DNA of 64,000 nucleotides from NCBI GenBank assembly GCA_029948415.1, contig JAJIZT010000001.1, positions 730,016 through 794,015 of the forward strand. Reading direction: 5' to 3'. The notes beneath the pieces are model-generated. The model was not told the DNA's origin. It saw only the letters and a list, made by a program, of their open reading frames with translations, and made no database searches. This document shows, piece by piece, positions 1 through 64,000 of this stretch (the first letter of the stretch is position 1; each line of letters opens with the position of its first letter). Both the position numbers and the translations under genes were made by a program. Source of the DNA: Cenarchaeum symbiont of Oopsacas minuta (lineage in GTDB: Archaea > Thermoproteota > Nitrososphaeria > Nitrososphaerales > Nitrosopumilaceae).

Positions 1-2
1 AT

Positions 3-116
3 GATAGCAAGGAAGAGTTTTACAAAGAGATCCAAGTCGTATCTAGGCTGACAAACCTGCATATCCTGTTCAATGACCGCAAGTATGTCGAACCTATGGA
101 ACGAGTCTGTTCTTAA
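3..116 (+). CDS. C-terminal tail of a gene that begins before the window
   Basis: An open frame runs in from the left edge and ends at a TAA at 114-116, giving the last 37 residues of a protein whose start lies outside the window. The tail is charged and contains no motif I recognise. Being followed by short repeats and a broken IS110 element, it could be the end of another transposase or integrase, but that is only a guess from position. Confidence 0.35.
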   Translation, partial: DSKEEFYKEIQVVSRLTNLHILFNDRKYVEPMERVCS

Positions 117-166
117 AAAGTAGGTTCATCTCTGCAATATGTCTGTGCATGATGTTACCGTTTTTG

Positions 167-224
167 TCATATTTATGACATTTTGATTTGTTTGTTCATA
201 CTTGTGACATTTTGATTTGTTTGT
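167..224 (+). repeat. Two tandem 29-bp repeat units with TGTCATA-type motif
   Basis: Two adjacent 29-bp units (167-195 and 196-224) differ at about two positions. Each contains GACATTTTGATTTGTTTGT. The first unit overlaps the short palindrome TGTCATATTTATGACA. A related sequence occurs on the opposite strand near 46979-47008, so this is a dispersed element rather than a chance duplication, possibly the end of an unrecognised insertion sequence. Confidence 0.6.
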
Positions 225-286
225 AGAACTCTCATGCTTTGATCATGCAGTATCAAGTCGAGAACTGATCTATCTTTATTGGTAAT

Positions 287-1411
287 AACCATATGTGCAC
301 AGAAAAACTAGGACTTTAGAAGGTTGTAAGAATAAGAACAAAAAGAGATCTGGCCATTACAAAACTAAAAAACAAACAAAATCATTACCGCATTTTGACA
401 GATCCTACATGTACGTTGGTATTGACGTCCACAAGGAGTTCCTTCAGGTTGCAATGATGGACAAAAAAGGTAAAATTGTCTTTAACGAGAGAGTCGATAG
501 AGACAACGATGAGGTGAAAAAGTTTTTCTTAAAAAATGTCCCAAAGAGTGCAAAATGTATCATCATCTGTTTGGTATGGCTTGTTTATGTTCATGACAAA
601 AGATCTAAAGCTGGATGTATCTCTCTCGAACCCATACCAGACAAAGGCAATTGCATCATCCAAGAAAAAAACTGACAAGGTTGACGCAATGATACTTGCA
701 GACCTTTACCGTGGCGGATATATTGCATTGTGCCATGTTCCAACAAAAATTGTAGTGGAATGGAGGCCACCTTGTACGACATAGACATTGGAGTGTACAG
801 ATGAGAACGAGTGAAAAAAATGCCATACATGGATACAAGAGGGGATAAAGATTGCAGGTACAACATTTACTCAAAAGTACAACGAATCGCTTCATTTCAT
901 AGGTGATTACAGAATTGATGACCATCTGCTCGTATGATAGACTCATTGCAAAAACAAACAAAAGGATATACCAAATTGCAAGATCTAATAAACAGATCCA
1001 ATTGCTAAAGACAATTCCAGGAATTGGTGATTACAGTGCTTTGGTAGAGATTGATGATGTGAGGAGATTCTCACCGTTTGTACTCGTATGCAGGTTTGGT
1101 CAAGTGTACGCAATTCTGCAGATATGGTAAAGCATGGCAGGATAACAAAAAGAGGCAGCAGAATGATGAGGTGGATTTTGAGTGAAGCGGTCCGCACACA
1201 TGTAAGGTGTGCACCAAAAAGCAATGTCACACGGTTTTACAAAAGACTCGCAAGAAAAAAAGGCACGGGCAAGGCCACAGTAGCAACTGCATCAAAGATG
1301 TTACGTGTCATATACTGGATGTTAAAGATAAGTTTGAAAGCAATTACAGTTAGATTCGCAACCGCGTCTTGTGCATTGGAGATTAAACTCCGATTAATAA
1401 CTGCGGCATGA
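287..1411 (+). pseudogene. Broken IS110-family transposase (copy 1)
   Basis: Pieces of one IS110-type DEDD transposase lie in different frames. The N-terminal RuvC-like segment (near 408-700) has YVGIDVHKE and later TDKVDA, which carry expected catalytic acidic residues. The C-terminal Transposase_20 segment has TIPGIG (about 1009-1026) and continues to about 1411. At least three frame changes separate these parts, so no full-length protein can be made. A second, truncated copy at 26598-27206 shares the same left boundary motif TAACCATATGTGC. IS110 elements lack terminal inverted repeats, so the exact right end is not visible; 1412-1619 contains no gene I can support. Confidence 0.8.
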
Positions 1412-1631
1412 TCTAACGATTGGATGAAGAAAGGTTGTGAGGGTAAACCTCGTATGGATAGTTATCCTTTTCTTCAGAAACGGAAAGTACACACCTAGCG
1501 AAAGCTATGCGGGATTAACGAAAAATGCTAGAATTGTTTATAAAGATAGCACATGGATATACATAAGGTCTAATCATATCTTGTAAAAGTATATTCATCA
1601 GCATGACATTTTAAACAATTTGTGCCTTACA

Positions 1632-1868
1632 ATGGATATGTCATTTGAACGATGTAACTTCGATCACAAATTCTATAAGTGGCATATACTACCTAGTTGC
1701 ATGGTAAAAGAGATCATTGGTGATAGACCAGTAGACATAACCAAAGAAGGTAGTGAAATCAAGATAGTTTTTCACCCCATCGCAAAAGGGGCAAAACATC
1801 CGGATGCGTCAGTTTTTAGTATAAAATTGACAAAAAAGGATCTAGAAACTATCAAAAAAGCATTCTAG
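1632..1868 (+). CDS. Hypothetical protein, 78 aa, upstream of dnd operon
   Basis: A small soluble protein with no recognised domain. The frame can be opened at a TTG (1620), but the ATG at 1632 gives the better start. A TATA-like TTTATAAA lies near 1538-1546, rather far upstream. The gene sits 93 bp before dndB on the same strand, between the broken IS110 element and the phosphorothioation operon. It could belong to the defence locus or be a passenger; the sequence does not decide. Confidence 0.45.
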   Translation: MDMSFERCNFDHKFYKWHILPSCMVKEIIGDRPVDITKEGSEIKIVFHPIAKGAKHPDASVFSIKLTKKDLETIKKAF

Positions 1869-1910
1869 AAACATACTTCTAGGTCTAAAAAACATACTGC
1901 TTTTATTTGA

Positions 1911-1918
1911 TTATATAC
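1911..1918 (+). promoter_or_regulatory. Putative TATA box of the dndBCDEA operon
   Basis: TTATATAC sits about 45 nt before the ATG at 1962. It would put transcription start near 1938-1942, downstream of the alternative TTG at 1923. This supports the ATG at 1962 as the dndB start, with a short leader. Confidence 0.4.
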
Positions 1919-1961
1919 TGCCTTGGATCATTTTATATTACACCCTGATTGGTACTCAAAT

Positions 1962-3041
1962 ATGCCAGATTTGATAAATTCTGAAACATATAGCTTTGAT
2001 GCAATACGTGGCATTCAAGCCAACCGCGAATATTATGTGGTAATATGCCCAATGAAGATCATCCCCAAACTCTTCATATTCAATGAATATGAAATTCCTG
2101 CAAAACTTAGAGCACAAAGAACTCTAAGGGAATCTAGAATTCCTGCGTTAACAAATTATATTTTGAGTAATCCAAAAGAGTATATTTTTTCATCACTTAC
2201 CGCCTCTGTTGATGGTGCCATGAAATTTATCCCATCACCTCATTTAGGACCTGAAGGAAAAATCGGCAGACTGTCTATAGACATGTCATCAAAACTTTTG
2301 ATAAATGATGGTCAGCATAGGCGTAAGGCCATAGAATCTGCACTGATAGAAAAACCAAATTTAGGTAATGATTCCATATCGGTGGTATTTTTTGAAGATC
2401 GTGGATTAAAGCGCTCCCAACAAATGTTTGCAGATCTAAACAAAAATGCCGTAAAACCATCAAAATCACTCAATATTTTATATGATAACCGCGATGAGTA
2501 TTCTCAATTTATTGTTGGACTTGTAGACAATCTTGAAATATTCAAAAATCGGGTAGAGTTAGAAAAAACCACCATTGGCAAACATGCAAAAGAAGTATTT
2601 ACGTTGGGAGGAATCTCTGATGCTACAAAAAAAATGCTTGGAAAAGAATCCATACGCAGACCAAGTCAAACTCAAAAATATACAATACGTGAATTTTGGA
2701 ATTGTGTTACCCAGCACATGCCAGAATGGCAACTTTTAATCAAAGATAAAATAACTTCAGATGATCTGCGTGCAGGTTATGTCAACGGTCACACCAACTG
2801 TCTAAATGCATTGGGAATTGTGGGTAAAGAAACAATTAAACAGTATCCAGACAAATGGAAGAAAAAACTTTCTGCATTATCTCGTATTGACTGGTCGAGA
2901 GAAAACCCTGTTTGGGATGGGAATTTCATACAGGATAAAAAAATGGTTCGAACCACGGTTGGAATTGATCTTGGTGCTGCAGCAATACTAGAACATTGTA
3001 AAATATCCGTCCCAAAAAAGCCAAAGAGGTCTAAAAAATGA
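1962..3041 (+). CDS. dndB: DndB, DGQHR-domain protein of DNA phosphorothioation
   Basis: DndB is the regulatory or accessory member of the dnd cluster; in bacteria it represses dnd transcription and tunes modification. The signature is NDGQHRRKAI near residues 108-117, together with the N-terminal IRGIQANREYYVV block typical of the family. The frame stays open back to a TTG at 1923, but the ATG at 1962 fits both the promoter position and the usual family N-terminus, giving 359 aa. The stop overlaps the dndC start by 4 nt, so the two are translationally coupled. Assignment rests on the DGQHR motif plus immediate linkage to dndC, dndD, dndE and dndA. Confidence 0.9.
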   Translation: MPDLINSETYSFDAIRGIQANREYYVVICPMKIIPKLFIFNEYEIPAKLRAQRTLRESRIPALTNYILSNPKEYIFSSLTASVDGAMKFIPSPHLGPEGKIGRLSIDMSSKLLINDGQHRRKAIESALIEKPNLGNDSISVVFFEDRGLKRSQQMFADLNKNAVKPSKSLNILYDNRDEYSQFIVGLVDNLEIFKNRVELEKTTIGKHAKEVFTLGGISDATKKMLGKESIRRPSQTQKYTIREFWNCVTQHMPEWQLLIKDKITSDDLRAGYVNGHTNCLNALGIVGKETIKQYPDKWKKKLSALSRIDWSRENPVWDGNFIQDKKMVRTTVGIDLGAAAILEHCKISVPKKPKRSKK

Positions 3042-4465
3042 CCCAATCCGTCTTTAAAATGCGTACACTAGAGAGCATTTATGAAGAAATTCGTACAGTC
3101 TATCTTAATGATGCCCGTCCATGGATTCTTGGATTCAGTGGAGGTAAGGATTCTACCTGTATGGTTCAGCTTGTATGGAATGCGCTCTCAAAACTACCAG
3201 CTGAAAAATTGGAAAAAAAGATCTATATTGTCTCATCTGATACTTTGGTTGAATCTCCACAAATAGTAGAGCGAATAACTTCATCTTTGGACAAGTTGGA
3301 AAGAGCATCCAAAAAATCACACATTCCAATATCAACCAATCTTTTGAGACCTCCAGTATCTGACACATTTTGGGTGAGGATATTGGGACTAGGTTATCCG
3401 GCACCAACCTCGATGTTTAGATGGTGCACAGATATGCTCAAAATAGCAAACGCCGACAGATTCATCAAGGAAAGAGTGTCAGAATACGGTGAAGTTATTG
3501 TTCTTCTAGGAACCCGTAAAAGTGAAAGCTCTACTAGACAACAATCAATGAATCTACGGGAAATTGAGAATAGTGTACTAAGCCATCACAAAAAATTTGC
3601 ACAAACCTATGTTTACACACCGTTGGTGGATTTTGAAACAGACGATGTATGGAATTATCTATTGCAAAACAAAAACCCTTGGGGAGATAGTAACAGAGAT
3701 CTTCTTGCATTGTACCAGGATGCAAACGCAAGCGAATGTCCATTGGTGGTAGATACTACCACGCCCTCCTGTGGCAGTGGGCGATTTGGATGTTGGACAT
3801 GTACGGTAGTTGACAAACAAAAATCACTTGACAGTATGATTGAAAATGGTCACGAATGGATGGAGCCGCTTGCCGAACTACGTCACGAGTTAAAGAGAAC
3901 GCAAGATTCTGAGATGTGGCCAAAAATACGCCAAATAACACGCAGAAATGGACGTGTGGATTTAAAGAATAATGGTACAGATTATACTCCAGGACCGTAC
4001 ACTTTGGAATTTAGAAAACAATATCTCAAAAAACTGTTAAAAGGTCAGATCAAAGTACAAAAACACGACATGGAAATGGTGTTGATCTCAGAGGATGAGA
4101 TACATGAGATACAAAGGATTTGGAGGATGGAAGAGGGTGACTGGCAAAACACGGCATATTCAATATATGAAGATGTGATAGGTACACGTCTTGAATCCAT
4201 AGCCGACGATACGGGAGGATTTGGAAGCTCAGAGCAAGGATTATTAGAGTTGGTCTGTAATGATTACAAGATTCCTTACAAACTTGTAAGCAATCTGTTA
4301 AACTCGGAGCTTGAATTGCAAGGGGGCTCAAGTCATGCAAAGATCTTTGAAAAGATCAAAAAAGAATTGTCCAAAGAATGGCGTGATGATATTGATATAA
4401 TACGAAAAGAATTATTCACACAACGAGATGAAGAAAAACAAGTGAGGCCTAATGCTTTTAGCTAG
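3038..4465 (+). CDS. dndC: DndC, PP-loop ATP-dependent sulfurtransferase-like protein
   Basis: DndC is the PAPS-reductase-like, iron-sulfur protein that activates the DNA backbone with ATP and passes sulfur from DndA to it. The N-terminal PP-loop SGGKDST lies at about residues 33-40. Cysteines that probably ligate a 4Fe-4S cluster occur in FRWC (about residue 130) and in a C-x11-C-x6-C-x2-C array around residues 233-255. Length (475 aa) is normal. It overlaps dndB by 4 nt and dndD by 14 nt, giving a tight operon. Known family function is phosphorothioation; the sequence shows all expected catalytic features. Confidence 0.95.
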   Translation: MTQSVFKMRTLESIYEEIRTVYLNDARPWILGFSGGKDSTCMVQLVWNALSKLPAEKLEKKIYIVSSDTLVESPQIVERITSSLDKLERASKKSHIPISTNLLRPPVSDTFWVRILGLGYPAPTSMFRWCTDMLKIANADRFIKERVSEYGEVIVLLGTRKSESSTRQQSMNLREIENSVLSHHKKFAQTYVYTPLVDFETDDVWNYLLQNKNPWGDSNRDLLALYQDANASECPLVVDTTTPSCGSGRFGCWTCTVVDKQKSLDSMIENGHEWMEPLAELRHELKRTQDSEMWPKIRQITRRNGRVDLKNNGTDYTPGPYTLEFRKQYLKKLLKGQIKVQKHDMEMVLISEDEIHEIQRIWRMEEGDWQNTAYSIYEDVIGTRLESIADDTGGFGSSEQGLLELVCNDYKIPYKLVSNLLNSELELQGGSSHAKIFEKIKKELSKEWRDDIDIIRKELFTQRDEEKQVRPNAFS

Positions 4466-6473
4466 AATAATATTGGATAACATAGGCGTATACAAAGGCT
4501 CCCACGAATTTGATCTTGAAACAACACCCCAAAAACCCATAATATTATACGGAGGAGTAAACGGGGCAGGCAAAACCACACTGTTTGAATCAATTCCTCT
4601 GTGTCTGTACGGTCAAAGATATGTAGAAGATAAAATCACTAAAAAAGAATATCACCAAAAAATTCGCAGATTATTTCACCGTAATGCAAAGACCAGTACC
4701 AGTGCCAAGGATGCGTCAATAACACTAGAATTTCAATACGCTCAAAACGGCAAAATTACTCAATATCAGATAACACGCATATGGCAAAATAATGATGGAA
4801 GAGTCGATGAATTTTTAAAAATATTTGCAAAACCTATAGGTAGCAAAAAATATTCCATGATAGACTCTGAGGAATCGCAACTTCAACACATGATAAACCA
4901 AATGATGCCCAAATCCGTGACGGATCTTTTCTTTTTTGACGGTGAACGAATTCAAAATTTGGCAAAGTTTGGTAATGAGAATGTGCATATAAAATCATCT
5001 TTTGATGACCTGCTCGGTTTGAATACATCTAGGCAATTACATGATGACATCGGTCTATACCTGCTCCGAAATTCTGATGGTGCCGATGCTCAAGCGTTGG
5101 CAGATTTAGAACGTGTAAATCAAGATAAAAACGAGGCACAGAACAAACTAGAGAGTCTGCAAGAAAAGCGTGTATTTTTAAACGGAGAAATATCCAACAA
5201 AAATAGAGACCTTCAATTAAAAGAGGCACAATTTTTCAAACTTGGAGGCATTTTTGCAAAAAACCGGCAAAAATTGGTTGATGAAAAAATTGAACTTGAT
5301 AGACATATTGCAAACAATGAAATAATTTTAAGCAATCTCGTTGAAAAAAATCTACCATTTGCAATTGTAAAAGATCAGCTAAAACAGATAAAATCCGAGC
5401 TACAATCGGATATCTCAAAGCTTGGAGAAAGCTTTGAAAAATCCACATTAAATGGAGCATTTGATTACATGACGGAAAAATTAAACTCATTTTTGAATTC
5501 TTATACACCTGAAATAAAAAAAGAGATTTTACAACATCTTTATAAAATATCTGATGAAAAACTAAAATCATTATCTGGAAAACAACAAATGACGTTTGAT
5601 TTTTCATTATCTGAAATGAAAATAATGCAAGATCGAATACAAACCATATTGGATGAAAAATATGAATCTGTACACAGCAATAATGATAAACATAAAAACA
5701 TTCTTGAAAAACAAAAAGAAATATCTATAAAACTAGATGTTGCACCACAACAGGATGAGATTGGCCCATTATATTCGGATATAAAAGAAACAACTTTAGA
5801 AATAGGCGAGATGGAACAAGAGCTTCAAGCCATAACCAACATGGAATCTCAGGAAAAATCAATGATTGTCTTACTAAACAGTAAAATCAGAAAACAACTT
5901 TCAAAAAGAAAGATAGATCAGCGAAAAAATAGAGGTATGGACATGATACCTGTAATTCAAGAGGTTTTGAATGATTACTCTCAGAGACTGCGCACGAAAA
6001 AAATTAAAATATTAGAATCCAACATATTTGAAGGAATCAAAAAATGCTTCCATAAAGACGGATTGATCTCTAATATTTCTATAAACCCTGAAACCTACAA
6101 TGTAACGCTATATAGAGAAAATGGCAACGAAATATTGAGAGAAGAGTTGTCAAAAGGCGAGCTTCAAATGTATGCTACAGCCATCATTTGGGGTCTTGCC
6201 AAAACATCTGGACGCTCATTACCGTTTGTGATTGATACGCCTCTGGCACGACTCGATGAGCAACATCGGGAAAATCTGATTCGAAATTTCTATCCTGCCG
6301 CTTCTCACCAAACGATCATATTTTCAACAGATGCTGAGATCGTGAATTCGTATTACGAATTGTTAAAACCTAGCATTTCAAAGTCAGGGGTCATTCGATA
6401 TGATGAAACTCGAGACTGTAGCTTTGTGGATACTGCGTATTTTGAGAAAAGAGGTGATCTGGTTGCAGTTTGA
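4452..6473 (+). CDS. dndD: DndD, SMC-like ATPase of DNA phosphorothioation
   Basis: DndD is an SMC/RecF-type ATPase thought to open or shape DNA for sulfur insertion. Walker A (GGVNGAGKTTLFE) lies at residues 33-45. A long coiled coil with repeated charged heptads fills roughly residues 210-520. An ABC signature (ELSKGELQMYA, about residue 563) and Walker B (FVIDTPLARLDEQH) follow near the C-terminus. At 673 aa it matches the family. Its ATG lies inside the end of dndC, and its own stop lies inside the start of dndE. Confidence 0.93.
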   Translation: MLLARIILDNIGVYKGSHEFDLETTPQKPIILYGGVNGAGKTTLFESIPLCLYGQRYVEDKITKKEYHQKIRRLFHRNAKTSTSAKDASITLEFQYAQNGKITQYQITRIWQNNDGRVDEFLKIFAKPIGSKKYSMIDSEESQLQHMINQMMPKSVTDLFFFDGERIQNLAKFGNENVHIKSSFDDLLGLNTSRQLHDDIGLYLLRNSDGADAQALADLERVNQDKNEAQNKLESLQEKRVFLNGEISNKNRDLQLKEAQFFKLGGIFAKNRQKLVDEKIELDRHIANNEIILSNLVEKNLPFAIVKDQLKQIKSELQSDISKLGESFEKSTLNGAFDYMTEKLNSFLNSYTPEIKKEILQHLYKISDEKLKSLSGKQQMTFDFSLSEMKIMQDRIQTILDEKYESVHSNNDKHKNILEKQKEISIKLDVAPQQDEIGPLYSDIKETTLEIGEMEQELQAITNMESQEKSMIVLLNSKIRKQLSKRKIDQRKNRGMDMIPVIQEVLNDYSQRLRTKKIKILESNIFEGIKKCFHKDGLISNISINPETYNVTLYRENGNEILREELSKGELQMYATAIIWGLAKTSGRSLPFVIDTPLARLDEQHRENLIRNFYPAASHQTIIFSTDAEIVNSYYELLKPSISKSGVIRYDETRDCSFVDTAYFEKRGDLVAV

Positions 6474-6858
6474 CAAAATCAGGGCAAGCTCACGCACCAC
6501 CCATCTGTTTGGAATGCTCAAGACCAGTACTGGAATAGGACCTGAAGCCTGGGGGAGGCTTTCAATATGTATTTCAATAAGACAAAAAGGAATACCAAAT
6601 CCCGATGAATACAATAAAGATGGCACAAATTTTCTACCATCACATCTGTTCTCTCATGATGATAAACTGTATCTGGCATTGATGATACATAGATTGAAAG
6701 AAGATCGTCTTGATCCAAAACTGTACCTAAATGATATGACTAGAGCGCATCTTAATCGTGGAGCGATATCACTAAAACAGAGAATAAATAGTTTATTTGA
6801 TATATACAGATTCATGGATGAGATGAAAGTCTGCAAATTGCAGCAAAAACATGGATAA
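6463..6858 (+). CDS. dndE: DndE, small DNA-binding phosphorothioation subunit
   Basis: DndE is a small, helical, nicked-DNA-binding protein needed for phosphorothioate insertion. The protein begins with an RTTHLFGMLKTSTGI-type segment and a G-x-R-L-S-I block, as in the DndE family, and is 131 aa. I place the start at TTG 6463 because GAGGTGATC (6451-6459), an excellent match to the archaeal anti-Shine-Dalgarno sequence, lies just upstream; an earlier GTG at 6454 would fall inside it. The gene overlaps dndD by 11 nt. Longer open frames upstream are read-through of dndD. Confidence 0.85.
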   Translation: MQFDKIRASSRTTHLFGMLKTSTGIGPEAWGRLSICISIRQKGIPNPDEYNKDGTNFLPSHLFSHDDKLYLALMIHRLKEDRLDPKLYLNDMTRAHLNRGAISLKQRINSLFDIYRFMDEMKVCKLQQKHG

Positions 6859-6880
6859 ATCTAGGTGTTAAAAAGACGCC

Positions 6881-8050
6881 ATGAAAAATCCCAAAACGTC
6901 TACAAATCCAATTTACTTGGATTTTCATGCAACCTCTCCTATGGATCCACGGGTTTTGGAATCCATGATGCCATATCTTACAAACATCTATGGGAATCCC
7001 TCGAGTATAGATCATTCGTATGGATACGATGCTGCAAATATAGTTCAAACATCTAGAGAAAATATCGCATCTGCAATACACGCGCATATGGACGAGATCA
7101 TATTTACATCTGGAGCCACAGAATCAGACAATCTTGCATTAAAGGGCGTGATGGCAAAAAACATCGACCGCGGCAATCATCTAATTACATGTGTTACAGA
7201 ACATAAAGCAATTTTAGATACTGCAAAATATTTGGAATCGCACGGAACTCGGGTCACATATTTACCAGTTGATGAATTTGGTAGTGTTGATCCTAGAGCC
7301 GTATCAGATGCCATAACTGATGATACAGTAATGATCTCTGTAATGTTTGCAAACAATGAGATTGGAACTATAGCAGAGATTGGAGAGATTGGAAAAATAG
7401 CCCACGAGAGAGATGTTCTGTTTCATACGGATGCAGCTCAGGCCATGGGGCATCTGAATATTGATGTTGAAAAACTCAACATTGATCTAATGTCATTTTC
7501 ATCACACAAGCTTTGTGGTCCAAAAGGAATAGGAGCACTTTATGTACGCAGCATAATGCCGAGGGTAAAGTCAGAACCTCTGATACATGGTGGTGGTCAA
7601 GAAAGAAATATCCGTTCTGGAACACTAAATGTGCCAGGAATCGTGGGCTTTGCAAAAGCGGTGAAAATTGCACAAATGGAAATGGATTCTGAAAATATGT
7701 TGTTTAAAAAATGGATCGATATAATGTTTGATAGCCTATCCCAAGTTGGTGCAAAGCTGAACGGACATCCTACAAAGAGATTGGTACACAATCTTAATGT
7801 AAGATTTGATGGAATTGAGGGAAAGGCGATAATAAATTCCGTATCCAAAAAAATTGCCATATCTGCTGGTTCTGCATGTACCACCCAAATGGTTGAACCA
7901 TCCCATGTACTCCTAGCAATTGGTCTAACCGAAGAGCAGGCGCATACTGCTATACGAATAGGGTGTGGACGGTTCAACACCAATGAAGATATTAGGATCG
8001 CCATAGATGAGATCCATTCATCCATTAAACACTTGACACAAATCTGTTAA
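6881..8050 (+). CDS. dndA: DndA, NifS/IscS-type cysteine desulfurase
   Basis: This PLP-dependent cysteine desulfurase supplies the sulfur for phosphorothioation. PLP-lysine context SSHKLCGPKG is near residue 208, and the active-site cysteine context SAGSACTTQ near residue 331. The protein is 389 aa, full length. It starts 22 nt after dndE and closes the operon. Haloarchaeal clusters also place dndA after CDE. A general IscS role cannot be excluded, but its position at the end of dndBCDE makes a dedicated role likely. Confidence 0.93.
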   Translation: MKNPKTSTNPIYLDFHATSPMDPRVLESMMPYLTNIYGNPSSIDHSYGYDAANIVQTSRENIASAIHAHMDEIIFTSGATESDNLALKGVMAKNIDRGNHLITCVTEHKAILDTAKYLESHGTRVTYLPVDEFGSVDPRAVSDAITDDTVMISVMFANNEIGTIAEIGEIGKIAHERDVLFHTDAAQAMGHLNIDVEKLNIDLMSFSSHKLCGPKGIGALYVRSIMPRVKSEPLIHGGGQERNIRSGTLNVPGIVGFAKAVKIAQMEMDSENMLFKKWIDIMFDSLSQVGAKLNGHPTKRLVHNLNVRFDGIEGKAIINSVSKKIAISAGSACTTQMVEPSHVLLAIGLTEEQAHTAIRIGCGRFNTNEDIRIAIDEIHSSIKHLTQIC

Positions 8051-8117
8051 ATGAGGATTCATTTATTTTCATATATTCTCTAAACATGATACATTTTGAA
8101 TCAAGTTTCATGTAAAA

Positions 8118-8125
8118 TTTATAAA
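8118..8125 (+). promoter_or_regulatory. TATA box for the AIPR-led operon
   Basis: TTTATAAA is centred 26-27 nt before the ATG at 8148, the spacing expected for an archaeal leaderless transcript. It indicates that the AIPR gene has its own promoter separate from the dnd operon. Confidence 0.6.
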
Positions 8126-8147
8126 TTTAGTGAATATATCAATAATC

Positions 8148-10010
8148 ATGACGGCAGATGAGAAAGCGATCAAAAGTTTTCGATCAGAAATACAAAAAAT
8201 ATGTGATGATGAAGGATTAACTTTAGATCGTGCATTTCCAAGATGGATATGCGAACATATTTTGGGCATTACTAAAAGTGATGTAATATCAGAAGCTGTA
8301 TCTATTGGTGGAAAAAATGATTATGGCATAGACATTTTTCATATTAATGAAGATGAAGATAATCAGTACGTATGTTGGATACAGGCAAAATATGGAGAAA
8401 TGTTGGATCGATCAATTGATAGAGATGGCATAATATCTTTTGGTAATACCATCAAATATTTGGAAAATTGTCCAAATCAAGCAAATAAAACATTTAAACA
8501 AAAATCTGATGAATTCAAAAAAATTATTCATGATAATGCAGATATAAAGAAAAGAATGATTTACGTTGTAACAGGTAAACTAAACGAGCAGGCAAAAGAA
8601 CAAATTACACGTGATGATTGGAAAAAGAATTTTACAGGTTATCAAAGTCCAATAGAATTTGAATTATTCGAAATGGATAAAATTCTTTCATATGTGAGAA
8701 AACCTCACACGCCATTGATTAAAATTGAATACGATGGTTCTGTGATAGAACGAAAAGATGATCTTACTAATAAAAAATCAGTCACAGGATACGTAAGTGC
8801 TAAAAATATAGTCAATATTGTTGAAAAACATCATGCAACATTGTTCTTTGAAAACCCTCGCAATACATTGGGTCTAACTAGTACAAATAAAGAAATTCTC
8901 AAAACACTTAGCAACAATGAATTAAAAAAGAGTTTTTGGAAATTAAATAATGGTGTTACTGGAATCTGTTCAAATTTTAAAAAAATTTATGATGATCCTA
9001 GATCATATGAAATAGATAATTTTAAAGTTGTAAATGGAAGGCAAACCACATCAACATTAGAAAAATTTAAGGGCGAATTGGAGGATGTATTTTTGTTAAT
9101 AACCATTCATGAAACAAAAGATGATGATGAACGAGATCGTATTAGTCAAGCTACAAATACACAAAATCCAATCAAACCTGTCGATCTAATAACTAATTTT
9201 CAGGAATTACGTGATTTAGAAATGGAATGTAATAATCAATTTAGTAAATTTTATTTTGAACGACAAACAAAAGGTCTTGCCGATATGTCTATAAAAAAAG
9301 AAATAACACCTAGAAGAATATTAGAAAAAGAAGAAACAGCTAGGTGTTATTATGCATATGCAATTGATCCAAGATTAGCAATCATGCCTGATAAAGATCT
9401 ATTCACTAAAAAACTCACACTATTTGCAGGCGAATCCCATTTTGACAAAGTTTTTAAAGATCGGAAAATAAAAGAATTAATCATACCACACATATTCATG
9501 AATATGATAGTTGCATTATTAAAAGAATACCAAAGAAAATTTAAAGATGACGAAGATAATGAGGATTATTCAAAATACAAATGGCTTTTAAGTAAAAAGC
9601 TTGTAAAATACTATATTTTACGATTTATAAATAAAGCTATGGAAGACATTGAACAATCCAAAAGGACAACTATTGAAAATAACATAATTCAAATTTTTTC
9701 AAAATTAGAGAAAAATGAGGAACTGCCAGATATATTTTTAGACATTGCAAAAAAAGGACTTGAATTTTTCATAATGTGTTATAAACTTACTTGGTGGTAT
9801 AATTACCCAAAAGATCTTGTGAAAAAGATTGAAGATCCCAACCGACCAGAAAAGCGAGAAGATCTTCCTAGTGCAGCAGATATTGTACGAGTGTTAAAAA
9901 TGCAGGAAAATGTATCTAGTTCAATATTTGAAAATAGATTAACTATAATAAAAGCAGCTGGAAAAGATCAAATCAAAGACAGACTTAGCAAACTTGAGGA
10001 TTGGAAATAA
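8148..10010 (+). CDS. AIPR-family protein with nuclease-like N-terminus
   Basis: A 620-aa member of the AIPR (abortive infection phage resistance) family. The core AIPR block FWKLNNGVTGIC followed by VVNGRQTTSTL (about residues 263-304) and TNTQNP is clear; most members have NGCQT where this has NGRQT. The N-terminus carries GIDIF at about residue 59 and IQAKY near 77, the D...QxK pattern of PD-(D/E)xK nucleases. I chose ATG 8148 over the GTG at 8130 because of TATA box spacing. The gene is followed directly by three same-strand genes. By position after dndA it probably belongs to the phosphorothioate-dependent interference module; that role is inference. Confidence 0.85.
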   Translation: MTADEKAIKSFRSEIQKICDDEGLTLDRAFPRWICEHILGITKSDVISEAVSIGGKNDYGIDIFHINEDEDNQYVCWIQAKYGEMLDRSIDRDGIISFGNTIKYLENCPNQANKTFKQKSDEFKKIIHDNADIKKRMIYVVTGKLNEQAKEQITRDDWKKNFTGYQSPIEFELFEMDKILSYVRKPHTPLIKIEYDGSVIERKDDLTNKKSVTGYVSAKNIVNIVEKHHATLFFENPRNTLGLTSTNKEILKTLSNNELKKSFWKLNNGVTGICSNFKKIYDDPRSYEIDNFKVVNGRQTTSTLEKFKGELEDVFLLITIHETKDDDERDRISQATNTQNPIKPVDLITNFQELRDLEMECNNQFSKFYFERQTKGLADMSIKKEITPRRILEKEETARCYYAYAIDPRLAIMPDKDLFTKKLTLFAGESHFDKVFKDRKIKELIIPHIFMNMIVALLKEYQRKFKDDEDNEDYSKYKWLLSKKLVKYYILRFINKAMEDIEQSKRTTIENNIIQIFSKLEKNEELPDIFLDIAKKGLEFFIMCYKLTWWYNYPKDLVKKIEDPNRPEKREDLPSAADIVRVLKMQENVSSSIFENRLTIIKAAGKDQIKDRLSKLEDWK

Positions 10011-10208
10011 ATGTCGTATAATAATATTAATGAAAAAATATTAAAAAAATTAGAAAAATTTTCTAAAAATGCATCAGAATTAAAAATGTGTAAAGAATTA
10101 TTGGAGCATGAATTATCTTGGACTGACATACATAATCCTCCATTTAAACGAGAATTTTCCCATACATTAACCAAGTTTTTTCCATTAGGTGAAAATGATC
10201 ATGTCTGA
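10011..10208 (+). CDS. Small hypothetical protein, 65 aa
   Basis: A short charged helical protein of unknown function. Its ATG follows the AIPR stop with no gap, and its end overlaps the SMC-like gene by 8 nt, so it is part of the operon by context. Composition is rich in Lys, Leu and Glu, with no domain I recognise. It may bridge the AIPR protein and the ATPase. Confidence 0.65.
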   Translation: MSYNNINEKILKKLEKFSKNASELKMCKELLEHELSWTDIHNPPFKREFSHTLTKFFPLGENDHV

Positions 10209-12414
10209 AAATATCAAAATTACATCCATAAAATTCTTAAATTATCGACAATATTTTGGAGAGCATAATATCAAATTTTCAAATCGTGATGAAGGATTTT
10301 CAGTAATTGTTGGAGAAAATGGAGCTGGTAAATCCAACATATTAAACGCCATGAATTGGTGTTTCTATGCAACCGAACCTCATGCTACGAAAAAAAATGC
10401 AGGGTATGGAATAATCAATGAAAAATATCTAAAGTCGATTGATAATGGGCGTATTGCCATAATGATGGTGCAAGTTGACATACAAAAAGGCGTTACTAAA
10501 TACAGAATTTCAAGAGTCTTGCAGATTATAAAAAACGAGTATCAATATGAAAGCACAGATACAAAAATAAGAATAATGACGATGGCACACGGGTATGCAT
10601 TACCAGCAGGCTGCGAAGTTATCAAACAACAATCTACATTTGAGATTATGGTGAAAAGAGAACATGAGCAAGATTTTCATCTTGTACGTGATACCCCACA
10701 TAAAATACTTATGAATGAGATATTGCCTGCAAGTTTATCATCATATTTCATTCTAGATGGAGAGTTTTTAGAAAAATTTTGGTCAGGCATACAACGAGTA
10801 AAAATCGGCATAGAACAAATCTCTCAACTTCATTTACTTACACTTACAAAAGACCATTTGGAATCATTCAAAAAAGATGTGCCATTGCTTAACGATAAAG
10901 ACATAGATAATCTCACAACAAAGATCAGATCGTTGAATTATCATAAAGATTCAGAAGATGTTCATGGCGTTAAAACATTTACTAGTGAACCTAGATATAA
11001 TTATGATGTAGATCTTGACAAAAATGAATTTTATCATGCAACCGGAAAACCTAGAATTGACGATATAAAGGACGATATTAAGAAAATGATAAATGACGCA
11101 AATGAAATTGCAGAGAAATTTGGTCAATCAAACATCGAAGTTGTAAAAAATATGAATACCGAGCAAAAACAAACTCAGAAAAAATATAAAGAATTTTCTT
11201 TAGAAGAAGAAAAATATGAAAAAGAGTATTATGCAAGTTTAATCGAAAACACTCCATTGATTTTTCTCAAATCTGCAATTAAAAATTCCATACAATTAGT
11301 AGACAATTTAAGAAAAAAGGGAGAATTACCTTATGAAGCAAAAAAAATATTCACAAATGATCTACTAGAACGTGGTACGTGTATTTGCCATACTGATTTA
11401 GAATCAAAAATAATTAATGGCATTGAAACAAATAATGCAAGAAATGAAGTAATTAAAGTTAGAGATCATATGAAAGGAGACCAGAGTTTAGATGTAACTG
11501 TTGCAATGAAATTTCATTTTGAAGAAAAATTATTGGGGGATTATGATAAATTTACCAAAAATGTGTTTGATGACCCTAGAATAAAATTTTCTGATGCAAG
11601 AAATAATTCTAACGAATATAATAAAAAATTAAAAGATATTAACATACAGCTCCAAAATATTGGCAATGTAAATATTGAAGCACTTGCTAAAGATCACGAT
11701 TATGTAATGAAACTTATCCAATCAAAGACAAATGAAATAAAAGATATAGAATATCGATTAAAATCTAACAGTGACAAAGTGCAAGAATTAGAATCTAAGC
11801 GTAAAGTTTTATTTGGAAAAAATAAAAAAGCCCATAAAATTGAACATGAGCAAAATATTTGGAATACATTACTAGAAATTATAAAAAGCACTCAGGGAGA
11901 ATTAAAACAAGAGATCAAAGATGAAGTACAAGAAAAAACAATGGAAATATTTTTAAAAACAATGTATAAAAAAGATCAATTTGAAAAATTTATTATTAAA
12001 GATAATTTTGAAGTCGAATTAATTGATCCTAGCCATAATTCTATATTGGGGTCATTGTCTGCAGGTGAGAGTCTATTTTTAGCGTTATCATTCATAAGTG
12101 CAATTAGAAATGTTACTGGATTTAAATTTCCATTAATTATTGATACACCATTGGGAAAAGTATCTGGAACACCTCGTTATCTTCTCAGTAGAGCATTACC
12201 CGAGTATTTGCCTGACGAGCAAATTATATTTCTAGCTACTGATACTGAATTTCTTAATCCTGACACAAATGTACATGAAATAGAAGGCAGGCCTGAATTA
12301 CCATTTGGAGAATTGCTTGAAAAAAAAATAAATGTGAAATATTATTTAATTAAAGGAATGGAAAAAAATATCGCTCAAATTGTTGATTATGTCCCAAAAT
12401 GGAGATCGAACTAA
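10201..12414 (+). CDS. SMC/RecF-like ATPase of the interference module
   Basis: An ABC-type ATPase (737 aa from the ATG at 10201) organised like DndD and Rad50. Walker A GENGAGKSNIL is near residue 38, a long coiled-coil middle carries a CICH motif at about residue 392, then comes the ABC signature LSAGES near residue 618 and Walker B LIIDTPLGK. The coordinates use the ATG at 10201 because AGGTGA lies a few nt upstream; an in-frame ATG at 10189 would lie in the preceding gene. It is distinct from dndD and from the Rad50 at 48.7 kb. Linkage to the AIPR gene and dnd suggests a DNA-sensing or blocking role against unmodified DNA. Confidence 0.85.
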   Translation: MSENIKITSIKFLNYRQYFGEHNIKFSNRDEGFSVIVGENGAGKSNILNAMNWCFYATEPHATKKNAGYGIINEKYLKSIDNGRIAIMMVQVDIQKGVTKYRISRVLQIIKNEYQYESTDTKIRIMTMAHGYALPAGCEVIKQQSTFEIMVKREHEQDFHLVRDTPHKILMNEILPASLSSYFILDGEFLEKFWSGIQRVKIGIEQISQLHLLTLTKDHLESFKKDVPLLNDKDIDNLTTKIRSLNYHKDSEDVHGVKTFTSEPRYNYDVDLDKNEFYHATGKPRIDDIKDDIKKMINDANEIAEKFGQSNIEVVKNMNTEQKQTQKKYKEFSLEEEKYEKEYYASLIENTPLIFLKSAIKNSIQLVDNLRKKGELPYEAKKIFTNDLLERGTCICHTDLESKIINGIETNNARNEVIKVRDHMKGDQSLDVTVAMKFHFEEKLLGDYDKFTKNVFDDPRIKFSDARNNSNEYNKKLKDINIQLQNIGNVNIEALAKDHDYVMKLIQSKTNEIKDIEYRLKSNSDKVQELESKRKVLFGKNKKAHKIEHEQNIWNTLLEIIKSTQGELKQEIKDEVQEKTMEIFLKTMYKKDQFEKFIIKDNFEVELIDPSHNSILGSLSAGESLFLALSFISAIRNVTGFKFPLIIDTPLGKVSGTPRYLLSRALPEYLPDEQIIFLATDTEFLNPDTNVHEIEGRPELPFGELLEKKINVKYYLIKGMEKNIAQIVDYVPKWRSN

Positions 12415-12828
12415 ATGTATGAAAATTATTTTCCAGATATAAATTATGGAGAATCTAACAAGCATATGTATACTGAGCTTATTAATAATTCTTGGTCGCC
12501 ATTTTTTGAACATTCTATTTGGGAAATTTTTATTTTTTGTATGTCATATGCATATGCAAAAAAATTAAATCCAAAAGATCCTGACGGAAAAGGAACACTT
12601 AATTCAAAAGTGTTTAAACCTAATACTCGTTACATAATGTATGCACTAGCGATAGATCACTATGATGATATTGAAGTTATAAAAAATTCAAACAAAGTTG
12701 TAAAAATTTGTGAAGAATATGCTAATGTTGGAATTAAAAAAATTTATCAAATATTTAAAAATAAACCCTCGGAAGTTCCTATAGAGAAAATATTTCAAGA
12801 TATGATATCTGAAATTAATGAAGAATAA
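12415..12828 (+). CDS. Hypothetical protein, 137 aa, end of interference operon
   Basis: A mostly helical acidic protein beginning immediately after the ATPase stop. I recognise no domain. It ends one base before the stop of the convergent helicase gene, so the two operons meet tail to tail with no spacer. Its conserved-looking aromatic N-terminus (ENYFPDINYGES) could help a profile search. By context it is the fourth protein of the AIPR/ATPase unit. Confidence 0.65.
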   Translation: MYENYFPDINYGESNKHMYTELINNSWSPFFEHSIWEIFIFCMSYAYAKKLNPKDPDGKGTLNSKVFKPNTRYIMYALAIDHYDDIEVIKNSNKVVKICEEYANVGIKKIYQIFKNKPSEVPIEKIFQDMISEINEE

Positions 12829-15024
12829 TTATGTCATATTTTTTATATATTCATAATCTAGTAATTTAAAGTCTATAGAGTACAAATTTGCAATATTTTG
12901 GATTTTCTCAATTGCATGCTCTTTATTTATCGCAATCATTGCAAATTCTTTATGTCGTAATAATTCTTTTGCTACTAATTTTTTCTCTCTTAGTAATATC
13001 GGTAATTCTAGATCAATAGGTGGAGGTTTTACTAATATGTCATAAATTATCGCTTTGGTTTTACCAGTTTTTTTATTTTGTCTCAATACGCGTCCTCTTC
13101 TTTGTATATACTGTTTTGGGTTTCCAGAACTCGCCATGATTATTGCAGTTTCTACTGATGGTATGTCTACGCCTTCATCAAGACATTTAATTGCAGTGAT
13201 ACAATCATAATGTCCTTGAGATAGTTTTTCAAGAATCATCCTTCTATCTTTTGTAGGATTTTCAAATGTTATTGAGGTACTAACTATTTGGTTGTCATTT
13301 AAGATTTTTTTAACATCGTTTAACTGTATTGTATTATTCAATGATGCGATCGGAGAAGGATTTGACGTGCAATAAATTAAAGTTTGTTTTATGTTAAATA
13401 TTGAATTTATAATTTTTTCAAGTATGAGTAATTTGTTTTGTGCATTTGCAACAAGATTCGCTCTTTGTATTTCTGCATTATAATTATATTCTTGTCTTTG
13501 ATTTTCATCTATTTTTTTCATAGAATATTTAGCAGCTATTTTTTTTGTCAATATGTTGTACATTTCCATTTCATCTGGAGTCAATTCTGCATAATATGGA
13601 TGGTATTCATAATTGCAAAGATAGCCTTTGTCAATTGCAGTTTTCAATGGCAGATCATATACTACTTTATTGAAATATTTGTATAACAAATTGGTTCCTT
13701 CAGAATCATAATGCCTGATAGGAGTTGCACTTAAACCCAAACGTCCCTCATATTGATCTAGTAGTGCAAATCTAGATACTTGTGATCCTATATTATGTAC
13801 TTCATCTACTATCAATATTTTTTCTGCATTCTGAATTTTCAAAATAAATCTCTTAAAATCATCATCATTAATTGTTTTATGTGTTGCATACACTATTACA
13901 TGCGATATTATATAATTTCCATTGAATAATTTCATGTTGAAATCATTCATAATATATTCAAATTCATTTCTCCAAGTATGATTTTCACCATAACAGATGA
14001 TTTCGCGTCCTACATGAATTTTATCCTCATCTGAAGCATCCAGATTGTATTCCATTAATTCTTTTTTCCATTGATCAACTAAATGAGTTTGAGGACAAGC
14101 TATAACAGTAATTGTTCTTTTTTTTGTTTTTTGAAAGTTATTAATACATCCTAACGCTGTGATTGTTTTGCCAGTACCTGTGGCCATGGAAAATATACCT
14201 ACATGATTATTTTCTATCCAATTATTTCTAGCAGTTAATTGATATGGTCTTAATTTTTTATCATGTTTATCAATTTGTTCTTTTTCATATTTAATTAATT
14301 GATGAATTTTATTTAATGTTTCTCTATATTCTTTATCTGATTTTGGGGATATTTTTAATAAATGATTTTTAACGGCAATAGGAATATCAAAAATTTTTAC
14401 ATGAGGTTCATCATTATTCCAAAGTTTATCAAATGATTTTTGATCATCATCAATAGCTTGTTTATTTGTTTCATCTTTCCAATTACAAAATGCTTTGAAA
14501 TTTTCAAAATTTTTAGTCCAACCAAAATTTGTTTCATTAATTGAACCCACAAATGATATGATATTTTTATTTGCATAATACACGATACCTAATTTTTCAT
14601 GAAATATGCCATTTCCATTTTCAGTTAATGCAATTTTTATTTCTAATTGTGGTTTTCCTTGTATTTTGTGTACTAGTAGATATGCCATTAGTTTTGAAAA
14701 ATAGTATTTAATATTTTTAGGATCATTATGCAAATCAGCAAAAAATGATTCTGTAATAATTTTTTCTTTCTCAACTGTACTTTTTTCTAAAAGATCTTTG
14801 TCATGGGATGAAAAATTTGGACTGGTCAATAATTGAATTCTACCATTATTTTCTATAAATTCTATAATCTCTTTTGAAATTGTTATAAACGATGTTGATG
14901 AAAAATAGCCAGCTTTTCTTTGATATAGTATGGAATTTTTTAACATGGGGCGATAAAAATCCTCAACAAGATTATCGTTTATTGAATTCCAACTTAATTT
15001 AGGCTCAAATTGATCTTGCATCTC
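12829..15024 (-). CDS. PLD-like nuclease fused to SF2 DEAD/DEAH helicase
   Basis: The N-terminal ~200 residues form a phospholipase-D-like domain with FHEKLGIVYY (HxK) followed by FVGSINETNFGW, as in restriction-associated PLD nucleases. An SF2 helicase follows: motif I MATGTGKTIT near residue 280, motif II DEVH near 407, and motif VI QRRGRVLR near the C-terminus. I place the start at ATG 15024, 4 nt after the HNH gene's stop, because the family begins with the LSWNSINDNLVEDFY-type segment; the frame is open to 15096. The architecture is common in type III-like, DISARM-like and Dnd-associated restriction modules. It probably works with the upstream HNH protein, with which it forms a two-gene operon. 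Confidence 0.87.
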   Translation of the reverse strand, partial: EMQDQFEPKLSWNSINDNLVEDFYRPMLKNSILYQRKAGYFSSTSFITISKEIIEFIENNGRIQLLTSPNFSSHDKDLLEKSTVEKEKIITESFFADLHNDPKNIKYYFSKLMAYLLVHKIQGKPQLEIKIALTENGNGIFHEKLGIVYYANKNIISFVGSINETNFGWTKNFENFKAFCNWKDETNKQAIDDDQKSFDKLWNNDEPHVKIFDIPIAVKNHLLKISPKSDKEYRETLNKIHQLIKYEKEQIDKHDKKLRPYQLTARNNWIENNHVGIFSMATGTGKTITALGCINNFQKTKKRTITVIACPQTHLVDQWKKELMEYNLDASDEDKIHVGREIICYGENHTWRNEFEYIMNDFNMKLFNGNYIISHVIVYATHKTINDDDFKRFILKIQNAEKILIVDEVHNIGSQVSRFALLDQYEGRLGLSATPIRHYDSEGTNLLYKYFNKVVYDLPLKTAIDKGYLCNYEYHPYYAELTPDEMEMYNILTKKIAAKYSMKKIDENQRQEYNYNAEIQRANLVANAQNKLLILEKIINSIFNIKQTLIYCTSNPSPIASLNNTIQLNDVKKILNDNQIVSTSITFENPTKDRRMILEKLSQGHYDCITAIKCLDEGVDIPSVETAIIMASSGNPKQYIQRRGRVLRQNKKTGKTKAIIYDILVKPPPIDLELPILLREKKLVAKELLRHKEFAMIAINKEHAIEKIQNIANLYSIDFKLLDYEYIKNMT

Positions 15025-15028
15025 ATCA

Positions 15029-16414
15029 CTATTTTCCAAGAATCCATCTTCCAAACCCATATTCGTGACAGATCTTATAATGACTTTGGATCTCATTTTC
15101 CCATAATCCCTTTAAAGAGAGTCGGTAGAGAGATTTTTCCATCAATTCCATAGTTTTTGAATATTTTTGATCACGTCCAATAAGATTGTCTACATATTTT
15201 TCTTCTGGAAGTGAACTGCTTTTTTTTAGGTTGCATTCTTTACAGGAAAGAACCAAATTCCATGCATTATCATCAAATATGTACGACCATGGTATAAAGT
15301 GATCAACATGGATGCATTTCTCTATTAGTTGATTGTTGCAATAAAAACAGTGATCCGAGTATCCCAAAAATACTTTTTTGTATTTTGTAAGCGAACCTCG
15401 TTCTGCTTCCTCATTGTCAACTTTTGCAGCAAGCATTGGAAGTCCATGATTTACTCTCTCCAAATATTTTATCCATTCTGCTAAAAGTGCACGCATTAGC
15501 AATCCGTAATTTTGTCTAAAAAATTCATGTGCTTCAGGTTTGAGAAATATTTTCTTTGCATCATCATCATAATCATAAAATACGTTGGCATCGGCGACAG
15601 AATTTCCACATGTAATCCGTTGAAATCTCTGTACGACCATTCCTTTTTTCTTTCTGGCCTCACCAAAAACATTTTCAAGTATGCCATTTCTTGCTTGTTT
15701 AATTTTATTCTGATCAAGATGTTTAAACTTGTATGGAGGTTTATCTCCGAATGCATCTTCTAGTATCTGTATCACCATAGGTCTTTTTTTAATGTGAAAG
15801 TCTTGTTTTATTTTAAATTTATATCTCTGATACCAATAATGTCTTAGAAACTCATTTGCAAGATATTCATATTTTATCTCCTTTGTCTGTCCTGTGGGTA
15901 AATTGTTTTTGCAATAATCTAATAAAGTTTTTCCTAGAGCAAATTTGTAAGTGTTATCCTTTCGTGATTTTGATATGATTGACAAAAATATTGTCCTCAT
16001 ACTCATATCGCCATCTTGTGACATTGGTTTGCGGATCTTTGTGCTCATTGTCGGCATATCTATTGAAATATTTGGATCCACTAGTCGGAAGAGCATAGTT
16101 CGTTTGGTACTACTCCAGTCTACGATAATCCCTTTTTTTCGTAGCTTTACAAGCTCACTGCTAGTTTGTATCATCAAAACGTTTGAAATTCTTTTTGGAC
16201 CCCACAAAGAAGGTGGAAGATGTAATTGTAATGCTACCCATTCATCTAAATCATGCTTTTTGTGCCAAACAGGATTGTCTTGGTATTGTAACTGTAATGA
16301 ATCTCCTGTATGAGATACGCCAAGATTTTTTACAGTATTGCCTATTTGTTTAAGCCCATGTAAAAGAAGATTTGGGATTTTTTGACGTTGAATTGGATCT
16401 AATACTGATTGCAT
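15029..16414 (-). CDS. HNH endonuclease, 461 aa
   Basis: The C-terminus has a clear zinc-type HNH nuclease: CFYCNN, then HVDHFIPWSY with catalytic DH, then NLVLSCKECNLKKSS completing a four-Cys site. The N-terminal ~140 residues look like a separate helical or winged-helix module. The middle (KDNTYKFALGKTLLDYC and onward) is shared with the protein at 35659-36717, which lacks the N-terminal module, so the window holds two paralogues. It is the first gene of the operon with the PLD-helicase. A restriction role against non-phosphorothioated DNA is inferred from position. Confidence 0.85.
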   Translation of the reverse strand: MQSVLDPIQRQKIPNLLLHGLKQIGNTVKNLGVSHTGDSLQLQYQDNPVWHKKHDLDEWVALQLHLPPSLWGPKRISNVLMIQTSSELVKLRKKGIIVDWSSTKRTMLFRLVDPNISIDMPTMSTKIRKPMSQDGDMSMRTIFLSIISKSRKDNTYKFALGKTLLDYCKNNLPTGQTKEIKYEYLANEFLRHYWYQRYKFKIKQDFHIKKRPMVIQILEDAFGDKPPYKFKHLDQNKIKQARNGILENVFGEARKKKGMVVQRFQRITCGNSVADANVFYDYDDDAKKIFLKPEAHEFFRQNYGLLMRALLAEWIKYLERVNHGLPMLAAKVDNEEAERGSLTKYKKVFLGYSDHCFYCNNQLIEKCIHVDHFIPWSYIFDDNAWNLVLSCKECNLKKSSSLPEEKYVDNLIGRDQKYSKTMELMEKSLYRLSLKGLWENEIQSHYKICHEYGFGRWILGK

Positions 16415-16463
16415 TTACTTTTTTTTCCATGTTTGCGTTTATGTACTTTTTTAAAACATAAAA

Positions 16464-16541
16464 GTATGAGGTAAGCTACTCCGTATTTTTGTGCGTAAAT
16501 GCCAAAACTTGATAATTATAGGCATGGACGTGATCTCATAC
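16464..16541 (-). mobile_element. MITE-1 copy, 78 bp, with perfect 8-bp target duplication
   Basis: A short non-coding element begins GTATGAGGTAAGCTACTCC and ends GTGATCTCATAC. It is the reverse-orientation relative of the copies at 22958, 26557/31834 and 48631. It is flanked by direct repeats ACATAAAA (16456-16463 and 16542-16549). The 8-bp duplication is the size made by IS66-family transposases, which suggests mobilisation in trans. Confidence 0.8.
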
Positions 16542-16562
16542 ACATAAAAGTATAAAGTCTGA

Positions 16563-16756
16563 TATTACTTAATTGTACAACTTTTGGTTACCACATCTCA
16601 TACGATCGAAAAAGCTTTTGATTAGAATGGAATTACCAAAACGCATACAAAAAGTTGAATTAGTTTGATCATGAAAAAATGTTAATCATCATATATGAAA
16701 ACAAAGGGTAAAGTCATGGATAAGCCCGTTAGAACAACCTAGTCGACATCCCATTA
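16563..16756 (+). mobile_element. Decayed remnants of IS-B end and IS-A
   Basis: Positions 16563-16583 (TACTTAATTGTACAACTTTT) resemble the left end of the IS at 45263. From about 16598 onward the sequence matches the 5' half of IS-A with many substitutions: CATACGATCGAAAAAGCTTTTG, then ATGTTAATCATCATATATGA, then CCCGTTAGAACAACC. These are fossils with no usable frame and fill the gap between the HNH gene and deoxyhypusine synthase. Confidence 0.55.
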
Positions 16757-16767
16757 TTAATCTATAA

Positions 16768-17727
16768 TCAAGTTTTAGAATCTTTTCGTTCTTTTAATTT
16801 TGAGACAAGTCCTGCATAAATGAACGGTAATATCGTAGTCGCCTCTGCATGCAATGTAGCCTGTTTTGCATCTTGTGTTACCTTGCCCCATGAGATTGCT
16901 TCCTTTACTTGTGCACCGCTGAGGCTACCATCAAACTCTTGTGCAGTCGTGATGTAAAATGCATAGTCTAGTCCTTCCCTATACTGATTCCACCACAGTG
17001 TATGGTGTTTTGAAATTCCACCACCAATCATGAACGCACCTGATTTTTTGGCTTTAAAGATCAAGTCAGATAGCAGTTCTGCATCACCTAGTAGATTCAG
17101 TTTAAAGTCACGATGTTTCTGTGCAAAGAGCCAGATTTGGTTCCCTACAGCGCCATCTACAATTCCTGGAACTATGACCTTTACATCATTTTTGTAAGCC
17201 CAGTAAAGATACGAATCCTCTCCAAGATGTTTTCCAATCATCTTGCAGATATCTACACTGGTCATCTCCCTTGTCCCGTTCTGGTATTCTTCTTCCAAAA
17301 ACAATTGCATCTTTTCCTCGATGAGTGGACCATAGCTATCTACTGGTACAAGAATATTACCTAATCGGTGAATGTTCTGATCTGCCAGTTTTTTATCATC
17401 CATGCTAAAAGATCCTTCCATATAATGCGAAAAATGCCTTGCAATGTCATGGTCTAACGAGCCACAAGTTACCATGGCAACATCAAACCATCTGTTTTTA
17501 ATCATGTCTCGAATTATTCCCCTAGTCCCAGTTGATACTATGGCAGCCACAAAGGATACAAATTTCAGACATTCCTCATCTGATATCATCTCTGTCAAGA
17601 TCTTTAATCCAACTGACAGATTTACCGATTCAAACCCACCTGATTTGGACATTTCTTCAAATATTTTCTCAATAGATGTATCCTCATCAATCTCCATATC
17701 CTTGACTGGTCTACCAATCTCTATCAT
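16768..17727 (-). CDS. dys: Deoxyhypusine synthase
   Basis: NAD-dependent enzyme that transfers the aminobutyl group of spermidine to one lysine of aIF5A, whose gene lies at 62233-62643. The protein is 319 aa, normal for archaea. Recognisable blocks are VSTGTRGIIRDMI, TCGSLDHDIARH, and near the C-terminus SWGKVTQDAKQATLHAEA, whose SWGK lysine corresponds to the family's catalytic lysine. A TATA box sits 26 nt before the ATG, so the mRNA is probably leaderless. It is a core gene surrounded by accessory DNA. Confidence 0.95.
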   Translation of the reverse strand: MIEIGRPVKDMEIDEDTSIEKIFEEMSKSGGFESVNLSVGLKILTEMISDEECLKFVSFVAAIVSTGTRGIIRDMIKNRWFDVAMVTCGSLDHDIARHFSHYMEGSFSMDDKKLADQNIHRLGNILVPVDSYGPLIEEKMQLFLEEEYQNGTREMTSVDICKMIGKHLGEDSYLYWAYKNDVKVIVPGIVDGAVGNQIWLFAQKHRDFKLNLLGDAELLSDLIFKAKKSGAFMIGGGISKHHTLWWNQYREGLDYAFYITTAQEFDGSLSGAQVKEAISWGKVTQDAKQATLHAEATTILPFIYAGLVSKLKERKDSKT

Positions 17728-17749
17728 TATCTGAATGGTAAAATTTAGG

Positions 17750-17756
17750 TATAAAA
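17750..17756 (-). promoter_or_regulatory. TATA box of deoxyhypusine synthase
   Basis: On the minus strand TTTTATA lies about 26 nt before the ATG at 17727, ideal for a leaderless archaeal promoter. Confidence 0.55.
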
Positions 17757-18383
17757 TTATATCTAATTGGTTCTTTTAACGAGTCACATATTGGTAAATA
17801 TGATAACAAAAAATAATGGTTCACAGATTAGATTCCAAAAGAAATATGTACATAATGACCAAACTAACAAGTTTCAATAATACTTACCATCATCAATTTG
17901 ATCTTTTATTTTATGTTTGATGATTCAATTATATCCAACATTGATAATCATGATCCCGCTATTGCAAAAACATGGAATTTGTACTTGGTAATAATGATGA
18001 ATCTATCTCATAATATATTATATCTAAAATGATTGTGTGTCTTTTTACTGCCATGAGGAGCATGCATTATTCCCATCTAAAAGATAATGTATAGTTTAAG
18101 TCCTTTATTGACACCCTTTTCGATATTACCATGTTGGTTTTAGATGGTACGATCTTGGTTATCAGTAAAGCAAGTCCATGTTTTCGGGATTGATGAAGTG
18201 GCTCATCAAACTATCATTATTGACATATAGTCAAAAACATGAAAGATATCATGATGAGATGACAAATGATAATATGTGTGATACTTGTGGCAATCGACCA
18301 TAGAATACGAGTTTTATGGATCACATAGTGCAGATTTTTCACAGAATCATAAAAAATATTAATGGCAAAAAAGTAGGAATGTT
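17757..18383. other. Gene-free AT-rich spacer
   Basis: About 630 bp without a frame I can support on either strand. It contains scattered short peptide frames only, one with a C-x2-C-G-N-R-P end near 18272-18302. No IS ends, tRNA or MITE copy were recognised here. Confidence 0.5.
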
Positions 18384-18659
18384 ATGAAAATCCTAGTCGA
18401 TGAAAATATGGATGGTATGGATGAAAAACTCAAAGAATTAGGTTATGACGCATATAGTGTACGAAAGCTCCGAAATGATGGAAAACAACTCGGTTCCGAC
18501 TATTCTGTGATAAGTTATGCTCGTGAGAATAACATGGTCGTAGTCACAAAGGATTCCGAGTACAGTAAAGCAAGTCAAGAAAACAATTTTCCACTAATTC
18601 TCTTGGATGATAATTTTCTTCTCGACATAATCATAAAAAAATTAAAAGAGTTATCATAG
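18384..18659 (+). CDS. DUF5615-type PIN-like protein
   Basis: A 91-aa protein with the DUF5615/Mut7-C pattern of small PIN-like nucleases: N-terminal KILVDENMDG (first acidic residue), then GSDYSVISYARENNMVVVTKDSEY with the conserved D in VVTKD. Such proteins are often toxins paired with a small DUF433-type antitoxin, but I see no plausible antitoxin frame immediately upstream or downstream. It may be an orphan or have lost its partner. The start ATG is preceded by a weak purine-rich stretch. Confidence 0.75.
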   Translation: MKILVDENMDGMDEKLKELGYDAYSVRKLRNDGKQLGSDYSVISYARENNMVVVTKDSEYSKASQENNFPLILLDDNFLLDIIIKKLKELS

Positions 18660-18837
18660 TCAGATTCAAGCTAGCTTTTCATCATTCCCTAAAATTTTCA
18701 TAAATGCAATTTTGATAGAAAAGACTCACAACATTAACTACACGACCACAAATCTGCATCTCTGAATTTTAGGGTAATTTCCATCACCATTCTCAAAGTT
18801 TAGAAGACATGTTCATTATTATGCAGATCGTGTAAAA

Positions 18838-18966
18838 ATGAAAGTGATTGAATGTATGCTCATTTTAATACTCATTGGGATTTTGTCTGTGATGAATGTT
18901 TATGCCATAATTTATAATTCTAAAAATTATGATGTACATAATATTTCAAAAATGAGTGATCTGTAA
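18838..18966 (+). CDS. Possible small membrane protein, 42 aa
   Basis: A short frame encoding one predicted membrane helix (MLILILIGILSVMNVYAII) near the N-terminus followed by a polar tail. It is too short to judge by composition alone. Nothing nearby suggests a function. A real gene is possible but unproven. Confidence 0.3.
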   Translation: MKVIECMLILILIGILSVMNVYAIIYNSKNYDVHNISKMSDL

Positions 18967-19133
18967 TTCATGTATAATCAATCGAGTCATCTGATGGCCT
19001 TATGTTTTAGCGAATAAAGCATCACGGTAAACCACGTTAGTTGATCAGAGCTGATCGCCATCGAATTTTCTTAAAAAATGATTTTTCATATACGTATCAA
19101 AAACCACATTAAGCAGTGCAAGATAGTAATCTT

Positions 19134-19208
19134 GGGCTCGTTGCATAGCATGGATAGTGCGAACGCTTGCGGAGTGTTAGGTCGAGGGATCGAAGCCCTT
19201 CGGGCCCG
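19134..19208 (+). tRNA. tRNA-Arg(GCG)
   Basis: A complete cloverleaf can be folded by hand. The acceptor stem is GGGCTCG paired with CGGGCCC plus discriminator G. The D stem is GCAT/GTGC. The anticodon stem is AACGC/GTGTT around loop TTGCGGA, giving anticodon GCG, which reads CGC (Arg). The T stem is GAGGG/CCCTT. CCA is not encoded. A T-rich CTTTTT follows at once and probably terminates transcription. TATA-like CATATACG lies about 45 nt upstream. Confidence 0.92.
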
Positions 19209-19304
19209 CTTTTTGTAAATAGCGAAACCCTGCCGTATGTTATATGATTTTAATGGAGATTGTCGATCAGTCGATCAGGATTTGTATGTTTGTAACGGCA
19301 AGGG

Positions 19305-19347
19305 TGGGGCATAGAAGGTGCCCCAATAACCATCTCTTTTTTTTTCT
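19305..19347 (+). terminator. Strong GC hairpin followed by long T tract
   Basis: TGGGGCA and TGCCCCA (19305-19311 and 19319-19325) form a perfect 7-bp stem with a 7-nt loop. A run of T's follows at about 19337-19346. The GC-rich stem stands out in AT-rich sequence. It may terminate a small RNA downstream of the tRNA or end the tRNA read-through transcript. Confidence 0.5.
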
Positions 19348-19371
19348 TATAATCTACTTTATGCATATCCA

Positions 19372-19379
19372 TATTTTAA
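19372..19379 (+). promoter_or_regulatory. TATA box of the ATPase-SIR2 operon
   Basis: TATTTTAA is centred about 31 nt before the ATG at 19407, compatible with a leaderless or near-leaderless transcript for the two-gene unit. Confidence 0.4.
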
Positions 19380-19406
19380 TAATGAATGCATTCATAACAC
19401 AATGCC

Positions 19407-21764
19407 ATGCGAATTGACATCAAACCAAAAGCTGCTGACCGTTTACATGAAAACGAAGTAAGCGATCTTTTTACTTCGCAGGATACGTATGCCAAAATCA
19501 TGAACAGAGAAACCGTATTCATCACGGGTCCAAAAGGCACTGGCAAATCCATGATTTTGCGCTACATGTCAATGCCGATACAGTCAGAACGTCAAAAATC
19601 CAAGAAACAGATATCGTATGATAAAAAACATTGTGGTGTGTACATAAATTGCAGTAAGCATTATTTTGGTCAAATCCATGAACCCAATTCAGACATACAG
19701 CAGACACTAATTTGGAAAGAAAATTTCATACACATGTTTAATCTTACGATATGTCATACACTGTTTGAAAATATTGAAAATTCAAAAAAATATCCTGTAT
19801 TTCAGATGGCCGAATCAGAGGAGGCTGCAGCATGTAAGAAAATTTCGATTATTTTAGATTGTGAAGAAGTTTATTCCTTTGAAGATATTAGTAATAAAGT
19901 TAGAAAAAAGATGATGTATCTATATTCAAATTTTGATAAAAAAGAAACAGGTACGACAACGGTAATTTCATTTATTTCAGAATTAGAAGAAATTCTAAGA
20001 AATAAAATCTCAATGTTTAAAAACAAGTCACTTTGCATATTATTAGATAACTATAATGAACTAACAGACATACAGCGTGAGATAATTAATGACATTATAT
20101 CATTACGAACTATTTTCAAGATCGCAACACTACCACCAAATTTTTCAACAATGAGAGAATCTGGTAAATTCCTTAGTTTTATGAATGATTTTGACATAGT
20201 TAATATCGGCACTACAAATCTTAGCAGAAAATCGCCTAATTTTAATGCCACAAAATGCTTCCTAAAAGAAGTTGCCAATAAACGTCTGAAAGAATATAAT
20301 GTAAATATTGAAATTTTACTAAGTGCAGATAACCTCGAGATTTTCAAACATAAAACATCATATGTTGGGTTCGAAAATTTTGTTTTGTTGTCATCTGGAA
20401 ATGCAAGAATGTTTCTTAGATTATTGAATATTGCAATTCAAAAATGGTCGGATACGGGAAAATCCATACCTCAATCGATTCAACAACAAGCAGCGTACGG
20501 ATTAGCCTATGACTTAATGAGAAAGGATACGAATTTCTTATCAAAGCCTCATAGATCTATAATTCGTTCATTTATTTTAAAAGTGGGATTATTATTTCAA
20601 AACTATCACAAAATTACAAAAAAATATTACTTGCAATTAGGAATAAAAGATCCCGAAAAAATTTCAGATGATACACGTGATCTGTTATCTTTGGCCACAG
20701 AACATAATTATATAATGCAATCGCCAGTTGATCGTACATCACGTGAAGGGTACAAGCTTGAATCTATTACTTTGCTGAATGCATTATTACCTTATTTTGA
20801 TTTGGCATTAAGAACGCACCAAGTACGGGAAATATCTGCAAAACAACTCAACAACTTGATCAATAAAGACAGTACAGTCAAAAATTTAAAAATAATCCTA
20901 GGTAAAAAAACAATAGACCTGAAACCAAATAATATGCTTTCTTCATATATGAATGACGAAAAGAATTCAGTTGTGAATCATAGTAAATCAAGAAATGTAA
21001 TAACAAAAGAAGTACAACAGATTGTAAACCATATTTCAGATAATCAATTAGGGGTTTTTATCGGATCTGGGATTTCTAAAGAGATCGGATATCCTACAGG
21101 ATCTGATCTTGCTGAGAAAATTGCACTACACTTTGAAGGAGATTATGTGGGTGAAGATCTTACTGCAGTTGTTAATAGAGTCTTAACACAGTGTGAGAAA
21201 GGAGATTTAGTCCAATTCATTAAAAATCTATTTAAAAATATTACAGAAGAAAAATCAACATCATATACAAAGCTTGCAGAATTGCAACTTGATGAGATGT
21301 TTACAACAAATTGGGATCATGCCATAAAAAATACCTTTAAAAAATTACATAAAGACATCGAAGTTGTTGTGAGAGATGAACACATACCATTAATTGGAAA
21401 TCATAAACCAATAATATACAAATTACATGGGGATTTTGATCATCCAGATCTGTTTGCAATAACTGAAGACGATTACAATGACATTGAAAATACACGTTCT
21501 GGCATTATCAACGCCTTGAAAGTTATTCTTATGCGCAAACATTTTTTATTTTTGGGATATAGTATGGAAGATTTAGATCTATTAAAAATTATTGGTATGA
21601 TAAAAAAATTACAAGGCGAAGTTCCGCTCACATCATATGTGGCAATTTCAGACGTATCAGAAGAAAAAAAGAAGAATTTTGAAAAAATGGGCATAATTTT
21701 AATCCCCATCAAAGGCGAGACATTAATTAATTCCATACACAAAGAGATAACGAGGAAGAGATAG
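19407..21764 (+). CDS. ORC/CDC6-like P-loop ATPase fused to SIR2-like domain
   Basis: A 785-aa two-part protein. The N-terminal ATPase has Walker A GPKGTGKSMILR near residues 40-51 and Walker B CILLDNYNE near residue 212, in the style of ORC/CDC6-like or STAND defence ATPases. The middle is helical. The C-terminal ~240 residues are a SIR2-like NADase-type domain: FIGSGISKEIGYP (about 550), TTNWDHAI (about 632), YKLHGDFD (about 671) and FLGYSMEDLDL (about 715). SIR2 domains in defence proteins deplete NAD+ once triggered. The gene ends directly against the start of its partner. Recognition as a defence gene is by domain logic; the exact family is unknown to me. Confidence 0.8.
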   Translation: MRIDIKPKAADRLHENEVSDLFTSQDTYAKIMNRETVFITGPKGTGKSMILRYMSMPIQSERQKSKKQISYDKKHCGVYINCSKHYFGQIHEPNSDIQQTLIWKENFIHMFNLTICHTLFENIENSKKYPVFQMAESEEAAACKKISIILDCEEVYSFEDISNKVRKKMMYLYSNFDKKETGTTTVISFISELEEILRNKISMFKNKSLCILLDNYNELTDIQREIINDIISLRTIFKIATLPPNFSTMRESGKFLSFMNDFDIVNIGTTNLSRKSPNFNATKCFLKEVANKRLKEYNVNIEILLSADNLEIFKHKTSYVGFENFVLLSSGNARMFLRLLNIAIQKWSDTGKSIPQSIQQQAAYGLAYDLMRKDTNFLSKPHRSIIRSFILKVGLLFQNYHKITKKYYLQLGIKDPEKISDDTRDLLSLATEHNYIMQSPVDRTSREGYKLESITLLNALLPYFDLALRTHQVREISAKQLNNLINKDSTVKNLKIILGKKTIDLKPNNMLSSYMNDEKNSVVNHSKSRNVITKEVQQIVNHISDNQLGVFIGSGISKEIGYPTGSDLAEKIALHFEGDYVGEDLTAVVNRVLTQCEKGDLVQFIKNLFKNITEEKSTSYTKLAELQLDEMFTTNWDHAIKNTFKKLHKDIEVVVRDEHIPLIGNHKPIIYKLHGDFDHPDLFAITEDDYNDIENTRSGIINALKVILMRKHFLFLGYSMEDLDLLKIIGMIKKLQGEVPLTSYVAISDVSEEKKKNFEKMGIILIPIKGETLINSIHKEITRKR

Positions 21765-22727
21765 ATGGATAGTGAATTTCAAGATCAAATGTTAGATAAA
21801 TATGATGTTTATCTTTGCTCATCAGGATATGAAGAAAGGACGTGTGGTGGCATACAGAATATCAAAAATGATACAAAATTTGGACGCTCTTTTATGATAT
21901 TATTGGAACCCGATGATCCGAGATTACTTGAAAGTAATCGAGCAAATGCAGAAAAAATTAGAGAAAATCTTGCAAGACATTCTAGCATGCCAAAATCTGT
22001 TAGTTTCAAACCCGAACAAATATCGGAATTTACTAATTTTTTATATGAAAATACAAGTAACCATCAAAATATTCTGATAGATGTTACATCTTTTACAAGA
22101 TCTTTTCTTTATTCAATTTTAAATGTATGTACACGAAAATATCTCAACACTCATCTAATATATTCAGAGCCAGAAAAATATACCAAAAATTATGCACAAG
22201 GTCTAGAGGATGTAATCATAATGCCATCAAATCCTGGAATTCCAAATCAGTCTAAAAAAATTCTATTAGTTTTGTTTTTAGGGTGGGAAAATATCCGACT
22301 TGAATCCTTGATAGAGCGATGGGAACCCACCAAAGTCATTACCATGATAGAATTTGCAGATGACGAAAGAGGAGATTGGAATAAAAAAACCAGAGATAAT
22401 TGTAAAAATATAATCGATAGTTATGAGTGCATGGAAATTCCTGCATTAAATCCACGAGAATCGCTTGCACGGTTAGAAGGAGTCTATAATCATTATGGTG
22501 AAGAATATGACATATGTCTTGCAAATGGAGGTCCCAAAGTTCACTGTTTTGCCATATCGGAATTTGCATCTAGGCACCCTGAAGTACAGATAATATATCC
22601 AAAGCCATACAGATGGCAGCAGGAGTCATTATCAATGGATAATATTATTCCAACCTCATCAGGAATTGGCGAAACTCATTTTTTCAAATTTCCAATATGC
22701 GCACCAATAGAAGAAATCCCAGCTTGA
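21765..22727 (+). CDS. Unknown Rossmann-like partner of the SIR2 ATPase, 320 aa
   Basis: The ATG follows the SIR2 gene's TAG without a gap, so the two are one operon. I do not recognise a named family. The protein appears to be two alpha/beta halves. The first begins YDVYLCSSGYEERT and has ILIDVTSFTRSFLYSI; the second has ILLVLFLGWENIR and later CLANGGPKVHCFAIS. Both late segments resemble the strand-turn-(G/F)(T/P)(K/R) helix of CARF-like nucleotide-sensing folds. A sensor or regulator for the SIR2 effector is a reasonable guess, not a demonstration. It ends 16 bp before an IS66 element. Confidence 0.65.
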   Translation: MDSEFQDQMLDKYDVYLCSSGYEERTCGGIQNIKNDTKFGRSFMILLEPDDPRLLESNRANAEKIRENLARHSSMPKSVSFKPEQISEFTNFLYENTSNHQNILIDVTSFTRSFLYSILNVCTRKYLNTHLIYSEPEKYTKNYAQGLEDVIIMPSNPGIPNQSKKILLVLFLGWENIRLESLIERWEPTKVITMIEFADDERGDWNKKTRDNCKNIIDSYECMEIPALNPRESLARLEGVYNHYGEEYDICLANGGPKVHCFAISEFASRHPEVQIIYPKPYRWQQESLSMDNIIPTSSGIGETHFFKFPICAPIEEIPA

Positions 22728-22743
22728 AAATATTAGAATATCT

Positions 22744-24368
22744 GTAACTGTCTAGAGTTTTGAAGTACCATCCACAAGATATTGCATCATATAGTCATGA
22801 AAGTTTAGATTTCGTTGCCTACATGTCTCCTTTACACTCATCAATATCTTGTGTGATGTAGCGCCATCATCTGTTCGATGACCGTTTGTAATCTTTCGTA
22901 TTACCACGTTTGGCTTCTCTGCAGTATTATTATGTGAATCAGTTCCAGTCTTCAAGAGTATGAGGTCACGTCCCTGCCTATAATTATCAAGAAAGTTCTA
23001 GATTTACGCACAAAATTACAGAGTATCTGACCTTGTACCTTCAAGAACGTGAAAAGCATGTCTTGTTCACGCTTTAGTCGTTTGACAAATCTGATACAAT
23101 TCTTTTCTGTATATTTTTTGGATAAAAGAGACGATAAACGACGCTCGAGTTTTTGTGTATAACATTTGATTTATCACGAATGTTTACAGCATCATGTGAG
23201 TCATTTAGGATCTTTTTCAAACATTTTCCAAAAACAATAAACTCTTTTTTGGGATTTTTATACTGTAGAGTATCTCTCATATAATGAACATGGCATCTTT
23301 GATGACTGTTTCCAACGTAATTCCATGCAGACCATGAATCACTTGTCAGTGTATCCTTTTAACACTCTCATTGGAGCTATTCTACCACGTGATTTGTCAA
23401 TCTCATATATGGTCGTCCATTTTCCAACAAATGCCCACAACCAATGATTCTTCCCGTTGATGCGCCAGCTAGTCTCATCCCCATGTATATTCAACTCGGT
23501 TTTTAGATCTCTTATCATCTGTTCATATAATGGGCCAAATGCTGTAGCGGTTTTTTTTACTGCGTGATTTATGGTAGATTCATTCATGTGTATGCCGTAT
23601 ATCATTTCTAATAGTTGGGATATTTTTTGATATGATAATCCAAGTGTTTTGAGTACAATTAAAAATACTGCTAGTCGGATTCCAAATCTTTCATTTGGTA
23701 ATGCAGTATGGATTTTTGGCGTGATTGTTTTTTTGCAACATTTACAATATCTTCTAAATATCGTATTGCATACCTGTGCTGGAATAATATCTTCTACTAT
23801 ACGTGTGTATTTATGCACAATTTTGGATAGTTTGTTTCCGCAGACATGACATGATTTTTGATCCACCTCGGTTTTGTTATCAATGTGAACTGGTCGTTTT
23901 CTGCTGGTTCTTGCATGTTAAGTTTTATAACTGAATCTGGTTTGTTGGGTTTTGCACGAATATTCTTTGCTGTAAGAGCATTTATCGTGATTTTTAATTC
24001 TTCATTCTCATTTTTTGTCTGTTGTGTAGTTTCTTGATATTCTTGTATCGCCTTTCCTTGTTGCTGTATCTTTTCTCCTTGTTGTTGCATAGTTTCTTTA
24101 CATTCTCGTATCGCTTTTCCTTGTTGCTGTATCTTTTCTCCTTGTTGTTGCATAGTTTCTTTACATTCTCGTATTGTTTCTCCTTGTTGTTTGTTTTCCT
24201 TGCGTGATAATGCAAGTTCTTTCTCTAGATTCTCAGATCTAGGACAAATGTGGTCTATTTTTTCATTATTCATGAACGATTTTTTGTATTATACACCTGA
24301 TCCAAAAATGTAATGATGAAAAATATTGGATCAAATGGTCAGATTACTTCAAAACTCTAGATAGTTAC
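22744..24368 (-). mobile_element. IS66-family element, copy 1, degenerate
   Basis: Its ends GTAACTGTCTAGAGTTTTG and the inverted CAAAACTCTAGATAGTTAC match copy 2 at 27407-28892. The transposase is broken: a coiled-coil N-terminal frame (23797-24273), a catalytic middle (23339-23866) and C-terminal pieces (22752-22955 and 23074-23280) lie in different frames. Compared with copy 2 it has an extra QQQGEKIQQQGKA-type repeat, a 10-nt difference at the junction of the first two frames, and a MITE inserted at 22958. The flanking 8-mers (GAATATCT and CTTTTATC) do not match, so the target duplication is lost. Confidence 0.88.
22958..23038 (+). mobile_element. MITE-1 copy inside IS66 copy 1, with 8-bp duplication
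   Basis: An 81-bp insertion, GTATGAGGTCACGTCC to CTGACCTTGTAC, interrupts the IS66 C-terminal frame. It is flanked by CTTCAAGA on both sides (22950-22957 and 23039-23046). The uninterrupted sequence is seen in IS66 copy 2, where CAGTCTTCAAGAACGTG is continuous. This proves the element moves as a discrete unit. Confidence 0.9.
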
Positions 24369-24466
24369 CTTTTATCTAGTATGGATTTGAGAGAACAGCG
24401 TTCAGATCCAGTCTGTCGGTCACGTATCGAAATAATCCATACCAGACAGATGATGGTTACATAAGG

Positions 24467-26503
24467 TTAAGTTAATTTGTTATTGTATATTTTGATAATA
24501 TAAGGAATTGATTTTTTTACATCATCGTCAGATATTATAATTGATCTAAAATCCCCCTTATAATGATGACTTGTTTTAGATATATCCTCTATAAACTGAG
24601 AGGATTCAATTATTCCATCTTCAATTTTTGTATTATAGATTAAATATATTTGATTTTTTTGAGCAATCATTTCACAAATATTCACATTTTTATCATAATT
24701 TTTAATCGAACCCTGTTTTTTTATCATAAAAAATCCAGTATTTTTACAAGATTCCAATATGGTGTTTTTTAATTTATGCCATAATTCTTTAATTTCCATA
24801 CTATCTAGATATTCTTTTTCAGACAGATCATCATCATCAAACATAAAAGTATCTGACACTTCTTCAGGTATTTTCCATATTTGTAGTGCCTTGTTTGCAA
24901 ATAATTGTGCACGTTTTATAATATCATCTTTTTTCCATTTTGTATAATCACATAGTTCACGAGTAATTTTTAGATGGCTTTTACCATATTCAATTTTCTT
25001 TTTCTCAAAGGAGAGATTGCTAATTTCAGGGTTATGGGCGGTTAATGTTAAATTACCAATTGTATGTAAGAATTTATCATGTATAAATTCCCATGAATCT
25101 CCTAAATGTTTTTTCCATTCTTCAGTTATTGTTTGTGGAAGAATATGTTCAATTTGTAATTTTTCTCCATCCACAACTTCATTATTATCTTGGTGTTCTA
25201 ACCTAACAAGCATATACTTACAGATATTTTTATTAGAATACAATTTTGATTCAATTATTTTTTCTCTAAATAGATCATTTCTAGGAAATCTCAAATTTGG
25301 TGCGGTTTTGAGCATAAGTACACGTTGTATGCTCTTTACATATTCTTTATAGTCGATATGAGATATCAATTCGGTAAACATTCTATTTGCAGCCTTCATT
25401 CCAGTATCACATACAGTACATCGAAGAAGATAGCAATCGACTAATAAAAATATTATAATCGTGTCATCAATTGTAATTTTGTTATTGGCATAATCTACTA
25501 AAATTTTTAATAATAATGAATGAGCTATAGTAGTATCTTGATCAAGTATATATCCAATTACTTTGTTTAATTTATCCGATTCATGATCTTTGAAGATCAA
25601 TTTTTTATATTGTTTAGAACATTCATAAATTTTTTCTATTAATTCGCCCATATTTTTATTACGTGCGTGGTCTTTAAAAAATTCATAGAGGTTAGCTTTA
25701 GAAACAAATACTCGTTGTTCCATCATCAGGTAATTTCGTAAAAATTCATCGAGGTTGCCGTCTTCACCACTATCGTTTTCCATTTTTTGCCAATATTTTT
25801 TATAAATTGTTTTTTGCACATTAACATCAAATTTCATTAATATATAATTACGTACTAGATCGGTATTTGATAATGCCAAACCAGTAGAATTCATACTTTC
25901 AAAAATTTCTTGTGGATTATCTCCACCGTCTTTTTTAATGAGTATGCTTACCGTAGTCAAACTACGAAAACCACTCCAAATTTTATCCGGATCTACTTTA
26001 TCATTAGATATTTTATTTTTAAAAATATTAAAATTTGCAACAATATTATTTGATTCTTCAGATTTGCTATTATCGAGTATATTCTTAAATGATCCATCAT
26101 CAGTATCAGTTAAAACTAATTTATAATAATCAGGTAATTTTTGTTGTGCAGTTGTATTAAAAAGTATCTGGTCTATTTTTCCTACTGTTACATTTTTTTT
26201 TTTCATATTATTTTCAGTAAGATAATTCTTTAATGCTGCTAAAAGTAACATTAATGTTGTGAGACGTTGTTGTCCATCAATTATTTGATATGGCATTACA
26301 TCAACATTGGCAGGAACTACATCTCCAACATACGTGACTGCACCAATAAAATGTGGAACATTATTTTTATTTATTTTTAAAATATCTTCATACAATCGCA
26401 TACATTGTTTTTTACCCCAATTGTATCTGCGTTGATATATTGGTACCGTATATTGAAAATTATTGCCTAAAAGTTTCCATACTTCTAATTGCACCGCCTC
26501 CAT
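24467..26503 (-). CDS. DUF262-DUF1524-DUF5655 protein (GmrSD/SspE-like)
   Basis: A 678-aa modification-dependent restriction-type protein. The N-terminal DUF262 (ParB/Srx-like) has YQRRYNWGK and the diagnostic IDGQQRLTTL near residue 76, a nucleotide-binding motif. DUF1524 follows with EHILPQT (about residue 450) and IGNLTL, the His-Me finger nuclease core. The last ~110 residues (GFFMIKKQGSIKNY to the end) look like DUF5655. Single-chain proteins of this plan include GmrSD type IV enzymes and the phosphorothioate-sensing SspE. Being in the same island as dnd, a phosphorothioate-linked role is possible. It lies between IS66 copy 1 and a split MITE, and reads opposite to dnd. Confidence 0.88.
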   Translation of the reverse strand: MEAVQLEVWKLLGNNFQYTVPIYQRRYNWGKKQCMRLYEDILKINKNNVPHFIGAVTYVGDVVPANVDVMPYQIIDGQQRLTTLMLLLAALKNYLTENNMKKKNVTVGKIDQILFNTTAQQKLPDYYKLVLTDTDDGSFKNILDNSKSEESNNIVANFNIFKNKISNDKVDPDKIWSGFRSLTTVSILIKKDGGDNPQEIFESMNSTGLALSNTDLVRNYILMKFDVNVQKTIYKKYWQKMENDSGEDGNLDEFLRNYLMMEQRVFVSKANLYEFFKDHARNKNMGELIEKIYECSKQYKKLIFKDHESDKLNKVIGYILDQDTTIAHSLLLKILVDYANNKITIDDTIIIFLLVDCYLLRCTVCDTGMKAANRMFTELISHIDYKEYVKSIQRVLMLKTAPNLRFPRNDLFREKIIESKLYSNKNICKYMLVRLEHQDNNEVVDGEKLQIEHILPQTITEEWKKHLGDSWEFIHDKFLHTIGNLTLTAHNPEISNLSFEKKKIEYGKSHLKITRELCDYTKWKKDDIIKRAQLFANKALQIWKIPEEVSDTFMFDDDDLSEKEYLDSMEIKELWHKLKNTILESCKNTGFFMIKKQGSIKNYDKNVNICEMIAQKNQIYLIYNTKIEDGIIESSQFIEDISKTSHHYKGDFRSIIISDDDVKKSIPYIIKIYNNKLT

Positions 26504-26556
26504 TATATAGTATAATCAATATGTCAGTAATAAATAAGTGATGTGGACTTTTTTAG

Positions 26557-26597
26557 GTATGAGGTCACGTCTCTGCCTATAATTATCAAGAAAGTTT
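26557..26597 (+). mobile_element. Left half of a MITE-1 copy split by later insertions
   Basis: GTATGAGGTCACGTCTCTGC through AAAGTTT equals the left half of the intact MITE at 48631. The right half resumes at 31834. The 8 nt before this half (TTTTTTAG, 26549-26556) and the 8 nt after the right half (ATTTTTAG, 31873-31880) match at 7 of 8 positions. The two halves are therefore one insertion cut open by about 5.2 kb of nested IS DNA. Confidence 0.8.
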
Positions 26598-27206
26598 TAA
26601 CCATATGTGCCTAAGAGATCAAAGAATTCAGATGGTTGTTTAAATGACAAATCCAAAAGAAAGCCTCAAAATGCAAACAAAAACACTAGGGCTGTTGGGA
26701 GCAAGTCCATGTTTGTTGGAGTTGACGCGCATAAGAAATTTCTCCAGATAGCAATGGTTGACAACAAAGGCAAAGTAATCTTAAACGTGCGAGTTGAAAA
26801 CCGACATGTAGACATTAGAAAATTTTTCCAAACAAGTATACCAAAGATCGTGATGGAATCATCGTCTGTTTGGCATGGATTATTTCGATACATGACAGAC
26901 AGACTGGATCTTGATGTTGTTCTCTCAAATCCATACCAAACAAAAGCTATTGCAGCATCCACTAAAAAAACAGACAAGGTTGATGCACAAATCCTAGCAG
27001 ACTTGTTGCGTGGAGGATATATCAAATGTGCCAAACAAAAAGACAGTTGAGCAAAGGCAACTGGTCTGGTACAGACACAAGCTAGTTCAAGCAAGAACAT
27101 CTATGATACATGGAATATTGCTCCAAAAAGGAATAAAGATTCCTGGACGTACATTTTCCTACAAATATGTCGAAAGCCTCAAGGCCATAAAAGACTATAC
27201 CGCAGA
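26598..27206 (+). pseudogene. Truncated IS110-family transposase (copy 2)
   Basis: The N-terminal part of an IS110 transposase: SMFVGVDAHKKFLQIAM (catalytic D), then TDKVDAQILADLLRGGY at about 26971-27021. A frame change follows near 27030, and a middle segment (VEQRQLVWYRHKLVQA onward) ends by about 27206, where IS630 sequence begins. The C-terminal Transposase_20 part present in copy 1 is absent. Its left boundary coincides with the break in the MITE, so IS110 most likely inserted into the MITE. Confidence 0.8.
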
Positions 27207-27414
27207 TCATAAGTTCGTTAAAAAATCCTCCATCTTTGGTTTAAAATAATCGGCTCTGTCCATGAATAGCACCAAAAATCCACCGTAAAACTTTTAGATC
27301 ATGGTTTCATACGACCGCAAAAACTTTTGATCAGTAGATCAAATCAATTTTAATGAAATTATCAAAGCACAGACGAAAAGGAGAATTCGACAGAACGCAA
27401 AATATGGTAACTGT

Positions 27415-28464
27415 CTAGAGTTTTGAAGTACCATCCACAAGATATTGCATCATATAGTCATGAAAGTTTAGATTTCGTTGTCTACATGTCTCCTTTACAC
27501 TCATCAATATCTTGTGTGATGTAGCGCCATCATCTGTTCGATGACCGTTTGTAATCTTTCGTATTACCACGTTTGGTCTAATCGCTCTCTCGGCAGTATT
27601 GTTATGTGAATCAGTTCCAGTCTTCAAGAACGTGAAAAGCATGTCTTGTTCACGCTTTAGACGTTTGACAAATCTGATACAATTCTTTTCTGTATATTTT
27701 TTGGATAAAAGAGACGATAAACGACGCTCGAGTTTTTTTATAACATTTGATTTATCATGAATGTCTACAGCATCATGTGAGTCATTTAGGATCTTTTTCA
27801 AACATTTTCCAAAAGCAATAAACTCTTTTTTGGGATTTTTATACTGTAGAGTCTCATGAATTTCTCTCATATAATGAACATGGCATCTTTGATGACTGTT
27901 TCCAACATAATTCCATGCAGACCATGAATCACTTGTAATGTTTCCAGTGTATCCTTTTAACACTCTCATTGGAGCTATTCTACCACGTGATTTGTCAATC
28001 TCATATATGGTCGTCCATTTTCCAACAAATGCCCACAACCAATGATTCTTCCCGTTGATGCGCCAGCTAGTCTCATCCCCATGTATATTCAACTCGGTTT
28101 TTAGATCTCTTATCATCTGTTCATATAATGGGCCAAATGCTGTAGCAGTTTTTTTTACTGCGTGATTTATGGTAGATTCATTCATGTGTATGCCGTATAT
28201 CATTTCTAATAGTTGGGATATTTTTTGATATGATAATCCAAGTGTTTTGAGTACAATTAAAAGTGCTGCTAGTCTGATTCCAAATCTTTCATTTGGTAAT
28301 GCAGTATGGATTTTTGGCGTGATTGTTTTTTTGCAACATTTACAATATCTTCTAGATATCGTATTGCATACCTGTGCTGGAATAATATCTTCTACTATAC
28401 GTGTGTATTTATGCACAATTTTGGATAGTTTGTTTCCGCAGACATGACATGATTTTTGATCCAC
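27415..28464 (-). CDS. tnpC: IS66 transposase, catalytic part
   Basis: A 349-aa frame with an N-terminal zinc-binding CHVCGNKLS and CKCCKK, then a DDE domain: HGDETSWRI (first D), TSDSWSAWNYV (second D) and NNTAERAIRPN (E). It ends with the family's MSVKETCRQRNLN. The frame opens at a GTG (28464), but in-frame sequence continues upstream through a TAA (28516-28518) into the coiled-coil gene. The full transposase is thus split by one stop codon. No accessory TnpA or TnpB genes are present in the 1.49-kb element. Confidence 0.88.
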   Translation of the reverse strand: MDQKSCHVCGNKLSKIVHKYTRIVEDIIPAQVCNTISRRYCKCCKKTITPKIHTALPNERFGIRLAALLIVLKTLGLSYQKISQLLEMIYGIHMNESTINHAVKKTATAFGPLYEQMIRDLKTELNIHGDETSWRINGKNHWLWAFVGKWTTIYEIDKSRGRIAPMRVLKGYTGNITSDSWSAWNYVGNSHQRCHVHYMREIHETLQYKNPKKEFIAFGKCLKKILNDSHDAVDIHDKSNVIKKLERRLSSLLSKKYTEKNCIRFVKRLKREQDMLFTFLKTGTDSHNNTAERAIRPNVVIRKITNGHRTDDGATSHKILMSVKETCRQRNLNFHDYMMQYLVDGTSKL

Positions 28465-28515
28465 CTCGGTTTTGTTATCAATGCGAACTGGTCGTTTTCT
28501 GCTGGTTCTTGCATG

Positions 28516-28797
28516 TTAAGAGTGTTTTCTTTTTATGACTGAATCTGGTTTGTTGGGTTTTGCACGAATATTCTTTGCTACAAGAGCATTTATCGTGATT
28601 TTTAATTCTTCATTCTCATTTTTTGTCTGTTGTGTAGTTTCTTGATATTCTCGTATCGCTTTTCCTTGTTGCTGTATCTTTTTTCCTTGTTGCTGTATTG
28701 TTTCTCCTTGTTGTTTGTTTTCCTTGCGTAATAATGCAAGTTCTTTCTCTAGATTCTCAGATCTAGGACAAATGTGGTCTATTTTTTCATTATTCAT
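28516..28797 (-). CDS. IS66 transposase N-terminal coiled-coil part, 93 aa
   Basis: A Gln-, Lys- and Glu-rich leucine-zipper segment (repeats like QQQGKKIQQQG) normally fused to the IS66 catalytic domain. Here it stops at a TAA exactly in frame with the downstream catalytic part, 17 codons before the catalytic GTG. In copy 1 (23797-24273) the coiled coil is longer by repeat expansion and out of frame. Confidence 0.65.
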   Translation of the reverse strand: MNNEKIDHICPRSENLEKELALLRKENKQQGETIQQQGKKIQQQGKAIREYQETTQQTKNENEELKITINALVAKNIRAKPNKPDSVIKRKHS

Positions 28798-29888
28798 GAA
28801 CGATTTTTTGTATTATACACCTGATCCAAAAATGTAATGATGAAAAATATTGGATCAAATGGTCAGATTACTTCAAAACTCTAGATAGTTACAAAATATG
28901 TTGATCACAGTATCTATGAAAGCAAGAAAACAAGGGATAAAGCCATGGAACCAAAGTCCGTTAGGACAACATGGCTTTGACCCCATCGGAATGGCAACCT
29001 GCCTTGTCTTTAAGACAATGCGTCAGTTGTCATTCGATGAGCTTGTAGACTATCTAAAAGACACACCAAAATTACTAGAATCCCTCTACTTAAAAAAAGT
29101 ACCTTCAAGATCTGCATTGCATGCATCTTTTTGTAGAATTCGAGAAGATTTTATCACGTGGATACATCAGCAGACCTGGTATGAAAGGTACTCTGTATGG
29201 AGATTCTACTGGATTTGTAATAAATGGTCAACGTACATGGTTGGATGCAAAAAATGGTATTAGTTCTAGGCGTGATTATCGTAAACTACACATTGTGAGA
29301 GCAAAAAATGGTATGATCATAGCACATGTGGTTACTGATGGAAGACGTCATGATGCACCTGTATTTGAACAAATGTGTAAAAAAATACCACAAGGTTCAG
29401 GCTATGTGATACTTGATGCAGCATATCTTTCACATACTATATGCACACTCATCGAAGATATGGGACGTATTCCTGTAATAATGCCAAAAAAAAATATTCG
29501 TGTAAAAGGATTTGATGCAATGGGCAGGATGCTCCGATGGCATCGTGATGATTTACAAGGATTCTTGAAAATATATCGCAAACGTAGTAATGTAGAATCT
29601 ACGTTTTCATCTATGAAAAGAAGACTATCTGGTACCTTGAGTGCACGCAAGCTTGATACACAGAAAATTGAATTGGGCTTTTTCGTCTTGTGTCATAATC
29701 TTCACGTATTGGCAACGATCTAACTCTGGTAACGGATATTGGATTCGTCTCTCTAGCCTTGGCTATACTCAAAAATCTAGATTTGTGCATTTTGATGGTT
29801 TGAGTGATTTTGATATCGTTAATTTGGATGGGATTGCAGGTAAATGTGTTGGAATTATTGATGAATTCTCGTATTCATGGACAGAGCC

Positions 29889-30680
29889 AAAATAATCAGT
29901 AACGTTATTAGGCAGTTTCTTTGTTCTCAAATATTTCATGAAATTACTTCTCTTATCCTCTAGTTGTGGATAATACTCTGAATGATCCATAGCCTGCTTG
30001 GCAACAAACCAGATTGTCTCCATGACGTTGTGTTGTGGCGATGCTTTTGGAAGATATTCGATTCGAATTTTGTCTTGATTTTCCTGCACATATCTTTCAA
30101 GATCTTTTGTTCTGTGTTGACTAGCTCTGTCAGCGATTATCATTATGCGACCGTATTTTGCAACTGCATCTTTTACGTATCGTAGAAATGTTGGACCATC
30201 AAATTTATCATACGATCTAAAGAATCGCTCACCGGAAATTGAGATCATTCCGTATGCTATGAATTTTCTATGATCGCCCTTCCATCGATAGATGGGGCGC
30301 TCATCTTCGTTGCACCAGTATTTTTTGATCATCTTTCCATCGCTGTTGACTATGCTCTCATCCTGGACAAAAATTTTTGTCCTCTTTGACATTTCGTGCG
30401 TAATTATCTGCGTTATGCTCCTATACCATGTATAGCATTCATCGTATGATGTAGGCGCTGGCGTGTATTTTTTGTGGAACTTTTGCCTTTAGTTTCCATC
30501 CACGCATAATTCTGTAAACATGTGTAATATGGTATGTAATTCCAGTTTTATTTTTAATATATTCGCGTACCTGCTTTGGAAGTATCATGGTTCCTGTTTC
30601 TGTAAATGTTTTTTCCATCTGCATCATGGTGTGTGAGCACACCAAAGGTGGATGACCGCATCTGGACCTTTCCTCCAGGC
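29889..30680 (-). pseudogene. IS630-family transposase remnant, split by IS-A
   Basis: The minus strand encodes an IS630 transposase in two frames. 30439-30680 has the helix-turn-helix part (GITYHITHVYRIMRGWKLK). 29889-30392 has the DDE part (FVQDES, IIADRASQHRT, YLPKASPQHNVMETIW). The missing C-terminus (DYFKPKMEDFLTNL, then stop) is found at 27207-27251, on the far side of the left IS-A copy, which confirms that IS-A jumped into this gene. The N-terminal ~50 residues are cut off by the right IS-A copy. A frame change near 30400-30440 also breaks it. Confidence 0.88.
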
Positions 30681-31825
30681 GGCTCTGTCCATGAATACGA
30701 GAATTCATCAATAATTCCAACACATTTACCTGCAATCCCATCCAAATTAACGATATCAAAATCACTCAAACCATCAAAATGCACAAATCTAGATTTTTGA
30801 GTATAGCCAAGGCTAGAGAGACGAATCCAACATCTGTTGCATCAGAGTTAGTTCGTTGCCAATACGTGAAGATTATGACACAAGACAAAAAAGCCCAATT
30901 CAATTTTCTGTGTATCAAGCTTGCGTGCACTCAAGGTACCAGATAGTCTTCTTTTCATAGATGAAAACGTAGATTCTACATTACTACGTTTGCGATATAT
31001 TTTCAAGAATCCTTGTAAATCATCACGATGCCATCGGAGCATCCTGCCCATTGCATCAAATCCTTTTACACGAATATTTTTTTTTGGCATTATTACAGGA
31101 ATACGTCCCATATCTTCGATGAGTGTGCATATAGTATGTGAAAGATATGCTGCATCAAGTATCACATAGCCTGAACCTTGTGGTATTTTTTTACACATTT
31201 GTTCAAATACAGGTGCATCATGACGTCTTCCATCAGTAACCACATGTGCTATGATCATACCATTTTTTGCTCTCACAATGTGTAGTTTACGATAATCACG
31301 CCTAGAACTAATACCATTTTTTGCATCCAACCATGTACGTTGACCATTTATTACAAATCCAGTAGAATCTCCATACAGAGTACCTTTCATACCAGGTCTG
31401 CTGATGTATCCACGTGATAAAATCTTCTCGAATTCTACAAAAAGATGCATGCAATGCAGATCTTGAAGGTACTTTTTTTAAGTAGAGGGATTCTAGTAAT
31501 TTTGGTGAGTCTTTTAGATAGTCTACAAGTTCATCGAATGACAACTGACGCATTGTCTTAAAGACAAGGCAGGTTGCTATTCCGATGGGGTCAAAGCCAT
31601 GTTGTCCTAACGGACTTGAATCCCATGGCTTTATCCCTTGTTTTCTTGCTTTCATAGATACTGTGATCAACATATTTTGTGTTCTGTCGAATTCTCCTTT
31701 TCGTCTGTGCTTTGATAATTTCATTAAAATTGATTTGATCTACTGATCAAAAGTTTTTGCGGTCGTATGAAACCATGATCTAAAAGTTTTACGGTGGATT
31801 TTTGGTGCTATTCATGGACAGAGCC
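30681..31825 (-). mobile_element. IS-A right copy, 1145 bp, uninterrupted, inverted to the left copy
   Basis: Same 16-bp inverted ends as the left copy (GGCTCTGTCCATGAAT), near-identical sequence in opposite orientation. The flanking 9-mers (CCTCCAGGC and ACATAGATG) do not match, so this copy has lost its duplication through deletion or recombination. With the left copy it brackets the IS630 remnant as a composite-like inverted repeat. Confidence 0.92.
30848..31724 (-). pseudogene. IS-A transposase, right copy, one frame change
   Basis: The coding region is complete in content: MKLSKHRRKGEFDRTQNM start, DGDST-type first acidic residue (YGDSTGF), LDAAYLS, and YRKRSNVESTFSSMK. It is split into 31308-31724 and 30848-31450 by the same +1 frame relation as in the left copy. 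Either both copies inherited one mutation, the family uses unusual +1 recoding, or the assembly shares an indel. Confidence 0.8.
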
Positions 31826-31833
31826 ACATAGAT

Positions 31834-31872
31834 GCATTTACGCACAAAAATACGGAGTAGCTGATCTCATAC
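31834..31872 (+). mobile_element. Right half of the split MITE-1 copy
   Basis: GCATTTACGCACAAAAATAC through GATCTCATAC matches the right half of the full MITE at 48631. It pairs with the left half at 26557-26597; see that entry for the 7-of-8 matching flanks. Confidence 0.8.
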
Positions 31873-31907
31873 ATTTTTAGTCTGTTGCACAAGCTTGGGA
31901 GAAAGTC

Positions 31908-32275
31908 CATGCTGTAAACATTCGTGATAAATCAAATGTTATAAAAAAACTCGAGCGTCGTTTATCGTCTCTTTTATCCAAAAAATATACAGAAAAGAAT
32001 TGTATCAGATTTGTCAAACGTCTAAAGCGTGAACAAGACATGCTTTTCACGTTCTTGAAGACTGGAACTGATTCACATAACAATACTGCCGAGAGAGCGA
32101 TTAGACCAAACGTGGTAATACGAAAGATTACAAACGGTCATCGAACAGATGATGGCGCTACATCACACAAGATATTGATGAGTGTAAAGGAGACATGTAG
32201 ACAACGAAATCTAAACTTTCATGACTATATGATGCAATATCTTGTGGATGGTACTTCAAAACTCTAGATAGTTAC
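31908..32275 (+). pseudogene. IS66 fragment (copy 3), transposase C-terminal end
   Basis: The last ~120 residues of the IS66 transposase read on the plus strand (SNVIKKLERRLSSLLSKKY to MMQYLVDGTSKL), ending in the same terminal sequence CAAAACTCTAGATAGTTAC at 32275. The 5' two-thirds is missing. It includes the catalytic E segment NNTAERAIRPN. It resembles copy 1 slightly more than copy 2 (GTAAACATTCGTG shared). Confidence 0.85.
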
Positions 32276-32304
32276 ATAGAATAGTATTTTTAGATAATGA
32301 ACAT

Positions 32305-32412
32305 ATGATCTTTTTAGAATGTATTGGTAAAAGAAATTTAATGGATTTAGAATTTTACGACATTGTATTTGAAAACGGTAATATCCAATCATCATTTTCA
32401 TCACAATTATAG
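32305..32412 (+). CDS. Possible small protein, 35 aa
   Basis: A short acidic frame between the IS66 fragment and the ATPase gene. It could be the tail of a gene cut by IS66. No domain is visible and support is weak. Confidence 0.2.
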   Translation: MIFLECIGKRNLMDLEFYDIVFENGNIQSSFSSQL

Positions 32413-32432
32413 ATTATAATGTTGGCTGGATC

Positions 32433-35400
32433 ATGTCCTTAATTACTTGGATTTATACTCACAAGTATAGTTTTTATAAATCCAACACAATGCAAAACAT
32501 GGTCTGGATTTATACAAAAAAAGACATTTTTGGTAGAAAAAGACCTGTTAAAAAATACAAAAATGGTCACCCAAATGTAGACTATTTTGCAAAAGGTATG
32601 GCATGTATGAGGAAAAAGCCAACAATGAACAAGAGTACAAAATTTGCAGAAATTTATCCAACTGCAGAGCTAGAGATCGATGCAAAGTTGACAGTTGCTA
32701 GTTGTACAACTCGAAGCATCGAGCTTTGGAAAGAACCAGATTCGGATCTAGTTCGTATAATTTTATGCACAGATGAAAAAGATATGTCATTTTTTGCAGA
32801 TTCGATAAACATCAAAGATTATGAGTTTATCGATCAAATAGAACCTAAAGGAATGCCAAAAGACCCAATACGTATTGATGCAGAATTGAGTTTTCAGATA
32901 AACTTTTCATCCTTTGATATTGACAAGGTCAATATTATCGAAGAGCTCGTTAGAGTCATATCAAATATGGAATATGCGCACGTTCAATTTTTGTTCACCT
33001 GTGATGAACGCATAAATAAAATATGCACTGATCATATACATTATCTTGAAAATAGAATTAAAAAAATAAAAACAGGCAAGATAGAGCGCAATTTTGGAAT
33101 TGACAGTCATTATATCCCTATTGTACATGAAAAAAAAGTAAATACAGATCTAGAATCATCAAATACTGAAAAAGATATACTGCAAGAGTATAATGCACGA
33201 GAAAACAAAAATCTATGTGCATTGGCACTAAGGTTGAGATGCTCTCGTGATGATGCAGACGTACATTACAACGCCATAGAGAGTGTATTTCACAATCTAC
33301 AAATAAAAAACGATCACATTGAGATAAACTCATACCATGATGGAATGTTTGATGAGCACATAAAATGCAAAACATTGCTAAACGATGAATCCTTGGATGC
33401 ACTTGCATCAAATGCAAACATGTGGAAAAACCTACAATGGGGCAAAGGACGCGACTATGTGCCATTTTTATGCATTACAGATGTAGAGTTGGCAAAGATA
33501 TGTGCCATGCCATATGCAAAATCTCTACCACTCAAATTCAGACGAAAACGCACAGATTCACCACAGCCACCGCGCATAGGATTATCATTTAGTATAGACA
33601 AAAAGACTCCAAATGAGACCATCAAATATGGCAAGATGGTAAAGGCAAAATCAAATAACATTGTATTCAACCCAGATGATCTTTTGCAACATGTATACTT
33701 GCTTGGAGCAACAGGATGTGGCAAGACTACATTGTTGCAAAATCTCATAAAGCATATAGAAGCTTTGGAAGATTATGCGACATTTATCATAGACAACAAA
33801 GATAGAGGAGGTTTTGATCTATTGAAAAAAATGATTGGCGATACGACAATATTTTTAGACATAAATGAGACAAATTTTGGAATAAATCTACTAGAGCTCC
33901 CAGAGCACAATCGTGCTGATAGAGACCTTGTCGTCTCGTTTATGGTAGATCATATCATATCGCTGTTAAAGAGCTATTATTCCCAGTCACAGACATATAT
34001 CCAGTTGGAACGACTGTTGAAACTTCTCTTACAGCTACTTTATGCCAACATAGACTCGCCCACCATGAGGGAACTATACCGGCTTATTGATGTATTTAGA
34101 AAAGATGGGGGCGTAGAAAAGGTGTTAAACACCTATGAGATTCCAACTCCAGAATTTGCCCTTGCACTTCGATCAGCTGCAAACCTACGAGGCGAATCAT
34201 GGGTTCCACTCATAAACCGTATAGAGACTTTTGTAACAGACTCATACAAGGTAAAACATTTTGGTGTAAGACACACGACATTCAAATTTAGCAAGTTTAT
34301 GGAACCTGGTACAACTGTGATTATACGTGTTAGTGATACACAGACACCAGAAGATGCACACAGGATGGTTTTAATGTCTCTAGTTGCAAAGCTTTGGTTT
34401 GCCATAAAAAAGAGAGCATCTGATACAGAGTATCAAAAACGCATTCCAGTCATACTAGTACTCGATGAATTTCAGCGCATCGGGGATATGGAGATGCTAC
34501 GTGTAATGCTCTCACAAGCAAGAAGCTTTAGACTAGGGGTTGTGCTAGCTCATCAGAATACAGATCAGATTGACAAACATACACTCGAATCTATCATGTC
34601 AAATTGTGCCACACAGATATACGGTCGAACTTCTGGTACTGATGCATCTAGAGTGGAATCGATGACAGACCCATCGTATGCAGGTCAGATGAAGAATAAT
34701 CTTGCAGGTATGGCAGATTTTACGTTCTTCATAAAACAAAAATCAATCGGCGGTAGCTTGCTTGGCACACCTGCATTCCTAAATGCACTACCACCTCCAC
34801 CAGATATCATAGATGATGCAAAAATTACCCACATGTTACAAAAATCCATACAAATGTACGGAATTAAAGAATCATACGAGAATATGGAGTATGGTCAAGT
34901 CTTTGGTGGCAATATAAGATGGAAGACATGCATTGATGTACGTCATCTATTCCATATGGAATTAAAAGTAATCAGATGTATCGGCGATGATCAATGTCGA
35001 CTATTGGATATAACAAAGTGCACAAATGCGATGAAGCGTGATGATGTCACATCTGTATTAAATACATTAATTGGTCAAGGTTTTGTAATGATAGAGTCAA
35101 ACCCCGATGTTAAACATAGTTCACTATACTGTCTGACCAAAAAGGCACTAAATGCATACATTCATCTAGACTATACCAAAATTGGTAGTGCAAAAGAGAC
35201 ACCAATTGTAGCAGAGATGGCAGCGAAATATTATCGCAAAAAGGGATGGTTTGTATGCATTGCCAACCAAACCTCACAAAATAGACATTATAGACCAGAC
35301 CTTGTCGCATACGATTACAGGACAGATAGTGCAATCTCTGTAGAGATTGAATCAAGAACAGAGGTTGAATCACATCCAGAACATGTACGCTTTAACATGA

Positions 35401-35588
35401 AAAAATGGAGAGATCTTGGATTTTCAAAATGTCATGTATGGTCTGCAAGTCATTCTATCACAAAATGTAGAGATGGACTAGATGAGGATGCAAGTAGAGT
35501 AGAGATATTCATAGTCAAACTTCCATCAGGGTATGAGCGCAAAAAATATGTCTATAAAAAATCAAAATCTGCACTCAAAGAAAAATAA
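32433..35588 (+). CDS. VirB4/HerA-like ATPase with C-terminal winged helix and nuclease-like domain
   Basis: A 1051-aa DNA-translocase-type protein. After an N-terminal ~400 residues of the kind found in conjugative ATPases, Walker A LGATGCGKTTLL is near residue 425 and Walker B ILVLDEFQRIG near 675. LAHQNTDQI and a TSGTDASRVE segment follow, as in VirD4/VirB4/HerA ATPases. After about residue 860 come a winged-helix-like region and then a possible PD-(D/E)xK fold (RPDLVAYD...SVEIES, about residues 953-972). A TATA-like TTTATAAAT at 32470 suggests the real start may be ATG 32490 or 32499. It is followed 70 bp later by an HNH protein. It could be a conjugative coupling ATPase or a defence ATPase. 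Confidence 0.75.
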   Translation: MSLITWIYTHKYSFYKSNTMQNMVWIYTKKDIFGRKRPVKKYKNGHPNVDYFAKGMACMRKKPTMNKSTKFAEIYPTAELEIDAKLTVASCTTRSIELWKEPDSDLVRIILCTDEKDMSFFADSINIKDYEFIDQIEPKGMPKDPIRIDAELSFQINFSSFDIDKVNIIEELVRVISNMEYAHVQFLFTCDERINKICTDHIHYLENRIKKIKTGKIERNFGIDSHYIPIVHEKKVNTDLESSNTEKDILQEYNARENKNLCALALRLRCSRDDADVHYNAIESVFHNLQIKNDHIEINSYHDGMFDEHIKCKTLLNDESLDALASNANMWKNLQWGKGRDYVPFLCITDVELAKICAMPYAKSLPLKFRRKRTDSPQPPRIGLSFSIDKKTPNETIKYGKMVKAKSNNIVFNPDDLLQHVYLLGATGCGKTTLLQNLIKHIEALEDYATFIIDNKDRGGFDLLKKMIGDTTIFLDINETNFGINLLELPEHNRADRDLVVSFMVDHIISLLKSYYSQSQTYIQLERLLKLLLQLLYANIDSPTMRELYRLIDVFRKDGGVEKVLNTYEIPTPEFALALRSAANLRGESWVPLINRIETFVTDSYKVKHFGVRHTTFKFSKFMEPGTTVIIRVSDTQTPEDAHRMVLMSLVAKLWFAIKKRASDTEYQKRIPVILVLDEFQRIGDMEMLRVMLSQARSFRLGVVLAHQNTDQIDKHTLESIMSNCATQIYGRTSGTDASRVESMTDPSYAGQMKNNLAGMADFTFFIKQKSIGGSLLGTPAFLNALPPPPDIIDDAKITHMLQKSIQMYGIKESYENMEYGQVFGGNIRWKTCIDVRHLFHMELKVIRCIGDDQCRLLDITKCTNAMKRDDVTSVLNTLIGQGFVMIESNPDVKHSSLYCLTKKALNAYIHLDYTKIGSAKETPIVAEMAAKYYRKKGWFVCIANQTSQNRHYRPDLVAYDYRTDSAISVEIESRTEVESHPEHVRFNMKKWRDLGFSKCHVWSASHSITKCRDGLDEDASRVEIFIVKLPSGYERKKYVYKKSKSALKEK

Positions 35589-35658
35589 ATAGGCCAAATT
35601 TTAACCCATCATTCAAATTATCTGAAAAGATTCTTGCTCTAAAATCAAAGCAATATTA

Positions 35659-36717
35659 TTGATGAAATGGTATATGAAAAACCAATTGAATGACTTCAGT
35701 TGGATGTTTTTGAATATTTTAACACAAGGTGCAAAAGATAATACATACAAATTTGCATTGGCAAGATTTCTATTAGAATATTCTAAATCTATTGACAAAG
35801 ATGTATTATTAAAACATGTAAAAAATGATACGCCATACATAATCGATTATAAAAAAATAGCACATGAATTTTTAAAGTATTATTGGTCACAAGAATTCAG
35901 ATATAGATTCAAACAAAATTTTCATAATAGAAAAACTCCACTAATCATCAAAACATTACGTAACATATTTGGCAATGTATATATTCCAGAATCATTTGAA
36001 AAATATTCTCAAGAATCTACAAATTTTGAAAATATTAAACAAGCAGAAAAAATTATAATGCGTGGCATGTTTGGAACTAGAGAATCTAAAACATCTAATG
36101 TAATACCAAGATTTCAAAAAATTCGGTTTGGTAATAAATTCATTCAAAATAATATTTTTTATGAATTTGATGATCATGATAAACAGATATCTGTAAATCC
36201 TAACGCAATGTTGTTTTTTAATAATAATTATCCATTTTTATTTAAAACAACTATTTTAGAATGGGCAGGATTTTTAGAAAAAATTAACACATTTCCAAGA
36301 TTGATTGCAAAAATAGAAAGTGGTGAAACTATTCGAGGTTCATTAAAAATATATAAAAAAATATTTGTAAACACCAAACATTGTTTTTATTGTAATGTAA
36401 AATTGGATATGCATAAAACAGATGTTGATCATTTTATTCCTTGGTCGTACATATTTAATGACAAAGCATGGAATCTTGTTTTAGCATGTGAGTCCTGCAA
36501 TCGTAGGAAAAGTAGCTCACTAGTAGATGATTGTTATTATAATATGCTAATAAAACGCAATTCCTGTCTTTACCCTGTGCTTAAACCGATGAGAGAATCG
36601 TTACACGAACTTGATGTTGGAAATGGTTGGTCTGCTGAAATTCGTCGCTATTATGACAATTGTGTTAAACATGGATTTCCAATTATTCCTAGATTCCATC
36701 TACTTGAAGATGTCTAG
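35659..36717 (+). CDS. HNH endonuclease, paralogue of the dnd-linked one
   Basis: A 352-aa protein with CFYCNVKLD, then VDHFIPWSYIF (catalytic DH), then NLVLACESCNRRKSS, the four-Cys HNH site. It aligns along its length with residues from about 150 to the end of the HNH protein at 15029-16414 (shared KDNTYKFAL, then RFQKI/RFQRI, then GSLKIYKKIF/GSLTKYKKVF). It lacks the N-terminal ~140-residue module of that paralogue. It follows the VirB4/HerA-like gene on the same strand. AT content is higher than in the neighbouring core genes, consistent with acquisition. Confidence 0.85.
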   Translation: MMKWYMKNQLNDFSWMFLNILTQGAKDNTYKFALARFLLEYSKSIDKDVLLKHVKNDTPYIIDYKKIAHEFLKYYWSQEFRYRFKQNFHNRKTPLIIKTLRNIFGNVYIPESFEKYSQESTNFENIKQAEKIIMRGMFGTRESKTSNVIPRFQKIRFGNKFIQNNIFYEFDDHDKQISVNPNAMLFFNNNYPFLFKTTILEWAGFLEKINTFPRLIAKIESGETIRGSLKIYKKIFVNTKHCFYCNVKLDMHKTDVDHFIPWSYIFNDKAWNLVLACESCNRRKSSSLVDDCYYNMLIKRNSCLYPVLKPMRESLHELDVGNGWSAEIRRYYDNCVKHGFPIIPRFHLLEDV

Positions 36718-36768
36718 TTTGTAATCAAGATCGCTAGACTAATTTAACAAGAGATGACAAGAATAATC

Positions 36769-36867
36769 ATGAATAGAAAACAGTCTATTGCCGCATGGAT
36801 AGGTATTATCGGAGGAGGAATCGGATTTTACTTTTTGTATGGAATTATAGCAGAATTGATGCGCTAA
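36769..36867 (+). CDS. Small membrane protein, 32 aa
   Basis: MNRKQSIAAWIGIIGGGIGF and the following residues form one glycine-rich membrane helix with a positive N-terminus. A purine-rich AAGAGATGACAAG precedes the start. Its stop overlaps the end of the convergent coiled-coil gene by 4 nt. Such tiny membrane proteins are common in this archaeal group, but this one has no known function. Confidence 0.45.
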   Translation: MNRKQSIAAWIGIIGGGIGFYFLYGIIAELMR

Positions 36868-37750
36868 GATCTCTCAAATTTTGATAGCTTTTCGAGTGTG
36901 ACACCATGTGCATGCCGTTCTTTTTGCAACAGACCTTTAATTACAGCTAGCTCATTTTCAGCAGATCGTAATTTTTGACTCATCGATGCAACCACTGCAC
37001 TTGCAGCTTCTACCACACTCTTGCTCTCAGATGGAGGTACCAAATTTTCACCAACAGTCTTTGTTGCAGGTGGTCGTTTCAAAGACTTTTCAGCATTACT
37101 AATTGTCTTTAGAGCATGTTTTTTCTCTTCTTCTAATTTCTGTAAAACTTTATCTGATTTTGTAATTTGGGATTTTATCAAAATGTTTTTTTCTTGATTT
37201 GAGGTGATCTCTCCTTTTATCTCCTCTAATAGATTCTTTGCCTCTCCATCTCTGCAATCTGTGACTTTACCACAACATGTTGTTTCTCTGTGGATTTTAA
37301 TTCATCATCTTTTTTCTTTCTAATCGTTTCAGCTGATGCAGTATCTGCTATTATATCGGTGAGTCTTTTTTGAACGTTTTCAAGTTCAGCTGATGCAGAG
37401 CGTATATCACGTCTCTTTTCATTCAACTCTTTCTTTGTGGACATTAGATTACCTACTGCATTATCGTACTCTAGTCGTACATCAGAGAGTTTCTCCTCTA
37501 TTGATATACGTAGTTGTTGCTTTGTACTGACAATCTCTTCAAGTGATGTAACCTCGCGACGTTTTTGTTCGATCTCGCCAGATATTGCATCTAGTTCTTT
37601 GCGCCGTGCATCTCTTTGAACCTCTTCTAGAGATGGCAGAGGGGCAGACTCTTTGACTTTGGGTTCATCATCTCTCAATAGTTCAGATTCAGCTTTTTTT
37701 ATAGCATCATCGTTGGCTTTATTTCTAAAAAATCCCATACGAGTATACAC
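36864..37750 (-). pseudogene. Coiled-coil protein, split by one frameshift
   Basis: Two frames belong to one protein: 37226-37750 (FFRNKANDDAIKKAE start, heptad-rich) and 36864-37181. The second frame reads upstream without stop through EAKNLLEEIKGEIT, directly opposite the end of the first frame (QIAEMERQRIY). One indel near 37230-37245 therefore joins them into a ~295-aa coiled-coil protein. No enzyme motif is visible. Two nearby core genes carry similar single-base breaks, so a sequencing error is as likely as a real pseudogene. Confidence 0.7.
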
Positions 37751-37771
37751 TCCTATCTACATTAAAACAGT

Positions 37772-37969
37772 TCACTGCATTTTACCTCTATGACGCACAA
37801 AATTCAAATAAAATCCCAAACATCCAACCAAAAATCCAAACAAAATAGCAACGCCTCCAAGTAAAGGAGAGTCGGCAAGATATAGTGGAGATGTTATAAA
37901 CAACAATGCTCCCAATATTATTAGAAAAAACCCACCACTTTTGTTCTTGTTATGATCACCGTGTACCAT
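37772..37969 (-). CDS. Small two-helix membrane protein, 65 aa
   Basis: Two hydrophobic segments (GGFFLIILGALLFITSPLYL and GVAILFGFLVGCLGFYLNFV) separated by a short polar loop, with a charged N-terminus (HGDHNKNKSG). The start overlaps the last base of the lysS stop, suggesting coupling to lysS. Function unknown. Confidence 0.65.
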   Translation of the reverse strand: MVHGDHNKNKSGGFFLIILGALLFITSPLYLADSPLLGGVAILFGFLVGCLGFYLNFVRHRGKMQ

Positions 37970-39551
37970 TACTTTAGAGACTCCCTTATCATAGATGCCA
38001 CCTTTGATGGCCCCATATCTGCCATGAATGGACCAAGACGAGGTCCACTCTCAGAGCCCAACAGTATCTGATACATGCATGTAAAAACATCACGTGGTTT
38101 TGCACCAGCTCTCCGAGCTGACTCGTATGCTGCATTTTGCACACCATCAGGATCAGATTCCAAAGAATCTGCAAGACTCAACAGTGCTGTGAGAACAGAA
38201 CCCTTAGCATCTATTGAATGTACACGCTCTGTTCCAAAATCATCCACATAGTTTCCTGCCATCGTTACAAGTCTTTCAATCTCTAGAGAGGTATTCTTTA
38301 TAGCTCCATAATCTACGAGTTTTTTTACAACATGTGTTGTACGATCTTTTTTAAATATACGAGCTAGTTCAATAGCTAGTCTGTATTTTACATGTGGCGA
38401 TATGGTTTTAGGTGGCTGGAGCAGATTTACATACTCGTATAGACCTCGCATCTTTGCATCTTTTGCAGCATTACTAGAACCTTTGGCAGCAAAGTATGCC
38501 TTTTCTAATTCATGATACTCATCCATAAGAGATGGGATATCTTCAAAACCTAGCTCACGAGCACCAGTGATCCGCTTGTATAACAGCAACAAGAGAGATT
38601 CTTTGATCCATATCTGAGCCACCGCTGTGATGTTATCACATTGCCAAGTGACTTTGATATTTTTTTGCCACCTCTATCCAAAAACATCTCGTATTTTACA
38701 TGGTGTGGAGGTGCATACCCGAGTATACTCTCTGCAACCCAGTCATTTACATGAACTGAATCCATTATATCCTTACCATATGCCTCAAATCGTATATCAT
38801 ATGCCATCCACCTAGCAGCAAACTCTACCTTCCAAGCAAGCTTGCCTAGATCAACTCCGATACGGGATACTCCCTCATGTCCACAACCTTTGATTGTATT
38901 ACCTCCAATCTCTGCATCTTTGCATACATAAGAGACGGTACGTTTTTGCCCATCATACTCTAGAGATTCTGTAGTGTATAGCTTTTTACAGTTGGCACAG
39001 ACTACATAGTATGGAAGATATTTTGTAAATTTTTCCTGTCCTACAGCATCTGAAATTTTCTTACCAATCTCTTCTCTCTTTGATAAAATCACATGAATCT
39101 GCTCTGCAAGATCTCCCTTGCGATAGGTATCATATGCACGCTTGAATTCATAACATACTCCTAGATCATCTAGTCCTTCAAGCAATAAACTACTCATGTG
39201 AGAGCCAAAAGAGTCATGGCAGTCATATGGGTCTGGAACAAAGGAGACTGGTTTTGCTAGATGCTCTACAAGAGAGTTTGGAAATCCTCTAGGTATCTTG
39301 CGCAGACCATCCATATCATCAGAGTATGCAATTAATTCAGACTTGTATCCCATATCTTGTAGAGCAAGTTTTACACCATATGCTCTCACTGCATCTCCGA
39401 GGCTTCCAACATGTGGAATGCCAGATGCTCCAAGACCACTCTCAACTCTAAGCATGTCTGTATTTTTACATAGTCTCTTTTCGCGCTCTAGCATCTCGTA
39501 TGCTAGCTTGTCAATCCACGTACCGCGCCCTATCTTTTTCTCCATACACAC
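37969..39551 (-). pseudogene. lysS: Class I lysyl-tRNA synthetase, interrupted by a single frameshift
   Basis: Archaeal class I LysRS attaches lysine to tRNA-Lys. The upstream frame (38550-39551) holds the Rossmann catalytic core with SGLGASGIPHVGSLGD (HIGH-type) and KISKSLGN (KMSKS-type). The anticodon-binding half continues in another frame (37969-38622), beginning ESLLLLLYKRITGARELG. The join is at RWLRYGSK/ESLLLL near 38601-38606, where adding one A to a run of three restores the frame. The combined length (~527 aa) is normal. Since the enzyme is essential, a homopolymer sequencing error is the likely cause. Confidence 0.9.
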
Positions 39552-41131
39552 TACACCATATCTTTGGCCATGTATGGACCATCTAGACGATATCCAAACT
39601 TTGCATAATATCCACGTGTGCCAACAGCACTAATTATCAACATCTTTGTACAATCAAACTCTTCTTTTGCTATAGATTCAGCCTTGCTCAACAAGTCTCT
39701 TCCAATTCCAGCATGTTGTATACCTCCATCTCTTGTACCTATTCTTACAGTCTTGCCAGTAACGTGTAGCTCTCGTACTATGCATGAATTTAAAGTAATT
39801 TCAGGTCTGTGTGCATCTTTACTTGGCATCCGAAGTCGCAAGTATCCAAAGACGCTCTCATCTGCATCCTCATATGATAAAAATACTTCACGACCACCTG
39901 ATGAATCATAATCTGCACGGTATAATTTCAAATCCCCATTTATGGAATCCTTGCCAGATAGACCAGCTTCTCTGCATCTGATACACATACACCGTATACC
40001 ATTCTCTGCCATATGGCGTAGTACTGTCTGTCGCAGATTTCCATACTTTGGACCAGCTATGATCTCATCTGCAGATATCTCTCGCTGCACTCTCATTATA
40101 CGCACCCATTTTGGAATCTTTGATTTTGCTTTTGCAATTAGCGAGATCATACGCTCCTCTTTATATGGTTTGTATGTTTTTGCCTTGTATTCATCGTATA
40201 GAGGTGTTCCACGTAGTACAAGCGTAGGATAGATCTTTAGCATATCTGGAACAAATTTTGAATCCGAATATAGTCGCTCAAAATCAGCAAGGTCCATCTC
40301 TGGGGTAGACCCAGGAAGGCCTGGCATCATATGAGCGGTAATCTTGTATCCAGAATCTTTTGCCTCTTGAAATGATTTTACAATATCTTTGTACCCATGT
40401 CCACGGTTTGATCTCTTTAAAACATGATCTTGTAGGCTCTGTACGCCAATCTCCACGCGTGTTATCCCGTATGTGAGCATTACATCAATCTGTTCTTTTC
40501 TGCAATAGTCAGGCTTTGTCTCTATGGTAAATCCCACATTGCGGTGCTCTGATTTTACATTTGCCTCTTGTGCGCAGGTCAGATCAGATGATACGTGTCC
40601 GTTGAGTGCATCATAGCAGGATTTTATAAATTCATATCTGTATTGCTCTGGCATGAACAAAAATGTCCCACCCACTATGACAAGTTCTATCTTTGAGATG
40701 TCATGACCGTATGCTCGAAGTTTTTCAATCTTTGAGAGTATCTGCATTTTTGGATCATAATCATTTTTTATTGCACTGACAGTAGATGGTTCATTTCCAG
40801 TATAGCTGTTTGGACTGTTGTATTCAATTCCTCCAGGACAGTATGTACATCTACCATGTGGACATGCAAAAGGTTTTGCCATTAGAGCAATAACTGCAAC
40901 ACCAGATGCAGTCTTTACAGGTTTACGTATGAGGATCTTTTGTAGTGTTTTATAATTTTCGCCATTGACTGTTGCAAGTATCTCATTGTTGCGAGGTATC
41001 TGTTTGAGAGAGTATTTTGTACAAACGCGTATTATTTCATCTCTAACGGCTTTTTCAGTCATTTTACCGCCAACTAGAATGCCCCGAGATATCTCCTCAC
41101 ATGCTTTTTCAAATGTGACAACTGCCTGCAT
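39551..41131 (-). CDS. elp3: Elp3-family tRNA uridine-34 modification enzyme
   Basis: A radical SAM plus acetyltransferase enzyme that adds carboxymethyl groups to U34 of tRNA. The 526-aa protein has the radical SAM cysteines in CPHGRCTYCPGG (about residues 89-100), the SAM-binding GGTF, and a C-terminal GNAT domain with RDGGIQHAGIGRDLL. Length is standard. Its stop touches the lysS start (shared base), so the two are probably cotranscribed. Confidence 0.95.
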   Translation of the reverse strand: MQAVVTFEKACEEISRGILVGGKMTEKAVRDEIIRVCTKYSLKQIPRNNEILATVNGENYKTLQKILIRKPVKTASGVAVIALMAKPFACPHGRCTYCPGGIEYNSPNSYTGNEPSTVSAIKNDYDPKMQILSKIEKLRAYGHDISKIELVIVGGTFLFMPEQYRYEFIKSCYDALNGHVSSDLTCAQEANVKSEHRNVGFTIETKPDYCRKEQIDVMLTYGITRVEIGVQSLQDHVLKRSNRGHGYKDIVKSFQEAKDSGYKITAHMMPGLPGSTPEMDLADFERLYSDSKFVPDMLKIYPTLVLRGTPLYDEYKAKTYKPYKEERMISLIAKAKSKIPKWVRIMRVQREISADEIIAGPKYGNLRQTVLRHMAENGIRCMCIRCREAGLSGKDSINGDLKLYRADYDSSGGREVFLSYEDADESVFGYLRLRMPSKDAHRPEITLNSCIVRELHVTGKTVRIGTRDGGIQHAGIGRDLLSKAESIAKEEFDCTKMLIISAVGTRGYYAKFGYRLDGPYMAKDMV

Positions 41132-41176
41132 GAATAAAGTAAAATCTTGCTTGCATAAATCTTGTGTGTTATTTTA

Positions 41177-41521
41177 CTAGCGTTTTCTTTTTACAGTACG
41201 ACGTTTTGGGGCATTTTTCTGTCTAGTGTGTTTTGATATGCGTCTAGGGGATTTTTTCTTTGAAACACGTTTTCTAGTTTTCTTTACAACAGTCTTTCTC
41301 TTAACACTAGGGCGTTTTTTTATAGATAATTGAGATCGTAGATTCTTTAGAGTTACAATATCTATCTTTAACCTAGTAGCATCTGCGCTCATGTGCGTTG
41401 TTGATTCAAAAGCATTTTTGCTACATTCTGTATGATACGAGAGACCATTTACATAATAGAGATCTTTACGATCAACTGCCTTTTTACATGCAGTGCACAT
41501 TGCAACATAATCTTCTGCCAC
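41177..41521 (-). CDS. Zinc-ribbon protein with highly basic tail, 114 aa
   Basis: The N-terminus has C-x2-C (MCTACKK) followed by YHTEC, a LIM-like or half zinc ribbon. The last ~45 residues are almost all Lys and Arg with Ser/Thr (KKRPSVKRKTVVKKTRKRVS onward), a histone-tail-like nucleic-acid-binding segment. It could bind DNA or RNA. I do not recognise a named family. It sits between Elp3 and an antiporter on the same strand. Confidence 0.7.
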   Translation of the reverse strand: MAEDYVAMCTACKKAVDRKDLYYVNGLSYHTECSKNAFESTTHMSADATRLKIDIVTLKNLRSQLSIKKRPSVKRKTVVKKTRKRVSKKKSPRRISKHTRQKNAPKRRTVKRKR

Positions 41522-41679
41522 AACACTTGCAGAATATTCAAGTTATATATTTTAATTGATATAAAATGATTTTTGTTTACAGGGATTGTTTTAGGCAAAG
41601 AAAAAAAAAGATCGCATTCATACTCTAATAATTCCCAATGTACAAAATATGTCATCTTTACAGATAAGAGAGATTCTAT

Positions 41680-42936
41680 CTACGTTGTAGACGGTTTAGA
41701 GTCTGCCAGGGTTCCAGATTTTGCACCATCTCTTCTAGCTTCCTTGCGGTAGTCCATCTTTAACCAAATCGGAGTAATTATGGTGGTAATTGCAACCATT
41801 ATGACAATAGTAGAATATACATCTCCAGTCAGTATGCCAGTAGATACTCCAACTCCAGCTACAATGAGACCTACCTCTCCTCTTGATATCATGCCGACAC
41901 CTACCCGCATGCCACGGGCACGGTCTTTGAGAAAGAGCCATGCAGGAATACCACATCCAAAGTATTTTGTCACGATTGCCACAGCAATAAGGAGTAGAGA
42001 GAATCCGATGATCTCAAAGTTTATCGTTCTAAAATCAACTTGAGCTCCGATTATGGCAAAAAAGAGTGGAGCAAATATCAGCCCAATCTTTCCAATAAAA
42101 TTCTCAACTTTTTCAAATACCTTTGTAGTGGAGAGTGCCATTCCAACTGCAAATGCACCTACAATTGGTGAAAGACCAATGGATCCTGCAATAGCTGCAG
42201 CACCAAAGAACGATGCAGTGGCAATAGCTTCAACACTGCCTTTTGCTTTCCATAGCTTTGGAGTTATCACTTTTGGTATAACAAATATTGCAGCAACTAG
42301 CATTACACCGAAAAATCCAAGAACCTTTAGTATTGTAAATGAAACATCGACTACATCAATATTATCAATGCCTCCACCGTCTGCAGCTATGGATGAGACA
42401 ACAGAGAGAACTGCGATAGCAAGTATGTCATCTACCACGGCGGCACCTATTATCAGCCTAGCTTCGGGAGTTTTTATTTTACCAAATTCATTTAGCACTT
42501 GTATAGAGATAGCAATGCTTGTGGCAGTAAGTGCTGTAGCAATAAGCATTGATTGGAGTGCGTCAAATCCAAAGAACTGGAAGACAAGATACCCTGCTGC
42601 AAATGGAATTACCACACCAAGTGTTCCAACTGTAAATGAACTCTTGCCGCCTTTAAGAAACTCCCTTGGCGTCATCTCTAGACCAGCCATGAATAGTATT
42701 ACAATTGCCCCAATCTCTCCTAGCAGTCTCAGATTTTCATCTATCTGTAACAGTGGTTTGCCATCATAGACTAGAAACATGCCCAAGGCAAATGGGCCGA
42801 TTATCATACCAGCCAATAGCTCCCCCAACACTATTGGAAGTTTTATGCGTGCGAATAGTTCTGACATTAGTTTTGCTGCAGCTAGCAGTATACAAACCCC
42901 AATTATCGTTTGTATAAAATGCATCTCAGCTGCCAT
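41680..42936 (-). CDS. Kef/NapA-type cation:proton antiporter (CPA2)
   Basis: A 418-aa membrane protein with about 12 hydrophobic helices and no signal peptide. The CPA2 features are PIVLGELLAGMIIGP near the N-terminus, the ion-binding acidic pair in GAAVVDDILAIAVLS, and GMISRGEVGLIVAGVG in a late helix. It probably exchanges Na+ or K+ for protons at the cytoplasmic membrane. No RCK/TrkA-N domain is attached. Which cation it uses cannot be told from sequence. Confidence 0.9.
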   Translation of the reverse strand: MAAEMHFIQTIIGVCILLAAAKLMSELFARIKLPIVLGELLAGMIIGPFALGMFLVYDGKPLLQIDENLRLLGEIGAIVILFMAGLEMTPREFLKGGKSSFTVGTLGVVIPFAAGYLVFQFFGFDALQSMLIATALTATSIAISIQVLNEFGKIKTPEARLIIGAAVVDDILAIAVLSVVSSIAADGGGIDNIDVVDVSFTILKVLGFFGVMLVAAIFVIPKVITPKLWKAKGSVEAIATASFFGAAAIAGSIGLSPIVGAFAVGMALSTTKVFEKVENFIGKIGLIFAPLFFAIIGAQVDFRTINFEIIGFSLLLIAVAIVTKYFGCGIPAWLFLKDRARGMRVGVGMISRGEVGLIVAGVGVSTGILTGDVYSTIVIMVAITTIITPIWLKMDYRKEARRDGAKSGTLADSKPSTT

Positions 42937-42978
42937 ACAATAACGTGTAATTCGGGTTTTTTATATCTGATTACTAGA

Positions 42979-43976
42979 TTAGACTCTAATGGAATTCACG
43001 TATACGCCATTTCCAGATGAAATTGAGCCTATTACGTTGGCTTGAATTCTATGTTTTTTAAAGATTGCACGTATCTGTGATTCTTCACTTTGTGGTGCCA
43101 TTATGCACAGGCCAACTCCCATGTTGAATGTACGATACATCTCTTTTTTGACAACTCCACATTCTTCAATGAGTGCCATTATGGAGGAGTCTTTGGTAAT
43201 GATTCTATATCATAGCGGAGATTTTTTAGTCGACTCAGCTTTGAAAAAGATCCACCTGTAATGTGTCCTATGGCATGTAGTGTACATTTTTGCAGAGCTT
43301 CCAAAGTCGGCTTTGTGTATATGCGTGTGGGCTTTAATAGCGCATCTCCAATGGTAGAGCCTTTGTGTATTTTATCCTTTAATGAAAACTTTAGCAGTGC
43401 CTTTCTTGCAAGTGTATATCCGTTTGAATGTAGACCAGAGCTATTCACACCGATTATAACATCTCCACGCCTTGTTGCATCGCCAAGTAATGGTTTATCT
43501 TTTATTGTTCCAACTATGGTACCTGCAAGATCAAACATGAAACCTTTGCCTGCAAACATATCTGGCATTATTGCCGTCTCACCACCAACTATTGGTGTAC
43601 CGCTCATCTTTGCACCTTTTGCAAGTCCAGTGGCAATCTGTGAGAATATCTTGGCATCGTTGCGATTTGCTGCAATATAATCTACAAATGCAATTGGTGC
43701 AGCACCTGTGCAAATAATATCATTCACGTTCATTGCTATGCAGTCGATGCCAATAGTGTCGTATTTTTTCATCATGCCAGCGATGAGCACTTTGGTGCCA
43801 ACCCCATCTGTGTGAACTGCAATATTTTTACCCAAAGCTTTGACTATACCTGCATAATGACCGAATCCATGTTTGACGCTTTTATTATGCGTACTAGATA
43901 TTATGCGACCAATGCTATGGTGGATAGATTTTATTTTTGAAATGTCTACGCCAGTTTTTTTATAGGTTAGAGTCAT
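42979..43976 (-). pseudogene. purM: Phosphoribosylformylglycinamidine cyclo-ligase, single frameshift
   Basis: PurM makes AIR in purine synthesis. The main frame (43179-43976) has DGVGTKVLIA, NVNDIICTGA, GGETAIMPDMF and VNSSGLHSNGYTL. The remaining C-terminus (EMYRTFNMGVGL) continues in another frame at 42979-43179. The join is at LPKTPP/IMALIEE near 43186-43192, where one added base (for instance C in the CC run) restores a normal ~332-aa protein. As an essential biosynthetic gene it is more likely mis-sequenced than dead. Confidence 0.9.
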
Positions 43977-44020
43977 TACATGTGTTATTTTTTCTTTGAA
44001 TAAAACAATTGCCCATGATC

Positions 44021-44746
44021 TTACATGTACATGCCAGAGTATTTTTCACTATGTTCTGTGTATTTTTTAGACATGTCACTAAAGTCACTGCCTATTCTTT
44101 CTTTGTTTTTGAGCATCTTTTTGGCATCCACGTTTATACCGTACAATCTGTTTACAGATTCAAGCAATAGGGCTGCGGCTACTGGATCTGGCTTTTTCTT
44201 TTCTGCTTTTGCAAGCAGTACGCTACCTTGTACTTTGTACATTAGGCACTCGCCGAGTATTCCGCCTGGGACACCAGTGATAAAACCTTGGGTTATTATA
44301 GATATGTCATTTTTTTCCATCTCTTTGTTGCGATCTTGTTCTGCAGCATAGTATGTCTTTCCATCATGTTCTCCTACAACACCATCTAGTATGACCAACT
44401 CGCGAGCATTAATTTTTTTGACCCATTCTAATATAGATCCTATAATATCATAAATGCCTTCCATCTTTAGAGTCACCTCGCATATTATGCAACATGATTT
44501 CCCATCATCGCTTGCGTATATTCGGAATGGATATCGTAGCATGCCACTAGTAAATACAGTAGATGGGGGCATGTGTCTTGAGCGAATATATGCAACTTTT
44601 TTCATGTGCAACTCTTCTATTATATGCCCTATAGATAGTGGACCTACTAGACCAGCACCAACAAAACCTGCAAATATTATCGGTTCTTTGAGTATTGTAC
44701 CATTCATCTCTACGATCTCTGCTGTGGGAAAATTTTCAGTGGTCAC
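44021..44746 (-). CDS. PAC2-family protein (proteasome assembly chaperone-like)
   Basis: 241-aa archaeal PAC2 protein. Typical features are PIIFAGFVGAGLVGPLSIGH near the N-terminus and ITQGFITGVPGGILGECL in the second half. The C-terminus is charged and helical. Family members are linked to proteasome assembly or ATP-grasp-type partners; the precise role here is unknown. It lies 21 bp downstream of the winged-helix gene on the same strand, so they may share a transcript. Confidence 0.85.
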   Translation of the reverse strand: MTTENFPTAEIVEMNGTILKEPIIFAGFVGAGLVGPLSIGHIIEELHMKKVAYIRSRHMPPSTVFTSGMLRYPFRIYASDDGKSCCIICEVTLKMEGIYDIIGSILEWVKKINARELVILDGVVGEHDGKTYYAAEQDRNKEMEKNDISIITQGFITGVPGGILGECLMYKVQGSVLLAKAEKKKPDPVAAALLLESVNRLYGINVDAKKMLKNKERIGSDFSDMSKKYTEHSEKYSGMYM

Positions 44747-44767
44747 TAGTATAATTAAAAATGATGT

Positions 44768-45118
44768 CTAATTATGTCTTTTTGATTCATCGATAAACAA
44801 TGAAAGCATCGTGCGACCTTTGTCGGTTATATGATAAAAGACTCTAGGGTGTTGTTCTACTCTGCTCACAAATTTGTATTTGGTACAAAGATGTAGATAT
44901 CGTATATAGGAACGCTTGTATCTTATTCCAGAGTACATGTACAAATCGCTAAACGTTTTAGGGCAATCTTGCAACTGGGAGAGTATCTTTAGAATAGAGA
45001 TTGCACTAAAGTCCATAACACGTGCTTTAACTGTATTTAGATCGCGATCGGTTACAGTTTCAACGTGGCCAAAACTTGTGGCAATCTCCTTTGGAATGTA
45101 CATCACGCGTCCAATCAT
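44768..45118 (-). CDS. Winged-helix transcription regulator, 116 aa
   Basis: A PadR/MarR-like winged-helix protein: helical core SAISILKILSQLQDCPKTFS, recognition region SGIRYKRSYIRYLHLCTKYK, and the beta-wing FVSRVEQHPRVFYHITDKGR. The gene begins 2 bp after a perfect 14-bp palindrome located between its TATA box and start codon, which strongly suggests autoregulation. It probably controls the adjacent PAC2 gene too if they are one transcript. Confidence 0.8.
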   Translation of the reverse strand: MIGRVMYIPKEIATSFGHVETVTDRDLNTVKARVMDFSAISILKILSQLQDCPKTFSDLYMYSGIRYKRSYIRYLHLCTKYKFVSRVEQHPRVFYHITDKGRTMLSLFIDESKRHN

Positions 45119-45120
45119 AA

Positions 45121-45134
45121 GTACTGTACAGTAC
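45121..45134. promoter_or_regulatory. Perfect palindrome, likely operator of the winged-helix gene
   Basis: GTACTGTACAGTAC is a perfect 14-bp inverted repeat directly before the ATG at 45118 (minus strand). A TATA-like element (TAATATAC on the minus strand, about 45138-45145) lies just upstream, so a protein bound here would cover the transcription start. Confidence 0.6.
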
Positions 45135-45262
45135 CGTATATTACTTTATTAGGGTTGTGATTCGGTTGCGTTATGAGATCATGAGTATGAAACAGGGTTT
45201 CTAGATTGTGTTCTGTAAGGTTATTGTTAGATTTTTCAGGTTTTTGCTCTTGAATGTGGAGC

Positions 45263-46508
45263 TACTTAGTTGCACAACTTTTGATCGCCTTAACTCATAC
45301 CAGCAAAAATGTGTCACCAGAGTACAATAATCCAATGAAAACAAACAATACGGTACAAAATAAGAACAATAGTCAGATAGATACGCGTTTTCTCATCAAG
45401 GTGTACTCAAACTGGCATCACAAAACATGTTGTAGGCCCATACCTTTAATCGAAGCTCTTGCACGATGTGATCCCATTTTCTTGACATGACAGAATCCCC
45501 AAATACTCTCTTAAATGCAGAAAACACTACCTCAATTATCCAACGTTGACCATATCTGACGCGTTTTTTCCACCTTGCCTGATTTTTTTTAGCATTGCAT
45601 CATTTGGAGTAAATGCAAGATGCTTTATTTTTTTATTTCCTCCAAGCTGCTCACGAACCGCATCGTTACGTGCATAACGACCAGCATGAAGTGCAGAATT
45701 TGATCGAACCTTTATCGCAGGTTTAATGCCAAGCTTTCGACAACGGTTAAAATTGGCGTTTGTATCATACGCACCATCTCCATACAGTACGATATTGCGT
45801 TTGTCCGCAGCTGTCGTGGATGCTATCTTGGATGCTGCCTTTAACAAGATAGAGAATTGCGAGCTGTCTGTTTTCTCCTCTGTGGTGACTGTGAAAGAGA
45901 CAATTTTACGAGTTTTAACATTTATGAGAAAATGTATCTTGATAAATCCACGGCGTATCTTCCATTTGTCACGTATCCATTCACCACGCTCATTTGGTTT
46001 TATGCCACTACCATCTATTGCAAGATAGATATCTTTTAACTGATCAGATGGTTGTTGAACTCTTTCAGGTGTATTTATTTTTAGTGCATTTATTCTGCGA
46101 CATATTGTGGTATGATCTGGAGCATTTGAACCTAGAACATTCTGTGCAATTCCTTGACACGCTCTATATGAGATACCTGTATATTATTGCAAGACTCTCA
46201 AATAGTTTATCAGAATACTCAAATCGCCTTCCATTCTTTCCTTTATTTACTTGTGTTTTCCAAGATTTGGATTTTTGAATGGTTAGATGCGTGCCCCATT
46301 TGACGTATTTGCTATCGGCCATGTATGCAGAACCTCTTGATTGCACACATGTCAGATAAAATCCGTACAGTAAACAATACCATCGTATTCAACGTGGATC
46401 ATTCCTGATGTGGTCTGTTTCATCAATAACCCATAATCATGGGGTGATCTATTTGTTTAGGTTTGAATTCTGTCTATATGGTATTTAGGCAGGTTATGCA
46501 ACTAAGTA
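45263..46508 (-). mobile_element. IS-B, 1246-bp IS5-like element with 12-bp ends and perfect 9-bp duplication
   Basis: Ends TACTTAGTTGCA (45263-45274) and TGCAACTAAGTA (46497-46508) are perfect inverted repeats, extendable to 16 with one mismatch. ATGTGGAGC is duplicated on both sides (45254-45262 and 46509-46517), a clean 9-bp target duplication. The element carries one broken transposase gene. Confidence 0.92.
45480..46346 (-). pseudogene. IS-B transposase, IS5-like, frame-broken
   Basis: Reading the minus strand in successive frames gives a DDE transposase: an N-terminal part (46164-46346), then LAIDGSGIK (first D) near 46010, TVTTEEKTDSSQF, and VLYGDGAYDTNANF (second D) near 45785. After 45536 the E region continues in another frame. 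At least two frame changes occur. The DGSGIK/GDGAYDT pairing is that of IS5-group enzymes. A partial second copy lies at 47020-47365. Confidence 0.75.
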
Positions 46509-46545
46509 ATGTGGAGCAATTTTCTTAATATTCACTGTTTGTATT

Positions 46546-46920
46546 TTAGAACATTTTGTATTTTTTGGCTAGTTTGATTAAATTTTCAAAATCTTCAGGG
46601 GGTGCAAATGTAGCAAATTGCCCGAATGTCCACTTACCTTTCATTTTTGGTTTATTTCCAATTATATTATATCTTAACCTCAATTCCTTTTTTTTGTTAA
46701 TTTTAATCTCATCTAAGATTATGATTTTACCTTTATCTGCTGAGACTTGTTGAATCCATACACATCTTAGAATATCATATCCATTCGATCCTTTTGGTTT
46801 GTAGCGTGTATGAAAAACGAATGGAGGTAAATTTGGTAACGTTATTGTTCGTTTCTCTAGAGGTAGATCATATACATTTTCCAAATATCCCGATTTTACC
46901 ATATTAGACCGTATGCACAT
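46546..46920 (-). CDS. Hypothetical protein, 124 aa
   Basis: A basic soluble protein (pattern KRTITLPNLPPFVFHTRYKP early, GKWTFGQFATFAPPEDF late) I cannot assign. It lies between IS-B and an IS-B fragment in the AT-rich patch. Start ATG at 46920; an internal ATG at 46899 is an alternative. It may be an accessory gene carried with the IS cluster. Confidence 0.5.
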   Translation of the reverse strand: MCIRSNMVKSGYLENVYDLPLEKRTITLPNLPPFVFHTRYKPKGSNGYDILRCVWIQQVSADKGKIIILDEIKINKKKELRLRYNIIGNKPKMKGKWTFGQFATFAPPEDFENLIKLAKKYKMF

Positions 46921-46978
46921 TCGCTAATAAAGATAGATCAATTCTTGATTTGATACTGCATAATCAAAGCATGAGAGG

Positions 46979-47008
46979 GTTAAAACAAATCAAAATGTCA
47001 AGTATGAC
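46979..47008 (-). repeat. Dispersed TGTCATACTT repeat
   Basis: On the minus strand GTCATACTTGACATTTTGA followed by TTTGTTTT matches the tandem units at 167-224 with small differences. Here it borders the IS-B fragment. Function unknown. Confidence 0.45.
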
Positions 47009-47019
47009 AAAAACTGTAT

Positions 47020-47365
47020 AACAAAACATGTTGTACATACATATCTTTAATCGAAGCTCTTGCACAATGTTATCCCATTTTCTTGACATGATAGAATCTC
47101 TTAAATGTAGAAAATGCTACCTCAATTATCCAACGTTGACCATATCTGACGCGTTTTTCCACTCTGCTTGGTTTTTTAGCATTGCATCATTTGGAGTAAA
47201 TGCAAATGTTTTTCCTCCAATCTGCTCACGGACTGCACCGTTACGTGTATAACGACCAGCACGAAGTACAGAATTTGAACTAACCTTTATCACAAGTTTA
47301 ATGTCAAGCTTTCAACAGCAGTTAAAATTGGCGTTCGCATCATATGCACCATCTCCATGTCGTTA
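47020..47365 (-). pseudogene. Fragment of IS-B transposase
   Basis: Starting at AAAACATGTTGTAC the sequence follows IS-B from about 45420 to 45790 with substitutions and small deletions (shared CTCAATTATCCAACGTTGAC and CATATCTGACGCG). Neither IS-B end is present. It is an internal relic. Confidence 0.75.
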
Positions 47366-47623
47366 TACAGGTATAAAATTACGATATTTTCTTAATTCAT
47401 TCAAAAACAACTTTGATCTGACTACCGATCTTTCGAAATATTATCACATATTGTAGTGTCATCTCGACAACATTGTTGGTTGGCGATGCACTTGTGTATT
47501 CGAGAAATGTAAACAGATTTGGCGATGGTGTTTTGAATCATATTGACAATTTTTTCCAGTTTGACATGTCAGTATCATGGTATTTGTCCAGAATTTGATC
47601 CACATTATGGATCAACGCCAACA
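47366..47623. other. Intergenic remnant without a supported gene
   Basis: AT-rich sequence between the IS-B fragment and the 304-aa gene. I see no intact frame, tRNA or element end; it may include decayed transposase DNA. Confidence 0.4.
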
Positions 47624-48538
47624 TTATTGAACAATTTGACGTAATACGTCTCTATGGGGTCTAGCTTTTGCATAACCATTACAACGTAAAATTTGTTTAG
47701 ATTCTACAAGTTGTTCTATGATTGGATCCATCCAAATATGAGATCTAACATATTTGAAAATTATGTGCTTACGTATCAACTTTGTATATAATTTATGATA
47801 TTGTAGTTCGCCATCATGATTAAGTATATTTAGTATGTTGGCAGAAATATTATCTCGACTATTTTTTAATGTATATGGTAAATCATGTAATTGATGTATA
47901 ATAATTTTAAAATCATTTTCACTTATTTGATTTAAATATGTGCAAAAATTCTGTGTGATCATATTTGAATTTCTAGTAGGCAATAATTTTAAATTAGATT
48001 TAACATATAAATTAAAATTATTTAGCTTTGGAATGTGATTTTTTTGGAAATAATAAAACGTAATGAAGGATATTATAAGATCATTAAAATATATGAATTT
48101 GAGAGGAATTTTAAATTTATTACATTGAAAACATAATGCATGATAAATTGAATTCCACATATTATTTTTTAGATTAATTGATTTAGAATTGCCTCCTTTT
48201 TGTCGATTGCAATTAAGATTAAGAATTTTTTTAATTTTTTTATTCAAATTATCAGAATTATTCAAATCATAATCTATAATTATTGTGTTATCTGAGACAC
48301 CATTGATAAAATCTTCTATGAAACGAGGAAAATACAATAAAGGCCAATTTTCATGTAATTTATTCATCATATCTATAAATTGTTCATTTGGAATAACATC
48401 ATCTATAGATGATTCAAAATTCGATAATTTACATGAATTTTTAAAAATATTTTTTGAGAATATAGAGTTCAACATGTACTGATGCAATTTACTATTACAG
48501 TTAGAAATATCATTATTCAATAAAAATAATAAATTCAA
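47624..48538 (-). CDS. Hypothetical protein, 304 aa, very AT-rich
   Basis: An Asn-, Ile-, Lys- and Phe-rich protein with no domain I recognise. Extreme AT bias sets it apart from the core genes either side of this patch. It lies downstream of rad50 on the same strand, separated by an IS-A end and a MITE, so it is probably not part of the mre11-rad50 operon. The C-terminal third (YTKLIRKHIIFKYVRSHIWM) is more ordered and charged. Possibly a phage or defence gene. Confidence 0.5.
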   Translation of the reverse strand: MNLLFLLNNDISNCNSKLHQYMLNSIFSKNIFKNSCKLSNFESSIDDVIPNEQFIDMMNKLHENWPLLYFPRFIEDFINGVSDNTIIIDYDLNNSDNLNKKIKKILNLNCNRQKGGNSKSINLKNNMWNSIYHALCFQCNKFKIPLKFIYFNDLIISFITFYYFQKNHIPKLNNFNLYVKSNLKLLPTRNSNMITQNFCTYLNQISENDFKIIIHQLHDLPYTLKNSRDNISANILNILNHDGELQYHKLYTKLIRKHIIFKYVRSHIWMDPIIEQLVESKQILRCNGYAKARPHRDVLRQIVQ

Positions 48539-48602
48539 ATAGAATTTAATGTTTTATCAATTAACGAAGTATGAGATCAGTTATTAAATAATAGACCTTA
48601 TG

Positions 48603-48630
48603 GGCTCTGTCCATGAATAGCACCAAAATC
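48603..48630 (+). mobile_element. Solo end of IS-A
   Basis: GGCTCTGTCCATGAATAGC followed by ACCAAAATC is the first 28 bp of IS-A (compare 27252). It is cut off exactly where the MITE begins at 48631. This is a footprint of a third IS-A insertion. Confidence 0.75.
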
Positions 48631-48711
48631 GTATGAGGTCACGTCCCTGCCTATAATTATCAAGAAAGTTCTGCATTTCCGCACAAAAATACGGAATAGC
48701 TGACCTCATAC
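48631..48711 (+). mobile_element. MITE-1, intact 81-bp copy
   Basis: The reference copy: GTATGAGGTCACGTCC to GCTGACCTCATAC, with 11-bp perfect inverted ends GTATGAGGTCA/TGACCTCATAC. The flanks do not match because the left side is the truncated IS-A end. Length equals the copy at 22958-23038. Confidence 0.88.
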
Positions 48712-48743
48712 ATGAGATGACCCTATACAAAAATACTAAGAAT

Positions 48744-51173
48744 TTATTTATGTACGATGAAATTAGGTTCGCCCTGTTTTTCTATAAATATCTCCCCATT
48801 GGATCCTTCTTTGATAAATAATACAAAAGGGAGTTTTTCTCTAACGTCTTCAATATGAGTTATAATCAAAATTTGATTGAATTGATTCGAAAGTACAAGC
48901 AACTGTTCAAGTATGTTGATTTTTCTTTCAGAATCTTGACTGCCAAATATCTCATCCAATGCAATGAATCCGCCTGTTGAATTTCCTGCTCTTTCAGATA
49001 ATTCCTCAGATATCGCAATACGAAGACAAAGGTTTGCTAGATCGATTTCACCGCCAGAGAATCTATCTATTCCAAATGACTGATCACCATCAGTAATTTT
49101 AATATTATATTCCGAATCTAATTCTAGTGTTGAATATTTTCCTCGAGTCATAGTTTTTAATAACACACTTGTTTTATGAGAAAGTGAAGGCCGAATTCTA
49201 GATATAAGATCTAAACGGAAGTCTTTTATAATATTTTCCAATAATGTCAACATATTTACATTTTTATTTATACTCGAATATTCTTCCTGTAATTTTTTAA
49301 TATTTGATATTTTTTCTTGTAAGAATTTAATTGATTGGCTGTCTATATCCATATCTGCGTTAATGCTTATTTTATCCTGTTTTAATTTTTGATATTTTTT
49401 TGTCAAGTCACTCTGTTTGTGTGTAATATCATCATATTTTGATTGATCAAAATCTATATTTTTAATCACTTGTTCACATTTATTTATTTTAATATTAATA
49501 CTTTTCAATTCATTGATGCAATGATTTTGCTTTTTCATCAATGCAGGAATTTGTTTAGATTCATTTTTAATTTCAATTGAACGTTCATATTTTTCTTCGA
49601 GGATTTTATGTTTTTCCGTTATGAGGTTATGCGTTGTTTTTGAATAATTCATACCATCATGATGATTGATTTTTTTGTTCAGATTAATTTTTTTGGTGTT
49701 TAATTTTTCTATATGTTTTTTGTACAGATTAAATTTTGTTTTTGATGTATTATTTTTTAATTCTTTTGCATCATGATCATTCAATGTTTTTTCGTGCGAT
49801 TTAATTTTCTTATTTAAAGATTTTATGGCACGATCCATCGTAATTTTTTTATTTTCATTTTCTTTTCTTTTCTTTTCATTATCTTCTATTTGTTTTTGTG
49901 TATTTTGTAATACTCGATCATAATGATCAGTTAAAGGCCTTTTACATGTAGGACATGTACTTTCTTTACCGAGTTTTAACAAATTTTTTTGTTCTTTTCT
50001 TTCTTTTTTACTATTGGATTTAAGAGTATCAAGCACATTTTGAATTATCAATAATTCGTTATTTTGTTTTGCATGCTTTTTTTTCATTGTTCTTAAATCA
50101 TTTTTTATTGAGTTTATATCTAGAGTCACATTTTTCATTTCATGTATTTTTTTTGTGAGATTATCTAGAATTTTATTCGTATTTTTAATTTCAGTTACAC
50201 ATAGGTTCAGTTCGGCGATTTTTTCATCTAACTGCATGCGTTTTGCATGTAGATGAACTATTTTTTTTAATTCATTTGAAACAATGTAATATTTTTTAAT
50301 ACTTGGTTTAAGATCTTCTAGTTCTTGTTTTGCTGCTGTTGCAGTTTGAATACTTTCTTTAACCTCATTTAATCTAACATCAAGTGCTTGTTTTTTAGCT
50401 TTATTTTTTTCAAATAGTATGCATTGTTTGTTATTATCTTCGTATTTTTTTTTATAATTTTTGAATATGATCTCAGCATTTTGTACAGATTTATGCGTGA
50501 TAGTAATCTCCTCCCTTATTCCATCATATTTTTTCTTGTGTTGATTATTTTCTAATATTTTTTCATCAAGTTCTTTATTCAAGTCATCAATATTTTCAAC
50601 TTGTTTCATTTGATTTAAAATATATTCCAGGTTATCAGATTTAGATTTTTTTTCTCTTCGTATGTTAGTATGAGCCTTATCAACCATACTTATATCTAGT
50701 AATTTTTCAATCATAGTTTTACGTTCTCCAACATTCATATTTGAAAATACACTTAGTTCTTTTTGTTTTGCAAATATAGAATTGAAAAATGATCTAGAAT
50801 TCATTTTAATTAATTTATTCGCAACATAGTTCCCAACTGCGGTAGAACCAGTAACTGTAGATTTCTCCGAATTATTAAGAAATAATCGCACATTTACTAT
50901 TCCGTCTTTATTAACCTCTCTTTCAATTTTTACTGGTGTATCATTTATAATTAATTCTAAAAGTACAGAGCATTTATCATTGACTCCAGTAGTGATGATT
51001 TCATCTTGATTAGTGCGTACTTTTCCTCCATACAGACACCATCCCATAGCTTCTAGCAATGTTGATTTACCTACTCCATTTCTGCCAACTATTCCAATGA
51101 GGCCATTAGGAAATTCGATCTCTACATCTTTATATCGCCTATAATTTTTAAGTTTTAAACGTTCAATTTTCAT
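48744..51173 (-). CDS. rad50: Rad50 double-strand break repair ATPase
   Basis: An 809-aa SMC-type ATPase that pairs with Mre11 to process DNA ends. Walker A GRNGVGKSTLLEA is near residue 33, two coiled-coil arms flank the zinc hook CPTC near residue 403, and the ABC signature DRFSGGEIDL and Walker B GFIALDEIFGSQD lie near the C-terminus. It overlaps the mre11 stop by 11 nt. This pair is AT-rich compared with other core genes and lacks the HerA-NurA neighbours often seen in archaea. It could be native or acquired. Confidence 0.93.
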   Translation of the reverse strand: MKIERLKLKNYRRYKDVEIEFPNGLIGIVGRNGVGKSTLLEAMGWCLYGGKVRTNQDEIITTGVNDKCSVLLELIINDTPVKIEREVNKDGIVNVRLFLNNSEKSTVTGSTAVGNYVANKLIKMNSRSFFNSIFAKQKELSVFSNMNVGERKTMIEKLLDISMVDKAHTNIRREKKSKSDNLEYILNQMKQVENIDDLNKELDEKILENNQHKKKYDGIREEITITHKSVQNAEIIFKNYKKKYEDNNKQCILFEKNKAKKQALDVRLNEVKESIQTATAAKQELEDLKPSIKKYYIVSNELKKIVHLHAKRMQLDEKIAELNLCVTEIKNTNKILDNLTKKIHEMKNVTLDINSIKNDLRTMKKKHAKQNNELLIIQNVLDTLKSNSKKERKEQKNLLKLGKESTCPTCKRPLTDHYDRVLQNTQKQIEDNEKKRKENENKKITMDRAIKSLNKKIKSHEKTLNDHDAKELKNNTSKTKFNLYKKHIEKLNTKKINLNKKINHHDGMNYSKTTHNLITEKHKILEEKYERSIEIKNESKQIPALMKKQNHCINELKSINIKINKCEQVIKNIDFDQSKYDDITHKQSDLTKKYQKLKQDKISINADMDIDSQSIKFLQEKISNIKKLQEEYSSINKNVNMLTLLENIIKDFRLDLISRIRPSLSHKTSVLLKTMTRGKYSTLELDSEYNIKITDGDQSFGIDRFSGGEIDLANLCLRIAISEELSERAGNSTGGFIALDEIFGSQDSERKINILEQLLVLSNQFNQILIITHIEDVREKLPFVLFIKEGSNGEIFIEKQGEPNFIVHK

Positions 51174-52284
51174 GGTGACTCACATTCGCTTCATCAAGAT
51201 ATTTTTTACCCAAGGTTAACATATTCTTTTTATCACGTTCTTGCATATCTTGTTTTTTTATATATGCTTCATATTCATTTTTGATGTCTCCAATTGTAGT
51301 AACCATTTCAATTTTGTCATCATTTTTATCTATAATTATAGGATCGTACTCATAGTGAAGAGTGTTAGACATTATATTTTTCATTGCATGTTGATCTAAC
51401 TCAAACCATACATGTTTTTTTATTTTATTGAATTGTATTTTTATTATTTTATTTTCTATATCATTCGTTTTTTCTTTTAAAACATTTATAATATTTTTTG
51501 ATTCCAAGTTTTCACATTCAATTGTGATTGTCTCCATGAGACGATTATGAGTGGATTTATGTTTTAATGCAAATTCATTTAACTCTATTTCCAAAAAGCC
51601 ATTTTCATAAGACTCTTCATTGAAACTAAATTTTTCAGGGGATCCAGAATAATATGCATTTTCTTGAATTTTGATAAATTTATGATAGTGTCCTAATGCG
51701 ATATAGTCAAACGTTTTACTTAAAAATGATTTAGGTATAATTTGCTCCTTGAATTCTTTTGATGCTATATTATCTATTCCTCTTATGGCTGCATGTGTTA
51801 CAAAAATATTATACTTGTATGATTTATCTGGTAAAAGATTTTTTAATGCATTCTGTAAATCTTCACTAGAATACATATGTGGTATTCCATGAATCATACA
51901 TTCTCCAATTGAGATTTTTTCATATTTACCATTATATATTGGATAAACGTTTGGAAGATATTTTAGAATATTTAGTATTGATGGTTCAGATCTATCCCTA
52001 GGCGTAGAATGATTACCAGCTACAATTACTATTGGTATCTGTGCTTTACTAATTTTTGATAATCCAAACATTGCTGTAGATATAGCTCTATTTCCTGGTC
52101 TTTGACTATCAAAAAGATCGCCTGCGTGGATTACTAAATCTGGTTTGATCTTTATTATATAATCAATTACTTCATTAAAAACCTGGTATGTATCAATTTC
52201 TCTTTGATTAATACTCTGTTTTGGATCATATGCATGATATTCGCGATATCCTAAATGAGTATCCGAAAAGTGTATCACTTTCAT
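51163..52284 (-). CDS. mre11: Mre11 nuclease
   Basis: A 373-aa calcineurin-like metallo-nuclease acting with Rad50. All phosphoesterase motifs are visible: HFSDTHLGY (I), HAGDLFDSQ (II), VAGNHSTPRD (III), VTHAAI and ALGHYHKF (IV-V). The C-terminal half is the DNA-binding and Rad50-binding region. It is the first gene of the operon and overlaps rad50 by 11 nt. A 14-bp MITE end lies 37 bp upstream of its start. Confidence 0.93.
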   Translation of the reverse strand: MKVIHFSDTHLGYREYHAYDPKQSINQREIDTYQVFNEVIDYIIKIKPDLVIHAGDLFDSQRPGNRAISTAMFGLSKISKAQIPIVIVAGNHSTPRDRSEPSILNILKYLPNVYPIYNGKYEKISIGECMIHGIPHMYSSEDLQNALKNLLPDKSYKYNIFVTHAAIRGIDNIASKEFKEQIIPKSFLSKTFDYIALGHYHKFIKIQENAYYSGSPEKFSFNEESYENGFLEIELNEFALKHKSTHNRLMETITIECENLESKNIINVLKEKTNDIENKIIKIQFNKIKKHVWFELDQHAMKNIMSNTLHYEYDPIIIDKNDDKIEMVTTIGDIKNEYEAYIKKQDMQERDKKNMLTLGKKYLDEANVSHHEN

Positions 52285-52320
52285 ATTTCATAATGATATA
52301 ATTATATGATATAATTGTAA

Positions 52321-52334
52321 GTATGAGGTCAGCT
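52321..52334 (-). mobile_element. Solo MITE-1 end
   Basis: GTATGAGGTCAGCT equals the reverse complement of the right end of the intact MITE at 48711. Only 14 bp remain. It lies in the mre11 promoter region. Confidence 0.5.
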
Positions 52335-52404
52335 CATGACTAACAAATTAGTCAATAACACACGATCATATAGATCCAAGTATTATCAATAACCAATTTA
52401 TTCT

Positions 52405-52545
52405 GTGAGTAGACGTCCGACAAACAGTGAATGTGAAGAATGCATGAGAGTTTTTACAAAGACGAATGAAACAATATCAAAAATGGTACATGGTAAGAAC
52501 ATCTTGAGAGGTGTTCCGTATTGTTTAATAGCTAACCTCTACTAG
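52405..52545 (+). CDS. Possible small Cys-containing protein, 46 aa
   Basis: A GTG-initiated frame with C-x2-C (SECEECMRVFTK) and a later PYC. It ends 7 nt before the nucleotidyltransferase start, on the same strand, consistent with coupling. The size and a rare start codon leave it uncertain. Confidence 0.3.
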   Translation: MSRRPTNSECEECMRVFTKTNETISKMVHGKNILRGVPYCLIANLY

Positions 52546-52552
52546 TTACAGT

Positions 52553-53254
52553 ATGAAGGCAGTAATATTGGCAGGAGGTCTTGGAACTAGACTACAGCCG
52601 TATACTATGTTTGTGCCAAAACCCATGCTTCCACTTGGGGATAAACCACTTTTAGATCATACAATCAGGTGGGTCAAGAAAAATGGCATAAAGTCTTTCA
52701 TCCTATGTACAAGTTATCTTCATAGAGTTATAGAAGATTATTTTGAAGATGGTGCAAGATTTGGTGTCGATATAGAATATTCTACAGTAGACAAACCACT
52801 TGCCACTGCTGGACAGCTAAAGACTGCAGAGAATCTCATAGATGATACATTTGTCTGCATGTATGGAGATTCAATCTTTGATTTTTCGCTACGCAATATG
52901 GCATTACGACATAAAAAAAGTAAAGCATTTGTCACAATGGGATTATACGAGTATGAAACAAAGCTAGCATATGGCGTTATCGAGACAACGGTTGGTGGCA
53001 GAGTGAAAAAATGGAATGAAAAACCGGCAATAAAAGCAAATATCAACATGGGATGCTATATGATGGAACCGGACATCTTTGAGTATATTCCAAAAGAGAG
53101 ATCATACGGTATGGATGATGTCATAAAAAAAGTAATATCTTCAAGAAAAAAAGTGAATAGTTTTACTATTAAAAAAGGATTCACCGACATTGGAGACAAA
53201 GACTCTTACCGTCAAGCTAATCAAATGTTTGTTAAAAAATTAGGAAAGATCTAG
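52553..53254 (+). CDS. Sugar-phosphate nucleotidyltransferase
   Basis: A 233-aa NTP_transferase enzyme that activates a sugar-1-phosphate. The signature AGGLGTRLQPYTMFVPKPML is at residues 7-26, with ATAGQLKTA and a metal-binding YGDSIFD later. It lacks the left-handed beta-helix of GlmU, so it is a single-domain transferase. The next gene looks like a glucosamine-6-phosphate N-acetyltransferase, which suggests a UDP-GlcNAc or related pathway. The nucleotide and sugar used are not determined by sequence. Confidence 0.88.
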   Translation: MKAVILAGGLGTRLQPYTMFVPKPMLPLGDKPLLDHTIRWVKKNGIKSFILCTSYLHRVIEDYFEDGARFGVDIEYSTVDKPLATAGQLKTAENLIDDTFVCMYGDSIFDFSLRNMALRHKKSKAFVTMGLYEYETKLAYGVIETTVGGRVKKWNEKPAIKANINMGCYMMEPDIFEYIPKERSYGMDDVIKKVISSRKKVNSFTIKKGFTDIGDKDSYRQANQMFVKKLGKI

Positions 53255-53258
53255 TATA

Positions 53259-53690
53259 TTGAATCTTGCCATACGAAAATTAGAGCGGGGTGATCTTGAG
53301 AATGGTTTCTTAAAATCACTAGATTCCTTGCGTCAAGCAACAGGAATCAACAAGGAAAAAGCTGATGAGGTATTTGAACACATTGAATCAAATCCGCATC
53401 ATATGGTTCTTGTGGCAGTATCAGATGATAGGGTTGTTGGCACTTGTACGCTTTTGATGGAAAACAAGTTTATTCATAAAGGCAGTAAAATCTGTCACAT
53501 TGAAGATCTATCAGTGGATGCAGAGTATCAAGGGACTGGAGTTGGACGCTCTTTGATAAAGGCTGCACTAGATGCATCAGCCAAAGATGGATGCTACAAG
53601 ACTCTGTTAGATTGTCAAAAAAATGTTGCAGAGTTTTACGAAAAGATTGGCTTTAAAAAATCCGCAATTATGATGAGATTTGACCACTAG
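53259..53690 (+). CDS. GNAT acetyltransferase, GNA1-like
   Basis: A 143-aa acetyltransferase resembling glucosamine-6-phosphate N-acetyltransferase: CHIEDLSVDAEYQGTGVGRS (motif A) followed by GCYKTLLDCQKNVAEFYEKI, a close match to the GNA1 pattern of acetyl-CoA and substrate binding. It starts at TTG 53259, 4 nt after the nucleotidyltransferase, and no ATG fits better. The two probably act together in sugar nucleotide formation. The stop overlaps the convergent membrane protein by 4 nt. Confidence 0.85.
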   Translation: MNLAIRKLERGDLENGFLKSLDSLRQATGINKEKADEVFEHIESNPHHMVLVAVSDDRVVGTCTLLMENKFIHKGSKICHIEDLSVDAEYQGTGVGRSLIKAALDASAKDGCYKTLLDCQKNVAEFYEKIGFKKSAIMMRFDH

Positions 53691-54127
53691 AGATATCCTT
53701 TTTTGATGCGCCGCACTTTGTTCTTAAAGAGAGATGTACCAACTATAATCGTTGGAATCGATACTATAATTAATAGTGGCGGAAGTATTTTTACAGGGAT
53801 CGTCAAATAATCCTCTTGTACGCCTCCCAATAGTACGATCGTTGTATATATCATTCCAGCAAGCAGTGTAGATCCTCCAATTACGATCATCGATCCTACA
53901 AGCTTTGAGCCGTACCGTCTTGTCATTATAAACGAGACAGCTGCCATTATCGAGGCAGGTGCTATACCTATGGATATGAATTGGAGAATTTTTGGTTCTG
54001 GCTCCAATATGAATTTGAATAGATCCTCTGGAGGCGTCTGCATAAAATGATACAGAGTGATTATCTCCATTACGAATATAATGTATAATCCAAGGCCTGC
54101 TGCTGCAATATATTTTTCAATTGCCAA
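53687..54127 (-). CDS. Membrane protein, four helices, 146 aa
   Basis: Four hydrophobic segments (for example GLGLYIIFVMEIITLYHF and VGSMIVIGGSTLLAGMIY) with a positively charged C-terminus. No transport motif is recognised. It abuts the GalT-like gene without a gap, so it is probably cotranscribed with it. Function unknown. Confidence 0.7.
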   Translation of the reverse strand: MAIEKYIAAAGLGLYIIFVMEIITLYHFMQTPPEDLFKFILEPEPKILQFISIGIAPASIMAAVSFIMTRRYGSKLVGSMIVIGGSTLLAGMIYTTIVLLGGVQEDYLTIPVKILPPLLIIVSIPTIIVGTSLFKNKVRRIKKGYL

Positions 54128-55141
54128 TTATTCTATCCCCACAAGGACTGCAAGTTCTTTTCTACTTGTCGCGCCGAGTTTTTTTGCAGCATCCTCTGGA
54201 GATACATCGTTTATGTATATTCCATATCCACGTTCAAGACCTGACGCAGGTGCAAGTACAGGATAAATTTCAATATGCCAGTGTATCTGCTTGCTGTGTT
54301 TTTTTTCTGGGGATAGATGAAATACAATATTGTATGCAGGATTTTTTATGGTCTTTGAGAGTCCACCAAGCGTTGATCTCATCATAAGAGCAAGATCGTT
54401 TATCTCTTTCTGAGATATCTTTGCAAAGTTTGTCTCGTGGCGTTTTGGACATACCCAAAGTTCGTATGGATGTGCAGATTCCCATGGACAGATTGAGATG
54501 AACCCTTCTGTCTGTAGCACTTGTCGTGGGCTAGAAGATTCTGATTCGATGATTTTACACATTGGACAAAAACCCTTTTCGTTTAGTATACGAGCAGATG
54601 CAACTATCTCTCTTTCTATTACAGGAGGTATAGTAGAGAGAGTCATCATGTTCAAGTATGGGTGAGGGTATATACTTCCAGCATCTGTGCCTTGGTTTGC
54701 ATATATTAAAACATATGTTACACCTTTTTGTGTATAGAGCCATCGTAGTCGGTCTTGGATCACCACTAGTACGTTTGACCATTGATCTACTGTAATGTTT
54801 GAAAAGTTGTCACTTGCTTTTGGAGATGCCACTACCACATAATGATGACCGTATGATGGTTCACTAGGACACGTACCGTCAGCGTATTCATTTCCTGCAT
54901 CTAGTGTAACTATAGGATTTTTGCTCTCAAATACTCGTATTGACCAGTTTTTTACAAACTCATCTTCATTGTCTTGCATTCGCTGTAGCATTCCATCTTT
55001 TTCGACGAGTGAAAGAATTGAAAGATTGGTCATGGTCTCATTTCCTGGAGCCAATGGAGATTTTTTTGGATCGGTTACAATATCGCTTTTATCTTTTACA
55101 ATCATAAAATGATTGGTAAGATAACCCTTGCGAATACTAGC
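54128..55141 (-). CDS. Galactose-1-phosphate uridylyltransferase-like HIT-fold enzyme
   Basis: A 337-aa GalT-type nucleotidyltransferase of the HIT superfamily. Features are the zinc-binding CPMC (with ESESSPRQVL after it) near the middle, then ISICPWESAHPYELWVCPKR and the HxH-type IHWHIEIYPVL near the end. Homologues transfer UMP or ADP between sugar-1-phosphates. I use ATG 55141 (MASIRKGYL); the frame is open to 55159. It sits opposite the phosphoglycerate mutase gene. Confidence 0.82.
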   Translation of the reverse strand, partial: ASIRKGYLTNHFMIVKDKSDIVTDPKKSPLAPGNETMTNLSILSLVEKDGMLQRMQDNEDEFVKNWSIRVFESKNPIVTLDAGNEYADGTCPSEPSYGHHYVVVASPKASDNFSNITVDQWSNVLVVIQDRLRWLYTQKGVTYVLIYANQGTDAGSIYPHPYLNMMTLSTIPPVIEREIVASARILNEKGFCPMCKIIESESSSPRQVLQTEGFISICPWESAHPYELWVCPKRHETNFAKISQKEINDLALMMRSTLGGLSKTIKNPAYNIVFHLSPEKKHSKQIHWHIEIYPVLAPASGLERGYGIYINDVSPEDAAKKLGATSRKELAVLVGIE

Positions 55142-55292
55142 CATTAGGCATAATGACAAGACGTAAGATTAAACTCTTTCTTGTTTTATGACTATTTTTT
55201 GACAGATATGATCAAGCGATCAGGCATCTATTCGATAGTATTTTACTCAAACTATAAAATGTCCCATAAAGGTTTTTTGAGCAAGACCGATC

Positions 55293-56576
55293 ATGGCAGT
55301 AAGCAACACTAAAGTTCACATGGTATACGTTTTGCTAGATGGAGTAGGGGATCTACCACATCCAGATCTAAAAGGCAAAACACCACTACAGGCTGCATTC
55401 ACACCAAACATGGACATTATTGCAAAGATGGGTTGTATGGGAGAGGTCATCTCCGTAGGACGAGGGATTGCTCCAGAATCAGACATTGCTGTCTTTAATA
55501 TGCTAGGCTACAAATTTCGTCATGCAGACTATGTTGGACGAGGTGTCATAGAAGCAATTGGAATTGGAACTGATTTCATGGATGGAGATTTGGCGTTACG
55601 TGGTAATTTTGCCACACTAGATGCAGAGGGTGTAATTACAGATCGTAGAGCTGGAAGAGATATAGAAGAGAGAGACACTGCTGCAATAGCTAGAGAGCTC
55701 AGAGAAGGGATAAAATTTTCAGATAAAGATGCAACAGTAATAGTCTCCCCCACAATTGGTCATAGAGTTACTGTAATAATCAAAGTCAAAGGTAAGAACC
55801 TCTCTTCAAATATAACCAATACAGATCCAGCATATTCTAGAGTAGACGGTATGGGAGTAGCAAAGGCAGTTGGTGATTTTTTACGCATAGACAAATGTCT
55901 TCCACTTGACAATACAATAAATGCAATACTTGCTGCAAAACTTGTAAACGAATTCACCAAACAGTCAATTGAGATACTAGCAAAGAGTGCCACAAATAAA
56001 GCTCGCAAAGACAATGGTAAGAAACAGATTGGCTGTGTACTGTTGCGTGATGCTGGAAATAAATATCCAAATGTTGTTTCAATAAACGAAAAATACTCTA
56101 TGAATTTTTCTTGTATAGTAGATATGCCAGTAGAGATCGGAATATCAAAAGTTTTAGAGATGAAGGCATACAATGCAGGAGGTTTAACAGACTATGAAGA
56201 AAAAGCCAGAGTTGCAGCAAACGCCATGCAGACGCAGAATGCAATATACGTACATATCAAAGGTCCAGACGAATTTGGTCACGATGGTGATGCAATTGGA
56301 AAGATGCACAATATAGAAGAGATCGACAAGAGATTTTTTGGAACTTTGCTTGAAAAAATAGACACTAAAAAGACAGCCATAGTAATATCTGCAGATCACT
56401 CTACACCGTGTATAAACAAAGGACACAGTGATGACCCAGTTCCAGTCATAATATCAGGATGCAGGATAAAACCAGACGGCTCTGAACGCGTTACAGAAGA
56501 ATTTGCCAAAAAAGGTAGGCTCGGATTGTTACAAGGCTCCAACGTTGTCAGCAAGACTCTTGATGAGATTAGATAA
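55293..56576 (+). CDS. apgM: 2,3-bisphosphoglycerate-independent phosphoglycerate mutase (archaeal)
   Basis: A 427-aa alkaline-phosphatase-superfamily enzyme interconverting 3- and 2-phosphoglycerate in glycolysis and gluconeogenesis. The N-terminal metal site YVLLDGVGDLPHPDLKGKTP, the nucleophile context APESDIAVFNMLGY, and C-terminal GPDEFGHDGDA and VISADHSTPC are all present. A TATA-like CTATAAAA precedes the start at about 55250-55257. The stop overlaps the convergent DUF309 gene by 8 nt. Confidence 0.95.
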   Translation: MAVSNTKVHMVYVLLDGVGDLPHPDLKGKTPLQAAFTPNMDIIAKMGCMGEVISVGRGIAPESDIAVFNMLGYKFRHADYVGRGVIEAIGIGTDFMDGDLALRGNFATLDAEGVITDRRAGRDIEERDTAAIARELREGIKFSDKDATVIVSPTIGHRVTVIIKVKGKNLSSNITNTDPAYSRVDGMGVAKAVGDFLRIDKCLPLDNTINAILAAKLVNEFTKQSIEILAKSATNKARKDNGKKQIGCVLLRDAGNKYPNVVSINEKYSMNFSCIVDMPVEIGISKVLEMKAYNAGGLTDYEEKARVAANAMQTQNAIYVHIKGPDEFGHDGDAIGKMHNIEEIDKRFFGTLLEKIDTKKTAIVISADHSTPCINKGHSDDPVPVIISGCRIKPDGSERVTEEFAKKGRLGLLQGSNVVSKTLDEIR

Positions 56577-57126
56577 GAAACGGCTCTACATTACCAGATT
56601 TACGCATAGATGTTATAGTAGAACACAATATGCGAATATCTATTCCATAATATTCGTTATAGTTACCTAGTTTCTCCAATGCTCTACCGAATATTGATGA
56701 GCATATACCATCTTCAAATTTTTGATGGTGTACAAAGGCTGCAGCAACTAGTATGATACCTTGTACAAGATCTTTCTCCTGTCCTTTGCATATCTTCCAT
56801 ACTCCTTCCAAAACCTCGTGGCATTCCCAAAACCGTTCTGTGTTAAAATAGTCGACTCCGAGTTTTATGGCATCATTTTTTGGAATATATTCTTCAGTTA
56901 CCAATTTTGCATTCTCAAGTGATCCAATAGGCGATATACGCTCTATGAGCTCATCGGTAGTTTTAGCATTCAAGGTTACGTCAAATTCCACGCATCTTTG
57001 CGAGACTCTGCAGTCACGTATGATAATGTTCATTCCAGAGCACATTTGCCGTGCATCACCTAAAAGCTGTTTTGCGTTATTTGGGACATATCCATCGTTT
57101 ACAAGATGTATCATGTATCTTGCCAT
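56569..57126 (-). CDS. DUF309 protein, 185 aa
   Basis: The C-terminal half carries the DUF309 motif FNTERFWECHEVLEGVWK followed by EKDLVQGIILVAAAFVHH, a helical fold with a conserved HE pair. The N-terminal ~80 residues are a separate domain (RYMIHLVNDGYVPNNAKQLL). Function of the family is unknown. It converges on apgM and is divergent from rps24e. Confidence 0.82.
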   Translation of the reverse strand: MARYMIHLVNDGYVPNNAKQLLGDARQMCSGMNIIIRDCRVSQRCVEFDVTLNAKTTDELIERISPIGSLENAKLVTEEYIPKNDAIKLGVDYFNTERFWECHEVLEGVWKICKGQEKDLVQGIILVAAAFVHHQKFEDGICSSIFGRALEKLGNYNEYYGIDIRILCSTITSMRKSGNVEPFLI

Positions 57127-57180
57127 GTATGGTATTTATTTTCTAGATGTCTTAAGTTTCACTCTACAATTCAATTAAGG

Positions 57181-57188
57181 TTTATATG
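57181..57188 (+). promoter_or_regulatory. TATA box of rps24e-rps27ae
   Basis: TTTATATG is centred about 28 nt before ATG 57212, supporting that start and a leaderless ribosomal protein transcript. Confidence 0.5.
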
Positions 57189-57211
57189 CGCTTTTGATGG
57201 CATTTTTTTGT

Positions 57212-57748
57212 ATGTCAATGATACAAGGTGAGTCAGATGTTAGTAATGCGTTTCTATCTAGAAGAGAGATCACGTGTAATTTTAATGGTCTAGGTGGCAA
57301 GTTGACAAAGATAAAAGCATTAGAGATGGTAACCAAAGAGTATGGACTTGATGGTAAAACCGTGGTTCCAATCAGATTAAAGAACCACATTGGTAGAACA
57401 AAGATTACTGGTACATTTTACGTATATGAAGATGAGGCATTGGCAAAATCACACGTTGATCCAAATATTTTTTCAAGGCTTGAAAAAGCAAATGCCAAAG
57501 TTGCAGAAAAGGCCAAAGAGATTGCAAAAACAGATGCTAGTGAAGAGAAAGCAAATGTAAAAACAGATGCTAGTAAAGAGAAAGCAGAGAGTGAAGAAAA
57601 GGCCAAAGAGATTGCAAAAACAGATGCTAGTGAAGAGAAAGCAAATGTAAAAACAGATGCTAGTAAAGAGAAAGCAGAGAGTGAAGAAAAGGCCAAAGAG
57701 ATTGCAAAAACAGATGCTAGTGAAGAGAAAGCAGAGGCTACATCATAA
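57212..57748 (+). CDS. rps24e: Ribosomal protein S24e with repeat-rich C-terminal extension
   Basis: Small-subunit protein eS24. The first ~100 residues are the normal domain: [20 protein letters not shown] and the basic [21 protein letters not shown] long C-terminal tail then repeats a 30-residue Lys/Glu/Ala unit twice and partly a third time. The usual archaeal protein ends near residue 100, so the tail is an unusual addition, likely helical and acidic-basic. I chose ATG 57212 because of the TATA box; the frame is open to 57194. It overlaps rps27ae by 1 nt. Confidence 0.93.
57506..57745 (+). repeat. 90-bp in-frame tandem repeat in rps24e
   Basis: Two full units (57506-57595 and 57596-57685) and a partial third (57686-57745), nearly identical at DNA level, encode [20 protein letters not shown] plus ten more residues. 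Recent duplication is indicated by near-identity. Confidence 0.9.
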
Positions 57749-57918
57749 TGGGTAAAAAAGGTTCTAGTCCAAAAGTATCAGGATATTACAAAATCGATGG
57801 TGAAAAGATAACTCGCGATAGAAAAAATTGTTCTAGATGTGGCAAGGGAGTATTCATGTCAGCTCATAAAGATAGACGTTCTTGTGGCAAATGTGGTCTA
57901 ACAGAGTTTATTCAATAA
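57748..57918 (+). CDS. rps27ae: Ribosomal protein S27ae
   Basis: A 56-aa zinc-ribbon ribosomal protein. C-x2-C pairs in NCSRCGKG and SCGKCGL hold the zinc; the N-terminus is basic ([15 protein letters not shown]). The ATG overlaps the S24e stop (TAATG). The S24e-S27ae order is the standard archaeal pair. The stop overlaps the convergent metalloprotein gene by 7 nt. Confidence 0.95.
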
Positions 57919-58619
57919 CTTTTACGTCGTATAATTTTCTCACTAGTCTTTTCTATTTTGTCTAGTTTTTCAAGTAGCACTGCATCTATATTCATGCGTG
58001 AGAGAGATTCAGCAGAAAGTCTAGTTGTATTTGAATCGGCAGTAATTTCAGTTTGAGGTAGTCCTTTATCAATCCAGTTTTTTACAGTCTTGTCTTCTAG
58101 TTTATAATCTCGAAATCCAGATGGAAATCGTTTTACAATATGACGTAAAAGCATTCTATCGGTAAATACTGCACTAGGTTCAAACAGTCTTGATTCATCA
58201 GCATATGCACTCTCAAAGAGGTTCCCAGTTATCTCATCAGAGATCACTTTCATGTGTCCTATGCGGTAAAGTAATTCTAGATAGTGCAAAAATTCGTGTG
58301 CAAGTATTGCATGAATCGTCCCTTTTAGACCGTACGCTATGAGTGGGGCAGATATCTGAATTACCACCTGTACTTCCGAATCTGTGACTATAGGTATGGT
58401 TCGAGCAAAAAATATTCCATACTGATATGCTTTTGAATCCTGACGCACAATGATCGCTGAAGGATCAACGTATGCTATCGGATAGTACAATCCAGATGCT
58501 TTTTCTATACGAGCTATGCCAGATACAGCAAGATCAAATCTATTCTTTATGAGTTTGAATGTTTTTTCATCTAGTATACCCCGTTTATGAGCATCTCTGA
58601 TCTTTAAAAGTGGATCCAA
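57912..58619 (-). CDS. Predicted zinc metalloprotease-like protein, 235 aa
   Basis: A soluble protein with [15 protein letters not shown], an HExxH zinc-binding helix, at about residue 110, and a downstream acidic [10 protein letters not shown] segment that may supply a third ligand. I recognise no named family. The N-terminus has no signal peptide, so it acts in the cytoplasm. It converges on rps27ae. Confidence 0.7.
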
Positions 58620-58834
58620 CTAGACAAACAAGAAAGATTACTGCTAAAAATGTATTTTTAGATAGACTAGTGAAAATTTAACAGATGATTGTCATTAAAT
58701 TACAAGTTTTGAACCCTTGTACATAATTACTCGTTAAAACAATTGAAATTCCGAGTAAACTCTAGATCATATATATGCAGGATTCAGCTTACAACCCTGT
58801 TAAATACATGCACGAGTCAAGATCAACAGTGTCA

Positions 58835-58930
58835 TCATATGGTTTTTCCGCGCTTTGATTTTTTTACGCGTCTGCGATGTTCTCGTTGGTCGGCTCGGCG
58901 TTCATGTTTGCCTTTTTTCCGAAGTGGCAT
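58835..58930 (-). CDS. Tiny Arg/Lys-rich protein, 31 aa
   Basis: MPLRKKGKHERRADQREHRR followed by more basic residues. About half the residues are Arg, Lys or His, and the local base composition is much GC-richer than its surroundings, as for L41e-like or other small ribosome-associated peptides. It is too short for a firm family call. It lies 29 nt downstream of the pus10 stop, same strand, so it may be cotranscribed. Confidence 0.5.
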   Translation of the reverse strand: MPLRKKGKHERRADQREHRRRVKKSKRGKTI

Positions 58931-58959
58931 GAATACGCTTCTATACATGACTATTTGTG

Positions 58960-60108
58960 TTATGCGGTCACCTCTACGCCATGAAAATCAAAGTATTCGC
59001 ATGTGCATGGAGTCTCTAGTAAATCAGATATATTTGGAAATACGGTATCACCTGTCACGAATTTTTTTATCGGTAGCCCCCCATCTACCTTTATGGTCAC
59101 AGAGAGTGACTTTGGGGCGGTTTTTTTGTATCGTATAGAGTAGACTCTTTTTTCATTACGTCGGGATTTTTCATATACAGCTATAGTCGAGCCAGCTATT
59201 TCATCAAAAAGTTTTAATCTTTGAGCAAGAATATTTTCTTTGGTTTTTATCGACACCTCTATTATAGAATGGAATTTTATCGGCATCTTTGGAGCAGATT
59301 TTATATTTTTCAAGCACAGTAGAGTTAGATTATCTTCTAGTATATGGTGTTTTAGCATACGAGGTTTGCGTTTTTTTGGGTTTACAAGTTTGGCAAAAAA
59401 TGGTCTGCCACTCCCAAGTATCAGGCTAGATTTATCTTCGCCTCCGACCCACGTAATTTTAGCACGCTCTGCGAGAAATATCTTGCACAAATATTTAGAG
59501 ATATACGCCTCTATACTCTTTGTTCCAGAGCATTTTTTACATCCACTTTCGTTGCATTCCAAACATTTTACAAGTTTTTGTGATAGGCCACGCTCTTTTT
59601 TCAAATATCGTCCAGAGACGTATACTGGTTTGGATCTTGCATATGTAGATCCAGTTCTCAGGTTTACGGTAAGGAATAGATCTGGAGATTCTATACGAGA
59701 TGTTGTTTTTGTGTTGCAAGAGAGCATCTTTGAGAGATCATGTGCAAATGCAGATTTTATACTCTCTGCGCCAATCAGTTGAAACTTTGATCGTATAAAA
59801 TCATCCCTATCTACAACCGATGGTCGCATTGTCACGCCAAGTAAAAATGTCTTGAAATCATATTTTGATGCAGATTCGAGTACTAGGTTATTTGCATATT
59901 TCATATCATCAAAAAGCCCACGACAAATGTAGCATTTTTTACATGCTATGGATCTAATCTCCTTGCGGAGTTTTTTCCCAAGGCGACGCGGTGAAGAGAG
60001 TGAGAGATTTTTTGCAAAAGACCTCCCAAGACATGAATCACAGATATCATATTGTGCAGTTATTTTTTTGGATACGATGAGCGCTTTCTCGTAATTGTCA
60101 TTCAACAT
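58960..60108 (-). CDS. pus10: tRNA pseudouridine synthase Pus10
   Basis: Archaeal Pus10 makes pseudouridine 54 (and 55) in the tRNA T loop. The 382-aa protein has an N-terminal zinc/THUMP-like region with C-x2-C pairs (CDSCLGR, CKKCYICRG), an extra C-rich insert (KCLECNESGCKKCSG), and the catalytic block WVGGEDKSSLILGSGRPFFA with the conserved Asp. Full length. It precedes the small basic gene and follows srp54 on the same strand. Confidence 0.92.
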   Translation of the reverse strand: MLNDNYEKALIVSKKITAQYDICDSCLGRSFAKNLSLSSPRRLGKKLRKEIRSIACKKCYICRGLFDDMKYANNLVLESASKYDFKTFLLGVTMRPSVVDRDDFIRSKFQLIGAESIKSAFAHDLSKMLSCNTKTTSRIESPDLFLTVNLRTGSTYARSKPVYVSGRYLKKERGLSQKLVKCLECNESGCKKCSGTKSIEAYISKYLCKIFLAERAKITWVGGEDKSSLILGSGRPFFAKLVNPKKRKPRMLKHHILEDNLTLLCLKNIKSAPKMPIKFHSIIEVSIKTKENILAQRLKLFDEIAGSTIAVYEKSRRNEKRVYSIRYKKTAPKSLSVTIKVDGGLPIKKFVTGDTVFPNISDLLETPCTCEYFDFHGVEVTA

Positions 60109-60142
60109 ATGAGAATATTCGTTAAGAGTTATAGTCGTATAC

Positions 60143-61465
60143 TTATCTTAGACCCATTTTGCGCATTAGCCCTTGCATCGATCTGCCTTTTGATGCCTTT
60201 AGCATGCCCTTTGAATTTTTGTAATTTTTCATCATCTCTTTTACTTCTTGTCGCGTCTGTCCTGACCCTCTTGCTATACGTTCTATTCGTGAGGCGTTTA
60301 ACAGATCTGGATCATCTTTCTCTTTTTTGTTCATACTCTGTATGATAAACCTCCATTTGTACATGCGCGTCTCTAGTTTATCCAATTCTCCACCCTGTAC
60401 TGTGTCACCAGTGTCAGATACACTTTCCAAGATACTTTTGAGTCCAATCTTTCCTACCTCTTCTAACTGATAGTAAAAATCATCCATATTCATTTTGCCT
60501 CTAGATATACGCTTCATACGAACATCGTCACTTTCTGACTCTAGTCGTTTTGCCATATCTAGTATGGCTTGCACATCACCCATTCCGAGCATACGTCCCA
60601 CGAATCTTGTGGGCGAGAATTTTTCAAGATCATCAACTCTCTCTCCAGTTCCAATGTACATTATATGCGCACCAGTGGCTGCCGAAGCTGCAAGTGCTCC
60701 ACCTCCTTTGGAAGTACTGTCAAGTTTTGTTATTACAATACCACCTACTGGAACTATTTTATGAAATGCAGTTGCCTGTGCAGAGCACTGTCTTCCTATG
60801 GTACCATCTATTACAAGCAATGCAAGATCAGGATCTGAGACTTTACTGATCTGTTTCATCTCATCTAGCAAGTCAGTCTCTTCTTTGTGTCGACCAGCAG
60901 TATCAATGAGTATAATGTTTAGATCATCATCTTTAAAATGGTGCAGTCCTTTTTTTACAACGTCTGCAGAGTCTTTGTTTGATTCATCACCGTATACTTT
61001 GACGCCAGCTTTATCACACATTGTACGTAATTGTGCAAGTGCGCCAGGTCTGAATGTGTCTGCACCGATGACACCAACCTTGTATCCTTGCCCTGTAAGA
61101 TATTTTGCAAGCTTTGATGATACGGTAGTTTTACCGCTTCCTTGTATTCCAAGCATTAAGACACGATTTACTTTATCAGGGTTAAACTCAAATTCAGAGT
61201 CTTTTCCCAAGAGTCCTGCAAGCTCATCGTACAAGATTTTAACTATATGATCCTTGCGTGGTAGTCCTGGAGGTGGTTTTTCTGTTATGGCTCTATTTTT
61301 GATATTTTCTGTAACATCGAGTACAAGCTTTGTTTCAACGTCACCTTGTAGCAGTGCAATTTGAACATCATGTACTAGTTGTTTTATGAGATCCTCATCA
61401 ATTCCAGAAGAGTTGACTAGCTTTTTAATAGCAGCCTGCAGGTTTGTCTTTAGATCCTCTAGCAT
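60143..61465 (-). CDS. srp54: Signal recognition particle 54 kDa protein
   Basis: SRP GTPase that binds 7S RNA and signal peptides and targets ribosomes to the membrane. N domain, then G domain motifs LGIQGSGKTTVSSKLA, DTAGRHKEE and TKLDSTSKGG, then a methionine-rich M domain ending GLMRKMGLR. I place the start at 61465 (MLEDLKTNLQ); the frame is open to 61474. It overlaps the dph6 3' end by about 40 nt. Confidence 0.95.
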   Translation of the reverse strand: MLEDLKTNLQAAIKKLVNSSGIDEDLIKQLVHDVQIALLQGDVETKLVLDVTENIKNRAITEKPPPGLPRKDHIVKILYDELAGLLGKDSEFEFNPDKVNRVLMLGIQGSGKTTVSSKLAKYLTGQGYKVGVIGADTFRPGALAQLRTMCDKAGVKVYGDESNKDSADVVKKGLHHFKDDDLNIILIDTAGRHKEETDLLDEMKQISKVSDPDLALLVIDGTIGRQCSAQATAFHKIVPVGGIVITKLDSTSKGGGALAASAATGAHIMYIGTGERVDDLEKFSPTRFVGRMLGMGDVQAILDMAKRLESESDDVRMKRISRGKMNMDDFYYQLEEVGKIGLKSILESVSDTGDTVQGGELDKLETRMYKWRFIIQSMNKKEKDDPDLLNASRIERIARGSGQTRQEVKEMMKNYKNSKGMLKASKGRSMQGLMRKMGLR

Positions 61466-62138
61466 GATCCCCAAGATATGCCTCTTCTATTTCAAATATT
61501 CCCCGATATCCATCCCATACTGACTTTGCCTTGCCTATACACAAGGGTCTTGAAAACAAAGGACAGTCCAAGACTAGTGTCTCTGCCTCACCTCCTTCAA
61601 AGTTTAGATTGAAACCATGCTTTGCAGACAAGATACATAGTCTTTTCAGGGATTTTTGATCAATTTTGCATCCCAGCCATGACTCATCTAGTCCACCAGC
61701 AGATACTGCAGTTATCATAAACGAGAATTTTGAATAAAGTAAAGATGACATGTATTGTACAGGTTTTGCACCCCATACAGGTCCAATTGGTTTTACATCT
61801 GCAAAATCACATACAGCATCAAACCATCTCTTTTGATAGACACTTGCAATTCCACCGTGTACAACACCTTTTATTCCATATTTTGATACAGCTTTATTCA
61901 ACATGGATTTTACAAGATCAGATTCATTCTCTAAACCTACTTTTGAGACAAGATGTGGAACCCCGATCGATTTTGCTTGCAATGATGTAAGATTTATGTT
62001 TGGATGATGCAAAATCTTACTCTCTGCAGAGTGGGGTTTTGCAGTTATCAGACATGATAGATCATGACCGAGTTTTTTAGCCAAGTAAATGGCATATGTA
62101 CTATCCTTACCGCCAGAAAAGAATGCAGCTATCTTCAT
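61425..62138 (-). CDS. dph6: Diphthine-ammonia ligase Dph6
   Basis: ATP-dependent amidase that completes diphthamide on elongation factor 2. The 237-aa protein starts with the PP-loop AAFFSGGKDSTYAIYLA and contains GVVHGGIASVYQKRWFDAVC and FEGGEAETLVLDCPLF, both typical. It is in the same translation-related cluster as srp54 and aIF5A on the minus strand. Confidence 0.93.
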   Translation of the reverse strand: MKIAAFFSGGKDSTYAIYLAKKLGHDLSCLITAKPHSAESKILHHPNINLTSLQAKSIGVPHLVSKVGLENESDLVKSMLNKAVSKYGIKGVVHGGIASVYQKRWFDAVCDFADVKPIGPVWGAKPVQYMSSLLYSKFSFMITAVSAGGLDESWLGCKIDQKSLKRLCILSAKHGFNLNFEGGEAETLVLDCPLFSRPLCIGKAKSVWDGYRGIFEIEEAYLGDHARGSKDKPAGCY

Positions 62139-62232
62139 CTAAAACCCTGCAATATTGTAGATGCCTCATCACTCATAATCATCATCACAGTTCAGATGGC
62201 TTTTCCACTCATCATCAGCATCCAGTGTATGA

Positions 62233-62643
62233 TTATCCTTTAACGCGCATTATTTTTGTCTTTTCCAAGACTTTCCAATATTCTACATTTTGTCCGTTTT
62301 CAACAGTTCCCTTTATCTCATCTTCAATCGTTCCCACATCTATGGTCTCAAAAGTTTCCGAGTCCATCAGTTGTATCACATCTCCAGTAATTGAGATTAC
62401 CTGACCTATCCTCTTGTCTATAAGCGGCACATGAATTTGCATACTTACAGGACCCACGTGTGGTCTTTTCTGTCCGTCAAATATTCCAACTCCCACTATA
62501 CGTGCCTTTGCAGCACCATGTTTGCCAGGCTTGCTAGTATCATATTCAGAGATTCTACATGGTTCTCCAGTTGGTTGATCTGATACAGGAAGGAGTATGT
62601 ACGAACCGATCTTTAACGAACCCAAGTCTGCAGGCTTGCTCAT
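62233..62643 (-). CDS. aif5A: Translation factor aIF5A
   Basis: The EF-P/IF5A factor that relieves ribosome stalling. The hypusine loop SKPGKHGAAKAR is present with its target lysine at about residue 41, to be modified by the deoxyhypusine synthase at 16768-17727. The OB-fold C-terminus (QLMDSETFETIDVGTIEDEI) is complete. Length 136 aa. It is divergent from hemL with starts about 60 bp apart, so their promoters overlap. Confidence 0.96.
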   Translation of the reverse strand: MSKPADLGSLKIGSYILLPVSDQPTGEPCRISEYDTSKPGKHGAAKARIVGVGIFDGQKRPHVGPVSMQIHVPLIDKRIGQVISITGDVIQLMDSETFETIDVGTIEDEIKGTVENGQNVEYWKVLEKTKIMRVKG

Positions 62644-62664
62644 GAACGGTTTGACCGTCGTTGG

Positions 62665-62672
62665 ATATTTAA
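62665..62672 (+). promoter_or_regulatory. TATA-like box of hemL
   Basis: ATATTTAA lies about 33 nt before TTG 62702, between the divergent aIF5A and hemL genes. It supports an internal TTG as hemL start rather than upstream ATGs that lie inside aIF5A. Confidence 0.35.
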
Positions 62673-62701
62673 CTTTATCAACCCCATCGATTGGATCAGA
62701 T

Positions 62702-63991
62702 TTGTTGGTTGATACATCTAAAGATCTCTACTCTAGAGCCAAGAATCTTATCCCATCTGGCGTAAACAGTCCTGTCAGGTACTATGCACCATATCCGTTC
62801 TTTGCATCAAAAGGCAAGGGTGGATTGATCTGGGATGTAGATGATAGAAGATATGTTGATCTTTGTTGTGCATATGGTGCATTGTTACTTGGTCATCGTA
62901 GAGCAGAAGTTCTCCATGCTGTATTAGATCAAATGAAAAAAGGGACACTCTTTTGCACACCGACAGAGTTGGAGATAGATCTATCATCAGAGATTACACA
63001 TCTTTATCCTAGCATGTCAAAGGTAAGACTGGTCAATACAGGCAGCGAGGCAACTATGACTGCCATACGTCTTGCACGCGGTTATACTAGAGGTAAAAAA
63101 ATTATAAAGTTTGAAGGATGTTATCATGGAGCGCACGACTCGGTTCTAGTTGGCGCAGGTTCAGGCTCAGCGCATGCAGGAATGTCTACATCAGATGGAG
63201 ACTTGAGAGATTCCACAAAGAATACCCTTGTAGTACAGTATAATGATCTAGTAGAGTTGGATTCGGTAATGAGAAAACACAAAGACGAGCTAGCAGGAGT
63301 CATAGTAGAGCCGATACTTGCAAACATGGGTCTCATACTTCCCGAAAAAGAGTTTTTACCAGGATTGCGCAAAGCCACAAAAGAGTATGATGTACCTTTG
63401 ATCTTTGATGAGACCGTTACAGGTTTTCGCATAGGTTCTGGAGGAGCACAAGAACATTTTGGAATAAAACCAGATATTACCACACTTGGCAAGGCACTAG
63501 GTGGCGGATTTGCAGTGGCCGCAGTTGGTGGCAAAGAACAGATCATGGACAATCTTGCACCATTTGGTAAAGTGTATCAAGCAAGTACATTTGCTGCAAA
63601 TCCAATATCCACTAGTGCTGCACTAGCTGCAATCAAGACGATGCGTAAACTAGGTAAACGCATGTACACAGAACTAGAAAGGCGCTGTGCACTAGTGGTC
63701 TCAGCAATAGATGATGCAGCAAATGATAGTCATATACAACATGAGATTAATTTTATAGCATCCATGTTTCAAGTGTTTTTTACCGACAGACCAGTCACCA
63801 ATTACAAGAGTTGTAAAAGAGCAGATGCTGTAAAATTTGAAAGACTCTTTAAATCATTATTAAAGAGGGGTGTCTTTGTGGCACCATCTCAATTTGAGGT
63901 GGCGTTTTTATCTCATGCACATAGCAAGGCAGATCTTTTGCATGCATCCAATTCGTATAGCGAATCCATAAAGGAGATGCACCATACATGA
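62702..63991 (+). CDS. hemL: Glutamate-1-semialdehyde 2,1-aminomutase
   Basis: PLP enzyme making 5-aminolevulinate for haem, sirohaem and cobalamin synthesis. IPSGVNSPVRYYAPYPFFAS near the start, LVNTGSEATMTAIRLARG, and the PLP lysine in TTLGKALGGGFAVAA are diagnostic. I start at TTG 62702, which gives the usual LYSRAKNLIPSGVNSP N-terminus; the frame is open back to ATG 62597, but that would overlap aIF5A. The stop overlaps an ATG (ATGA) opening the next gene. Confidence 0.92.
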   Translation: MLVDTSKDLYSRAKNLIPSGVNSPVRYYAPYPFFASKGKGGLIWDVDDRRYVDLCCAYGALLLGHRRAEVLHAVLDQMKKGTLFCTPTELEIDLSSEITHLYPSMSKVRLVNTGSEATMTAIRLARGYTRGKKIIKFEGCYHGAHDSVLVGAGSGSAHAGMSTSDGDLRDSTKNTLVVQYNDLVELDSVMRKHKDELAGVIVEPILANMGLILPEKEFLPGLRKATKEYDVPLIFDETVTGFRIGSGGAQEHFGIKPDITTLGKALGGGFAVAAVGGKEQIMDNLAPFGKVYQASTFAANPISTSAALAAIKTMRKLGKRMYTELERRCALVVSAIDDAANDSHIQHEINFIASMFQVFFTDRPVTNYKSCKRADAVKFERLFKSLLKRGVFVAPSQFEVAFLSHAHSKADLLHASNSYSESIKEMHHT

Positions 63992-64000
63992 AATATCGTT
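63988..64000 (+). CDS. Start of next gene, cut by window end
   Basis: ATGAAATATCG begins at the hemL stop with a 4-nt overlap, encoding MKYR. In such operons hemC often follows hemL, but four codons cannot identify it. Confidence 0.4.

Follow-up and report, generated by a model that had tools for sequence, protein, structure and literature searches.

A rare ORC/CDC6-like ATPase-SIR2 fusion beside a tandem-CARF protein in an archaeal symbiont: a candidate two-gene abortive-infection switch

The gene pair and its surroundings

The window analysed is a 64,000-nucleotide stretch of the genome of a Cenarchaeum symbiont of Oopsacas minuta (1.63 Mb in 11 contigs, 96% complete). Two open reading frames on its forward strand form the pair described here. 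Gene 1 (19407..21764, +) is a single ORF of 785 amino acids that encodes an ORC/CDC6-like AAA+ ATPase with a C-terminal SIR2 domain (PF24389 and PF13289), and gene 2 (21765..22727, +) encodes a tandem-CARF protein of the CARF6 type with 320 amino acids. Zero bases lie between the stop of gene 1 and the start of gene 2. The sequence-only reading of this DNA had already given the two ORFs, their zero spacing and the P-loop ATPase plus SIR2 plan, and profile searches bear it out. A tRNA-Arg (gcg) gene (19134..19209, +), placed before the pair in the same reading, lies 197 nt upstream of gene 1; it is context only and stands outside the system. We considered tRNA-targeted integration and rejected it: the last 18, 22 or 26 nt of the tRNA-Arg have no second exact copy in the window. 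A non-coding RNA part was likewise rejected, as the Rfam gathering search of 18500-23500 returned no match.

The claim that the pair sits in a defence island also holds. Ten window proteins were scanned in Pfam, and defence-type genes are present alongside IS66 transposases: an AIPR gene (8130-10010), a PLD/DEAD-ResIII helicase gene (12829-15096; together with an HNH gene it spans 12829-16414), two HNH genes in all and a GmrSD gene (24467-26503). The same scan named a deoxyhypusine synthase gene (16768-17727), in keeping with an archaeal host, and gave no match to a BREX family among the ten proteins. Two inverted, MITE-like repeats of ~80 nt (16461-16548 and 22951-23041) enclose the deoxyhypusine synthase gene, the tRNA-Arg gene and the gene pair, and related ~80-nt repeats occur at 48631-48712 of the window and on another contig of the genome (C7). 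Further downstream, an ORF (23797-24273) next to an IS66 transposase contains an array of 21-nt repeats (24020-24208). A scan counted 25 promoter-like sites against 20.6 in shuffles and 2 terminator-like sites against 1.7, and is not used as evidence.

The ATPase part of gene 1

The ORC/CDC6-like part of gene 1 covers residues 8-488 (19428..20870, +) and comprises the AAA+ core followed by helices and strands that may make up a winged helix. PF24389 scores 181 bits against a cut-off of 27, and the ATPase is of the ORC/CDC6-STAND type. A PDB sequence search with the ATPase profile gave one P-loop match to an ABC transporter and nothing else. The Walker A motif GPKGTGKS (residues 41-48; 19527..19550, +) carries Lys43 at a position that is Arg in 55 of 59 relatives; the other four, all of the PRTase group described below, have Lys. 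In the Walker B motif LLDNY (residues 212-216; 20040..20054, +), Asp214 is kept, as in 59/59 relatives. The next residue is Asn215, where 58/59 relatives have Asp or Glu and the exception, L078, has Gly. The second Walker-B acid is missing in 2 of 60 rows, the window protein and L078, which are the two with a long C-terminal extension. These residue counts, like the tree below, were made without L008, L009 and L080 (duplicates or near-duplicates). Because Asn215 departs from nearly all relatives, ATP turnover of gene 1 may be impaired.

The SIR2 domain and the rarity of the fusion

The SIR2 domain occupies about residues 533-765 of gene 1 (21003..21701, +), as delimited by PF13289, a ThsA-like model (2.9e-36) and an alignment with ThsA (6lhx). 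In that alignment the catalytic residues Asn635 (in TTNWD) and His674 (in YKLHGD) are kept, and the domain is likely, on this evidence, to be NAD-destroying. The SIR2 match ends ~20 residues before the C-terminus, and the structure model of gene 1 is poor in this part, with block pLDDT values of 30-69 beyond residue 520. An NAD-depleting effector carrying its own switch, as had been proposed, would fit both the retained SIR2 residues and the ATPase type.

A phmmer search with one SIR2 domain sequence as the query, which can miss distant SIR2 domains, found none beyond the window genome's own (63 loci, further phylum and Bacteroidota loci, 5 viral contigs, L115-L143). The ATPase-SIR2 fusion was present in one genome only among those searched and is thus rare among these sequences. 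Gene 1 matched 6 phage records, in all of them by the SIR2 part alone, and 208 plasmid records, none of which reached 80% query coverage; the best 20 of the 208 were all matches to the SIR2 part. The sole other SIR2 gene noticed near a relative is annotated as a separate 'SIR2 family protein' and begins 468 nt beyond the CARF gene of L053, a locus whose ATPase is split over two ORFs and which lies outside the ORF set and the SIR2 search. A literature search by titles and abstract openings found, among the matches listed, no description of an ORC-CDC6/SIR2/CARF system. The SIR2 variant may nonetheless be included already in the CARF classification of Makarova (2020), among the nucleotide-targeting effectors of Nicastro (2023) or in the work of Burroughs and Aravind (2020).

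The tandem-CARF protein

Gene 2 had been taken for a partner of no known family. This does not stand: it is a tandem-CARF protein that matches CARF6 models of PADLOC (4.3e-28), and the family of the ATPase is in Pfam as well. The first CARF half spans about residues 10-152 (21792..22220, +) and the second about residues 163-298 (22251..22658, +), both with approximate limits. According to the structure model, gene 2 is two CARF folds in one chain. Foldseek returned CARF/SAVED chains mixed with NKCC1 and Dot1L rows, which VIA-align separated, giving CARF or SAVED in the first 38 of 50 rows with Can1 as the best structural match; when the CARF profile was run against PDB sequences, its five matches looked like chance. 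Glu23 and Arg25 of the first half are present in 44/44 relatives and Asp106 in 42/44, and Arg178 and Lys258 of the second half are present in 44/44. The motif NGGPK in the second half presumably resembles the GGTK turn of CARF proteins. The invariant charged residues probably form a nucleotide pocket. Structure alignment A4 holds the window protein and 44 of 50 contig loci (without L060, L067, L071, L075, L078 and L080), and A5 holds the window protein and 43 of the 50 (as A4, also without L092).

Contig C7 of the same genome carries another CARF gene with an intact ORF (L007:1938-2900, -), 96% identical to gene 2. It carries just the last ~117 nt of gene 1 and is bounded by two ~80-nt repeats. 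The two copies differ by 16 silent and 16 replacement changes (raw count), with 586 silent and 2294 replacement single changes possible in the gene, so at least one of the two copies seems constrained.

Conservation of the ATPase-CARF pair

Of 398 genomes drawn from the phylum, 70 gave ATPase-family matches at E <= 0.001; most of these were limited to short P-loop segments, and 6 passed the cut-off. The CARF profile matched 6 genomes in a draw of 398. Both full-length genes stand side by side in five genomes: the window genome, G008, G045, G247 and G277. The CARF profile took sequences from three of these five, and G247 and G277 contributed none. G447 has a partial ATPase match. In G006, a lone ORF of ~251-255 residues (L058:5687-6442) gives a weak CARF profile match (E 1.9e-4), with no ATPase of the PF24389 family seen by eye in the fetched 12 kb.

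A scan of genome contigs seeded on the ATPase P-loop alone yielded 50 loci (two of them, L075 and L080 from Ralstonia pickettii, are nearly the same), and a CARF ORF follows directly downstream on the same strand in 50/50, at gaps of -100 to +22 nt. The profiles behind the ATPase and CARF ORF calls were rebuilt from their own matches, which makes their E-values non-independent; before rebuilding, the CARF profile of 5 sequences already found 64 ORFs at E <= 1e-3. On plasmids, tblastn with the G045 ATPase matched 155 records, 129 of them from Klebsiella, and gene 2 matched 3 weak records. Eight plasmid stretches were fetched; a CARF ORF follows the ATPase by profile in 7, and the eighth, L053, was left out. 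Viral contigs searched with gene 2 alone gave no relative; searched with an ATPase alignment, they gave 5 loci, of which 4 hold both ATPase and CARF and one (L112) holds neither by profile. PF24389 was found in 10/345 genomes (E <= 1e-8), 7/291 and 7/359 (both E <= 1e-12) in further surveys.

Among the 29 stretches L115-L143, seven had no CARF ORF at first pass: L117 (the L078 locus, cut short), L124-L127, L134 (at a contig end) and L142. Once the filters were off, L142 too proved to have a CARF ORF right after the ATPase, though a divergent one (E 4.3e-5). The weak Bacteroidota ATPase matches L124-L127 have no scoring CARF ORF, which counts against the two-gene switch proposed below. The ATPase-CARF pair is conserved across genomes, the outcome that the sequence-only reading had set as a test.

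Exchangeable effectors and DNA methylases

The ORF set contains 62 loci with the ATPase, two of them fetched twice (L008 = L065, L009 = L099). Twenty-nine have an upstream gene of one cluster, identified by Pfam as HD-CE in the samples tested (3/3); 17 carry an N-terminal domain cluster identified as protein kinase (3/3 tested); and 7 have another upstream cluster identified as PRTase-CE (3/3 tested). The effector slot beside the ATPase-CARF core is exchanged, being filled by HD-CE, PRTase-CE, a kinase or, in the window, SIR2. The kinase class thus consists of two genes or one fused chain, similar to the arrangement in the window.

In a tree of 60 ATPase rows, the kinase class forms one clade (100/99), the PRTase group a weaker one (91/66; L051 is placed in it by operon position only), and the HD-CE rows together with five others a third (100/100). 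The window ATPase is a long branch that joins L078 weakly (88/62), a join on which the tree program warns. At L078 (L078:5818-8628, Armatimonadetes UBA11051), where the ORFs contain unread bases (X), the ATPase bears a C-terminal extension of ~380 residues that looks deoxyribosyltransferase/TIR-like by eye and has no Pfam match; it is possibly another effector fusion. L009 has an N-terminal extension that is TIR-like by eye, for which Pfam names nothing.

A motif search found a C5-cytosine methylase on the same strand within 4.5 kb at 24/29 HD-CE loci, 0/17 kinase loci, 0/7 PRTase loci and 3/9 others, and L010 and L074 have one on the opposite strand. At 6 of the 7 PRTase loci, an ORF with an xPPY motif, a candidate DNA methylase, lies on the same strand, and two have ThyX. 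These neighbours suggest a self/non-self DNA theme for many relatives. On the Klebsiella pneumoniae plasmid pKPHS2 (L052, the one fetched among the 129 Klebsiella records matched by the ATPase), methylase, PRTase-CE, ORC-CDC6-like and CARF genes are consecutive. In Allomuricauda aurea (L072:4047-7686), a ThyA-like gene (by eye) and a C5-methylase lie directly upstream of the ATPase-CARF pair, and no HD-CE cluster member was assigned.

Proposed mechanism and alternatives

We give about even weight to the gene pair being a two-gene abortive-infection switch. We commit to this reading because of the relatives' common theme, the hints of DNA reading and the improbability of a Cas10-made messenger. 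What the relatives have in common is an ORC/CDC6 ATPase and a tandem CARF, together with an adjacent or fused enzyme whose predicted action is to attack nucleotides or to phosphorylate proteins. Both the ORC/Cdc6 fold and the methylase neighbours suggest that the ATPase reads DNA. The kept SIR2 residues, the CARF fold, the conserved pairing, the exchange of effectors and the defence-type neighbourhood also speak for the switch. Against it count the lack of a methylase among the ten window proteins scanned, the unusual Asn215, the poor model of the SIR2 part, the occurrence of the SIR2 fusion in a single genome and the want of a ligand source, since the genome gave no Cas10 match and just a sub-threshold SMODS match. 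In the proposed switch, the ORC/CDC6-like ATPase, probably bound to ATP and assembled as an oligomer on DNA, would serve as the platform; the tandem-CARF protein, whose two CARF folds probably hold a nucleotide pocket, would act in complex with it as co-sensor; and the SIR2 domain at the C-terminus of gene 1 would be the effector. When the sensor half meets its trigger, invader DNA and/or a CARF ligand, the complex would rearrange, the SIR2 domains would be freed or clustered, NAD+ would be hydrolysed, and the infection would be stopped at the loss of the cell. The CARF protein could control the ATPase-SIR2 protein as activator or as brake. A wider claim, which we rate as rather unlikely, is that ATPase and CARF together act as the general sensor of an immunity that reads nucleotides and DNA and works without Cas10 or a CD-NTase. 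In it, the ORC/CDC6 part would read invader or unmodified DNA, the tandem CARF would read a nucleotide self-made or invader-released, and the effector slot would be refilled with a kinase, with nucleotide-destroying HD or PRTase enzymes or, as here, with a SIR2 NADase. Under the same claim, C-terminal fusions may switch by ATP binding and not by turnover: the window protein and L078, alone among the 60 rows, are without the second Walker-B acid.

In a reading that we find somewhat unlikely, the CARF protein is an off-switch: it would bind a nucleotide or signal of the healthy cell, or cleave it as a ring nuclease might, and would keep the ATPase-SIR2 protein quiet; losing CARF or its ligand in infection would free the toxin, in the manner of a toxin-antitoxin pair with a sensor antitoxin. 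The invariant Glu23, Arg25, Arg178 and Lys258 could be catalytic, and the strict downstream linkage of CARF to the ATPase agrees with such a role, as does the intact CARF-only copy on contig C7 with its apparent constraint on at least one copy. That lone copy may, however, be a transposed fragment, and no sign of inhibition was seen. It is improbable, in our judgement, that the window pair is a decaying or inactive variant. Its lost second Walker-B acid, its long branch in the tree and the IS66 genes and repeats that adjoin it among transposons point that way, but both ORFs are full length with the SIR2 residues and the CARF invariants kept, and AAA+ proteins that have lost this acid can still bind ATP.

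CARF and SAVED folds bind cyclic oligonucleotides, and the CARF/SAVED-like fold of gene 2 would suit an effector downstream of type III CRISPR or CBASS, a reading that we consider very improbable. Cas10-type palm matches (PF22335) occur in 4 of 26 genomes with PF24389 matches, by a profile whose control was also positive in E. coli and which may pick non-Cas10 proteins; the window genome, 96% complete, and the other 22 of the 26 have none. The letters GGDD occur in five ORFs of the 63 loci, none Cas10-like by eye. A sub-threshold SMODS match in the window genome (E 1.5e-5, 461-aa frame) is probably a CCA-adding enzyme. We rejected standard cOA signalling on the Cas10 counts, and a Cas10-made messenger for the window pair is unlikely. 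Hardly credible to us is a role outside defence, in which the pair would serve to replicate or maintain a mobile element, with gene 1 as an ORC/Cdc6 initiator. The available text of one study describes Orc1/Cdc6 homologues on thaumarchaeal mobile elements (PMC6563490), and the region has MITE-like repeats on both sides; an initiator would nevertheless hardly be expected to carry SIR2 or to have CARF as its partner, and the relatives carry other conflict effectors.

CARF proteins are present here in genomes mostly without detectable Cas10. The two-gene switch, if true, would couple a DNA sensor of the ORC/CDC6 type to the depletion of NAD+ and would open a route to the signals that CARF proteins detect apart from CRISPR.

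Comparison with known systems

The sequence-only reading could not match the pair to Thoeris, Avs, DSR or pAgo-SIR2 systems, and the PADLOC search that it proposed agrees: the two genes do not match one named system, the models of Thoeris, DSR2 and pAgo-SIR2 cover the SIR2 part only, and no Avs model is among the PADLOC matches listed for the pair. Among PADLOC models the SIR2 domain of gene 1 is nearest to that of Thoeris ThsA, with whose solved structure it aligns. However, ThsA joins SIR2 to a SLOG domain, and the best ThsA model matches at its SIR2 positions only (7-236 of 478), the SIR2 domain of gene 1 is C-terminal and fused to an ATPase, and gene 2 is a tandem CARF and not the TIR protein ThsB. 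DSR2 scores 45 bits against an NCBIfam cut-off of 1400, and its SIR2 domain is N-terminal instead of C-terminal, followed by a long C-terminal region. The Aga_SIR2 models of pAgo-SIR2 reach 1.5e-6, and the partner here is a CARF protein and no Argonaute.

Can1, the tandem-CARF nuclease of type III CRISPR, has two CARF folds per chain like gene 2, as far as the available text describes it (PMC6981274); in contrast, gene 2 has no nuclease domains, and no Cas10 was detected in the window genome. BrxC of BREX is described, in the available part of its source, as an ORC/Cdc6-clade AAA+ ATPase with a wHTH that serves as the scaffold of a DNA-modification-linked defence (PMC12839542); it shares the ATPase type with gene 1 and is a precedent for a DNA-reading role. 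A family with Zn ribbon, kinase, AAA+ and CARF parts was described by Makarova et al. in 2014 and, to judge by the available text, combines an AAA+ ATPase with CARF as the window pair does, with a fused kinase (PMC4012209). The window pair instead encodes CARF in a gene of its own and has a C-terminal SIR2 as effector; a further difference is Lys43, which stands where most relatives have Arg. The single-chain relatives L122/L129 and L143 have an N-terminal kinase-like part (by eye), an ORC-CDC6-like part and CARF, and L143 and L134 are rich in Cys early in the chain, which resembles the Zn ribbon described for that family.

The HD-CE or PRTase-CE/ORC-CDC6-like/CARF6 operons (PF24389, PF24390, PF24391; PADLOC CARF6) contain the same pair in the same order; their effector is a separate upstream gene, often accompanied by a DNA methylase, and they are without the SIR2 fusion. 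With PF24389 above its cut-off and a co-oriented gene of the CARF6 type immediately after it, the window pair fits this ORC-CDC6-like/CARF6 family. Two archaeal genes that had looked like orphans are in this way linked to a defence-like core that is widespread and whose effectors are exchangeable. The pair looks like a rare version of a widespread, little-studied antiviral-type gene-pair family, whose ATPase-CARF core is already known from these models and in which the SIR2 version is the unusual part.
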